The notes below the pieces were generated by a model. It did not search any database and was not told where the DNA came from. It worked only from the letters and a program-made list of their open reading frames with translations. A stretch of DNA of 64,000 nucleotides from Apostichopus japonicus (lineage: Eukaryota; Echinodermata; Holothuroidea; Aspidochirotida; Stichopodidae). Each line of letters opens with the position of its first letter. The first letter of the stretch is position 1. The translations under genes were made by a program, and so were the position numbers. The stretch spans positions 2,785,501-2,849,500 of the forward strand of contig NC_092576.1 in assembly GCF_037975245.1 (NCBI RefSeq), given 5' to 3'. Positions 1 through 64,000 of the stretch are shown here, in pieces.

Positions 1-1164
1 TAACTATATATTTTATACTTCTGAGACATTTTTTTTACAATCTGAGAAAACAATATCACAAAATAACAAACAATGCCAAAGTCATGTGAGAAAAGAATCA
101 CAACTGGTATCAGATTCCAAGTACAGATGTAACGAAATGAGAGAATGAATTACTCTAAATGTTATGGAGTATGGCTCTGTGGAAAGGAGTAGAAATATGT
201 ATGATATGCTCCTAATGTTCTTATACGTAGAAACAATCTAATAACATTTCAAGGTGGAATTACATAAGTATTTAGCTAGGTGGAATTACATCAGTCTTTA
301 GCTATTACAAACCTTATGGTTAGGGACGGACTGGAATAAAAATTGTCACTGGGTATTCCATCACGAGGGGCCCCCAATATAAGATGTGAAACTGTGAACA
401 TGCATAAAGTGGTGGATCATTACGGTTCTTCATATCAGTCCAGACCAATCGAATATCATGTTGTAGTATTAAAGTTTTCTTTTGTGATAATAATGAAAAA
501 GAGATTCATCTTCTACCAAAGTATCAAAACAGACAAAAAAGTTACAAGATAAACACACACAATTAATTTGAAGCCCATTTTTAATTGTCAATCCATTACC
601 TTTCCTTTCACAACATACGTCTAGTGGAATAATACTTGTACGGTGAACAAACATTGCATGTTTTGACAAATTAAAACAAACCATATTTACGAGGGTTTGC
701 AAAGGTTCAAGTTATTCACAGTGTTTCATTATTGAATATACTACTCCATAAAAACAATTGAATAATGGACAGAACCATCATTTTTTTCATTACGAGTACT
801 AGGAATGCGTATAAACATTCCCATGAAGAATGGCTGAACTCTTAAGATCATAATGACAATCTTTCTATGGTTTGATGGGTTCATGGTGAAGTCTACATTC
901 CTTCCAATTGAATCATACCTATGCACATGTTTTTTTTTTTTGCTAGACGCATCTACGCACAAACAATCCGTGCACATGAATTGCACATGAATTGCACAGA
1001 GACTGTAACTAGCCTCGATTTTAAAGTCCTCAGTAACGAAGCATTATGTTTTACCAAGACTTCAACATTAGCCTGTGCCAACAAAGGTTAGTGATTGAGC
1101 AAGATGCCCAACCAGACAATCTCATTCTTATGATGTTCTCTTAATGAAGACTGCACATCTTATA
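1..1164. other. Flank downstream of ACAA2, no gene seen
   Basis: AT-rich sequence beyond the 3' end of the thiolase gene. No reading frame here resembles a known protein and no repeat family was recognised. Part of it may be 3' untranslated region if a more distal poly(A) site is used. Confidence 0.5.
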
Positions 1165-1170
1165 TTTATT
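1165..1170 (-). terminator. Candidate poly(A) signal of ACAA2
   Basis: AATAAA on the minus strand (TTTATT on plus) about 140 bases after the thiolase stop codon. This is a plausible 3' UTR length, but other AATAAA words occur nearby and cleavage was not verified. Confidence 0.4.
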
Positions 1171-1310
1171 TAGTATGGTGGTTTCTGTCACCAGCGAATA
1201 ATATCCTCTCTCGATGGGGACCTGAATACTTCGCTGTATTGATTAATCATCGATTCATTCTCTCACTGATTAGTTGCATAAACACTGGCATTGCTGATGA
1301 TGGCAAGTCT

Positions 1311-1395
1311 CTAGTAGATGTTTTCCAGAATGATTGCAATGCCCTGTCCACCACCAATGCAGGCCGATCCAACAGCGTACTTTCCTCCTCTTCGT
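1311..1395 (-). CDS. ACAA2: ACAA2 exon 9 (C-terminus)
   Basis: Codons 370-397 and the TAG stop at 1311-1313. It encodes [18 protein letters not shown], with the acid/base Cys382, and ends in ENIY. The acceptor is CTGTCTAG preceded by a T-run. One base completes Lys370 from exon 8. Confidence 0.95.
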
Positions 1396-4300
1396 CTAGA
1401 CAGGAAAAAAAGAAGCAGTGAGTCTCATGTTACAAGACATTTACAGGATAAACTCTGAAGAAGTGTAAGCAGGGTATTTAACGGCAAGCATTTCAGTACA
1501 AATACACTCACAGAATTGAACACAGAGAGGTACTAAAGGCACAATGTCATTGCATGATTGGATAAATAGCCAATGGTAGCAGTCAGAAAAACAATGGCAC
1601 ATTGTCTAGTTAGCAGTTAGACAAACAAGTCTTTCTTTACAAAGGTGTTATTTGCACCACGATTAAAAGTCGTACCCTACACAACTAACCCCCCCCCCCC
1701 AAAAAAAAAAACACACACAACACAGAGGAAAACTTAAAGAAGGAAGATGGCAAAGCCATAAACAATGTAGAACAAAGTGAAAAGTACTTTTGTGGTATAA
1801 ATTCACAACCACCAAACTGCTCAAATCTGATTCAAGCATTGAGTGGTTAACAGATTTAGAATTTATCAATTTTAGCTACTAAAATAATGCCAAGTGCTTG
1901 AAGAAAATCTAATGGCAACAATCAAGTTGTCACTGGCATTTTTTAATAACAATAAAAATCAGTGGTTATTTTTACGAGGCTTAAGAGACCAAAAATGTGG
2001 GAGAATCCCGCAAGGGCTATTTGATTACAAACTTACACATCGGGTGGCTTCCAATACAACATTTTAACTAAAATTTGGAATCTTCATATCTTAGAAAGTC
2101 ATTTCAGATGGGAAAACCTTACTATGACCAAGCCGGGTATCGAACCCAGAACCTCCGGATTGCTAAGCCTCATTGATTCAAATGCCACTCGGCCACAGCA
2201 CCGAGTTACAACACACTACAATTTACTACTTAAGAGCAACCTAATACTATTTACTGATAATCAAGCGGTCATAAACCGCTAATGTTAGGTACGGACATCA
2301 ATCGGATTCTTTTACTGACCATTGGAAACTGATTTATCGTAAGAATGACGATTGTTTACCAATTTGGCCATGTGTTTATATTCTTATTATCTGTTGCTTG
2401 CAAAATGCAATATGCTAAAAGCAAAACCCACTGGAATTTAGCCAGTAAATAGCCTGAACTTGGAGATCGGCTTGTAAAATGCGACGGATACTTCAGAAGA
2501 TTCTTGATAACAAAACGAAAGGAACAGAAGATAAAACAGAACTTACTTCAATTCATGAGTGAGATGAGCTGTGATTCTTGCACCCGAGGCACCGACAGGA
2601 TGACCTACTGCAACAGCCCCACCGTTTACATTCGTTTTGTCCATATCAAGACCCAGTTCTCTTTGAACAGCGACAAACTGAGCTGCAAATGCTTCATTGA
2701 CCTAAAGAACAGATACAGCATAAATAACTATCAACTCAAAGTCTGATTGTGGTGTATAAAACTATGGCAATAGGTTCATTGGTTCTTGGTGAGGTTTTTA
2801 TACTGAAGTCTATTGATGTACAATAACAATCCTTTATTTAGAGTATTCATCCATAAACTGATAATAATGAATACAACATCCCAAAACTCTGATCTGCTTA
2901 AAAGAGAGCTATATTTTTCTGAAAATTATCCTGCCGCTAGTGGGTTTCCCAGCTGGCTTGTAATAGGGGCAGGGATGAAGATGTTACTGCTCATAGCAGA
3001 TTCTAGAAAAATCAAATCTATGCTATCAATTTAACCAATTTTGTTTGCACATTGAGAAAACATTAACTTTACTTATTCCATGTTCAAGATACCAAGGCTA
3101 GCAAAACATTCAGCAGGGCTAGTGGAATTTTAAATTTACTGGCCCTGCTGAGCCATACATTACTTTGTCCTGTTGGTATACTGTATCATGGTACAGTTTG
3201 TAGAGTAACCCATACCACATACATGACCATTCTGACCATAATCCATAATCTAATAGTTAGAGATTATGTTACAATAAAACAAGAAAAAAAAGAAAATTAT
3301 TGTAATAAAACATACTTTACACAGGGTTTCCAAGTTCACACACATTGTAGGAAATAAAAAATGCCATGACTTTGTTCTGTCAAAAAATACACCACTTAGA
3401 TGAACTTGGCCAAGAATGTTGGATTTGGTCACATTCCTCACGAGGCAAAGAAGCATCGTGCGAAAAAAATCTGTTTTAGAGATTTCATTCCATTTTCCCA
3501 TGACTTTTGACATTTTTTCTCTTACTTTTACACTTCCCAGCCTGCAAATTGATTTTCAATTTTCCATGACTTTTTTACAAGTTTTCTATATCTTGGGAAA
3601 CCTTTATATCTTGTGTTACCTCAACGAGGTCCATATCATCTAATTTCAGTCCAGCCTTGTCCAGTGCTTTCCTGATGGCATAAACAGGTCCAATACCCAT
3701 GATGTGTGGGTCACATCCTGACGCATTATAGCTCACAATTCTAGCCAGAGGCGTCAACCCGTGTTTGGTCACAGCTTCCTCCGAGGCTAAGATGTTAACT
3801 CCAGCCCCATCACAGATACCCTGCACAGAAGTCACAATGACACATTTTTAATGTAGAGCAGATTGGAAAATTGGACTTTTTTGATGTAATATCATAACAA
3901 GCAAATTTCATGATATTATCTTGTCAAAATTAAGAAGTATGCACAAACTTTTCCATACAACGTGACACTCATACAAACATTTTCCGGGCGCAGGGAGGGG
4001 GGGGGGGCAGGAGACCCTTGTTTAAAAACACTAATAATAATCAGGCAGTTATTTGTATGACTCTTTAGTGATCACGAATGTGGGAGAACATTGGGTGGCT
4101 TCCAATGCAACAGTTTAAACTCAAAGTCAAATTTTTTTCAATTTAGAAAGTCATTTCGGATGGGTTTTTTATTGGACCCTATTATGACAGACTGACGAAG
4201 ACTTTTGCACAGATCACCTAGGGGTGGGGTGGGTCCATGGATCCCAGTTTGAGTAAGATGGGCCCTAGGTATTCAAGCTGGGTTAAAACTCACGGATGCA

Positions 4301-7300
4301 TTGCCCGCAGATACCAAACCGTCTTTCTTGAATACAGGAGGTAGTTTCTTAAGAATGTCCATGGTAGTCTCTCCTCGAGGATGTTCGTCCACGTCCAACA
4401 TCTTTGGTCCTTTCTTTGTCTTTACCTCCACAGGAGCCATTTCCTGCTTAAAGTAACCTGCGTCATTCGCTGAGGAAAAGAGTAAAATAAAAAAAAACCT
4501 GTTTAGCAAACTGCTTATTATCCACTAAAGAGCATGTGTATTAAGAGAATGTGTAAAAGTATGTGGGCCTGACATTTCGATCCTAGCAGGATCTTCTTCA
4601 GACTGAATGACAAGTGACAGAAGGGACAAATAGAAGCACAGAATACAGACAGATTAATGAGCACGGTGAACACAAAGAGATAGATGTAAGGGGATTAGTA
4701 GACAAGGGATGGAGGGAAGAAAGCAACCAACAGGCACAAGAGGAGAGGTAGGAGGTAAAGAAGGAGATAAAAAAAGGAGGGAAAAAGTAGTGAACAAATT
4801 AAAATGAAACTGAAAACCTTTTTAAACAAACAAATGAAAAAATGAAAGCGGATCAAATCAAGAAAAAGTAATGATTAGTAAAATACTTCTGAAGATAGAG
4901 GAAGCTAATAGGCTCCATCTGCAGTCCGATGACTCATATTTAAAATAATGCCAGAGAAGAATAGAGAACAGCAAGATAAATTTATCAAAATTAATCTCCA
5001 GGAGGTTTCCATCAGAAACCCTACTGACACATCGGGTTATTATACAATGAACAAGACAAATATGAGAAATACACGCTCCTGTGAGATCTTTCCTTCTTCT
5101 AACACCAATCAGCTCTTGACGACCTATCTATCAGGAGTATACAGAAATTTCAGAGAGCCATCTTTCTCTAACTATACTTCCCGTTAATGACACTCTAGAT
5201 TACATTGAAACAGGGAGATTCATCTACATAGGGTGCAAGGCAACAGGGTTGCCTTGTTAAACTGCCTGTGAACACAGTCTAGCTATTCCCTCTGTGGTTC
5301 ATGGAAAAGAACACACATAGCACTCCTGATACATCCAGCTACTTTACAATAAAAATACAAATAGGATACACTCTAGAACTGTAAATCTTTTCTCTCTTCT
5401 AAAACATTGCAGCCTTTTATTTTTGAAAATGCATTGTTTCACCCCATCCCCTCCCTACCCGACCCTTCCACCCCCTGCAATTTTAATTTATGATGATTTT
5501 CCAGACTTCCTACAGCAGTTGTGAAGGTCCCTGAAACCTGGTTCAGATGCTCTGCAAGGATCTCCAACCCTGTTTACAGCACCATTGCTTCATCCTGACT
5601 TCCACCCAAAGGGAAATAATTACTTGGAGAGGACCACCAATTTAAGGGCTGGGTAGCTCAACTGGAAGACCAACGTCAGACTTTGTACTTCTGTGAGTTC
5701 AGTGGGTCCAATGAACATTAAGACCAACACTTTCTTTGCTTTTTTTAAATTTGTATAAATAATTTTAAGTCCATATTTCTGTGAATGAATTCGCATAATT
5801 CTAGCTAGTCAATTAACTGAATGTACAGCTATATATATTGGACTCACCAGCTTTCCACCTGTGTTGTGAGGTTAGTGCAAGTTGGTCAGCATCTTCTCTG
5901 GTCACTCCGTATTTAGCACCCAGGGTCTCTGCCGTCACCCCCATAGGAGTCTTAATCTGCAGGTCTGTAAGAGTTGCCCAGAGAGCATCTTCCATCTAAA
6001 ACATTAATGCAAGAATAAAAGAAAATTAACATGATTTTGCTTTAATAATAACAATTCAAGCAAAAACGTTCCAGAAAGAGGAAAATATAACTGCAAATAA
6101 CAAAACTATCTATAATAATATCAGTCAACTCCCATTCTACTCCTCCTCCAAAATGTGTTTTATATAACAGGCCCAGGATTTTAACAACTTTAGCCATTTA
6201 ATAAAGCAAGTCAATTGCTTAAAAAAAATCTACTAAGCTTTTTCTAGTGACAAAGAGCAAAATTCGCTCGCAGTTAGCCAGAAAATAGCCCCAATTTCGA
6301 GGCCTGTATTATAAGAAAATAAATAATTAAATAAAAAATACAAACTAAGTCAAGTTTAATGTTATTGTATTCCTGTGCTGGTTGTTTTATGGTTGGGCTT
6401 TCCATGGGGCATGTGCCCTACTTGGCCCTTTAACCTGTTATATTATGTTATATTACATCTTTTTGAGGTTCACATAAGAGTGAAGTCAACAAAAGGTAAC
6501 AAAATTATGAGGTTTGCCAGACATTTTAAAAAAAAAGGAATGTAGACCTTTGTTCAGCAAATTAACGACTACATGAAATTACAAAAGGAGATTTTATGAT
6601 TTTCAAATCATCCCAATATCTTCATGTGATATGATATTAAACTACTGTATCTGTAGCCTGTCATGTCTCTCAACAACTACTGTTTGCTTCATAAGTATCA
6701 TACCCTCTCTAACCACACACTTCACTGATTACCTGGGGGATCAAAGACCAATACGGGCCAGATAGATGAGCAAGGTGAATTTCTATACTTTTGTCTGTTG
6801 CAACAAGTCGTTTAAACATTAAGCTCAGCACTGTGCTATATGTCAAAGTTCTATGGAGAGCAAAACATACAGACTGTAGTTCTGTTCTTGTTGCTTTTCA
6901 TGGGGAAAATGACCACAAAAGCTTTTGTTTTTTTTAAATTTTTATCTTGCACATGTACAGCATACGGTACACAGCGGGATGCCCCGCCAGTGTTTGAAAC
7001 AAATCCGATATATATGTTACCAGTTTTGTATTGCAATTTCATGGACAATTTCGACCCACCTGTCAAGGATAATTCAAATTTGAGATAATAAACGGTCAAA
7101 TTTTAACAACCTTTTGTTTATTTAATGAAAGTGTTATAAGCAAGTAATTGATGATACAATTTGGTTTGCATCATTCCAGAATACTCTTACACATGCATGT
7201 ATCATGCCAAAATAAATAAAGCAGGAAAAAAAAGGAAAGAAGACAAAATTGAGACGAGTTCAGTAAAACCAGCATTTGAGCAGACTGCATTATATGTACA

Positions 7301-10300
7301 TTGTCTGGCTTGTTCCCAGTATTAGGAAAGTGCTGGTATGAGCTCACATACAGATCTTAAATGGAATCAAAGGTTTACTGGTAACCACTGAAATAGTGCA
7401 CATTATGGCACAGTGCTACAATTATGTAGCAAACACTTTAGTTTGGAACTCTGTTTAACATTGGCATAGAGTAAACAGCATCGCTCACGACAGGATGCTT
7501 ATAACATGACAAGCTTAAAGAGATACACACATCCTTAAATGAACGCTAAAATGGCCTGAAATGTTACAGACATGTACAATGTGTTATATGATATTCATGA
7601 CTGTGTCGAGACCTTCGTACTTACAAGTTTTTATGATTTAGACTGAGTAGGGCTAGTCTTCATTCAATTTAAGTAAAACTGATTATTTTAAGAGTCCATT
7701 GAATGACATGTCAACCATATGATCTTTGTTTCATTCCTAGCCTGTATTGTTATGTGGATGCGATGCTATCTAGAATGAAGGGTTTTACTGCGGTGACATT
7801 ACTACATGTAAACTATATGTACATGATCTATTTCAGAATGAAGGGTTTTACTGCGATCCAAACCATATGTACATGATTTCAGTTTGGTTCCTAGCCTGTA
7901 TTGCTACATCGATGCGACGCTATCTAGAATGATGGGTTTTACTGCGGTGCCATCACTAGATGTAAAACGTATGTATATGATCTGTTTCATTCCTAGTCTG
8001 CTTTGCTGTGTGGATGCGATGCTATCTAGAATGAAGTTTTACCGCGATGCCATTATTCTGGAGATATGTGTCATTCATCAGGAAGAAAGGCTCGTTCCAC
8101 AGGGAATCATTTATTCCGATATCGCATGGCAAAATGTTATTCAAAAGGGTCATATTGCTATACAAGTCCTAAGATGTATCGGTCTTTACACAGGAGGCAT
8201 AGTATTTGAGAAGAGGATAAAGTCAGAGACTTCAAAACTGCTACACAAAATTTGAACTCTACTTCATTCTTTGCTCCATGGTCTGGTGAAACAGTTAAAT
8301 CCTTCTACATGCATCAACATGCTTTCTGACCTATTTATGACCATTTGACCCTCCTTGTACACAAGTATCGGGAGAGTTAAATGTCAAGAGAAGGGAGTTT
8401 TAGTTTAGAAACAGATATATATAATTTGTAATGAGAGATTAATACCGTACCTTTAGGTCTGTTCCTAATGGGATTCCAAAGCGAGCGCCACGGACCATGT
8501 ATGGTGCCATGCTCATGTTTTCAGCACCACCGGTAAGGACCACTTCAGATTCACCACAGAGGATATCCTTCATGAACAAAAGGAGAATGTCTGTCAATGG
8601 TCAAAAACATTGTCAGAATCGCCGAATCCCTCCTCTACAAACACACAATCACATAAAGATGTATACAGTATACACATATTTGTGTATTTAAATAAATGTG
8701 CTTGGTATTAACAATGTACTCCCATCATCTCTGATGTTACATTAGATTTCATAAATGTTGTTCGATTACAGTACAAACAAAACACTACCAAACTCAACAG
8801 TTGTTTGTGATAATTACAACTCAAGTTTTGTAATTTTCTTCTAACTAGTAGACATTAAGGAAGATGGACAATAACATCATGTTTTTTCCCAATCTTGACT
8901 ATGTATGAAAATGGGGCTAGGCCAATTTACATACAATGGTCTTGGTGTTGTAAGAGGCCTCTTATTATAGATACTCTAGAAATGAGAAGAGAATTTTCCG
9001 ATGGTATGTACCAACAGTGTGTCGCAAAGGATGACTGTTACTAAAAGAGATTGTACAACATAACATAAATTGTTATTACAGAAATTATTCACATTCAGGT
9101 GAAAGGAAATGCACAGAAACCTAACTGGGTTTGCTTGAAGATGTGCACTCCTACAATACACAAAAACAAAGCGAATATGAACGACTACCAAGACTAGCAG
9201 AAAAGAGATGGCTAGGTATGTATTTATATATAATTATTTTACCTGTACACCACTGACAATAGACTGGAAGCCTGACCCACAGAGACGGTTCACAGTCAGG
9301 GCTGGGCTGGCAATGGGCACACCTACCCTGACACTGACATGACGGGCTATGTACGGGCCATCTGCAGAGGACTGAATGCAAGTGAAAGTATATAAGAACA
9401 CAGAAGCAACAATATGTTAATGATATATATGTTAATATAACGATATGTTAACAATCCAAGGATTGCTGGTTCGATTCCTGACTAGTTCATTACGTTTTGT
9501 CCTTGGGCGAGATGCTTCATCTCAATTGCCTTTCTCCATCCAGGGGTTAAATGGGTACCTGAGAGGTAATTGGTCATTAGGCGCAGAGGACTGAATGCAG
9601 GTGAAAGTATATATAGAAGAACACAGAAGTAATGATATGTGTTAAAATTACTGGCAGTATTGGAGACATGATGACTATCGTCATTGTACACACATCATTT
9701 GGCACAAAAGTACAGTTTGCTGACAAAACATCCTGATTTTACATTTAGAAGTATAGCCCCAGAAAATGATAAGTATATTCTTTTGCACAGATGACAGGGG
9801 CACCTGGGGTGTAACCAAATTATTCACCAGCCCCTGAAACTTACTTCTGATATGGTAGGATGTAGCCACCTAGCTATAGGACATCGTGATCTAGCAATTT
9901 AGCCTTGTTATCTGCCTTCACAATGAGGACAGAAATTGATATAATTTTTGAAAATGGAGCACACATGGCATTTCAAATTTAATATTAAAGACTTATACAC
10001 ATAGCATGCATACTTACTGAGCTAACATTGCCAACGAATGTTGAATCAACCAATTCTGGGTTGATGTTGGCTTCCCTTAGTGCTGCAGTAGCTGCCACTT
10101 CACAGAGATCTGTAGCAGTCTTGTTCTTAAGGGATCCACCAAAGGCTCCAAAGGGTGTCCTTTTGGCAGCAACGATGAAAATTCCTATAACAAATTCATA
10201 AAGGGGTTCAAACAAGTTATTAAACACTTGAAAACCAAGGTCTATAATGAAAATAAAATGTTCACCTTTTACACGCTGTAACTTTAATGTAGCCTAGGTA

Positions 10301-11669
10301 AGTAGTCTTAGCCGACCTGGCTTGATTATAGAGCTAAGAGCATCCATGGCACATAGGCAAGAAGTTGACTGAGCCTTTAGCTAATGTTAGGCTAACCCAA
10401 GCATGGATATTTTGAGCTGGAATTTCTAGCACAAACTTATCTTTCTTACAATACTTTGAGAAAGCTATATTTTGAGCACAGCTCTTCATTAGAGTTCTGA
10501 CATATATATGCTTCAGGTCTGAGAAATGGGAAACAAAACAAAATTTTCCAAATGTGGAACAATTTTGCAATTGGTGACGTACTAGTGGTACCAATTTCAG
10601 ACACATGTTCAGTGATTAGATAATTTTACCCTTTGAAGCAGTATATAACTGACCAAGCAGCTTTACTACAGTAGTTTGACTTTGGCCATATCTGATCATC
10701 AAATCTAGCTGATGACGTACTAGCCTAGACCTATACAAGCATATAGTTGCTCTGCTAGCAAGATTCCCTTGCTAACCACAGGGCTGACACACTAACAGTG
10801 AAGATAAGAGGCATTGGGCTAACATTGTGTATGCCTGTGTACCTTGTCCTGACACCAGGGGTTTATGCAGCCAGCCGTCCAGCCTTCTTTTGCATGGCCG
10901 GTTTTGCAAAATGAAAGCCTATTTTTCTGTGCAAGCCTTGCAAAATATATATGAAGCCATGGAAAGTTTTCCCAAGTTTTTAATACAGAGTAGGCAATTA
11001 TACAGAGTTACAGAAATGATCGACAGCAATGTCAATATTGGTTTTGTTTTTTTGTCTGACTTTCCATCATTTTACCAATCAAACCTTGTATTGACTAAAA
11101 AGCTTGCATTTTACCCTCTGATACCCCAGAAATGCACTTTCTAAGGGGGCGTGTCCCCCTTCACCCCCCCCCCCCTTCCCCCACATGATGCCTCAGGCAT
11201 CATGTTGCCCACAAAAAGGTAGGACAACCATTTAAAAAGTTGGACACCCACATCTACAGTACCATTTCTGCCTCAACCCCTGCCTGACACTGACAGCCAA
11301 TCGACCAAGTCTTTCTTACAGTTGTGAAGGCCTGGGTTTTATCTTCACTTCAAATCAGGAATATTATTTTATATATGAATCTTATTGAGCCAAAGGTACT
11401 GGTTTGTGATGAGTCACTAGATACAGAAAGTACAGTATAGCGCAACTGGTCCAACTAGGCTAGGACCTCTAGCCTACTGCATGTTTCTAGGCTTAGGATA
11501 TATCAATATCATGCCAAGGCGATATAGGCTATCTAACGTTCGGTCTTACTAGCAAAATAATGCTTTACGAGATAAATGCAGATATCTCTCCCATTTTCAT
11601 AGAGTGTTGCATAATTATGCGCAAGCTACAATGGACAAGTGAAATGACCTCACCTTTAGACAACGACAT
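1311..11669 (-). CDS. ACAA2: Mitochondrial 3-ketoacyl-CoA thiolase (acetyl-CoA acyltransferase 2), 9 exons
   Basis: Thiolase of the last step of mitochondrial fatty-acid beta-oxidation: it cleaves 3-ketoacyl-CoA with CoA to acetyl-CoA and a shortened acyl-CoA. Coding exons on the minus strand, in order: 11669-11654, 10184-10018, 9371-9243, 8567-8451, 5995-5848, 4469-4294, 3820-3620, 2701-2547, 1395-1311. Together they are 1194 nt, 397 codons plus stop, the same length as the vertebrate enzyme, and all phases join. Visible landmarks: [12 protein letters not shown] near the N-terminus; [10 protein letters not shown] with nucleophile Cys92; the VNEAF motif at 319-323; GHP with His352; and CIGGGQG with Cys382. 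The N-terminus runs straight into the thiolase fold ([13 protein letters not shown]), as in vertebrate ACAA2, whose targeting sequence is not cleaved. The gene lies about 5.7 kb downstream of the Rab gene on the same strand. Identity is certain at family level; the ACAA2 assignment rests on length, residue numbering and close similarity. Confidence 0.96.
1663..1712. repeat. Homopolymer patch C-run/A-run
   Basis: A run of Cs is followed directly by a run of As inside low-complexity intron 8. Probably replication slippage; no function is suggested. Confidence 0.6.
1972..2203 (-). mobile_element. tRNA-derived SINE, copy 1 of family A
   Basis: Read on the minus strand it begins GGTGCTGTGGCCGAGTGGC (box A-like) and has GGTTCTGGGTTCGATACCC (box B-like), resembling a Leu/Ser tRNA head. 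A body follows that is shared with 28707-28985 and partly with 4068-4200. It lies in ACAA2 intron 8, in the same orientation as the gene. Confidence 0.75.
2547..2701 (-). CDS. ACAA2: ACAA2 exon 8
   Basis: Codons 319-370. Starts VNEAFAAQF and carries [12 protein letters not shown] with catalytic His352. The acceptor is TTCTTTAG and the donor GAA|GTAAGTT. Strongly conserved with vertebrate ACAA2 throughout. Confidence 0.95.
3620..3820 (-). CDS. ACAA2: ACAA2 exon 7
   Basis: Codons 252-318, [16 protein letters not shown] to DMDLVE, including the [13 protein letters not shown] segment of the second thiolase half. The acceptor is TTCTGTGCAG and the donor GAG|GTAACA. Phase 0 at both ends. Confidence 0.95.
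4068..4200 (-). mobile_element. Truncated family A SINE body
   Basis: Shares the body of the SINE at 1972-2203 (the GGGTGGCTTCCAATGCAAC and GAAAGTCATTTCGGATGGG words) but lacks the tRNA-like head. It lies in ACAA2 intron 6. Confidence 0.6.
4294..4469 (-). CDS. ACAA2: ACAA2 exon 6
   Basis: Codons 193-251. Reads (A)[20 protein letters not shown], then [17 protein letters not shown]. The acceptor is TTTTCCTCAG; the donor is TCC|GTGAGT. Residues align one to one with vertebrate ACAA2. Confidence 0.95.
4506..4625 (-). ncRNA. Hammerhead-ribozyme-like repeat unit (copy a)
   Basis: On the minus strand 4601-4571 reads CTGAAGA, then a GATCC/GGATC stem with loop TGCTA, then GAAA and TGTC. This fits the hammerhead core pattern CUGANGA - stem II - GAAA - very short stem III - UC cleavage site. 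Here stem I is damaged: CAGT precedes the core, where the best-preserved copies have GCCT. The flank contains the shared boundary word GTTTAGCAAACTGC at 4501-4514. It lies in ACAA2 intron 5. Activity is not implied. Confidence 0.6.
5236..5256. repeat. Perfect 9-bp hairpin
   Basis: CAAGGCAAC and GTTGCCTTG separated by AGG, in ACAA2 intron 5. A small perfect inverted repeat with no known role. Confidence 0.5.
5645..5715 (+). mobile_element. tRNA-like SINE head, family B
   Basis: GGGCTGGGTAGCTCAACTGG resembles a tRNA 5' half with box A; a weak box B-like stretch follows about 35 nt later. A related head lies on the minus strand at 46680-46745. A decayed SINE, not a functional tRNA gene. Confidence 0.45.
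5848..5995 (-). CDS. ACAA2: ACAA2 exon 5
   Basis: Codons 144-193, [13 protein letters not shown] to SQHRWKA. It matches the LEDSLW...RWKAA region of vertebrate ACAA2. The acceptor is AATGTTTTAG and the donor CTG|GTGAGTCC; the split Ala193 codon joins exon 6. Confidence 0.95.
7728..8058. repeat. About 100-bp diverged tandem repeat, ~4 copies
   Basis: The phrase CCTAGCCTGTATTG...GCGATGCTATCTAGAATGAAGG, ending TATGTACATGAT, recurs near 7740, 7838 (shortened), 7890 and 7995. It lies in ACAA2 intron 4, and reading frames across it are incidental. Confidence 0.75.
8130..8218. repeat. Dispersed repeat, partner at 39455-39545
   Basis: The stretch with GCTATACAAGT, AGATG and TTTACACAGGAGGCATAGTATTT recurs in diverged form near 39455-39545. 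It is an unclassified interspersed repeat in ACAA2 intron 4. Confidence 0.5.
8451..8567 (-). CDS. ACAA2: ACAA2 exon 4
   Basis: Codons 105-143: [20 protein letters not shown], then [11 protein letters not shown]. Equivalent to the EVVLCGGTESMSQAPY region of vertebrates. The acceptor is GTTCATGAAG and the donor AAG|GTACGG, both weaker than the gene's others, but length and phase are right. Confidence 0.92.
9243..9371 (-). CDS. ACAA2: ACAA2 exon 3 (nucleophilic Cys92)
   Basis: Codons 62-104: [12 protein letters not shown] to [16 protein letters not shown]. The acceptor chosen is TTGCATTCAG|TCC; the alternative CTGCAG ten bases inside breaks the frame. The donor is CAG|GTAAAAT. The acceptor region is copied at 9583-9600 (see Part 2). 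Confidence 0.94.
9364..9415. repeat. Direct repeat, copy 1 (spans exon 3 acceptor)
   Basis: GCAGAGGACTGAATGCA, GTGAAAGTATATA and AGAACACAGAAG appear here and again at 9583-9636, flanking the SINE fragment 9421-9582. It contains the 5' end of ACAA2 exon 3 and its acceptor. Confidence 0.8.
9421..9582 (+). mobile_element. 5'-truncated SINE with conserved core
   Basis: Contains a box B-like GGTTCGATTCC, then TCCTTGGGCGAGATGCTTC, and ends near AATGGGTACCTG. This resembles the deeply conserved core found in many marine-invertebrate and deuterostome SINEs. It is flanked by the ~50-bp direct repeat. It lies in ACAA2 intron 2, antisense to the gene. Confidence 0.65.
9583..9636. repeat. Direct repeat, copy 2 (duplicate exon 3 acceptor)
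   Basis: Second copy of 9364-9415. On the minus strand it supplies another CATTCAG|TCCTCTGC within intron 2, about 220 nt upstream of the real acceptor. Confidence 0.8.
10018..10184 (-). CDS. ACAA2: ACAA2 exon 2
   Basis: Codons 6-61: (G)[16 protein letters not shown] to [15 protein letters not shown]. The acceptor is GAATTTGTTATAG and the donor TCA|GTAAGTATG. It carries the N-terminal thiolase signature. Confidence 0.95.
11138..11230. repeat. C/G-rich patch with small palindrome
   Basis: GGGGGCGTGTCCCCC-like hairpin, a run of Cs, then GATGCCTCAGGCATC. It looks like the end of a decayed inverted-repeat transposon, but no matching distal end was found. It lies in ACAA2 intron 1. Confidence 0.35.
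11654..11669 (-). CDS. ACAA2: ACAA2 exon 1 (start codon)
   Basis: ATGTCGTTGTCTAAAG|GTGAGG encodes MSLSK and the first base of Gly6. Too short for ORF callers. Chosen because it has a perfect donor, the right phase, and places [13 protein letters not shown] exactly where vertebrate ACAA2 has MALLRGVFVVAAK, giving 397 residues. The 5' UTR and promoter must lie at higher coordinates. Confidence 0.85.
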
Positions 11670-15692
<4,023 letters not shown>

Positions 15693-15949
15693 TAAGTTGA
15701 TGTGCAAATCAAGATTTTCACATAAAACTGTTAGTAGTACTGAAAGCACTATGTTATTAGCTTTGTACATATTATATTTTGATATTACCATAAATAACAT
15801 AATAAACAATAATTGTTCGAGTGATCTTAAAGAAAGTTGAGGCATGAATAATTACGAGTAGATAACCAATTTAGCTCATGGAAATAAAAATAGAAGTACG
15901 ATGTGGATCACAAAACCACATTAGTTATAAGGCCGACAAAGGTCTGAGT

Positions 15950-16290
15950 TAAACGGCGTTACTTGAAGTAACTTGGGGTAACCTCTAGTATCTTGAGTAA
16001 CCACTGGTAATGTGGGTTACCTTGATTTATGTGAGTAGCATCTGATAACTTGAATAACAAGTAATGCTGGTAACCGTTGGTAACCCTAAGTAAGATATAT
16101 AACCTTAAATTACTTGGGTAACCTCCAAATAACATGGATAACTGCTGGAGAATTAGATGACCTCAAGTAACTTGAGTAATCACTGATAACCTGGCATAAC
16201 CTTAGTTAAATTGATAACTTTTAGTTACTTGGATAAACCTTTGATAACTTGGGTAACTTCTGGTTACTTGGAGAGCCTCAAGTAAACCAA
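15950..16290. repeat. Degenerate GTAACTTG/GGTAACC repeat
   Basis: The words GTAACTTGGGTAACC, GATAACTTG and GGTTACC recur at roughly 20-25 base spacing, strongly diverged. An old minisatellite between the two genes. Confidence 0.7.
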
Positions 16291-17330
16291 AGGAATGCTG
16301 ATGCCATCAGAAGAACATACAACAATCTTTTTAACTCTCTCCCCAGCTGTTTAAAAATTCAAGAAAATAAATATTGACAGCACGGCTCGTTAAGTATCAT
16401 TAACGCTTTCATAAATATTATCAAGGTTAAAATTTGGACATAATGTCAATTTACTGAAACAATTCAAGAAATGTCTCAAAAGTCATATTGTTTATGCAAT
16501 AGATAATTAAAAATGAAATATGGTTTGAGAGTCCAATAGTTGACAAAAAATGAAGCCATGGCAGGGTGAACATTAATATATATACCAGCTTGAGAGAACT
16601 AAAAGAAATGTACCGGTTTAATTTGAATTTTGGAAATTGTGAAGTGACTAGCATGTATTCAATTTAATGTAATGTGACATTGAGACAAGTAAACTCAAGC
16701 AAAACTGCCTTTAAGCAATATCCCTACATCTGTTCAAGTGTATCTTTATTGTTAAGGTCCATGCAACAGAAAATCTGGTTGTCCAACAGAATCCGGGTGG
16801 TTTTATTACAAAGAAACCATCTTTTCATGTGGCTTCAATAATGAATTTTACTAAGACTGATGGCTCACTTTTCAAAAAAGTGAAAATCAAATAAAAAAAT
16901 GTATACTTGTTCTTTAATTTTACAGAATATTTTTGTACAACAAACTAATGTGGCAAATTTGAAGTTCTTTGCAAGCTTGTCAAAAAAACCTTGATATCAG
17001 AATTTTGAGTTCATGGTCTGAAAATTGAAAGAGGGATTTGGAAATCTCACAAACTGCAGGAAAGTTGTCAGCAGGCTGCATTTCATGCACCTAGATACAT
17101 CAAATGCCCTTGGTACCAAAACTGTTACTCTTACCAACAAAAACTGAAAAACATGTTGTAAAAAGCGGGGGTGAGGGGTGGGGGAGGGTGAATACTAGGT
17201 CAACTGTTGTTGAAACAAGGAAACCAAGACAATAAGAGCATTTACACAGTTGAATCTCCTTCACTTGAACATGGAAGTATTTTTTAGAAACAATTTCCAA
17301 TGATATTTACATTAAATATTTTTGGTTATT

Positions 17331-17336
17331 TTTATT
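17331..17336 (-). terminator. Candidate poly(A) signal of the EF-hand Rab gene
   Basis: AATAAA on the minus strand only ~30 bases after the stop. This would make a very short 3' UTR; another AATAAA occurs near 16743-16749. Confidence 0.25.
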
Positions 17337-17364
17337 AAAGAAAGAAAGAAAAATGCTACAAATG

Positions 17365-17532
17365 CTACGACCTGCAGCACTTCTTTTTGGCGACTACTTC
17401 ATTGATTAATTTGAGGGCCTCCTCCATCTCACGATCTTCTTTCTCCAAGAGTTGATGAGCTAATTCTTCGATACAGTCTGTGACGTTGGCGCCGCTCTTG
17501 GCACTGGCCTCGTAGAAGAGACATTGATAGGA
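17365..17532 (-). CDS. CRACR2A: CRACR2A-like exon 16 (C-terminus)
   Basis: Codons 737-791 and TAG at 17365-17367. It carries the G5 motif EASAKSG (744-750), then an acidic helix and KKKCCRS. The di-cysteine CCXX end is a Rab prenylation type. The acceptor is TTGTCCGACAG. Confidence 0.95.
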   Translation of the reverse strand, partial: SYQCLFYEASAKSGANVTDCIEELAHQLLEKEDREMEEALKLINEVVAKKKCCRS

Positions 17533-20500
17533 CTGTCGGACAAGAAAGGAGGTTTAGTTGTCTGTTAATAGAAATTCAAAGTATTCCTGAGCAAAATAAA
17601 ATTTGTAAAACAGTTGACTTATTTTTCTTGCAGGACCAAAGGTCACTTCTGCTACAATTCTTGCAGTTTACATTCCTTATGATACTTTGATAGTTTTCTT
17701 TTATAAATCCTACCAAGTAATAATTCTGGCATCCTTCCCCCCCCCCCTCCCATAGTCATAAACTAATTAATTCAGTGCATGTGTAGCCTTGCAAGTACTA
17801 AATTGACAGTTAAAATGGAACCATTTTGGGGGGGGGGGGTGGAGGGGGAGGGGCGGTTGAGTGTCAACCAGCAAATGAAAACACATAGAGATGAGTAAGG
17901 GTGCTTTGGGATGTGTGGAGACATGTTGTAGAACTAGACAAGATAACATTAATGTTGGAACATCAAATGACAGACCAAAGATATTCAATGAAGCTAGATC
18001 AATTCAACTATACAAGATATAATTAATGTTGATAAATCACATTTTAGACCAAAACTCATTTGATTTACTCACAGCGGCCAATGACTCAGCTGATTTCTTT
18101 TGGACTTGTCGTGAGTCTTCCAGGTCCAGCTTATTTCCAACCAAGACCTTGACAACATGTTCGTCAGTAACTTCCTGAAAATTAAAGATATATTTAAACA
18201 TATTTTGTTTGCTACAATTGTAATAAGAACATGAATCCTACATATGCAAACCAACATACAAAGTCCGGTTGATTCATCGTTACTGTAACAATTGACAATC
18301 GATAATTTCCTGGAAACTGCAAAGATGTTAAATTAGCCTTGCGGTAACCATGGCAACTGAGGTCAAGAACCCCAAAACAAAGAGTGTTAAAGGTCTGCTT
18401 TATAAACCCCAACCATAGCACCCTATTATGGAAAAGTTTCTTGAGATTACGTAACCGACCTGCCTTGGCCGTAGAATGGCCTCTTTTCACCAATTAAATG
18501 CCTGCCCCTTTTTTTTCTTGTATGAGAGTCTTTGTGTGAACGCTGTATGATTAACTACACTGCAGACGTGAACATATTTCCACACAGTGATAACACAAAG
18601 AGCCTAATGGTGTTAAGAAGCTATGCAGACTAATTGTTGAGCCCAGAGGTCGATTTACGACCGTGGCAGGTCGATTACGTAATCGCAAAACTCTCCTAGC
18701 TATAACCAGCTATAATTGGAGCCAATAAAGTATGATCTTTAAATCAAGCTAGTACCTCGATGTTAGTCATCCAGTTACGGACATTCAGAAAGGATTTCTC
18801 CGAAGTCAGATCAAAGACCACGATGACGGCATCAGCTTTCCTGAAGTAATGTCTGGTGATGCTTCTGAATCTCTCCTGACCGGCCGTGTCCCAGAGTTGA
18901 ATGGCCACAGAATGACCGTTGACCGTCATTGTCTTGACTTGAAAGTCGACACCTTATGCAGGAAGGTAGAAGAACAAGATTGGTCAAATGTATCTCATGG
19001 CTTTGCGTCGTACGTCTTGTTTCTCTACGATAGAATTTTGTCCTCAGACAAGTTTGGAATACTGTTTATAAGTGGATCTTGTATTACCTTCATGTACCTC
19101 TGTTAACCCCATCAAATCTCCCTGCACCCCTTTCTCCCCTCTTCTAAAATATCCTCCTTCCAAACAATACAAGAAATAAAAACAAAAAAGGTACTTTTTG
19201 TAAGGAAAATCACTCAAGACAGAGCTAGGGTACAAAGAAAGCCGAACGACTTGATCTGCTCTCAAGCCCAGACTGCTACCATTGAGACTGTCACTGTCTG
19301 ACCGTGACAGTGTTACGTCAAGGTGAGGTGAGGTGATACAGGTGAGGTGAGGTGAGGTGAGGTGAGGTGAGGTGAGATGAGGTGAGATGAGGTGAGGTGA
19401 GATACAAGGTGAGGTGATACAGCTTACACTTCAAAAGGGAACAGATGTAAAACATGATCTTAGTAAAAGATTCGTGAGCGATCTACTGTGTACTTTGTCT
19501 GAGCTGCAAAGATACATTGGGTAAAATTATAAGAAACCAGTAAAAGGAAGGAAACCAAAACAGCATCATAATATTGTCTTTACCTATGGTAGCGTTGAAG
19601 CTTTCCACAAAAGCATTATTGCACACCCTGTGCATGAGGGATGTTTTACCCACATACGAATCACCTACAAAAACTACTTTGTACAGGCGCTGAGGGTCCC
19701 TCAGGAGGTAAGTTTTCTGAGGTAGAGAAAATGAAAATGAAAGCAAGTTTAAAAGACTTTCGGTAGTGGTACGGTATATTCTTTTATGAGAATCATTATG
19801 TCGAGGAATTCTTGTGAGATTCCACCATTTTTCAACGTGCCCAGAACCCTCAGAAGAACCTCAAAAGAGTTCATATCTGTTTCTCACGAGAAAGTTCCAT
19901 AAGAGAAAATATGATTGTGTAAACAGTATTTGGAATAAGTTTCATCTACGATGATTCTTTAATCATTGCTGTTTCTTAAAACTTGAGGTACCTCTTAACC
20001 AAAGTGAAGTGACCTTGCAGAACTTTCCATGCCCTTTCCACATGGAGAGTAATAATTCTTAAAGCATTATTTTGCTCATGGTCCTCTCAACTTTTCACTT
20101 TATCCATTTAAGTTATATACAGTGTATGTTTTTCATAAGTACCCAAGGTTTTAATGTATAAAAAATTTACTGCGATCCAGATTTCATTTTACATTGGTAA
20201 GTCTGATAAATGCCATAAATAAGAGATATGAAATAAATAAATCTTTGATGGAAAAGGGGGAGGTGTAGGACTGAAGAGGAGCATATGGATGGTAAATGAT
20301 AGAGAAGAGTATTAACTATGACTCCTAATACCATTGACCAAAGGTCTACTCAGGGATGTGCCCAGGATTTCTTGAGTGCCGGGTATACTGATCGCTGTCC
20401 TGGGGGAGGGTCTAAGGGGAGGAGGTGTGCCCCTCCCCTTTGATTTTTGAAGGTGCTCGGATGCCAAATGCTGGCACTTGTGTAGCTTTTTCAGCACATA

Positions 20501-21876
20501 CATTAGTTTTGCTAACAATTTAAATTTTTGGGGTGAAATATATTGTTAGGAATGTCAGGATTTTAGATGAAAATAGTGCTGGGCGGGATTGACGATTTTT
20601 AAGACAGTGCTGGGCGGTAGTTTTTCGTGCTGGGCGGGGGCCGCCCAGTGCCGCCCAGTGTGGGCACATCCCTGTCTACTATATGACTTTTTTTCTGTGA
20701 TTACATGAGGACGGGAGTATGTAAATTGGGTGATGGGGGGAGAGTGGGGAGGGTGGGGTAGGGTGGGGTAGGGAGGAAGAACAACAGGCAGAGCTAACAT
20801 ACTAAATGCTTTACCTCTTGTCCACCACCATCCACCGAATCTTCTGTTTCTTTCTTCACTTTTCTCTGCTTAGACTTGTGTCCATCATCTTCTAGTGGTG
20901 ATTCCTCCCTGCCAAAGATCCAACTTAAATATTAATTCAATCATTCATAATTCTTTCCAATCTTCTCAGGTTCAATCTCATTTCTTTCAGTACTACCTGG
21001 CTGTAAGTTTCGTAGTTTGTACTAATTTACCTCCATTCATTGATTTGTTATTTTTTTTTTAAGTTGTTGAACTGCTAACTGTAAAACTGTGAAATCGTTA
21101 CAACATATTTTTCACATTTTTTTATTTTTTTCTTATTGCAGACTTAAAATTTGTGGCCGGTTTCTGTAGATTCTGGTTTACATAATGATAATTGTTGATG
21201 ATGGACGTTGAATGTGACAGATCTACTAGTTTTAGGTGAAGTATCACTCTAACCTTCCCCAAAAGCTATCATCTTCCAAGTATCTGTCATCCCCACCCCC
21301 TTCCCTTCTACCGTCCCATTCTCCTCACTCCTGTCACCTACCTGCCCACCCTACCCTAACTCTCCCACCAAGCAGGTTACTCACCCTTCTCCTGGACCTC
21401 TCAAAACCACATCAACACTCACAGATTCCATCATAACATCTGAATCAGCATTCTGTGTGGACATTGACCACTGGTGCCTCAATTGAGACAAAGGTGTATC
21501 ATCGTAATGCCCGTTTTGGTGGGCCGCCTCTAATTCAGCATCCAGGCTCTGGGCAAGTTCCTCCGAGAGAGGGGTGCCATTAAATAGAGGGTCCATGGAT
21601 CTAAATCCCATATCATCGGGTTCTCCCCGATCCAGCAGGTCACCATTTCCTTGCTGCAACATATGTCCATTGACAGGGCTACCACCGTGGTAGGTACTGG
21701 ACTGGCTACGATTCAATACCCGTCCCTGGGTCGGGAAATTGTCCCGTATCGGCGGCAGGGCACCCGTGGAATGTTCGTACTCAAAGTCATACTCCACATC
21801 TTCATCTTCTGGCACGGCGTTGGCGTTTATGTCTGAACTTAAGCTGTGGAAGGCCAACAGAGACATATATATAATA

Positions 21877-21909
<33 letters not shown>

Positions 21910-24900
21910 TTAATGGAGGGCTGAAATAGATTGAGGTTATACAAACGCATCGAAAGACTGTTCCCCATGTGACCACATAACAAAGATATCATCAATGTAA
22001 CGTAGGTACAGGAGTAGTAGAAGATTAGAACTTTCGAGAAATCTAGATTGAAAATTAGCCATAAATAGATTAGCGTACGCTGGGGCCATTTTTGTCTCCA
22101 TGGCTGTCCCCTTATCCTGAATATACAATTTTTCCATGAACGCAAATACGTTGTGTCTGAGGATAAAGTCTATATGTAGGGCGATCTCCTCAGCGTTGTT
22201 GTGGTTGCCCTCAGATAAGTATTTCTTACATGCCCGCACCCCCTCATCGTGCGGAATATTGGTGTAAGGGGCAGATACGTCGAGTGTGACAAGTAAGGTA
22301 TGGGCCGGGAGTCTGATGGGTAGGGTGGATAGTTTCCAAAGAAAATCTGTGGTATCCTTGACGAAACATCAGTGGTTGTAGCTGGCTATCGATGAAGCCA
22401 GAAATATCCTCAGTGAGGGTACCTCTACCAGAAACAATAGCGCGTCCGGGTGGTATCTCTTTGTCATTGGTGTGCATGGTGGCGGTCGATTCAGAGGATC
22501 CAGGTATTGTCTTCATTTTGAGGATTTTGGGGAGCATATAGAAGCAACCGGGTGATGGAGCTTTGGGTATGAGATGTCCGATGGTTTAGCAGAGCCGTTC
22601 AGGAATGGTTGAGATTATGCTGTTAAGTTCATTTTGATGGTTTACTGTTGGGTCTGAGTTGAGTTGCAGGTAGTTGTTGCAGTGTCGTTGCCTAGTTGCC
22701 TTTGTGCCTCCGATGTGTAGTCGTCGCGATCTTGTATGACAATGGCTCCTCCCTTGTCAGCTGGTTTCACCACAATGCCGATATTGTTCTTCACAGTTTG
22801 GAGTGCCGTGTGCTGCAATTTATTGAGGTTAGGACGAGATTGTATATATTCTTCTCGGAAATGGAACATAGGAATTTGAGATATGAACACTGTGAGAAAG
22901 TTTCCCTCCCTGGTTTTTAGAAGAAAAGAGGAGAATATACTATGGATTTGTCCTCCTTGCGGGGGTAGTTGGGTTGATGTAGTGGTTACGTCCTTCCGGT
23001 GGAGTCAACCATCTGGATTTTGGTTTCGATTGGATTAGTAGCTGATCACCTATTGTATTGTCTGGGGTACATCTTTAGCCCACTCCGTTAGACGGATTCT
23101 GTGACAGAATGACATAGTGTCTTGACATAGCTCAATGTCATTAAGTCCCTAGGTAGGACAAAATGACAACCCCTCGTCAAGGCCTTCCCTTTCTGATTTT
23201 GTGAGGGTGTGTGCGGACAGGTTAACTATGCTTGAAGACTTGTTCAATTGAGGGTTGGGTGCCCGCAATGACTCCTGAGGATCAATTATAGACTGTGTAG
23301 CACAATAGTATCTCCATCGTCTGAGATCTCCAAGAACTGGGTCTTGGAATGAACTTGTGTCATTTGCGTTGGATCGGTAATTGACCGGGAGAGGTATTTC
23401 TTCTCCTGTTCAATACTTTCAGAAATTCTTTTCTGTTTCTTGTAAGCGTCTTGAGCGCCAGATGCATTGTTTCTGTGACGCCATCCTACAGATAGAAGTG
23501 GCTTCAGAATCATGTCCAGTAGATAATTGTGTTCTTCAATCAAAGTCCTCTAGGAATGAGATCCAAGCTTTTGCAGTTGGACAAAAAGTGGATGCTAGAC
23601 CGTGTTTGGGTCAATTTCATGAGACGTAATTCCCTCCTGCGTTCTTCTGGCTTGGAATGGTACGGCATCGAGAAATGGGTCTGTACGCATGTTGTACCTA
23701 GTCTTAATATTAGGTTGGATTAAAGGCATTCCTTGTTGTCCTTATTTTTTCTACTATTATTTCTATGCAACACGTGGAACGGTTCATCATATCTATACCT
23801 ATATATAAATATTTTTTTGCACAATTTTGAACGGACAGCGATCAGCAAGTAGTATGCCAGTTTGTAGTAGTTGCTCGGCCAATCAAGTCTAGAATTTAAT
23901 AAGTTTAGCCACTTGCTTAGAAAAAATGCCAGTGCTTAAAAAGTCAACTGACTAAAATCAACTTCCTACTTGCATTGGGGGGGGGTGGTGGTGGTGGTGG
24001 TGGTGGCTGGAGCATTCTTACATAAGCTATCCTCCACTACATTATTGAAATATCTTTCAACCATCAGCGCTGTTATAATTGTAAAATAATTCAATGTATT
24101 TTAAGTTTCAGTTAATCAATTTTATATGAGACATATTTTGACAACTGCCAAGGAATTTGCTTTTTGGTATATCAAAACTTTTATCTCTCACCGCCCTCCC
24201 CCTCCCCCTCCCTTCCCTCACCCTGCCCAACAGATCAGAGCTTTACAATTAGATCAGAACCGTATCAAGAAGACAAGAAAGCATCTTCAAAGTCTCCAAG
24301 AGAAAAACATGAGAAAATGATGATATTCAAACAAAACTAAAACAGAATAAAATTTAAAAAATAAAACAGCTTGAATTAAAAATCACCTGGTGATCAGCAG
24401 ACAAAAGATGAAGAATTCTTAAGGTTTGGGATGAGGATGAGACCTGCAGGAGAACATCAGAGACGGCGCGAGTGCAAGAGAGGAGTGGTGAAGAAGAATG
24501 GACAGGATAGATTGAAAGATTGAAGGATTGAAAAGAAAGGAAAATAGTAAAGTGAAAGACAGAAACTAGCATGAATTCAAATTCTGACAGAAAAAAAATA
24601 AGAAAAACCATTTCCTTTTTATTTTGATCTTTTTTCTTTTAGAATTTTCAGGTAGTAGCTCAGCATTAGAGTATTACTTTATATTTTAATTTTTTTTTTT
24701 TTTTCATGTTTACTTTTAATTTTGTTCTTTGATTTCACCAACTGCTGCTTCCTCCAATGCATGAGATGGCAAATAGTGGCAGAGGGTTAAAAACTGTTTT
24801 AAACCTCAAATTCGAACGGAGTAAAGAAATCCATAGCTAGAAAAGGATCTGTACCATTGACTTCTGTATTATATATGTAACAAGCTTGGCAGCACATTGC

Positions 24901-24929
24901 CTGTTGAGCATTCCAGCCCAAACCTGATG

Positions 24930-24981
<52 letters not shown>

Positions 24982-27882
24982 CAGTATATATATATATAAT
25001 TGAAATCGTAATGAGTTGGAAAATCCAGAACAGTGAAAAAACTTCCAGCCTCCACCGGGATTCGAATCCGGGCTTCCCGCTTTATATATATATATACAGT
25101 ACGTATAAAGAGTCTATATAGAGTTGCATCGTTAAATATAAGTGCATACATGCTTTTTTTTTGTACAGGAAGCGAAAGTCAAGAATTTAAATGAAGAATA
25201 AAGGAAACATGATTAGCACCCAAGCCCTTATGCAAAGAAAAAGAGTTATCATATAATGTAAGAAAGCATATTTACAAGGCAGACGACAAGATATGTAATA
25301 AAGTGTGTATTTACAAGGCAGGAGGCAAGAAACGGGGAAGGCGGGAGAGGGGTGGTGGGATGGCTACGGTCTCATATTTTATTATTGACTTTTAGAAGTT
25401 TAATATTATTGTCCACATAAAGTTTATTTAAGTTGGTTGATACACAGAGACTTCCAACCTCCTAAAATACAATTTCTGGTCACTATGGTAACAGATAGAT
25501 TGGTCTTCTTTTTTTTGAAAATTGTGAGGAAAAAAAAATTGGATTAAATTTTTTTCACAATTTTTTTTTTTTCCTTTTTTCTTATTAAATCTTTCTTAGG
25601 GAATTATTGATACACTTTAAATTGACAGCAATTTGTGTTTGTATTTCAACATAAATATCAAACCTATACCAAGAACTATCAGGGTATGTTAAAAGATATA
25701 TTAGCCTTCTCACAGTCAGAGAATAGTTTCTTTCAGGTTTTTCTATCAGGGTTTTTTTGCATTATTTTTTATGTCTTTCTTAGGGCATTTTTGATACACT
25801 TTTAACTAACAGTAATTTGTGTTTGGGACATCAGTTTTACCAAACCTATACTAAGCACTAATCAGGATAAGATTAACAGATCTATTGGCCTACTAACAGT
25901 CCTTTGAGGGACCACTTCTTTCAGATTTTTCTTTCAGGTATATTTGCATTTTTTCCCATGTCTTTTTGCAGGGCATCATTGATACCCTTTAAACAAACAG
26001 CAACTTGAGTTTGCATATAAACTTTAATATCAAGCCTATACCAAGAAGTCCTTCATTCCTTATGCTATTAAACAAGCTAGAATATGTGATTATATAAATG
26101 ATAATAGACAGAAATAGAATTACAGCGAAAGGGTAAAAAAAAAAAAAACATGTAAAATTGATAGGGTTATGTTTTAGTTGGATAAATACTGTAAGAGTAC
26201 ATATAAGGGAACATTTACCAGCCACAGTATATTTTCATTAAGGTTATAATGTACAAGTACAGTAATGTACAAAGATTGTTGAAGGATAAGGAATAAATTG
26301 AAAGAGGAATTTGTGTAGATGAAGGGGTGTAAAACAAAACAAAAAGAAAATAAAAGTCAACAACCAGAAATGCAAAGTAGCTTATATATCAGAACTTTAA
26401 ACTTTTTAATAAATACTGAATTGAGATTGTAAATATGGACATTTATTGATTGTAAAACATAAGTGCTTTAGAGGTCACAGATTAAAATGAAAAATAAACA
26501 GGATTTGCCATTTTATTTGCAAATCTGGTCAAGTATTTCTATTTTGTGTGGGGTTGTTTGTCTTACTCTGACCGATTCCTGTAATATTCACACAAAATAG
26601 GATACCCCTTAATCTATTCAATGATATCACACAAGTTTATTAATGCTGTAAGGGGTATGCTACACTAAAGCTACATTTTGTGTTGGGGTTATAACTTTGT
26701 CTTACTCTGACCTGTTCTTGTAATACTCACACATACTGTAATAGGATATCCCTAAATCTAGTCCATGTCATATCACACAGGTTTATTCATGCTGTATGGG
26801 GTATGTTACACTAAAGCTACATTTTGTGTTTGTAAACTGTATAACTGTTTCTAATACTTCGACCCATTCTTGCAATATTCACACATAAAAGGATATTTCC
26901 CAAATCTATTCCATATAGACACTATTACATCACAGAGGTAGATTAGTATCAACACTGAATACAGTGTGCTTACTGTACTTTATTATGCTGTATTTTGGAT
27001 TGGTATTGTAAAACTATGTCACTTTCACCAAAGATGCAAGATTTGAATCAAGCCATTCAAAAATATTTGACACTTTCACAGAAGATAACATTCCATGCTC
27101 TCAGAAAAAAGACAGACACTTTGGAAAGCAATTCATAGGAGACAGCCATGCAAACATGATCAGCTTAGAAATATACTTCAAACTGACCTCTGATGATCAT
27201 TAGCTGGGTCAAAGTAATCAGACATCACCGAGCCCTGTTTGATCAATGGATTTCTGTTATCTGTGTGTTCCTCAATCTGTAGATTCAAAAAAAAAGAAAG
27301 TTGACAAAATACCCCAAAAATGAAGGGAAAACAAGTTTTTCCAAGCTTTACAGAAAATTATATTTATTGACTAGATTGATGAATTATCAACACAGGGGTT
27401 TCAGAAAGTACATATTGTAGCATGATCATCTAGTGAAACTTTAAAGTGATGGATTTTTGTGAGACATGTAAACTCAATATGATTTCTATTATCCATGTTT
27501 TCATCAATCTATAGATTCAATTATAAATAGTTGACAAATAGCAAAAAAATAATTAAGTTGTTCCAAGCTTTACAGAGAATTCTATGTAGTGACTAGATTG
27601 ATGAATTGTCAATAGAAGGGTTTTAGAAGTAGATATTCTAGCATGATCATCTAGCTGAACAGCCTAAACTTTAAAGTGGTGGATTTTTGTGAACAACTAT
27701 CTTCAATATAAAGTAGATTACTCAAAGCAGCTAAAAGTATTGCAGATCATAATCCTAATATCTTATTTGGTTTCTCAAACTAATAATAATTCTTAATCAA
27801 ATTCACTGAATTGAAAATTATGGATAGGTATCTATAGCTATTAAACAGCAGCAGCAGCAGCAGCAACAACAACAACAACAGC

Positions 27883-27928
<46 letters not shown>

Positions 27929-30900
27929 TTAATAATAATATTAATAATAATAATAGTATAATATAATATGTTACTTAATAATGGAAAACCACCTTTGGGA
28001 AACGTTGCTAACTTTCCCATGTAACATATTTGCTAGTGCCATTGACCTCTTGCGATTGTTTGCTAACTGAAGAACCAATCACTCATGATACATAAGGGCA
28101 CTTTACAATGAAGGACCAATTCAAGCACACTTGGGATGTTTTTTCTTCTTTTCTGGTTTCTTTTCTGAACAACTGTTTGCTGTTTGAAGTCTTATATTCT
28201 TATTTTTCTTTCCTTCTAATTTAGTTCATTGACCAAAATTTTCAAATATTTTATTTCTTTGTTATTTTTTGGAATTGAATCATTGCTTAATGAAGTCAAT
28301 TAACAACTTTAATTTGATTTCTTGCGATTAATTGCACAATGGACAGCTGATCACTTCTGATACATGAGGGTAACTTTACAATGCAAAAACAATTCAAGCT
28401 TGCTGATGTTTTATCCTTTTATCTTCCTTTTTTTCTTTTCTAACCAACTGTTGTCTTTCTTATCTTTAGTGTTCCTACATTTTCTTTCTTTGAAGCATTT
28501 ATTCATCTGCCAAAATTGTCAAATTTGTAACTATTTTGTTATTATTTGAAATAAACATTGCTTGATTTAGGTCAAAACGAACTGCATTAATTTGCTGGAT
28601 TTAGTATCCCAAACCAACACCAATGCAAAAAGAGAGGTGGCAGGGAGACTACTGAATCAACACTTGGCTACATTTCCTTGGAAGGCCGAAAAGATACAAT
28701 CATTATGGTGCTGTGGCCGAGTAAATAAAGTCTGTGGCATTTGAAGCAATTAGGCTTAGCAATCGGGAGGTTCCTGGTTTGACACCCGACCGGGTTCTAG
28801 TAAGGTGGGTTTTTTTATCCAAGAGCAATCTACGGTTTTTCCATCTGAAATGACTTTCTAAATTGATAAGATTCCAAATTTGAGGTAAAAATGTTGAATT
28901 GGAAGCCACCCGACGTGTAAGTTGTAATCCATAAACCCTTGCGGATTTCCCCCACATTTGCAGTAGGTTAAGCGTCGTCTTAATTTCACTGCTGATTATT
29001 ATTATTATGATTAATTGAGGCCCTTCATGCTTGATCCAGCCAAAGAGAGCTGTTTGCTACAAGTGGTTTTATTGAATGACTCACCTCTCTTTCCATCCTT
29101 ACAGCATCTCTTTCATCTACGAGTTTTTTATTCATATCTCTAAAGACCAAAACAAAAGATCATGAGAAGATATTAACACAAATGCAACAAGTTTGAAAAC
29201 TGTTCATCGTGTTGACAAAGTTGAGTATGAAACTTACATGACAAACTACCTCACACCTATATATCCAACAATTTATTTACTTTTCTATTTTAATGATCTC
29301 TTTCCTCACTTGTAACACTGTGGCTTATATCAAGAAACTAGACATTACCATGGTTTATATAACAAACTGACAAAATATCAAGATATGAAGAAATGTAATA
29401 AAGATAACAATTACAGACATTGCATGTCAAAGTAATTGTCCACACAAATAATGCTGGACCAACTAGGGACATCTTGTAAAACCTGAAGCAATTTTTAATA
29501 TGCTTCAGTATGATATTTGTATAACGTATTGATTGCTACAAAGGGAATTACATTCTGCTAATGATTGACCATGGGACTGTACTTTTTGGCAAAAAGAGAG
29601 AAGAAAAAACTTCCACACAGACACAGCTGTTTTAAGGGTAGAAACAAGCCAATGATGACCATCTGAAGCACTTACTTCAATAAACTGAGTTGTTTACATA
29701 GACTTGCTCTCTCCTCTGCGATCCCTCTCGTAACTCGAAGAGAAGCACTGAAAACATTCATGAGAATAGTTAAAACAATGATTTGGTTTCATGCAATATA
29801 GAAACACATGCCACACCCAAAGAGAAGCAATTGTGATTTGAAATGGAGTGCAAGAAAAAAAAGTAGAATTTGAAAGATTGAACACAGAGACAAGTCCTGT
29901 GCTCAACCATCTGAATGATACATGTTAAAGTTAGGAGACCGTAGTCATATTAATCAGTTTTGTGGTAGAAATTAAATTATAATATTTAAATTAAAACAGA
30001 TTATAAATAATTAAAAAAACTTTTATGAAAATCTGAACTGGACATCACAATCAAAAGAACCTGTGATTATGTTTAACTTAGTAAATGTTTAGAAGCAGAA
30101 TTAAGTGCTGGTTGAGGAATTGTCTAGTAATATTATGGAATATATTTCATTGATTCTGTAAGCTCCTTTAAGGCCTCTACAACCATCTGGTAATAGTCCA
30201 TGGATTAAATTAATCCCTGGGAGCTTATGTACTTGTTTGTTCTCACACTTTCATATACCAAAATTTAACAAGAGCATCAATGATGCAGTATCTCAATACT
30301 GGAAGTTTTAATTTTGATTCCTAATTTCAAATCTTTGCTCTGTCTCTACAATTATCAATCATGGTACAACAAATATATAACTTGCATTTTTGCTACTTTG
30401 CCACGAATAGTCTCTGCAGGTTACACTTTATCCTGCTAGTCTTGCCTTTAGCGCTCATTGCCTGTTAGTCGAAAGAACGACGTTGCAAGGTTTAGTAATG
30501 TCATAGAATATTTAAGAACTTGTTTTTCATGTGGTATCCTTCATCTTAGGTCAGTCTCTGTTGGACTTTTTGGTCATATAGTTTGATGTCAATGACAACA
30601 GCCAAATTAGAAGAGGCGAACAACTCGACCATATTCTTGATGCCTGCCTTGAGAGCTAGGCCTATTGACCTACTGTATGTTAATGTAGACTGTAGTGGTG
30701 ACTACCATCAAAACTGTGTCCACTTCTAGATATCAAAACAACCCACGTTTTTCCATCTCAATTTTTCGGACATGAAGATTTCATGGATTTATGACTTGGA
30801 AAAAATAATGTAAAAGAAGATTACAAGTTTTTATATGCAAGTGATGGGTGGCCTCCTCTTCCCCTAATAGCCACCTCAGTTCCTCTTCATTTTGTTATTT

Positions 30901-31178
30901 TATTTTAATTCTTTGTACATTTGATGTCAAACATTACAGGTTCAAAAGAAAGCTAAACATACTTCTTATAACCTTATACATCTTAGGCCTATATCCTTAT
31001 AAATAAAACATAACCTTATACAATTTTTATTGTCTTATCAAAGTTGTGATGCTATGGCCGGCTCCTCTTTTATACGTACCCATCAAACAAACTTACCCTG
31101 GTCCTTCCTAGGAAAAGCTGTCTGAACACCAGTACAATGCTAATGTGGCTATCACTGAAAGCCTAATAGGCCTAGTGG

Positions 31179-31219
<41 letters not shown>

Positions 31220-34200
31220 TTTTTAAATTGCACTAGGCCTACAGTAAATAGCCTTCAGAAATACAAGAATGTGTATACGTAATTATACAAAATACATGAA
31301 GGGCAATCAAACAAACTTATCATGGCCCTTGCTCTGAAAAGCTACCTGAACACCATTATAGTGTTCAACCGATTATGCATAACAGAAAATACCGATTACT
31401 GATTATTTTTTCATAATCGTACCGATTCCGATTATTTGAAAATGAGAAAATATCCCGTTTATACGAAATCGGTAATAAAGTTTGACAGAAACAATTGTTG
31501 TGATTTTCCCCAGTTTCCTTTTGCTTCGTTGTTATACAAGGCTCTAAGGTACCATTTTGTATGTACCAAATTACCTCTGGAGTTTCTCGGAAAGAAATTT
31601 TTTTTTTTTAAATTTCCAAAATACGGAGATATGACATCCTACCTAGTCAGCACTGTGCTAAGCGAATGGCCTAACCACCTCGACGTAAATGTCACCTGTT
31701 AATGGCTTGAAATGGGCTACGAATAGTTACTCAAAATATCCATCTCAAAAAGTATCTCAGACAAACCATCCATCTGCAATCTTTACCAAAGTGTAAATTT
31801 TAATGACATATTGCCTTCATTCCGACAATATTTTGTACTTATTTTCAGTATTATACCGTTTAGAACAAATAGAAATGTTACGAACTTGAAGTTAAACATA
31901 CCTATTCGTTACCTATATAACTCCATTCAGGTTCAATTAGAATGTGCAAGCTTAGGCCAATCAAACTGAAAAGCAAATTGTACCATCGTAACTTGTTTAA
32001 AATTACTCTAAAATGTAATACCAGATTGATGTAAAGAAATAATAACAACTAGAAACTACTCCAATATAAAATATAACATTCCCTCTATAAGACATATCAC
32101 TTACATTACCTTCCAAACAAATGCCGATTTCCAGCAAATTGAAAGTTGTAAACTAAGCTACGCAATTTTTTTTTTTTTTTTGCAAACCGATGGTTAGGCT
32201 ACATTTCCCATTGACCTAGTGTGGTTGTTAGGCTAACATGTGGTCGAAGATTGCAGTTTCCGTGGATATTTTTAGTTTTTATTTGCGACACAACTAGAGC
32301 GAATAAACAGATGTCAAGTTTAGATTTCCATGCAGTTGATTTAGTGTGAAGTAAGGCTACTATGTGGTCGGAGATTTGTGAGGATTTTAGGTTATTTTCG
32401 CTGGTACTGCAGGCCGTAATTTACCACGGGAAGTTCCCGGTGATTGTGCGCGACCCTCTCGCACTGCTTCAAATTTTGATGCGGGGTGAGAAAACTGTTT
32501 GCGCGATTCGCGATGCAACTGCAATTCCTAGCTAAAGCAAACGCATGTCACAATTAATTTTACACAGACACCTGATATAAAGAGGGCGATTTTTTTTTAT
32601 TTCATTTTTCTTTTTCGCACTCGTAATTGTGCTTTAGGAGGGCTTTTTAGCACTTGCGAGGGCGAATCGCCCGTTGCCCCCGCTTATTTCCTACCCTGTC
32701 CAGCACATTCCTGAATTCGCGAAATTGCTATTGCTGCTATGCTTACTGTGCCAAGAAATATGCAGCCAATAACCACGAAGGAAGCAAAATCGGCGACCCT
32801 GGCAGCCTAATTTGATGAAAGTATACACTGTGAAAGACGTATAGGGGGTGCCTTTTTTTAATATTTCGTAGTAAAAGAACAAACCTAATTCATCAGTTGA
32901 TATTTTCAACTTCCATATGTTTTTGAATAATGATATTTTCACCTTCCATATGTTTTTGAATAATCGGTATGACATAACTGGTATTCCACGTAATTTTTAC
33001 CGATACCGATTATGTACCGATTATGCAATATTCGTACCGATTCCGATTAGGTTAATCGGTTGAACACTACACCAGTACTATCCTTAAATGGATGTTACGT
33101 AGAATTCAGCAGTACAGAATGTAATTAGCATGCAATACACTAACACCTCGCGTACCTAACTACAGAAAAGAAAATTGTTCGCGAGGGTAGCCATTTTCGT
33201 ATATCTAACATGTAGCTGTTATGAGTCATAGCCAATCTGCTACAAAACAGACTTGGGGGCGGGGCTTAATCATCAAAAACGGACCTTTTTACTAAAAGTA
33301 GGGGCGGCAGCTCAGTGTTGTTTTAAGAAAGAAAAATCATTTAAACATCAAATAAAGCAAATAAAAGCCATTAAATGTCATATACATGTAGTAAAATTCT
33401 TATTAATACCTACCTGTAAACAACAAATGGAAGTTTAAAATTTTAATAAAATATATAATACATAGGACCCTATCTTAGACGATACCACTGTTGAAAGACA
33501 GTTCTATTCTATTCTCTTTCATAAAACATAAGTTTTGGAGCGTGTGCAAAACAGGTGTGACAAAGTGTGTTTTCAGTCCAAATTGGCCCGATTTGGACAT
33601 AAATCGGTGAAAAAGTCACAGAATGAGATACAATTCTGGAATAAAAAATGGTAACTTTTGTTGGTCTATATGATATATTCTTGCTCTGGAAATTCCAGAG
33701 AAAAAGAACTTTGTTTGAAGACGCTGAAAAATTTTTAAGAGAAGAGAAAGTCCCACTTACTGTTACAATATCTCTATACATGTAATGTATTGAGATAAAA
33801 ATTACAACAAATTGATTTTTTAATCCAGTAACACGATAGAAAGTCAATGACGTGGAATAATGTAAGAGGGGGATTCTAGAAAAGGTGATAAGAGAGTTGG
33901 GAATGAGTAAAAATGACAAATTTTTATCACAAAATGGCAGCAATATATGCTGCCTGGTATTCCTTTCAGGGCAAGACAGAGGGACTCTTACAACTATCTA
34001 AATCAGGGGTGAGCAACCTTTTTGAATGAATGGGCCAGATACAAGGAGTGAAAAATTGACTGGGCCGCACCTAACCAACGACCTGCTGTTGATTTCAAAC
34101 CTTTGATTCTGAGGACTTTCAAGCAATACGTGTGTGAACTTAATCTGTATTCACAAAAACATAATGTCAATACAGTACAGTTGATAATTAATGGGGATAG

Positions 34201-37200
34201 TAGGCCTACCTGACAGCATCATTAGTGCCCATAAATTCTAAGCAGCTAGCTCGTTTTTGTGATGATGTAAAATAGATTGAATTTTTTTCTTTCTCTTGAG
34301 ACATCTCACAGGCCGCAAAAAAATCACTGGCGGGCTGCATGTGGCCCACGGGCCGAAGGTTGCCCACCCCAGATCTAAATCATAACAGCTTTTAGAGATG
34401 ATGGCTTGGGTAGATATGCCTCTCATCTTTAGCGTTTTTTTGTTTTTTATGTTGTGTTTCTTTTTAGTTTGACTTCTTACTCTTAACAATCATAATTCTC
34501 AGTTCTTATATAGCGCAACTTACAATAAAGTCTCGCCGCGCTGTACTTAACCCTGGTCATTGGTAACTTGTCACACCTACACACCAAAGTGTGCACAATT
34601 CAAACAATCTATCCTGGGGCACCACAGTGCACCACAGCCACGTGTCCCATGGGGGACTTCCCATAGGGTGCAGCCACAAACTGGCGCATGCAACTATATT
34701 TACAAGTCACCTCGCAAGTCCCAATTTATACACCTGGGTGAAGAGAGGCAATGGAGATAAAGCGCCTTGCCCAAGGACACAACGCAATGATCTGGCCAGG
34801 GCTCGAACCTGTAATCCTTAGATCACAAGTCCACTGCCTTAACCACTTGACCACAACGCCCTCTCATTTATGATTTATGTTTTAATGCCTTGCGAGCACT
34901 GTAGTTTCCTTTTAAGGATCAATTAAATTATAGTTACTCTTACTCTTACTCTTAAACCTCTCTTGTTACTTACTCTGCTCTGGCTCTCTTCTCTTCCTTT
35001 ACTTTATCCTGGAGAGACCTCAGATAAGACTTGGTCTGCTCTAAATCTTTCTCGGCAAACTCCAATTTCCCAAATAATTTATTGTTAGTCTGTAGAGACA
35101 CAAAATGTAACACTGTACTCATAGCTTTTTGTTAATCGTAACACAGACAATTTTCATTTGATTTGAACTACATATATTAAGAGAAGAAAACTGTTAGCAA
35201 ACTGCTAATCTACTGCAAAAAGCCTGTGTAGGTACATGTGTAAAAGTTAGAGGGCATGCTGACATTTTGATTCCTAGCAGATCTTCTTCAGAGGCTTACT
35301 GAAACAAGCAAAAAACTAAGAAAGCAACAAATGAAATCGTTTACTGTTTGTTGTGTCCATTTTTGCTCTATTCATTGCTGATTTGTCCAATTCAATTGTC
35401 TGTTCCTCTGTGTCTACCTATCATAAATTATGATTAGGAAGACAGACATTAGCTCACTTGAAATAAAAACAAACTAAGAACACAACAAAGGAAATCCTAT
35501 GTTTTTTGTTGTGTCCATTTTTGCTCTATTCATTGCTGACTTGTCCAATTTAACTGGCTGTCTCTCTGTGTCTACATATTGTAAGTTATGATTAGGAAGA
35601 CAGACATTAGCTCACTTGAAATAAAAACAAACTAAGAACACAACAAAGGAAATCCTATATTTTTTGTTGTGTCCATTTTTGCTCTATTCATTGCTGACTT
35701 GTCCAATTTAACTGGCTGTCTCTCTGTGTCTACATATTGTAAGTTATGATTAGGAAGACAGACATTAGCTCACTTGAAATAAAAACAAACTAAGAACACA
35801 ACAAAGGAAATCCTATATTTTTTGTTGTGTCCATTTTTGCTCTATTCATTGCTGACTTGTCCAATTTAACTGGCTGTCTCTCTGTGTCTAAATATTGTAA
35901 GTTATGATTAGGAAGACAGACATTAGCTCACTTGGCAACTAAGTCTGTTTATCTTGTAGGAAAAGCTCTTTGTACAGTAAGCCCTCACTTTTTTCCTGCT
36001 GATCTTACTGACAGGAGGTGGACATTGACATCATATGTCCTTTTTTCCTGCTATCTTACTGACAGGAAGTGGACACTGACATCAAATGTCCTTTTTTTCT
36101 GTTGATATTACTGACAGGAAGTGGACACTGACATCAAATGTCCTTTTTTTCTGTTGATATTACTGACAGGAAGTGGACATTGACATCAAATGTCCTTTTT
36201 TTCTGCTGATCTTACCAACAGAAAGTGGACACTGACATCAAATGTCCTTTTTTCCTGCTATCTTACCGACAGAAAGTGGACACTGACATCAAATGTCCCT
36301 TTTTTTCTGCTGATCTTACTGACAGAAAGTGGACACTGACATCAAATGTCCTTTTTTTCTGATCCATTTCTTCAATCAAGTGAAAGGTTTATATCAAAGC
36401 ATTGTATTTACTTCAACAAGACAACCCAATGCAGTATCCAGCTAGAAAACATTGTGAGAACAGTTTTTGTATTCTTATCCGAAATTGTTGGATTTCACTT
36501 CACCAGAATATCTCTAATGCTACCTACAAACATTCAAACTAAGACAGAGACCAGCAAAAATGTTTACAGACAAACAAACCTCTTCTAATTTATCCTTTTG
36601 CTCTTTGGTTTGTTTTTCCGTGGTGCTGAGTTTCGACAGCTTGACCTCCAATTCTGTCTGTTTCTGGAGCAGTTCCTGGAGTAATTCTTCCTTCCTCCTC
36701 ATCTCAGCATCCATCTCCTCTTTATCCCTCTTTTCTCTCTCTTTCTCCTAAAAGTAAAATATGGACAGGAAAAGTAGTGAAAAACTTCCCACATTTGATT
36801 ATTTTGTTGTTGTAATGTCACATACACAGCAGCATGTGAAAAGAGCATGGCAAACATAAGGACGAATTTGCTAAAGTTCTGTTCAATTCAGAAATGTTAT
36901 TTTGTTATGTTTAGTATAGCGAATTGCTACACAAATGCAAATATTTAAGCACCTTATATAGAAAGGTTATTTACAAAACAAATTTCAAACCCTCAAACAC
37001 AGATTCACAAAATTTTAGCGCTAAATTATATAGTGCGTTTCTGTAAGATTTTGTAGCGTTTATCTAATCCAAACGGTTTGGGATTTTAATGATTGTAACA
37101 TATCCCTAATACCCTTATTTTCTACTTCGAAGGGCTTTGCAAGAGTACCATGATTAAAACTTAATCAGTAAAGGAAGGTTGCTACTACAAATAATATGAT

Positions 37201-40200
37201 CCAGCTTTTCACATTTTTTGCAGTTTCGATGTCTTTGCTAACACCCCCACCCCCTCCTCTTCTCCCCCCCCACCCCCAGCAAACCCAGATCTAAAGCAGG
37301 ACAAAAGACTTTCTCGACAGTTCTTAATAACGAGCAACTTTACCCTAAAGAAGAGGAGACAGATAGTACAGTACTTGTGTCTGCATCTATCTTATGCAGC
37401 AAATTCAAGTCGTGCATCCAAAAAGTTTCTTTATTTTTTTATTTTTTAATTGTTGTCTTACCTGGGCAATTAATTTCTCTTTCTCTCCTTGTATTTGTCT
37501 CTCCATCTCCTCGTACAGTTTGCTGACTTCTTCCTCATGGTTCGTGCTTCGGCTGAGAAAACAAAAAATCATTACACGAACCTGATTCTGCGGTTGTACC
37601 GACATAGGATTTGCTCACCACTCTAGCGCACCTAAGCTAGAGTGCGTTTGCTGAAATATGAATCTTAATCTTTTGAAATTTTACAGAAGCAGTACTCCCA
37701 ACAAAATTTACCCATAACTTCTATCAGAGAGATCTGAGGGATTAACAACTCTCCCCAAACACACGAAGGAAAAATCTTGCTCTGTTTGAAAGATTATATA
37801 TGAAAATTTGAATGTGGTTTCAAAGACTGCCAATACTGTCCAAATTACCTCTGCTTTTTAAATGGCATATTTTTCAAAGTGTTTGTAAATAGTCACAGTA
37901 CAGCTGACAATGAAGCAAATTACAATCAAAGGTTGTATAAGGAATATGTAAAAACAAATTATAGTTCCATCAATGGCATAAAGTATCTCTGTTACAGGAA
38001 ACACAACAGCAGAGAAACTTTGCAATGAATACTAAAATAATACCAAAGAATACAAGTCATGCTGTTTAATATCCTCCTCAAGGCTGCAGTCTCTTTGTGT
38101 GAAAGTACAATGGATCTTATTGTTAAATTTACCTCTTTAAGACTTGTTCCAATTCTCCTTTGCTACTTGTAGCGGTCCTGATGTCAAAAGAGACCTTCTG
38201 AAGGACTTCCTCAAAGTTGCCCAAAAGGTCAGGATTTTCCTGCCTCAGTTTCGTCCAAAGGCCTTTAATCTGATCTTGTCTGTAGATATAAACATGGATT
38301 GAAGACAACATTTAAATACCCTAAAAGCCATTAAAACTTAATAAGTAATTAATGTAATAGAGATTTATCATTTGGCAGAAAATATCCCTCTACTGGATTC
38401 AAATTTATTTTAGAGCAACGTCAGCACATTGCATGGATATTAACAGCTTCCATACATGTACTTTAGGGTCACCATAGTTCAAAAGTGTAATATTGTGCAA
38501 TCAATATCCTGCTTCAACACACACAAATCTACATATGGCTTGTTACAGTATACGCTGCCAACCGTTACCACTGATTCATTGGCATGTAACCTAGGGCGCA
38601 ACCACCATTTTTGTACTAGAAGGAGGGGGGTAAGATGTTATGTCATCCAGTGGAGGGGACTAAGGGAGGGGGAGGAGCAATCCCCTCTGCTTTCAGAAAT
38701 TATGATAGATGTGAAATGATGATATAGTTTGCAACTTTTGTAATAAATTTGGAGGACATTTTTAACTGTTTAGGTAATGAACTGCACTTGACATGTCATA
38801 TTTAAATACTGTCCGCTAGGACTTTTGGCATTACTCTGCCTGCCAGTTGGGGGGGGGGGGAGTGGGGAAATAAACCACCCCTTATTGTATACTGTGGGGT
38901 TTCTAAATGTGTACATGGTTGCGCCCCTGCGTTCGTCTTTGCACAAGCTATTTTGCTTCAGATATAACGAAGTAATAATATACAGTAAATAGACTAATTT
39001 GACAATGGGTGCACATGATCAAAAGACAAATGTGGTAAACATTGCATAAAATTTGCATAAATTAATTTATTTGAAAAACAATAATACAAATAATAATATA
39101 AAACTTGATGAGCTAAAGATTGTAGAACCGCCTTGGTTAGGAATTTTAGTATCAACGATATTGAAACAAATGTCAATAACGACAGAAAAGGTTATAAAAT
39201 TTCATACGAACAAGAACTGACAATTATAACTCTGTATCAGAACATTTTTCTTGGGTTTTAGAAAAGCATGCAGATATTGTTTGCTAAACATACTATAATG
39301 CAGATAACACACATAGACACAAACACTTGTACATAAAGGTACTGTACGGTTGACAAAAATGGCTGACAATAGAAAAGAAAGCACATGCTTACTATCAAAG
39401 GTGATCAGTTTCAAACAATATACTGCAGGGAATAATATATATCCATTATCTCATCACAAAATGCTGTGCAGAATGGTTCAGATGCTATACAAGTGTACAA
39501 AGATGCATAGCAGGTGTTTACACAGGAATCATAGTATTTTATAAGAGCCAAATTTCAAAAAAAATATCTACCTATTGACATTTGTCACATTTTGTTGATG
39601 TAATTTGGCGATGACACCTATTTATTCTTCGTTTATCTGCAAATTAGCAAGGCCCGGAAAAGGTCATTTCCGGCGATCTAGGGAGTATCTTTACTCAAAA
39701 AATGTCTGTACGTTCCGCGCCAACCTGTGGTGGCACTCCGCATAGATAGTGTCGAAAGCGCCCCTACAGACCATTCCCCCCCCCCCCCTGACCAATACCC
39801 CTAGCTCCGCCACTGCTATGCAACATTTGAACATTAAATTCTTCATTGTAATGTGCATGTTCTGTACATGTGTGTGTATCATTACAATATATATATCAGC
39901 ATAATGTATCAAATTTTACCCATGTCAATCTGATGTACATAAAGAGAGAAACATTGTCTGTGGGTCAAATCATTCAGATCTTTTAAAATGATTGATGCAG
40001 TACTGGTCCTAGCTTTAATCGTCTTCAGAAGAGTTGGATGGTTAATTATAACTTCAAAGGATATCCTTCTTTGTGAAAAAAGGGAGCCTCCTTCTTATAT
40101 GAAGTTAAAATCTCTTTTGTTTTAGATACAGACACTAATCAGCAAAGATAAAAAGACAGAGAGAAGACAGTAATTTCTGACTGACCTATTAGCCCCCCCC

Positions 40201-43200
40201 CCCATCCCACTTCCCCTCTCCCTTTAAAGGATTCTCTAACTACAGTTCATGGATGAAACAAGGAAGATTGTCCACTAGCTAAAATCGTTCATCCTCATAT
40301 AAAGTAAATATTCAGCTATTTCGGGAGATGACAAAGTAAAGTGCAGTATTGTATTATACTATGCGATGACATTTGCTTTGTTCTGTAGATGTTCAACAAG
40401 CAGTAGCTCAAATGCTGTTCAATATCTCTGTATGTCAACAAAACGTGAGAGCAGTTTATTGAAAGAGTCCTAAAATATGGGAGTGGTTCCTAAATGTCTG
40501 AGTAATTTGTCAAAGTGAATTACGGGATATATATCGCAATCACACCCACTGTCCCATAGATTACTACTGTACATTATACTATAACTACTGTATGATGAGA
40601 GTAGAGTAATATAACTGTAAGAATAACTTTGTTGATCCATAAAAGGAAACTACAGGGAGTCTACAGCACAACTGCAGTGCAATACAGCACATTTGAAAAG
40701 CATTACAGGGCAATACAGGGGCTTATAGGGTAATACAGGGCAATTACAGGGTAATACAGGGCACTTACAGGGTAATACAGGGCAATTGCACAGCAATACA
40801 GGGCAATTGCAGGGCAATACAGGGCAATTGCAGGGCAATTGCAGGGCAATACAGGGCAATTGCAGGGCAATACAGGGCATTACAGGGAACCTGATGCTAC
40901 TATGACTCTGTATTCACCAAGTGCATTTATATATTAAATAATTTGAATGTTTTGAATGACCACCGTAGATCTTGGTCCTCTATACTATATTTGTTAGTGC
41001 ACCTTTGCAGAGCGTGTACTGACACACAGATTGAATGACTCTTACATTATATATTGTGCAGATTAATGTGTATTAATGTGCAGAACGAATTTAAATAGAG
41101 TATCCATGTATTTGCTACAGTAGATTAATACCATACATATTTAATTCAAAGAAACACCTACCTGAATTACCTGTGTACACTGTCTGCAAAGTATGTACTG
41201 TTCATTTATATGGTGGAAGGGATTAGGAATACAGAATACATATAGTACTGAAAACAGAATACATAGATGTAAATACTGTGCACTGTGTTTCATTACTATG
41301 CAATGATGTCTAATATAAACTGTCTTCTATATATATCCAGTATATACTGTACATACAGTAATAGACTTATATAGAGAACAGAATACATGCAGATACAGAA
41401 CATGGAATACATCCATTACTGTGCACTGCATGTGCTTCATTACTGTGCAATGATGTATAATATACTGTCTGCATATTACATATATAGCCAGTACTGTACA
41501 TGCAGAGAACAGAATACATGCAGATACTGCATGGAATACATCCATTACTGTGCACTGTGCTTCATTAATATGCACATGTCTAACATACTTTCTGCATACT
41601 ACTGTACGTACAATATATATATCCAGTATATACTGTACATACAGTGATAGAGAACAGAATACATGCAGTAGTGTAAACAGAATACATCCATTGCTGTGCA
41701 CTGTGCTTCATTAATATGCACATGTCTAACATACTTTCTGCATACTACTGTACGTACAATATATATATCCAGTATATACTGTACATACAGTGATAGAGAA
41801 CAGAATACATGCAGTACTGTAAACAGAATACATCCATTACATTGCACTGTGCTTCATTACTATGCACATGTCTCATATACTGTTTGCATAGTACATATTG
41901 TACATATATGTAGCCAGTACTATACAGTAATAGAGTTCAGAATACATGCAGATACAGAACATGGAATACATCCATTACTGTGCTCTGTGCTTCATTACTA
42001 TGCAATGATGTATAATATACTGTCTGCATAGTACATATATAAACCCTATATATATATAGCTAGTACTATATAGTAATAGAGAACAGAATACATGCAGATA
42101 CAGAACATGGAATACATCCATTACTGTGCACTGTGCTTCATTACTATGCACATGTCTAACATACTTTCTGCATAGTACTGTACGTACAATATATATATCC
42201 AGTATATACTGTACATACAGTAATAGAGAACAGAATACATGCAGTAACTGTAAACAGAATACATCCATTACATTGCACTGTGCTTCATTACTATGCACAT
42301 GTCTAATATATATACTGTCTGCATAGTACATATATATAGCCAGTACTATACAGTAATAGAGAACAGAATACACAATTTACTGTGCACAGAATACATCGAT
42401 TACTATGCATTGTGCCTCATTACTATGCAATGATGTATAATATATACTGTCTGCATAGTACGTACAGTATATCCAGTACTATACAGTAATAGAGAACAGA
42501 ATACAGAAACAATTTACAGTTAACAGAATATATCCACACAGTACAGTACACTGTACATACTACATGCACAAGTCCATACATGTATCAATTTATACCATCT
42601 GCACAATGGAGTAGTAATGGATACTTATGTTTTCAGAGCAAACAAAATATTAATACTATGTTCACACACACACACAACGTAGGAGCACAGCATCTGTAGG
42701 TAGCATAATATGTGTCGACAATTTCAAATTACAATATATACACCAAACACAATGATACATCGCATTCAATCTACACTATAGATACCATACCTGTGTGAGA
42801 TCATACGCTGGAGGGATGCTTTTATTCATGAAATAAAGCAGTTGAAAAATATATAGACTTAATATTAGCCTTAAATCAGCATAATAGATGGACCAAATTA
42901 ATGCCATTGTGTAGGGATTCATGTTTTATGATATTGTGGTGACCTCTGCCTCACCACACTGTCAAAAACCAGCCACATAAGTCTGTTTGGGAAGTCAAAA
43001 TGGCTTGTATAGTAACTATTACACTAAATACACTGCATGTCAGGTGGCTATCCAAGCTAAATTGTTTACAGTACAGGTAATGTTGCATTTTCTTCTTGTT
43101 TGGAAGAGTGCTTCAGATCCATGGGAAAACCTCCTTCCTTTTTGCCAGGATGGAGAACCCATTTAATGGATGCAGGCCGGGTCTGCAACCTACAACCTCC

Positions 43201-46200
43201 CAGCTCCATATATGCCAGGTTTCAAAATACCACCATCTCAACTCAACCACACAACAACTCTACAAATTACAATGAGAATGTTGTTATACTGACTCTTATT
43301 GTTACCAGGAAAACAAAATAATCAGAAAATAATTTATGCAACGATCTGAATCCACATGCATATTTATAATTAATTGACATATATACGAACATTACTGCGG
43401 ACAAAAAAATTTGTGTCATGGCACATGATAAACTTATTTTTAAAGTCATTCTTCAAAAGAAAAAGAGTGCATCTTTTTAATATATTTTTATAAAAATAGT
43501 TTGCAAGAAATGATGATATTTTGGAAAGAAAGCACGCAAGTAGCTATTGAAGAACATTCATAGAGTGCATTGGTGATACATTATTAATAAAGTATATATA
43601 GGAGGGTGAAAATCTGTGCTATAGAACAGAGTTAAGCATGACAGCATACAGGTCATTTGTAAGTCCGACCAAATTTGTTTTAATACATATTTTATGATTG
43701 ATGTGGTCATTAAGATGGTGATTGTGCAGGTTGAATATCTGGTTAAATTGCAAATAGATAATGATAAATGTTTGTTTATAAAGTGAATTTATGTATCGAT
43801 AATTAATTAATGTTATTTTTTTTTTTACTTTTATTTTTTTTCAATGCCAAAGCTGTTATAGTCCATGTAACATTAATGCAGTGAAGCATGGGACAGTAAA
43901 TATAATTGAAATTGTAGTTAGTTAATAAATCCAGAAATATACAAACATTACAGGTATATAAATATGTGTGTGTACAGTGCCAAGTAAATATATGTACAGG
44001 TATATACAGGTAGATATAGATGTACAGGCATATATATATATGTGTGTGTGTACAGTGACAGGTTAATATATGTACAGGTAAATGTGTACAGGTAGATAAT
44101 TTTATATACATGTACAAGTATGTACAGGTAGATATATGTGTGTGTGTGTACAGTGACAGGTAAATACATGTACTTGTAAGTATAATATATTTGTACAGTG
44201 ACATACCATTTTGAGTAAGAAATATGGATTGTATGAATGCATAGTATGGATAGTATGAATGCACAGTATGGATAGTATGAATGCACAGTATGGATAGTAT
44301 GAATGTACAGTATGGATAGTATGAATGCACAGTATGGATAGTATGAATGCACAGTATGGATAGTATGAATGCATAGATGGTATAAATGCATGATTACAGT
44401 AAGTATGGATTAGGTGAACATTCATGAGGTACAACAGTACAGTACATAAAACAAGGTACCTTTCTACTGAAATGTCATCATTGACTTGTGATGAGTCTAA
44501 AGAAGAACTTGCTCCTATGGGGTCATTTGCTCTAATTTTGAGGAGAAGGTGAAGGAGAGAAAACAAATCAGAAAAGAGAGAAACGTTTTGACAAATGCAG
44601 CTTTTGCCAGAAGGACGAAAATACACACACACATGAACTGCTGAGCACTGCAGAGCAAGGATTGCCATTAACGACGGAGAAAAAGACACAGCCTTGTTGG
44701 TTTTTAAGGTAAGTCTTTTACTGAAGTTATGACTAACTTCAAACTTCTAAATGCCCTAAAACATGTAGCACTACACTGTAAACACAGGGACTACAGTATA
44801 TCTACTGTATAGAGCACTGATTTATGGTGTTTAAACGGTGTAAAGCAGTACAGTTCTACACTGCTGTACGGTGTTTCAATGGTGTCGAGCAGCAGTTAGT
44901 TCTACGAAAGCTAATCAAAGGATTCTATGGAGAGTTCAGTGGTGACACCATTATAGCAGATGTCATAATTACATTACATTTATCATTTACTGACAAGAGA
45001 GTACCGTTTTAACACATATTTTACATTCAAGCTCCAGTTCGAAGCCCAGGGCACCAACGAATGAACCAAACAGATGTGAAAATGCAAAAGCTTATGAACG
45101 AATTTGCCTTTTGCGAGCCTTGAGAGGTGACATTCATGAAAAAAGCTGTAGCCACATTAGCATCCTTTAATCTGATTGTCCAGGAGGTGTGAGCTAGGGT
45201 AAGGAAAAAACTGTTGACAGCTATGAAGGTCATGTGATGTGCTTATGGCGTATAGCTATAATCATAGTATATTAAGGGAGCTGCAAAATGGAAACATTTA
45301 AGATCACTTTAGAGTAAAATTCATATTGTCTGACTTTGAAATTTATTAATTAATCATAAAAAGAATGATCTGAAATATAGTTTTAAGGTGGTACATCTAA
45401 TATCAAAAAGCCTTGCAATCTAGTTCAGTTGTTAAATGTTATTAAAAGTGGTTGAAGACACAATCTTTTGTCATGCCAAGTCATTTCATATTAAACGAAA
45501 TTCACAAGCTTCAAAATTAAAGTATTACTACTAAATTAATTATTAAATATTTGTTAGCATATATATATTGGAATATGAAATATTTGAAGTAACAAACATG
45601 TTTACTCAATGAACAACACAATACAGTGTAAACATCTTTGCTCTGGAATGTACGTTTATATCACTTTGTTAAATTATTGATCAAAAAAAATTAATAAAGG
45701 AATGTTCAGATCTTTATTTATTCAATCACTCATTAGCTGCCTATTTTAATTGTACTTCTAAGTAAATGAGATATTGCACACATGATACAGATTTATGAGA
45801 ATGGCATTTTCTGCATGAATTTTAGCAGATATTGAGATAGGAAATATCTTGTAACAACTATCATGCTATCTCAGAGATTTGGAGGTCTAATTTTCTGTAT
45901 TCAATACTCGCCCCAACCCCCCTCCCCATCATCCCTTTCATGAATATAATTTCTTTATGAAGCTAAGAAGAAGGTAGCAAGACACGATGTATATGTTATC
46001 TACATAATTTGTTCAACATTGATATAAGTATTACGGCTATAGTATTGATCAGTAGATTTTGGTGTAATGTTTAATGGTCAACTAGCTTGTCCATATGCAG
46101 TAGGTAGTTGCAGATTTAAACATGTCGATTTCAATATTATAATTACTAAACAAACCAGTCTTACTTTAGGAGACAACCAGCATCTATTGGCCTCAACCTA

Positions 46201-49200
46201 CCAATGTCTTCTTAAGTCTACTTTGCTTAATTTCTGTTTTTGATAAAACTAATCAATCATGATAATTACCCGGACCGGTCAATTATCCCTGTTGGACAGA
46301 TGAAACTACCTCACACTGCTATAAGCCGAAATAAGTCTCCTGATATCCTGCCATATTAAAAAGTTTTCACTTTAATTGGTAGTTTTAGAGGGTTTTGAAT
46401 TTTCAACATTCTTTCACATTCTATGGAAATTATTTTACCTTTCTGTTCATTTTGTCATCATTCTATGTTTCATTTTACTTTCTCTTCATGTTTACACTTT
46501 TCCTCAGAGCAATATATTTAAGGTTTCAGGGATATAATAAAAGTTGAAATTGAATCAAATAAGACTGTTTCATAGTCTGTATGAACAGCGGGTTGCTATG
46601 GACAAATCCAGTTTAACTTTCTCCCACTCCCCTCGAAATGTTATCGTAAGGAGTTATGGGAAAGAGCAAAGACATTAATGGCTAGAACGAGCTTCTGACC
46701 ACTAATCTCTGTCTACCAACTGAGTCATCCAGCCCTTAGATGGTCACAATCCCTTAATATCCATTTCTTTGCTTGGGGGCGCAATTCAGAAGCCACAGTA
46801 CCGTTTGCATACCAGGAATGATGCCCCTGTTTCATTCGATACAACCCAGAAAGCAGCAGGGAACCGATTTCATGAGAAATTTGTTTTTTTTTTAAATAAT
46901 TATTTACTCTTTTTCCATTGACTAAAATTTCCTTGTTCATTTAACTTACTTATAAGGATTTATAGTAATAATTGTTTGTTATTCACTGTGCCAATAACAA
47001 GGAAACTTTCTTCGGAAATTTTGCGGTAGAAAGGAGGGATGACAGGACGAAACTGATGCAAAGATTTGGGGATAAAATTGAAGCTCAAAACTATATCCAC
47101 CAAAACCATGGTTTTATACTAAGCAAAAAGAAAGCAAAGTTTGCCAGGCTTATCAAAGTTAGCTCTGCATTTAATAACAACTTTATCTTTGGTTTACATC
47201 TCGTGTTTACACAAACAGGAACAAACGAACGCCATAATCCTTTTGTCAAATAGTTGCGTCAGATGTAACCCAATCCTGGAAGGTTACAACCAAGGGTACA
47301 TTCATGTGCTCTAAGATTTTAAGTACAGAACAGAGATTTTGTGTTTTTTAAGGAATGAATTGTAGAGTCCTAAATTGGTTATTTTGAACCCCTATAAATC
47401 ATTGCTTGCCTCCTACAGGCTGTGCATCTACCTTACTAGTTTATATGAAATATTACTATGGATCTGTATTTACTGTTAACAAAATTTGTAGAATCATAAA
47501 TATGAGATTAATCTTTAATACCCTAACGTGTCACATTACAATGATTTTCACCGTGAATGCTTTCAGATTTAGAAAGTACAATGTTCACCTTTCGCTGTGT
47601 AATATTTAAAAAAAGAACAGTCTTGGCTACTCTACGGTATGACCTGGTTTTAATTTTTTGTAACAACCGGTAAATTTAGCTCTACTCGTTCTATTGAGGA
47701 TCATTTTTAGGCGCAAAAATTCATTTCGATATTTTGTAGATTATTAAAATTCACTGCTGTCAGCCTAAGTTACAAATCAAGACTAATATTCTGCCCAAAG
47801 TCAAAGCACTCTGTCCTAAAGTTTGCAAAGACAAACTTCATTTCTACTTAGAACTGTCATCTAGTCTGCCTTTAGCGTGTCGGTATTCGTCTGATCAGGA
47901 CTTTCAAAATATTAATTTTAGACATTCTGTTACTCAAACAATCAGCCTCCAAATGGAGAAATTCACTACTTTTGCTGGTGTCTGCTTTTCCTTTTGTCCT
48001 TTTTGTTTTCAGTTTGCTGAGCGCAATTCATTAGTTAACACCTCATGTTTGGTCCAGTGGTGTGTGCAAAGGGAGGGGGCAACACCCATTCATTGGGAGG
48101 AGAAAAAATGTTCAGTTGAGGGATTTGCTTTACATTTCGAGAGTGTTTCATTAGCACAGCCTTGCATTTATACCTAGAACTGTCATGACCTTACCTATAG
48201 TTTAAATATGCCTCAGCATGCACCTTTGAACATCTAAACATTTTTAAGTTTTTCTTTCTGGGGGAGGGCCCCACTATGTGTAAGTCTGCTTCACCGACCA
48301 GCGGGCTACACCCCTCTCTATGTCCAATCCTAATTTTACTTCTAGAAAGTGAGTAAAGATACATACCCTTACCTTAATCAGTCAGGGAAAATTTTGAATT
48401 CAAGCCCCCTATCCCCTACCCACCCCCCCACCCTACACTTTCAAGTCCTGTGCAGCTATACTGATTAGGTTGACATTCAGTGCTTAACACAAAGAGAACA
48501 ACTTTAAGAGAGTTCAAATATTTCTTTTCTGTAGTTGGTTTGATACCTAACCATACATTATAGTTTCTTTCATTCAACAGTCTACAATTAACCCAGAGAG
48601 CATTAAAAGTTTAAAATTTAAAATAATTCTTACTCTGTAAAGATTTCATTAGCACCAAGACTGTCCATAGCCTGTCGGAAGTCTGTTTCCATGGCATCAT
48701 TCTCCTGGTCCATCTTGTGTACCTCGTACATCCCTGGGTCCTCAGACGGTTCCTCTGTGGTGGAGTTTATCCCTAGAAAACCACCTGGAGGGGATAACAG
48801 AACCAAACAAAGAAAAGTTACAAGTTTTGGCAAAGTAAATATATAAGGTTTGTCCTGGTATATACTTCAAACTTTCATTTGATATCACCCTTAATAAGTG
48901 GAAAATTAGAATGATAACCCAATATTTGTTCTTACTGCGAGGAATAATATGAATTATTTATCTAATATCCTAAAGCTAAAATATCATACAAAATTTGTTT
49001 TGTACACTTACGGCATACTAGTTATGTTTAGTATTGATGAGAGGTATTAATATAATTTCAAAGACTTGCAAACTGTTACACAATGCTAACACTAAATTAC
49101 TTTGTAATGTTATACAGTTTGCAGACATATCATGCACACTATATGTTATCAATACCGTAGTAGCACAGGGTTGTAGTTTTACTGTGGCACAACCGGCCAA

Positions 49201-50826
49201 ATTAGCAGCCAGAAAGAGTGCCAAATTAATGCTAAGATCAATTGTCAATATCTCTTCAATAGGCATGTCCGAATTAATTCATACTTGGTAAGGTGATGTA
49301 ACTACATAGTATGTATATGCTCTTTGCAACGACAACTTTTATCTCATTAATATTCATGAGTTAGCGGCCTTTTGGCTAAGATCAGGTGTAGTATCTGTTC
49401 CCTTTCGAGGGGAATGGTGATGCACACCTGACGATGATCACAGTCACAGTCCCGATGCAAGGGCACTGGGGTTGAGAGCAGATCAGTCGTTCGGTAGTTT
49501 GGTTTTCGTGCCCAGGTTCTTTCCTGGGTGACTTTTCTTAAAAAGTATGATGAATACCAAGTACGAATTTGCAGGCATTATTTCATCACAATCTACCCTG
49601 CACATGTGGGAAGGTATTGCGTGGGTTTGCAATTTGTTGCAATTTGGGGTCCCCTAGAGGAACATTACCATCGGCAGCAGAAACGTGGTAAAAAAATACA
49701 AAATAGAAAAAGACTTTTAACCCGACAACATGTACACTCTGAGTAGGACTGAACAACATGAAATGTTGGTTGGATTCAATGGTCTTTAAGGGAGTTTAAC
49801 ACAATCTCCAGCTACTATTTCTCTTCAATTGATAGGAAATAGAAAAAAAAGATACCCATAAACAAACACCAAAACACTGTTTGGCCGAATGTTTCACTTT
49901 CCTCATGCCAATCAAGTTTAAAGATAGGCGAAATTTGTCATCTTTTGGAATTAAAACCCCAAACTGTAAATGCTGTAGAAGCCTTGGTGCACTCATATAC
50001 AGTATGATTATTTTATAAACCAATTATTAAATTTTAATAGCAATAATGAGCTATGGAATGTTACAAAGGTTTTGAAACACAAACTTTAATTTGAAAAGTT
50101 CTCCCTCCCTTCTACTGTAATGATCAATACCCATGGATCTGCATCGAGCATTCACACCATGAACTAGAGATCTGAAAAAGTTTAATATCGGGGAAAAAAA
50201 ACCCAAATTTGAAAAAGGATACTTTTAATTTGCCACTCAGTAGGGTTTCAGAAAAGATTAGCTAGGTGTTAAACACACCAAAAAGATGTCTAATCTATGG
50301 CTACCAGGTATAAAGAAAAATCCTTGAGACCTCAAGTGTCCACTGAGAAATGTACTTCTGGGCACTTTGGGTGGCACTGAGGAGGGTCATTGACCAGTCA
50401 CGTGACCGGTCACTGAGTGTGTACGGTACCTAATAAGTTCACCCTACTCTAGAGGCATGGTACAGTGTGAGTTCTGAGTTTGTAAGGAGGCAGGAAGTGA
50501 AGTTAAGTTCACTCTATATTTCTTTGTATATTTATCTCCACAATGTCAGTATTAAACTACTAACCAAATCCTTCCGTGAACTCTTCCAGCGTCAGGAATC
50601 CGTTACCGTCTGAGTCCAAAGAGTCGAAGACATACTCGAGTTGACCTTCGTCGTGACCTGGGATCTCTCCCACCAGTCGACGCATGTCCCGCTTATTGAC
50701 GAAGCCTTTCTCTTCCACGTCGCAGACTTTGAAGAGCTCCCTCGCCTTTTCCTCGATCATGGCCTTGAGCTCCTCCGGGGAAGGCGTGGCCTCCTCGCTC
50801 AGCTGTTGACTGTACGGTGATTCCAT
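17365..50826 (-). CDS. CRACR2A: EF-hand, coiled-coil, Rab GTPase protein (CRACR2A/Rab46-like), 16 exons
   Basis: Large Rab-family GTPase with N-terminal EF-hands. Coding exons on minus: 50826-50565, 48784-48634, 44531-44460, 38279-38133, 37552-37462, 36747-36580, 35089-34974, 29747-29676, 29139-29085, 27276-27188, 21843-21385, 20908-20815, 19716-19584, 18952-18756, 18174-18073, 17532-17365. They sum to 2376 nt, 791 codons plus stop, all phases joining. Domains: EF-hand pair at ~24-87, the second loop canonical and the first degenerate as in vertebrate CRACR2A; coiled coil ~160-400; acidic/Ser-rich linker ~405-590; Rab domain ~600-765 with P-loop GDSYVGKT (610-617), DTAGQE (658-663), NKLD (716-719) and EASAK (744-748); C-terminus CCRS, a likely geranylgeranylation site. 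In vertebrates CRACR2A couples Ca2+ signals to Orai/STIM1 activity, vesicle traffic and dynein transport. EF-hand and coiled-coil blocks resemble CRACR2A more than RASEF (Rab45), but a pre-duplication ancestor of CRACR2A, RASEF and Rab44 is possible. Confidence 0.9.
18073..18174 (-). CDS. CRACR2A: CRACR2A-like exon 15
   Basis: Codons 703-736: [20 protein letters not shown], then [14 protein letters not shown]. It holds the guanine-specificity motif NKLD (716-719). The acceptor is TTTTCAG and the donor GCT|GTGAGT. Confidence 0.93.
18756..18952 (-). CDS. CRACR2A: CRACR2A-like exon 14
   Basis: Codons 637-702: [40 protein letters not shown], then the [20 protein letters not shown] helix. It contains switch II. 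The acceptor is CTTCCTGCATAAG and the donor GAG|GTACTAG. Confidence 0.94.
19320..19432. repeat. GGTGA pentanucleotide microsatellite
   Basis: Tandem GGTGA with GATGA and GATACA interruptions, within the intron between exons 13 and 14. Confidence 0.9.
19584..19716 (-). CDS. CRACR2A: CRACR2A-like exon 13 (P-loop)
   Basis: Codons 593-637: [36 protein letters not shown], then SFNATIG. The P-loop is GDSYVGKT; the effector-loop Thr is likely Thr635. The acceptor is CTCTACCTCAG and the donor ATAG|GTAAAG. Confidence 0.95.
20344..20681. mobile_element. Non-autonomous hAT-like element with 8-bp target duplication
   Basis: Inverted ends AGGGATGTGCCCA (20352-20364) and TGGGCACATCCCT (20661-20673), perfect over 13 bp and bounding 322 bp. 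Flanks GTCTACTC and GTCTACTA form an 8-bp target duplication with one mismatch, the hAT size. No transposase inside. It lies in the intron between exons 12 and 13. Confidence 0.8.
20815..20908 (-). CDS. CRACR2A: CRACR2A-like exon 12
   Basis: Codons 561-592: [20 protein letters not shown], then [12 protein letters not shown] charged linker just before the Rab domain with a basic KSKQRKVKK patch. The acceptor is TTTGGCAG and the donor GAG|GTAAAG. Assigned by phase and position, since this linker is poorly conserved. Confidence 0.85.
21385..21843 (-). CDS. CRACR2A: CRACR2A-like exon 11 (large linker exon)
   Basis: Codons 408-561, the longest exon. It includes [20 protein letters not shown], Ser/Gln/His-rich sequence and an acidic [14 protein letters not shown] helix. 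It corresponds to the disordered region between coiled coil and GTPase; the [11 protein letters not shown] stretch recalls the acidic YDSEVEY motif of RASEF. The acceptor is TTGGCCTTCCACAG and the donor AAGG|GTGAGTAAC. Confidence 0.9.
21866..21911. repeat. (TA)n tract abutting exon 11 acceptor
   Basis: Imperfect TA dinucleotides between exon 11 and the retroelement relic. It lies 20-70 nt from the acceptor, where the branch site would be expected. Confidence 0.85.
21915..23700 (-). mobile_element. Penelope-like element reverse transcriptase relic
   Basis: Broken reading frames on minus, in order: an Arg-rich N-terminal block with IPRGL (23540-23640); a stretch at 23286-23543; [19 protein letters not shown] (22790-22850); [20 protein letters not shown] (about 22400-22460); then, after a frameshift near 22370, [17 protein letters not shown] (motif A region), [16 protein letters not shown] and RYIDDIF, the RT catalytic box, near 22000. 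These motifs are typical of Penelope-like elements. At least two frameshifts, and truncation soon after the RT palm by the (TA)n tract: no thumb or GIY-YIG endonuclease remains. Same strand as the host gene, in the intron between exons 10 and 11. Confidence 0.85.
23977..24006. repeat. (GGT)n microsatellite after G-run
   Basis: A G-run followed by about nine GGT repeats, intronic. Confidence 0.85.
24932..24999. repeat. (TA)n microsatellite
   Basis: Long TA run with short interruptions, next to the SINE-like sequence at 25000-25082. Confidence 0.9.
25000..25082 (-). mobile_element. SINE-like fragment with box B palindrome
   Basis: Contains the palindrome CCGGGATTCGAATCCGGG (box B-like on either strand) and the word CCAACTCATTACGATTT on minus. 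The latter recurs at 62151-62172 beside another TA tract, so this is a dispersed tRNA-derived repeat ending in (TA)n. Confidence 0.6.
25560..26060. repeat. About 185-bp tandem repeat, ~2.5 copies
   Basis: The phrase AGGGCATTNTTGATAC...AACAGNAATTTGTGTTTG recurs near 25598, 25780 and 25972, with CAAACCTATACCAAG after each. Intron between exons 10 and 11. Confidence 0.75.
26541..26945. repeat. 132-148-bp tandem repeat, 3 copies
   Basis: Units start with ATTTTGTGTTGGGGTT near 26541, 26673 and 26821 and contain CTTACTCTGACC, TTCACACA and TATCACACAGGTTTATT. Intron between exons 10 and 11. Confidence 0.8.
27188..27276 (-). CDS. CRACR2A: CRACR2A-like exon 10
   Basis: Codons 379-408: [20 protein letters not shown], then YFDPANDHQ(S). 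End of the coiled coil. The acceptor is GAATCTACAG and the donor AGAG|GTCAGT. Split Ser408 joins exon 11 in frame. Confidence 0.9.
27250..27715. repeat. About 230-bp tandem duplication including the 5' part of exon 10
   Basis: 27250-27480 is repeated with divergence at 27480-27715 (shared GATTTCTNTTATC, TTCCAAGCTTTACAGA, GACTAGATTGATGAATT, AGCATGATCATCTAG). The outer copy keeps an acceptor-like CTATAG followed by an open IDENMDNRN. Confidence 0.85.
27847..27960. repeat. Compound (CAG)n(CAA)n(TAA)n trinucleotide repeat
   Basis: About six CAG units, then CAA, then about 20 TAA/TAT units, in the intron between exons 9 and 10. Confidence 0.9.
28030..28600. repeat. About 290-bp tandem duplication
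   Basis: The series CTTGCGATT...CACTNNTGATACAT...CTTTACAATG...CAATTCAAGC...CAACTGTT...AAAATTNTCAAAT occurs at 28045-28280 and again at 28320-28560. Old intronic duplication. Confidence 0.75.
28707..28985 (+). mobile_element. tRNA-derived SINE, copy 2 of family A
   Basis: Head GGTGCTGTGGCCGAGT, box B-like GGTTCCTGGTTTGACACCC, and a body matching 1972-2203 in reverse orientation. Antisense to the host gene, intron between exons 9 and 10. Confidence 0.8.
29085..29139 (-). CDS. CRACR2A: CRACR2A-like exon 9
   Basis: Codons 360-378: (K)[18 protein letters not shown]. Matches the NKHLRDERD stretch of CRACR2A. The acceptor is TTGGTCTTTAG and the donor GAG|GTGAGTC. Confidence 0.9.
29676..29747 (-). 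CDS. CRACR2A: CRACR2A-like exon 8
   Basis: Codons 336-360: [20 protein letters not shown], then SLL. Matches the YRVTESLQREKAGLLKQL helix of CRACR2A. The acceptor is GAATGTTTTCAG and the donor GAA|GTAAGTG. Confidence 0.9.
31183..31225. repeat. (TA)n then T-run
   Basis: TA dinucleotides followed by about 14 Ts, intronic. Confidence 0.9.
31351..33077. mobile_element. hAT-like DNA transposon, non-autonomous (1.7 kb)
   Basis: Inverted ends TAGTGTTCAACCGATTA (31359-31375) and its complement at 33053-33069, with subterminal ACCGATTATGCA / TACCGATTCCGATTA repeats at both ends. Flanks CACCATTA and CACCAGTA form an 8-bp target duplication with one mismatch. No transposase-like protein is recognisable inside, so it is a deleted derivative. 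It lies in the intron between exons 7 and 8. Confidence 0.85.
33996..34380. mobile_element. Non-autonomous hAT-like element with perfect 8-bp target duplication
   Basis: Ends CAGGGGTGAGCAACCTT (34004-34020) and AAGGTTGCCCACCCCAG (34356-34372), 369 bp. Both flanks are ATCTAAAT. The ends and internal GGCCGCA words are like many animal hAT MITEs. Same intron as the preceding element. Confidence 0.9.
34497..34865 (-). mobile_element. tRNA-derived SINE with conserved core
   Basis: On minus it starts GGGCGTTGTGGTCAAGTGGT (box A), carries GGTTCGAGCCC (box B) near 34805, then the CCTTGGGCAAGGCGCTTTAT core near 34770, and ends near GTTGCGCTATATAAG. The core is of the type shared across many invertebrate SINEs. 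Confidence 0.85.
34974..35089 (-). CDS. CRACR2A: CRACR2A-like exon 7
   Basis: Codons 298-336: [38 protein letters not shown]. Coiled-coil heptads. The acceptor is TGTCTCTACAG; the donor is AGA|GTAAGTAAC. Confidence 0.9.
35165..35300 (-). ncRNA. Hammerhead-ribozyme-like repeat unit (copy b)
   Basis: On minus 35297-35258: GCCT, CTGAAGA, a stem/loop containing TGCTA, AAAA, TGTC, AGC. Stem I pairs partly (CT/AG). Stem II is eroded (GATC/GGAATC) and GAAA has become AAAA, so it is probably inactive. The boundary word CTGTTAGCAAACTGC is at 35190-35204. It borders the 158-bp array. Confidence 0.55.
35302..35934. repeat. 158-bp tandem repeat, 4 copies
   Basis: Copies 35461-35618, 35619-35776 and 35777-35934 are nearly identical; the first (35302-35460) is more diverged. 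Each has TTTTTTGTTGTGTCCATTTT and AGACAGACATTAGCTCACTTG. Intron between exons 6 and 7. Confidence 0.95.
35985..36365. repeat. About 52-55-bp tandem repeat, 7 copies
   Basis: Unit CCTTTTTTTCTGCTGATCTT followed by ACTGACAGGAAGTGGACACT and GACATCAAATGT, in a row ending about 215 bp from exon 6. Confidence 0.95.
36580..36747 (-). CDS. CRACR2A: CRACR2A-like exon 6
   Basis: Codons 242-297: [20 protein letters not shown], then [20 protein letters not shown]. Highly charged coiled coil. The acceptor is ATTTTACTTTTAG and the donor GAG|GTTTGT. Phase 0 at both ends. Confidence 0.92.
37462..37552 (-). CDS. CRACR2A: CRACR2A-like exon 5
   Basis: Codons 211-241: [20 protein letters not shown], then [10 protein letters not shown]. 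Nearly the same as the DEEIQHLYEEMEQQIKSEKE block of CRACR2A, the best evidence for this subfamily. The acceptor is TTTTCTCAG and the donor CAG|GTAAGAC. Confidence 0.94.
38133..38279 (-). CDS. CRACR2A: CRACR2A-like exon 4
   Basis: Codons 162-211: [40 protein letters not shown], then GELEQVLK. Aligns with the LWLQLKKEEPHLLSNFED region of CRACR2A. The acceptor is ATATCTACAG and the donor AGAG|GTAAAT. Confidence 0.94.
38590..38930. mobile_element. Probable MITE with GGGCGCAACCA ends
   Basis: Left GGGCGCAACCACCATTTTTG near 38593 and right GTACATGGTTGCGCCCC near 38914-38930 are inverted. No clean target duplication was found. G-rich internal sequence. Confidence 0.55.
39660..39820. mobile_element. 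Possible MITE end (GGCGGAGCTAGGGG)
   Basis: Contains CCCCTAGCTCCGCCACTG after a C-run, a sequence typical of one end of animal hAT MITEs. The other end was not identified. Confidence 0.3.
40670..40890. repeat. GGGCAATACAG / GGGCAATTGCA tandem repeat
   Basis: 10-21-bp units of ACAGGGCAAT with TTGC variants. The Cys/Pro/Leu reading frame on minus is produced by the repeat. Confidence 0.9.
41290..42540. repeat. About 135-150-bp satellite-like array, ~8-9 copies
   Basis: Units contain ACAGAATACATCCATTAC, TGTGCACTGTGCTTCATTAC, TGTCTGCATAGTAC and CAGTAATAGAGAACAGAATA. The CATCCATTAC word recurs near 41411, 41539, 41687, 41831, 41968, 42116 and 42263. Several long frames on both strands are repeat artefacts. 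Intron between exons 3 and 4. Confidence 0.95.
43100..43240 (-). mobile_element. Decayed tRNA-like SINE fragment
   Basis: On minus a box B-like GGTTGCAGACCCGG follows a box A-like patch at low similarity. Interpreted as an old SINE. Confidence 0.3.
43945..44190. repeat. TACAGGTA / TGTGTG-rich tandem repeat
   Basis: Irregular repeats of ATATGTACAGGTATATACAGG and GTGTGTGTACAGTGACAGGT. The low-complexity Tyr/Thr/His-rich frames here are artefacts. Confidence 0.85.
44222..44385. repeat. 22-bp tandem repeat, ~7 copies
   Basis: TGGATAGTATGAATGCACAG repeated with few changes; it starts about 75 nt downstream (in gene sense) of the exon 3 donor. Confidence 0.95.
44460..44531 (-). CDS. CRACR2A: CRACR2A-like exon 3 (possible cassette exon)
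   Basis: Codons 138-162: [20 protein letters not shown], then SVE. 72 nt, starting and ending in phase 2, so skipping it keeps the frame. Acidic/Ser-rich with no counterpart in vertebrate CRACR2A as I recall it. The acceptor is CCTCAAAATTAG; the donor AAG|GTACCT is weaker than others in the gene. Confidence 0.72.
44532..48633. other. Intron between exons 2 and 3
   Basis: AT-rich, no coding exon recognised. It contains a family B SINE head near 46680-46745 (minus) and a purine-rich possible MITE patch at 48050-48310. The plus-strand frame near 46972-47253 has no recognisable similarity. Confidence 0.5.
46680..46745 (-). mobile_element. tRNA-like SINE head, family B, copy 2
   Basis: On minus GGGCTGGATGACTCAGTTGG, then TAGACAGAGATTAGTGGTCA, like a tRNA head with box A; box B is eroded. 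Related to 5645-5715. Confidence 0.5.
48634..48784 (-). CDS. CRACR2A: CRACR2A-like exon 2
   Basis: Codons 88-138: [20 protein letters not shown], then [20 protein letters not shown]. The [10 protein letters not shown] piece matches RMLMDRLGAQ of CRACR2A. Acceptor TCCCCTCCAG was chosen over the inner TTTTCTAG because it gives EGFGGFLGI, aligned with TGFSHFFFS. The donor is AGA|GTAAGAA. Confidence 0.9.
49365..49535 (+). ncRNA. U2 snRNA-headed structured element (probable SINE or snRNA-derived gene)
   Basis: 49365-49400 matches U2 snRNA positions from CGGCCTTTTGGCTAAGATC through GTAGTATCTGTTC with one change (AGGTG for AAGTG), keeping the GUAGUA branch-pairing core. The first ~9 nt and everything after differ from U2. 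Next is CCCT-TTCG-AGGG (49400-49411), a UUCG hairpin where U2 has stem-loop IIa. GTGAT/ATCAC can pair around 49417-49441. GGGCAC (49461-49466) and GTGCCC (49508-49513) can pair. A perfect CCCAGG-TTCTTT-CCTGGG hairpin (49511-49528) lies before TGACTTTTC. No Sm-site consensus is seen. It lies in intron 1 of the Rab gene on the opposite strand. A U2-derived SINE is more likely than a spliceosomal gene. Confidence 0.6.
50565..50826 (-). CDS. CRACR2A: CRACR2A-like exon 1 (start codon, EF-hands)
   Basis: Start ATG at 50826. EF1 loop [12 protein letters not shown] is degenerate; EF2 loop [12 protein letters not shown] is canonical with D, D, N, T and E at binding positions. Helices read [16 protein letters not shown] and [12 protein letters not shown], very close to CRACR2A. 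The donor is TTTG|GTTAGTAG. An acceptor-like CTCTCCACCAG near 50890 suggests a 5' UTR intron. Confidence 0.93.
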
Positions 50827-50989
50827 GGCTGATCAAAGGGGGAAGGAGGAGGAGGTGAAGAAATGGGGTACAGCCTGGTATGGTACCTGGTGGAGAGATG
50901 AATGAAATGGAAGCTCAGTTATTCATGATTATTCATAAGTTACCTACACAATATTTGCCAAATGAAATGAACCCTTCACAAAACCTTAT

Positions 50990-51150
50990 GATAGCTTCAT
51001 TATTATTATAAATTATGATAACAGCAATAACAATAAAAATAGCAATGAAAATGACAAATAACAATGAAATAATAACAATAATAACAACAACAACAATAAC
51101 AAAAATGATAATGATAATTACATTATTATAATAATAATCATATAATAACT
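50990..51150. repeat. AAT/AAC-rich simple repeat
   Basis: Loose (AATAAC)n and (ATT)n tract just upstream of exon 1. Confidence 0.75.
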
Positions 51151-53695
51151 CTTTCTACAACCCTTGCTACAGATTTAGGTCCTTCCAAATATCCAATTTA
51201 AGCTGTAAATTATTTACACAGACCAATTGAATATAGTGCATGGTACATACATGTCTGCAGTCTTAATACTGTACAAGTGCTATGCATATACATTACTGTA
51301 TGTATGTACATGTACAGTAAAGTCCCATATGTAATACATTCAGTACTGACTGAGAAATGTACAGTTGGACTGTAATGTGGTACATTAAACAGTTTCATTA
51401 AATCACAAGTACAGCTCCAGTACTCAATGTAGAATCTAGATGTGTTATAATACACCTTTTAGTAGGTTTAATACTACAGTAGTTACATAGCAGCTGTCCT
51501 TCAAATACAGATATGTAGTACGGTACCTTAGCACAATGTTAATAATAAACAAACACAACGTTTAATGAAAGTGGCGTAAATTGATTGGTTCAGAAGAAAA
51601 TTTTACCTTAGAACTAATTGGCACTGTATCACTATTTAAACTCGTTTCCAGCTATTTTGTTGATATTTAATTTAAATTGTTCAAATGATTGAGATTATAA
51701 TATATGGATACAACCAATGACAGTGATATTATAATATCAATTACAGTACATTCACGATACAGTACTTGCTCAATTGACTGAGATTATGATATATGGACAC
51801 GACCAATGACAGGGATATTATAATATCAATAACAGTACAGTTTATACTATAAACTTGTTCAGTGATTTGTGTTTGATCTTCGATGGAGGACAATGAATAA
51901 TAAATATTGACGATGACAGGCTTAAAATTGAATACGTCTGTGCTGGTATTGGCTTGTCTGTAAATCTATACACGTACGTTTGCTGGTAGGTAAATAAATC
52001 AGCAAACTGTACATGAAGATGCATTAAAATCATAGGAACAAAAAATGTAAGATAATTAAAGGAAATTGTTGCCCGGATTAAAGCTTTTTACTGTAGTATG
52101 CAGTAAACGGTGTGAAATTACAATTATCTGGAAACACAATTGCAGTAGAAACTTTGTAGGTACCATATTCAAGATAACCCGTTTTTAGTTCGATGGGAGA
52201 TATAATTCCAGAAACCGGGCTATCAAAATCATGAAGATAATAATGTATTCACTAGTCATGATACTTATTTAGGTAGTTGCAATGATTTCTCATGAATAGA
52301 ATGTAGTAATTATAATTGTAGGTGTACAACTGCAAGTTTCATGGGAAGATCATATCGAGCAAAGTAAGTATATAATGAAAAAAAAAATCATGACACCCCT
52401 CATACTGTGTGTATGTTAAAGTCAGAATAAAAGTTTTTAATATAATACCTCAGATTTTCTATGCTGTTCATGTCTGGTATGTACTATACAGACCAGCAAA
52501 GAAAACAAGATATCACCTGGATGTTGATGTGTTACTAATCAGGTTAATTACTGCTAAGAACAATTCTGAAAGGCCTTACTGATAAAATTGAGAAAGTAAA
52601 TACATTTACATATATATTTTATATATTTAAATATTGTTAGGTTTGTGGAATGATTTTGTATTATTTTGTACAGTTTCTATATTGTTTGTTATGATATTGT
52701 TTCACATTATATTTATAAATATTTTATGTATTTATATTGGATTTTAATAAACTTCAAATGACAGTATACAATATATGTGTCAAATAACTGAATCTGTGTT
52801 GTTTTTGTTGTTCATTCGTGTGTCTGTGCGCCTGTGTATAATATACACTTGATTTGTATTGTGACTGAGAAACTTGAAGAAAGGAATTACAAGTCCTCAG
52901 GTGTCATTTGAAAAGAATCACCATGACCTCAGAAGAAATCTATTGTTACGGGGTATTGATAAGTTTATAGAGTATGTGGTTTAGAACAATGGAAAAAGAA
53001 AGAACTATGGGGTCTTAAGTCTGAATACAACTAAAACACAGTGTGTATCTGCAATTTTGTTTTTATCCTCTTATTTAGTATAGTTCTTTAAAGATACAAC
53101 GTAGAGAGCGATTCAAATAGAATTATAACAAACAAACAAAAAAAAGTTCAATTTATCCAATTTCCGATGCAGAACAACTTGTTGGCTATGTAGAGTTACC
53201 GTTCATGACAGTGCATTTATGTACAGTATAGCCTCTCAACATATTGTTTAGCTACTGTATTGCTGTGTAATATATATAATGTGAATGGGTACTATACTAT
53301 AGTACAGGCCTCTATCCATATCCAGGTTATTTTGTAAACATACTAAATTTGCTATGTAATTTATGTAAAAGAAATTAATTGATAAGAAACTAGAAAGGAG
53401 AAACACGGCTGAGTTTCTCAACTGTTAGAAACTCACAACATTAGATAAAACACCCAAAACTTAACATCAACAAGGTAAAAGACTTTTGTAAGGTAAAACA
53501 GTGGGAGAAAGTGGCCAGGGAATAGGTGTAACGTGGCCACGTGGGTACCTAAATCTGGTCACAGCTCTTCCATAAACCTAGCACCATGCAAATCTCCAAC
53601 ATCACACTCTCAAACAGTCAGCCAGGGGTACAATGAAATAAGTGGCAGTTTAATTCAGCTCATTATAAAATATATCAAATATCTACAATCCTCAC

Positions 53696-53745
53696 CTGAA
53701 GTTGTTCACTAAGTTGGAAAAGAACAGCCTGAACAAGCCAACTCA
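53696..53745 (-). other. Possible 5' UTR exon of the EF-hand Rab gene
   Basis: The minus strand has a perfect donor, AACAACTTCAG|GTGAGGATTG, with no long frame before it. In position and strand it could be a noncoding first exon spliced to the acceptor near 50890. The upstream limit is unknown; the end coordinate is nominal. Confidence 0.25.
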
Positions 53746-54134
53746 ACAGATGCAAATCTCCACCACGGGATAGAGAGCCTCCGTTAATCTTTCATCAGAA
53801 GAGAGTGAATGTGTCATTTTGTGTATTAAAACTTGAAGCAGTCTATGACAGATGGCCCATTGATAACCATGTAGTAATTCACTGAGCAATGTAGTTAATG
53901 TAGGCTACAGTATCTTCTCACCAAGGTATACTATGGCTGACTGTTTCGTAATGGAACAGGAATCTGACACATCACATCTACAGTAGAAAATTGAAGAAAA
54001 AAAACAACCTTTAAGTACATGTACTAATAAACAACAAATTGATGCTAATTATATTGTTGGAAACCAGAAGCTCTGGGTTCATAACCTACTTATATGGAAG
54101 ATGCATGACCTCCACAGGATGTCCGTTGTTATGG

Positions 54135-54185
54135 GTGGGTGGGGGTGGGCTGGGTGGGGGAGGGGAGGGGGTGGGGGAGTGGGTT
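54135..54185 (+). other. G-rich tract, possible G-quadruplex
   Basis: Consecutive GGGTGGGTGGGGGTGGGCTGGG-type runs; more than four G3+ runs with short loops on plus. Confidence 0.5.
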
Positions 54186-55329
54186 GCTAGCTGTCCAGGG
54201 GTTCAGTAGAATACTGGATATCTTTACTACCATGTACGGTAGTGTGCGTCTAGAGTCATACATGTGTCTTAGCTGCAAGACAAAAAACTCCCCACATAAA
54301 CAGGGCTATGTATGGCACAGTAATGTATGTACAAATAAACTACACTAACATACACCTACAGTAATGCTTAAGATGATAAGATCTGTGTGGCCCTATACTA
54401 TATGAAATTTGTGGAGCTACTTGTTTGATACTCCTCAGTTCATGATGATTTCCAAAATCCAAACCCCCCCCCCCGCAATCCTCTCACCCCTCCGCATCTA
54501 ATACATCCAATCCCAAGCCCTAAGTTGGGTCCCTAACTAACTTTACAATAGTCTGTTACTAATGTAATTTTACTATCTTTTTGTTTTGTTTTATTAGATT
54601 TTCATTGTTGTTATCTCTCTAGGATTAACTAGGTGAGTGCACACTAAGAGCCTATACGGCAGGTAGGCACCTAGTTAAGACTGGTCCTGACATATACAGT
54701 ATGTACAACATATACACACAATCTGTATATACTGTACAGCATATATTTAATACAACATAGCACTTACACTGTTGTACATCATGCATCATGTTCATTTCAT
54801 GTACAGGTTCATACAGGTACTGCACTGTGTATGCTATACATCTACACAGTACTAAAAGTAATTTATCCTGGCAGATGAATGCTAAAGCCAATAAGGTTTG
54901 ATAGTACTGCAAGACAAGTTACATTAGAAAATTATACCTGTAGAGCTCAAAGAACTTTATCCACATGTATGCTACCCCAGAATAATGCAAATATACCATT
55001 TCAGACTGTAACAACAGCTGCTATGGAAGACTACTAGGGCCATAAATCAATACTTTCACAGAGTGGAGGTACCAAACATTGACATTTGACGGATGTTACA
55101 GATGTTGCTGACATTGTTATGTATTTTATGGCATGCATGGTTGACTTGATGTTAAATTTTATTTAAAAGAGTGCAAAAAAATGAAAAAAAAATGATATAT
55201 CATCTGGAATTGTCACACTCCAAAATGTATCAAACCTTGAACTATGAAAAAGTTGGAATGAAACCAACGAAATATGCTTCTTTGATTTTTTTTTTTTTTT
55301 TTTTCTCTTTTTAAATAAGTTTTTCAATT

Positions 55330-55500
55330 AATACAAAACTGTTAGCAAACTGCTTAAATCCACTGAAGAGCCTTTGTAAGATAATGTGCAATAGAATGAG
55401 GGCCTGACGTTGCGATCTTCTTCAGAAACAGATCCTGAAGAAGATCCTGCTAGGATCTAAACTTAAGCCCCTTTTACTTTACACATTAACTAGTTTTTAA
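55330..55500. repeat. Degenerate paired hammerhead-like units (copy c)
   Basis: The boundary word CTGTTAGCAAACTGC near 55339 leads to a minus-sense unit at 55400-55426 that lost stem II (CTGAAGAAGATCGCAACGTC). Then a plus-sense unit at 55434-55466 (CTGAAGAAGATCC, TGCTA, GGATC, TAAA). Inverted arrangement as at 58551-58682, but eroded. Confidence 0.6.
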
Positions 55501-56439
55501 TGTAATTAGATTAGACAGAATGATGAAGAATGATTTGAACATCTGGCAGAGTTTGTAGTTTAAACATATTGAAACTTTTCACTGTTTTTTCTTCTTCTTC
55601 TTCTTCACTAAAGTGGCTGTGCAATGCACACAGGGAGTGTCATATAAAATATAATAGTCTGAACTGAAAACGTTACAAGACTGACTTTAAAACTGCCTGG
55701 AAGCTTATATTGCCTGTTCACCATGTTGAGCACTTACAAAAATGGAATTTCTTCTGTGAAAGTGTCCCAATCCCACCCCTCCCCCACTGGTGCCCACCCC
55801 CACAGCCGGCTTTCGTTCTTTTCTCCCCACTTGTTTTAAAGTGTCCTATCTCACTTAACATTGTAAAATTTATAATACTATACAATGTATAAATATGAGT
55901 ATACATTATAATATATAAAATCCTAAGGGTTAAAAATTCACTTTCAGACAATGGTTAGCACAGCTCTGCATAACTTTTGCTATGACTAATTATTATAATA
56001 GTTGCCCATTTCAGTATTTACAGACTGTAATAGCCAGTACATTGAATACTTAATGAAGGTACAGATATAAACTTACAGTACAGTACTGTATATGCACAAA
56101 TTTTCAATTTGTTTAGAAAGTAACTTAAATTGATTAAACTTCTTAGCCAGGCAGCCATGATCCGACTAATAAATACAGTTATACACACACCTCAAAATAT
56201 TTACAGGCTACTTAATTGCTAAATGCTGTCGGATTTCATCTTTTTCCAGCAGCAAGAAGGAAGGACTTGGAAGCTTCTGCCAATTATACATTTTTGTGAC
56301 GATCATCAACTTGTCAAAGATGATCATGAGCCGGATATCACTACTTATTATCACCAAGTATTATTCAGCTGCTCCAACTCACATCCTTTTAATCAGGAAC
56401 TGATGTGAGATTGTAATTCAGGGACAAAATACCAGTGGG

Positions 56440-56515
56440 AAGTTGATTTTAGCTACTAGTAGAATCTTTCCTAGCAAATTTACTTTTTTTCGCAAGTAGC
56501 TAAAATTGTGAAATT
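56440..56515. repeat. Small foldback, TTTTAGCTACT ends
   Basis: GATTTTAGCTACTAGTAG and CAAGTAGCTAAAATTG are inverted around an AT-rich core. Related TTTAGCCACT / GCAAGT words near 6190 and 23910 suggest a dispersed MITE-like family. Confidence 0.45.
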
Positions 56516-58550
56516 TCTTGGCCAAATACAGTGGCCGTGCTGTTGTACCTAGGTGTGGAATTGATCTGTGTATCTAATACACAATTACAGTACTTACACC
56601 CTGTACTTACCTTCAAGGATTACTGTATACAGCATACATGCATAAAAGGGCCAAGTATCTAGTTTTACCTTTGACATTTACATACACCTCAATAAGAGTT
56701 ATCTACTTAAAGACAAGCATATTTCGTTGTGTGATATCAGTCACAGACAATTCTAACGGTTGTAGTGTATGTGTTTACACTTTATAAACACCCAGACTTT
56801 TATGCTGATATATGGTAAGCACTTGTTTACACAAGAAGCTGTGTAAACAGACCCAGAGGAACAACATTTACTCAGAAAAAGATAATCACTCCGGTTCTTT
56901 CTATTATAAATGTCTGTTTTATAAAAATTTCTCAAGCATAATTTTGTGACCAAATTTTGTTTCATGGCAACTTCTATAAAAAGTAGAAGGTCTCATTTGC
57001 TCTGTCTAGTGGACATATTCAGCATCAAATTGAATGTTACATGGAAGGAACCCTGTAGGCTATATGGACAGGGCCAGTAGCCAGAGTTCCGACTCAGAGA
57101 CGAGGGGGTGGGGGTGCTGCCAGGGGGGGTACAAAGTTTTGCTGTGTCTGTCTTTGGTGAGATCTAAAAAAAAATACATTTGGGTTTTCTAAGATGGAAA
57201 TTGGCACTATCATTTCCATTATTTTAACAAAATATGTGTAGTGCAAATGTGTGTTATTAAATATTTAAGCCATTTAAATTAGTCTGAAAAAATTGAGGGA
57301 ATTGAATCCCTTCGTTATTTCATGTACATCACTATACAAGTACAATGCTGTACATTTTAGTACCAGGCAAAGGAAGATTGATTTTTCAAAATGGAGCTTT
57401 TGATCAAACACTTAATCAAATATTGTGTGTTTTGTAAAATGACATCCAATTATATTAATCATTTATCGGGAAACAGACTGCAGTAATAAGCCTGGATTTT
57501 CATTTTGATTGAACTTTATTAATTATGGTCTTAGTATTTTACCTTGCCGTGAAAGCATTCCTATCATGAATTCCCCAGAACTGAAAATTTCACTTTTTAA
57601 TATGAAGAGGAGATCACAGAATAAGAACCCATAATTCATCACTTCTGCATGTTGGCACTGTGTATCCAGCACAGTTCTAACCGAAATGAGAGAAACTGGA
57701 CATAATGTATGCGTGGAAGTTTAATGGTAGAGTGCTTCATTTTGTGGTACTTTGGTCAAAATTGATAAAGACCAGCTTCTAACATTAATTCAGTTTAACT
57801 TAAATATTGTTGTTTGAACATTCTTCCACAACTTAATCACCAGACACTGAAATTGTTGCAAAATACACAAATTCAATCATAAGAAGGATTTTGACACACC
57901 CACAGTGTGTACAGTGCAGTTTGTGAATTGATAGATATACACAACATCCTTCAGTAGCTACTGTACACTACTGTACAGTACTGTACTGTAGCTCTTATAT
58001 CATAAATCACATTATAACTTGCAACAAGCTGTGAGATCTTCACAGCAAAACAAGGATAAGAGGGCAATCCATGGAGTTGCATATTTCAGCAAACACTTTA
58101 CACTGATTTCAAATGTAAAAATGTACAGCAGCTCTATGAAATCTGGCACTACCATTTACAATATTGAAGTTAAAACGATGCTTTCATTCTTTTGTGAACC
58201 TTACAATGAAAGAAACTAGGCTGGGAGTCCCTCTTCTAGAATCATAAAGGCTTCTCTAAAACAGTGATAAAATGTTTTGTGAAACTTGCCTCTTTTTTTG
58301 TCCATTTTATACGAACTTTTAAGAGGCTAGATATATTACCATTTATTGTCAATCGGTAAAATTAGTCGGCCTAGGCCGACTTTGTCCTCTTGTGCAATTA
58401 GAAGCTGAAAATAGACCCAGACCTAGGCAAATTTTCCCTTGCCTATGAGCTCATCTGTCTAACACCTATTTTCTAACATTTTTGGCACGTTTCCAGGGAA
58501 AGTTCCATGCAGTAAATTATTTTGGCTCCACTCTAACATTAATAAGTTCA

Positions 58551-58682
58551 TGTGTAAAAGTAAGTTGGCCTGACGTTTCGATCCTAGCAGGATCTTCTAC
58601 AAAGGCTAAATGACAAGTGTCATTTAGCCTTTGAAGAAGATCCTGCTAGGATCGAAACGCCAGGCCAACTTACTTTTACACA
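58551..58682. repeat. 132-bp near-perfect foldback of two hammerhead-like units (copy d)
   Basis: 58551-58616 is the reverse complement of 58617-58682 with about two mismatches, starting TGTGTAAAAGTAAGTTGGCC and ending with its complement. The centre is TGACA-AG-TGTCA. Plus arm: AGCCT, TTGAAGA, GATCC-TGCTA-GGATC, GAAA, CGCC, AGGC. The GCCT/AGGC stem I is intact, but box 1 C and the cleavage-site T are mutated. The minus arm keeps CGAAACGTC but has TTGTAGA. The outer flank at 58715-58732 carries the GTTTGCTAACAG boundary word. Confidence 0.85.
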
Positions 58683-58739
58683 TTCTCCTGCACAGGCTCT
58701 ACAGTGGATGAGCAGTTTGCTAACAGTTTTATTTTATTT

Positions 58740-60720
58740 ATATTAATCAGTTCAGTCAGTAAAGGATCTGCAAAGTTATGCAAACTTTTATTGTAGATGT
58801 TCAAGAAAAGTAGGTCAAATATCTCTGTAACATTTATATTATAAGTACAACACACATCAAGCCAACAGAGTACAGACTCCTCCGCATGAACAAAACTGTC
58901 TATTCCCCATAAAAACACGCATCTAGCACAATATCACAGCTCCTAGCTACGGCCACCTTTATGAAAGAAAATCTTGAAATCACACGTTTTAGGCCACCTG
59001 TCTTTATTAAAATATTCCTGTAGAAAACGTCAACTCCGCAAAATACAATTATAGTTGTGTTTTTGTAGTTACTGTGTGTGAGATCCGGCCGTAACCGCTA
59101 GTAGTTAGTCTATTTGCTATACACCTAACTATGATAGGATATTAATTCTTTCTTATATTTGGAAAATTCTAGAAAATACAAGTTTTCTTGCGCACCTTAC
59201 AATATTAAAAAATGTGTAATGGCAATAAATTGTTCAAACATTTCCCGCTAGGCTGATTATTAAAAGAAAAAATTAAAGCAACTGGGCAGAAGCTGTCCGT
59301 TGTGACACCTACACCTATACCCTGAAGTTGTGAGTAGGTTGGGGGCACATCATTACTCGTTGGTATTGTGACTAAAATTGAGAGCACTCTCTGAATACTT
59401 TCCTTTAGTTTCTGAAACTGTTCTTGTGAAATCTTACTTTTTTGTTTTTTACAGATGTACCTTTTCTCCCTTAGTGTTTTTCTTTTTGTCATTTTTCGCC
59501 CGTTCTATCGATTTTTTTTTTGTCTTCGGTCAGGCTGGAGTTTCCCCTGAGCATCCTGGATTTCCTGTGAACCTGGTTCAGATTCAGGTTTTCCAGCCTA
59601 GCCGCCTTTATAAGAATTGGCACCCAAATTTCCAAAATTGCAACTGGGCAAGAAAAAGCAAACAACTTGATCTACCCACAACCCCAGTCCCTTTCTATCG
59701 ATAGTGTAATCATGTAGCGTAAACCTTGCTTAGGGAAAATCCTAGGCTAGACATAACAAAGCAGGCTTGTGCATAGTCTACCTAGCAACTTAACGATAAC
59801 TTTAACTTAGCCTCTGCACGTAAGATAGGCTAGCCTATGCCTAACGTTTAGGGCTTGGTTTCGTAATCTTACCATAATCGGTTATTAAGAGATATGGATC
59901 ACTTTTCCCCCAGCAGCAAACGACAGATGAGGCAATCAGCTCTTGTACATTTAAGCAAAAAAGAAGGTTGTTGAATATCGTTCCAAGTCGTGCATCAAAC
60001 AACGTATGTTAGGCTATCCGTAACTAAGTTCTAGCGTTACATTACATCTAGGCTGAAGCTAGGTTAATTTAAGTTTGTAATATCGAACAGTGTGTGATTT
60101 GCAACCTACAGTATCTTCATACACATGTGTCACTCAGCAAAATCCGAGCGCCATTCAGATTGTAAACAAACGTATGATACTGCAGTATCACTAGTTATAT
60201 ACACTTGAGTATACAAACCCCGAAAAGAGAACAGCTGTGTGTCAGTCAGTGGGCGGTACTTTTTGCCCGGAAACAAATTTTCTTAGACAGTTTAGCAAGA
60301 GCGTCCCCAAATTGACAAAAACTTTTCCAACATTGAAACCTATAAGCGAAGACAAATAAAATCACACCGCTGAAGAGTATGAAAAGACGCAAATAAATTG
60401 TCGCAATGGGAATGTTGGAGTTCGTAAGGGTTTCCTGGTGAAGCAACACAGAAGACAGCTACGTACATATTGTACGATGGAGTTGCAGGCGAGGGGTTAA
60501 ACGGTAGGCTGCGCCTTAAATTAATGCAAACAAAAATAGTATACACGTTCAAACTAATTCAATTTGTTTTGATTTATTCTCTATCTTTTTCTTTTCTTTT
60601 GATAAAGATGGATTTCAGAAACAATATAAGTACAATGATCACATTTAAACCTAACATTAAACGTCTTCTAAAGAACTGAGAAAATGATATACTTTGTTAG
60701 TACTGTAATACGGAAAGAGC
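58740..60720. other. Intergenic stretch, nothing assigned
   Basis: No protein similarity or defined repeat was recognised. A minus-strand frame at 59205-59492 is moderately charged (KISQEQFQKLKES) but lacks recognisable family features or good splice context. Confidence 0.4.
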
Positions 60721-60721
60721 C

Positions 60722-60996
60722 TTAATGTGACTTGTGCATGAATAAGAAGAATAAGGTTCGAAAAATAGTGATCAGTGAGATGACGGAAGATATAAATGTG
60801 TCTTGCACTGCAAATAACGGCATTCTTTTTGGGAAAGAAATTACTAATGGTGGGCTTATGTCTTCTTCAAAAATACCCTTGTGTGTGTTCAAACCATACT
60901 GTAATGATTGAGCTGTCGCTTCAGGTGAATCATTTTGAATGAATAGGTCCTCAGACGTCTGCATTGGCCGTCCTTTGTTTCTGCCAAACAGTTTTT
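60722..60996 (-). CDS. Candidate terminal exon of an unidentified gene
   Basis: After a good acceptor, TTTACTAATTGCAG at 60997 on minus, a frame runs 91 codons to a stop at 60722. It reads KLFGRNKGRPMQTSEDLF, an acidic stretch, SPPLVISFPKRMPLF, and a C-terminal hydrophobic segment (FISSVISLITIFRTLFFLF) followed by MHKSH, which would suit a tail anchor. No family recognised. Other frames of the same exon are open for 20-35 codons, and phases do not join the small candidate exons at 61980-62005 or 63558-63605, so the coding frame is uncertain. Confidence 0.3.
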
Positions 60997-61175
60997 CTGC
61001 AATTAGTAAATAAGGATAAATCATTTGCAAGTCAATCTTAAATCTAAAACATGAATATACACTTTCAGAGTACAGTGATAATTTTGCATTTATCAAAGGA
61101 AGTAAATGGATAGTTTTGTTAATTTATCTCTATATATAGGTACGCCCTCACAGGTGTGTTTACAATTTTGACTGA

Positions 61176-61183
61176 TGACGTCA
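61176..61183. promoter_or_regulatory. CRE/ATF palindrome TGACGTCA
   Basis: Perfect 8-bp CRE palindrome, without other promoter evidence around it. Could be chance. Confidence 0.25.
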
Positions 61184-61979
61184 TTGTTGTTATCGTTGTT
61201 CAGTCTAACGTACTATTACCTTAACTTTATCCCTGAACAATGGAATCATCTGGGGACGTGGGAATTATGTCGATAAATTTGGGGACTTGGAATTCCTTTG
61301 TTGAAGTTCTTCAGTCAGAATACAAACAAACGCACAACATACAGCTAGTTTGAAGTAGTTGCTGGGCACCACATTTAAAATTGAATACCTTTTGGGTGTG
61401 ATTGTTTTTAGGTGAAATGCGGCGGAAGCAAGCAGTTTGTTAACACAATCCACGTCCGATATTTTTGGACACAATCATATTTTAAGATGATTTTATGTTT
61501 TGAAATTTAAGATGTGAATTAAGATTTACTCGTAGTCTGCGAATAATGGTTTTGATCGGGAGTATGATTTAATGTAATTTGTTGAGGAACAAAAGTCTCA
61601 TTAAATTGTTACAAATATCATGCTTCTCAAATTTGTCGGGAATATATCTCCTTGATGTTGATCTTTTGTTTGTTTTTTTCTTCTTGAAAATTATTGGAAA
61701 AGAGGTAACTATTTCCATCTCGCTTTGTAACTAATAAGGCTACATTATATTATCCTTGCATAACGAGAATGGCTACAAACTTACCTCGCTATTTTCCATG
61801 TAAAACACACAATTGGTACATTTTTTTCTGCTTGGTGTGTGATTTAAACAAGCCAAATTTTCGTTTTACGTTAACTTCTATTTTATGAGAGGATGGTGTC
61901 TTAATTATGGAGGAATAATTGTTCAGGCCCCAAATAAGTCAAAACCAGTCAGCAAAAATATGGAAGATCATGACGTTAC

Positions 61980-62005
61980 CTGTGGCGTTCCCTGAAGCGA
62001 CTCAC
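61980..62005 (-). other. Candidate 26-nt microexon or pair of donor sites
   Basis: On minus TTTATTTACAG|GTGAGTCGC...CCACAG|GTAACG. It can be read as a 26-nt exon or as two alternative donors (CAG|GTGAGT and CAG|GTAACG). Unassigned. Confidence 0.2.
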
Positions 62006-62074
62006 CTGTAAATAAACAAGCAATTGAACTAATTAAGATACAATTCATATCAATGATGGAACATGGAACATAGA

Positions 62075-62190
62075 CATAACATATATATATATATGAATAT
62101 ATATATATATATGAATATATATATATATGTATATGAATATATATATACATTCTCCAACTCATTACGATTTTCATTTATATATATATATAG
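62075..62190. repeat. (TA)n tracts flanking a SINE tail
   Basis: ATATATATGAATATATA repeats on both sides of TCCAACTCATTACGATTTTCA, the same tail word as in the SINE-like fragment at 25000-25082. Confidence 0.8.
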
Positions 62191-63557
62191 TTACATTTGA
62201 AACTTCATAATTTATTGTTTAACAACCGTCCGGGGGGGGGGGAGCAACATCACTGTTCTGATGTTGTTGTTGTTGTTGTTACATTGTTTTAGCATCATGC
62301 TCTCTTTGTCCTTACTACAATGGTACTACAAGCCGTGTTCTTGTATAATCAGGTTCAAATGATACATCATCCATCCTTTCTACAATTTCTCCATCTTCTT
62401 TTGTTGCCCTCCACCACCCCTTTCTCTCTTTGGTTTCTTAAGGTAGCCAGAACATCGCATAAGCTTATTTGAAAGTTCATCTCTGGTTTCCTTATATTTA
62501 TGTATTCTCTTATATTCTATATGTTTGTTTGTTTCTTTTATAATATTATTTATAATTCAATTAATATTATCTATTTCCCACATGGCATTTGTAGTGTGCC
62601 ACTGATTTGATGCATAAATTAATTCAATTAATTTCATTTTAATTAAAAACACGGCTTTTGAGAAAGGATGTCTCAGTTTTTCCTCCTTCAGTTTGTTCCT
62701 GGTCTGGTATATGATATATGCTATACGTATATCATATCTGATAGCTAGCTATACAATGTATGTTCCGCTGGTTACCTCTATCCATTATTCGTCGTGTAAC
62801 TTATCATGTGCGAATCTCACAAAATCATAGTACTTTCTGCACCATGAACCCTTCATACCGTCATTTTTCTATGCATAGTAATGATTTCAGATAGCAAAGA
62901 GTGTAACTTTGAATTTAAAGCATCTAATCAGTAATTTTGTGTTTGTCAGCCACATCATTCTTTTTTTTTCTACTATTAATTTACCGGAAATTTGGGGTTT
63001 TCCCACCTCTGACCTCCCATAGCCTACAATGGGATTATTGTCACAGCAATCTTTTTTTTTTCTCCATTTATTCAGCATATTTTCTTTTAAAACAATATAG
63101 CATATACATATTGTTATAATTATAATCACCTTTTACAATTCTTGCATAGAACATGTTTAAATGAAATTTGTCACAGCAACCTATTAAAGCAGATTTTTTG
63201 GGGGGCATTATAACACGGTTTTAATTTGTTGGTTAGCAAATTAAGAATTCTCTTAATGGTTGAAACGTCGATTGCGACAAAGCTATAATGCCTCTAAAGC
63301 TGCTCGTATGAGGTTTGATCAGATTAATAATTGTTTTTATATCGTTTAATTAACTTTTCTTTAATTGCCTTTTAGGTTCGGTACCTCTTTATTTTATGCA
63401 TGTCCAATCATTCTTTTCCTAAGTAAATTTATGCATTTACCATCACCTTTAGTCCTTGCTAAAAGTTTAATAAACGAGATGAATATTTGTTTTTTTTTCC
63501 TAATTTGGCAATCGATGTCATGTAATCATTTTTCAAATTAATCTAACTTTTACTTAC

Positions 63558-63605
63558 TTCTTCGTTAAGAGATACCTGCGTTGGTCCTGATCTTCGTTTC
63601 CCTAC
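63558..63605 (-). CDS. Candidate 48-nt internal exon, unidentified gene
   Basis: On minus AATAACACAG|GTAGGGAAACG...GAAGAA|GTAAGTAAAA. Only one frame is open, in phase 0: VGKRRSGPTQVSLNEE. Splice sites are strong but there is no recognisable homology and no confirmed partner exon. Confidence 0.3.
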
Positions 63606-64000
63606 CTGTGTTATTAACACCAAAAATAAAAAGAGAGAAAATCTGCTTAATGCTCGTTTAATGCTAAATTGATGGCGACGTCAGCTCCTCATTCTAATTA
63701 CAGGCCTAGATGTTACGTTTCAACCATTTTTTGTAATAAATATTAATTCTGGAAATGTCAGAGCACCTGACGTTGTGATCCTATGGGTGGTGAAGAAAGA
63801 GAAAAAGGAGCCTGGAGGGGTTAAGTCATTCCCTTCTTGGATGTTGAGACCATGTGGTTGAATGCAGGGGGTACAGGAAGCTTCCAAAAAGTGGGGGCCA
63901 CATCAGAGGGGCACTTTCTCATTTCACATCAACCACTCGTAATGCTATAAACCGTTACACACCGCCCAACTGGGTATAGTGTTTTCTGGAATTGTAATTC

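What the first reader, a model, noticed from the sequence alone, without database searches (positions are those of the whole stretch)
58551..58682. 132-bp near-perfect palindrome built from two head-to-head hammerhead-like units
Seen: arms identical apart from about two mismatches, each with a full stem II and GAAA box, centred on TGACA-AG-TGTCA. Transcription of either strand would make a long hairpin that masks both ribozymes. Near identity of the arms implies recent origin or gene conversion. A second, eroded inverted pair at 55.4 kb suggests inverted dimers are a recurrent product of this element.
Basis: partly seen in the sequence, partly recalled or inferred. Interest (0 to 1): 0.75.

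Follow-up and report, generated by a model that had tools for sequence, protein, structure and literature searches.

The report
Head-to-head Penelope retroelement insertion
The palindrome is a short jumping-gene insertion in a eukaryotic genome: two copies of the end of a Penelope-type retroelement laid down head to head, flanked by a target-site duplication; many similar insertions occur in this genome, and their regular build says something about how these elements integrate.

Summary
The palindrome is real (66-nt arms, 97% complementary, 2-nt centre) but is only part of the feature. The insert runs 58551-58741: an inverted unit starting exactly at TGTGTAAAAG, a direct unit, a ~57-nt 'tail' on the direct unit only, and a 13-bp target-site duplication (12/13) around it. 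The same unit, ribozyme-like core and tail included, lies just before and just after an open reading frame with reverse transcriptase and GIY-YIG domains at G000:C10. It is therefore the terminal repeat/3' end of a Penelope-like element (PLE). Of 54 inverted dimers examined in this genome, 50 have a full tail on one arm and none on both. Junctions differ between loci, and 31 of 38 tested show target-site duplications, so dimers are made anew at insertion. The hammerhead-like cores here are changed at core positions (C3U in both; A6U or U16.1C besides) and are probably dead. Head-to-head PLE palindromes with a tail on one repeat, and hammerheads in PLEs, are already published. The strict one-tail rule looks new and bears on the unsolved second half of PLE integration.

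The parts
58538..58550 (.). left target-site duplication ATTAATAAGTTCA
   Evidence: 12 of 13 match to 58742-58754, ending exactly where the left arm starts
58551..58619 (-). left arm: inverted PLE terminal unit, starting at TGTGTAAAAG (start site 1), no tail
58572..58602 (-). hammerhead-like core of left arm, changed at C3 (U) and A6 (U)
   Evidence: positions 17 and 20 of the reference unit; core numbering recalled
58618..58683 (+). right arm: direct PLE terminal unit; overlaps left arm by 2 nt (TG)
58631..58661 (+). hammerhead-like core of right arm, changed at C3 (U) and U16.1 (C)
   Evidence: positions 17 and 46; core numbering recalled
58684..58741 (+). tail, present on the right arm only (aligned to 58739; two more bases before the duplication)
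58742..58754 (.). right target-site duplication ATTAATCAGTTCA
55328..55485 (-). second, older head-to-head dimer; left arm starts at TGTGTAAAG beside an eroded duplication, tail on the other arm only
   Evidence: duplication gapped (37 of 3000 random pairs as good) and below the threshold
4480..4726 (-). single, 5'-truncated unit with tail
35157..35305 (-). single, 5'-truncated unit with tail
21937..23549 (-). broken PLE reverse transcriptase remnant (another PLE copy, not joined to the palindrome)
   Evidence: RVT_1 E 9.5e-7 for 21937-22368, 29.2 bits, just under the 29.6 cut-off; the ORFs upstream of it (4 tested) gave no Pfam match; relatives across the genome

Best explanation
A Penelope-like retroelement (reverse transcriptase + GIY-YIG endonuclease) integrated only a stretch of its terminal repeat here. 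Shown: the insert is a head-to-head pair with fixed outer ends (site 1, TTTTACACA, on one arm; the tail end, ...AACAGTTTTATTTTATTTT, on the other), an inner junction that varies between loci, and a target-site duplication. Inferred: the endonuclease cut both target strands with a stagger. Each exposed 3' end primed reverse transcription inside the element RNA, one at the tail site and one at site 1, about 45-57 nt upstream of it. Both cDNAs ran towards the RNA 5' end, and their 3' ends were joined by short microhomology or with small templated fill-ins, giving the palindrome. The ribozyme is not needed for this: the copied stretch spans the cleavage site uncut, and about half of the scored arms carry C3U. 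Confidence is about 0.95 for PLE origin and about 0.65-0.7 for the two-strand mechanism.
For: Unit just upstream of an ORF with RVT_1 (E 5.8e-9) in L064, and again after the end of that ORF in L065, where GIY-YIG scores E 1.3e-5, 25.9 bits against cut-off 22.6. First dimer search: 40 distinct places scored, each matched on both strands. Of 54 dimers examined, 50 have a full tail (score >=60) on one arm and 0 have tails on both; the other four are L007 (tail split), L037 (24 nt of tail), L038 and L042 (none found). The left arm ends within 3 nt of site 1 in 36 of 42 and 11 of 12. Target-site duplication score >=9 in 31 of 38, against 0.66% of shuffled pairings. Junctions of 42 dimers: 13 with a 2-nt TG or CA overlap, 26 with 1-17 nt of filler; 19 fillers of >=5 nt match their own arms more than shuffles do (115 against 80.4). 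Adjacent RT hits within 6 kb: 7 head-to-head, 0 tail-to-tail, 8 same-direction. In vitro work on a lizard PLE (PMC11167929, passages) reports cutting and extension of both strands, two internal RT start sites bounding the tail, and insertion unaffected by ribozyme mutants.
Against: No reads, RNA or enzyme were tested. Single units are common: of the 40 best matches to a single unit only four had an inverted partner listed, so many insertions are not dimers and need a simpler route. Arms of one dimer share C3 state (43 of 50 against 25 by shuffling) and private variants (14 against 2.8), which self-copying explains as simply as two templates. The seven mixed-state dimers could be later mutation: for the first 41 dimers, 6 of 39 against background gave P 0.011, uncorrected. 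The lizard study saw no difference in start site between strands, whereas this reading needs one site per strand. Only best-scoring dimers were sampled. L038 and L042 show no tail. No Rfam hammerhead model matches.
Confidence: 0.7

Rival explanations
1. PLE insertion by self-priming: one cDNA starts at the tail, reaches its end, folds back and copies itself, making the inverted arm; self-priming is the published proposal for Penelope palindromes in a rotifer, there on an antisense template.
For: Palindromic junctions and head-to-head order (PMC3846280, passages); 13 of 42 junctions fit a 2-bp snap-back; several fillers are copied from the arms; arms share variants.
Against: A fold-back copy should run through the tail to the target; instead the left arm ends at site 1 in 47 of 54 dimers, usually beside the duplication. 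Seven of 50 dimers have arms of different C3 state, though later mutation could explain these.
Confidence: 0.25
2. A foldback DNA transposon or MITE with long terminal inverted repeats.
For: Near-perfect palindrome, short size, many copies, target-site duplication.
Against: Outer ends differ (full tail on one side only, 50 of 54); single units exist; junctions vary; matched duplications vary in length; the unit belongs to a PLE.
Confidence: 0.02
3. An animal retrozyme: circular RNA from tandem type I hammerheads, with inverted dimers as by-product.
For: Hammerhead-like core; animals carry such elements (PMC7229834, passages).
Against: Those are tandem repeats with canonical type I hammerheads; these units lack helix III, and in the loci read they are single or inverted or sit at the ends of a PLE.
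Confidence: 0.03

Closest known systems
Penelope of the rotifer Adineta vaga (PMC3846280, passages read)
   Same: Head-to-head inverted terminal repeats with palindromes at the junction, tail optionally on one of them, duplications of 8-10 bp in the cases read, terminal-repeat-only remnants.
   Different: That paper presents 37 ORFs and proposes self-priming; the word hammerhead does not occur in its text. Here many short dimers allow counting: one tail per dimer, fixed outer ends, variable junctions.
Poseidon PLE of Anolis carolinensis (PMC11167929, passages read)
   Same: RT + GIY-YIG, terminal repeat with hammerhead motif, two internal RT start sites bounding the tail, cleavage of both strands, ribozyme dispensable for insertion in vitro.
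   Different: In vitro no start-site difference between strands was seen; the genomic dimers here pair one start site with each arm. In Poseidon the start sites lie inside the ORF; here they lie before the first ATG of the open frame in L064 (inferred start).
Hammerhead motifs of PLEs (Cervera and De la Pena 2014, not held, recalled; review PMC6155905, passages read)
   Same: Minimal motif lacking helix III: CTGAAGA ... GAAAC-GTC.
   Different: Here one extra A lies between the CUGANGA box and stem II (whether published PLE motifs have it was not checked), and C3U is about as common as C3 in the sampled arms.

Membership tests
Penelope-like element | reverse transcriptase ORF of PLE kind joined to the unit | tested here: met
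   L064 unit 451-575, open frame 559-3195 (first Met about 724), RVT_1 E 5.8e-9, 36.4 bits against 29.6; relation to telomerase not tested
Penelope-like element | GIY-YIG endonuclease at the C terminus | tested here: met
   L065:1-300, 25.9 bits against cut-off 22.6
Penelope-like element | terminal repeats in tandem or inverted arrangement with a tail on one | tested here: met
   RT copies 3258 bp apart in tandem; stretch holding the ORF end and the unit 100% identical over 571 bp; full tail on one arm in 50 of 54 dimers
Penelope-like element | target-site duplication | tested here: met
   31 of 38 dimers, the window's palindrome among the 31, the 55.4 kb pair among the 7 that fail; AT-rich targets seen by eye only
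Hammerhead ribozyme | conserved core CUGANGA, GAAA, UH at the cleavage site | tested here: not met
   window arms changed at C3 plus A6 or U16.1; elsewhere 21 of 80 scored arms of 42 dimers keep all tested core letters
Hammerhead ribozyme | match to an Rfam hammerhead model | tested here: not met
   none at gathering in the window nor in the relaxed searches of parts of it and of L064, L065, L012
Hammerhead ribozyme | self-cleavage | not testable with these tools
   no assay
Animal retrozyme | tandem repeats with canonical type I hammerheads and circular RNA | tested here: not met
   units single or inverted in the loci read; circular RNA not testable

The most novel reading that the evidence does not exclude
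When a PLE extends both target strands, the reaction is obligatorily asymmetric: each subunit of a PLE dimer primes from one strand, at different, fixed start sites of the RNA, so one cDNA carries the tail and the other never does; the two cDNAs are then end-joined head to head. The 'optional tail' of PLEs would be the footprint of an asymmetric integration complex.
Probability: 0.37. Interest if true: 0.7.

Novelty: new member of a known kind. Interest (0 to 1): 0.42.

Why it matters
The 2024 in vitro study leaves second-strand synthesis and later steps of PLE mobilisation unvalidated (passage). This genome holds many short, mostly independent insertions that record both start sites and the join, so competing models (two-strand priming, self-priming) can be scored on natural data. 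It also shows that many copied RNAs carried a core change expected to inactivate the ribozyme, so its cleavage is not needed for these insertions.

Tried and rejected
Rfam hammerhead search: no hit in the window at gathering, in the relaxed 54.5-59.5 kb and 4.5 kb searches, or in L064, L065, L012 (the mir-643 hit in L012 and the MIR8008 hit in the window lie on the palindromes and are below cut-off). Viral contig pattern scans: 0 and 0. PDB sequence search with the PLE ORF: 0. Gene conversion and assembly artefact: judged unnecessary or unlikely, see above. Mixed arms as proof of two templates: too weak (P 0.011 uncorrected). Duplication of the window copy alone: 0 of 20000 against random zones, but 208 of 20000 pairs at equal spacing as good, hence the genome-wide test. 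Duplications around the single copies at 4.5 and 35 kb: none convincing. The query with the upstream part of the repeat did not complete. Dimers sharing flanks (L043/L044; L066/L067/L068) are probably duplicated loci, so 54 dimers are about 51 events.

Full report
OBSERVATION. The palindrome at 58551-58682 is as described: arms 58550-58615 and 58618-58683, 66 nt, 97% complementary, 2 nt apart, with two substitutions. Each strand folds into one long hairpin. The same unit occurs as an older inverted pair at 55.4 kb and as single units at 4.5 and 35.2 kb.

WHAT THE PALINDROME IS PART OF. On the right the sequence goes on for about 58 nt (58684-58741) with a stretch that the single units and the 55.4 kb pair also have; the left arm lacks it. 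Directly left of the left arm lies ATTAATAAGTTCA (58538-58550) and directly right of the tail ATTAATCAGTTCA (58742-58754), a 12-of-13 duplication. By itself this is only moderately significant: 0 of 20000 random zones but 208 of 20000 pairs at equal spacing do as well. The 55.4 kb pair has the same build; its duplication is eroded and gapped (37 of 3000 random pairs as good) and fails the threshold.

GENOME. The window's genome is held (671.6 Mb, 35 contigs). The palindrome as query gave 323 candidates, of which 40 were scored; these are 40 distinct places, each matched on both strands, hence inverted dimers. A single unit as query gave 1780 candidates, 40 scored, only four with an inverted partner match listed nearby; of the 10 loci read from that search, two (L051, L052) hold an inverted partner. 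So single units are common and dimers may be a minority. A second dimer as query gave 528 candidates, 40 scored, 12 of them new to the sample. I fetched the 39 of the first 40 that are not the window's own, and the 12 new ones; with a second dimer in L018 and the window's two, that makes 54 dimers. L043/L044 and L066/L067/L068 share flanks and are probably duplicated loci, so about 51 events.

ARCHITECTURE. Tail: 50 of 54 dimers have a full tail on one arm and none has tails on both; the exceptions are L007 (tail split, remainder 1.86 kb away), L037 (24 nt of tail), L038 and L042 (none found). The best left-side tail scores, 27 in the first 42 and 28 in the last 12, lie close to the shuffled maximum of 25 (shuffles only). 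If each arm chose its start site independently, at most half would have exactly one tail. The left arm ends within 3 nt of site 1 in 36 of 42 and 11 of 12. Duplications: 31 of 38 tested dimers reach score 9 against 0.66% of shuffled pairings; the test allowed 4 nt of arm and 6 nt of tail in both, the four dimers without a full tail were left out beforehand, and the 12 new ones were not put through it. Junctions: of 42, 13 have a 2-nt overlap (seven CA, six TG), one a 1-nt overlap, two none, 26 filler of 1-17 nt; the 17-nt case (55.4 kb pair) is partly an alignment effect, because its right arm is deleted. Of the 12 new ones, two overlap, two abut and eight have 1-13 nt of filler. The 19 fillers of 5 nt or more among the 42 resemble their own arms (sum of longest matches 115 against 80.4 for shuffles), though 9 of the 19 are unremarkable one by one (P >= 0.2); the filler of L031 resembles the repeat further upstream (by eye). 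Fixed outer ends with variable junctions mean that dimers are generally made at their own insertion and not copied from a master dimer; L015 and L027 share a nearly identical filler with different flanks, which I read as the same snap-back happening twice but which could be a copied dimer.

LINK TO A PENELOPE-LIKE ELEMENT. A remnant PLE reverse transcriptase in the window (21.9-23.5 kb) served as query: 272 candidates, 150 scored and matched. One locus, L064, holds the complete unit just before an open stretch of 879 aa (first Met about nt 724) with RVT_1. The next stretch, L065, shows that ORF ending in a GIY-YIG domain, then about 300 nt, then the unit again, and then a sequence different from that in L064, directly after ...AACAGTTTTATTTCA. 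Of the 10 loci examined around RT matches only L064 carries the unit; the others were seen to 1.5 kb only, and the window's own RT remnant is not shown to carry it. The stretch with the ORF end and the unit is 100% identical over 571 bp between the two. L063 shows a kilobase-scale head-to-head pair (1033 bp, 99.9%). Among the 150 RT matches, neighbours within 6 kb are 7 head-to-head, 0 tail-to-tail and 8 in the same direction. So the head-to-head habit exists at both scales.

ARMS AND TEMPLATES. In 41 dimers (the 55.4 kb pair left out) the arms differ at 140 of 2499 columns; C3 state agrees in 33 of 39 against 19.5 by shuffling, and 13 private variants are shared against 2.4 (0 of 2000 shuffles reach either). 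With the 12 more (55.4 kb pair and L044 left out; 52 dimers): 43 of 50 against 25, and 14 against 2.8. So the arms usually come from one RNA or one source locus, or one is copied from the other. Seven of 50 are mixed at C3; this hints at two RNAs but could be mutation.

RIBOZYME. The unit has CTGAAGA, a 5-bp stem II, GAAAC and GTC, without helix III, as a review describes for PLEs (PMC6155905, passages). An extra A precedes stem II, and no Rfam model matches. In the window copy the left core has C3U and A6U, the right one C3U and U16.1C. In 42 dimers, 21 of 80 scored arms keep all tested core letters, 19 differ only at C3, and 7 dimers keep them in both arms. C3U stands in 42 of 80 arms of the first 41 dimers and 49 of 102 in the enlarged set; the sample was picked by similarity to two queries, one of each type. 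That C3 or A6 changes kill the ribozyme is general knowledge; the lizard study reports that C3 and G8 mutants do not affect insertion in vitro (PMC11167929, passages).

MECHANISM. Shown by sequence: fixed outer ends, one tail, variable joins, duplications, membership in a PLE. Inferred: both target strands prime reverse transcription, one at each start site, and the cDNAs are end-joined. The self-priming model of PMC3846280 (passages) remains possible; the sharp left end at site 1 speaks against a simple fold-back. Why single units also form is not explained.

NOVELTY. Head-to-head PLE repeats with one tail, and PLE hammerheads, are in print (papers above). Paper searches listed no held paper whose title or abstract start speaks of counting tails per dimer, but only listings and passages of four papers (PMC3846280, PMC11167929, PMC6155905, PMC7229834) were read, and key subscription papers are not held. 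Verdict: a member of a known kind, with a useful quantitative twist.

Noticed in passing
window 21937-23549: Broken PLE reverse transcriptase on the minus strand, with relatives 77-80% identical over about 70 residues at C20, C12 (two), C15, C5 and C8; no unit found within 1.5 kb of these six.
   Followed up: partly
L063 (G000:C10): Kilobase-scale head-to-head PLE pair, arms 99.9% identical over 1033 bp, so probably a young insertion.
   Followed up: partly
L043 and L044; L066, L067 and L068: Dimers that share flanks: probably duplicated chromosome segments rather than separate insertions.
   Followed up: no
L015 and L027: Two dimers with different flanks share a nearly identical 8-nt junction filler.
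   Followed up: no
window 55401-55450: Tail-bearing arm of the 55.4 kb pair lost its stem II hairpin, apparently by deletion between two GATC repeats.
   Followed up: no
window 14979-15686, 35313-35934, 41371-42465: Tandem arrays with units of 18, 158 and about 146 bp; the 35 kb unit copy lies next to the second one.
   Followed up: no
window 4301-4470: Minus-strand reading beside the 4.5 kb unit looks like an exon of a thiolase-type enzyme (recalled, not searched), with the unit just upstream of its splice site.
   Followed up: no
L007 4595-6451: About 1.86 kb of other sequence separates the tail into two parts, probably a later insertion.
   Followed up: no
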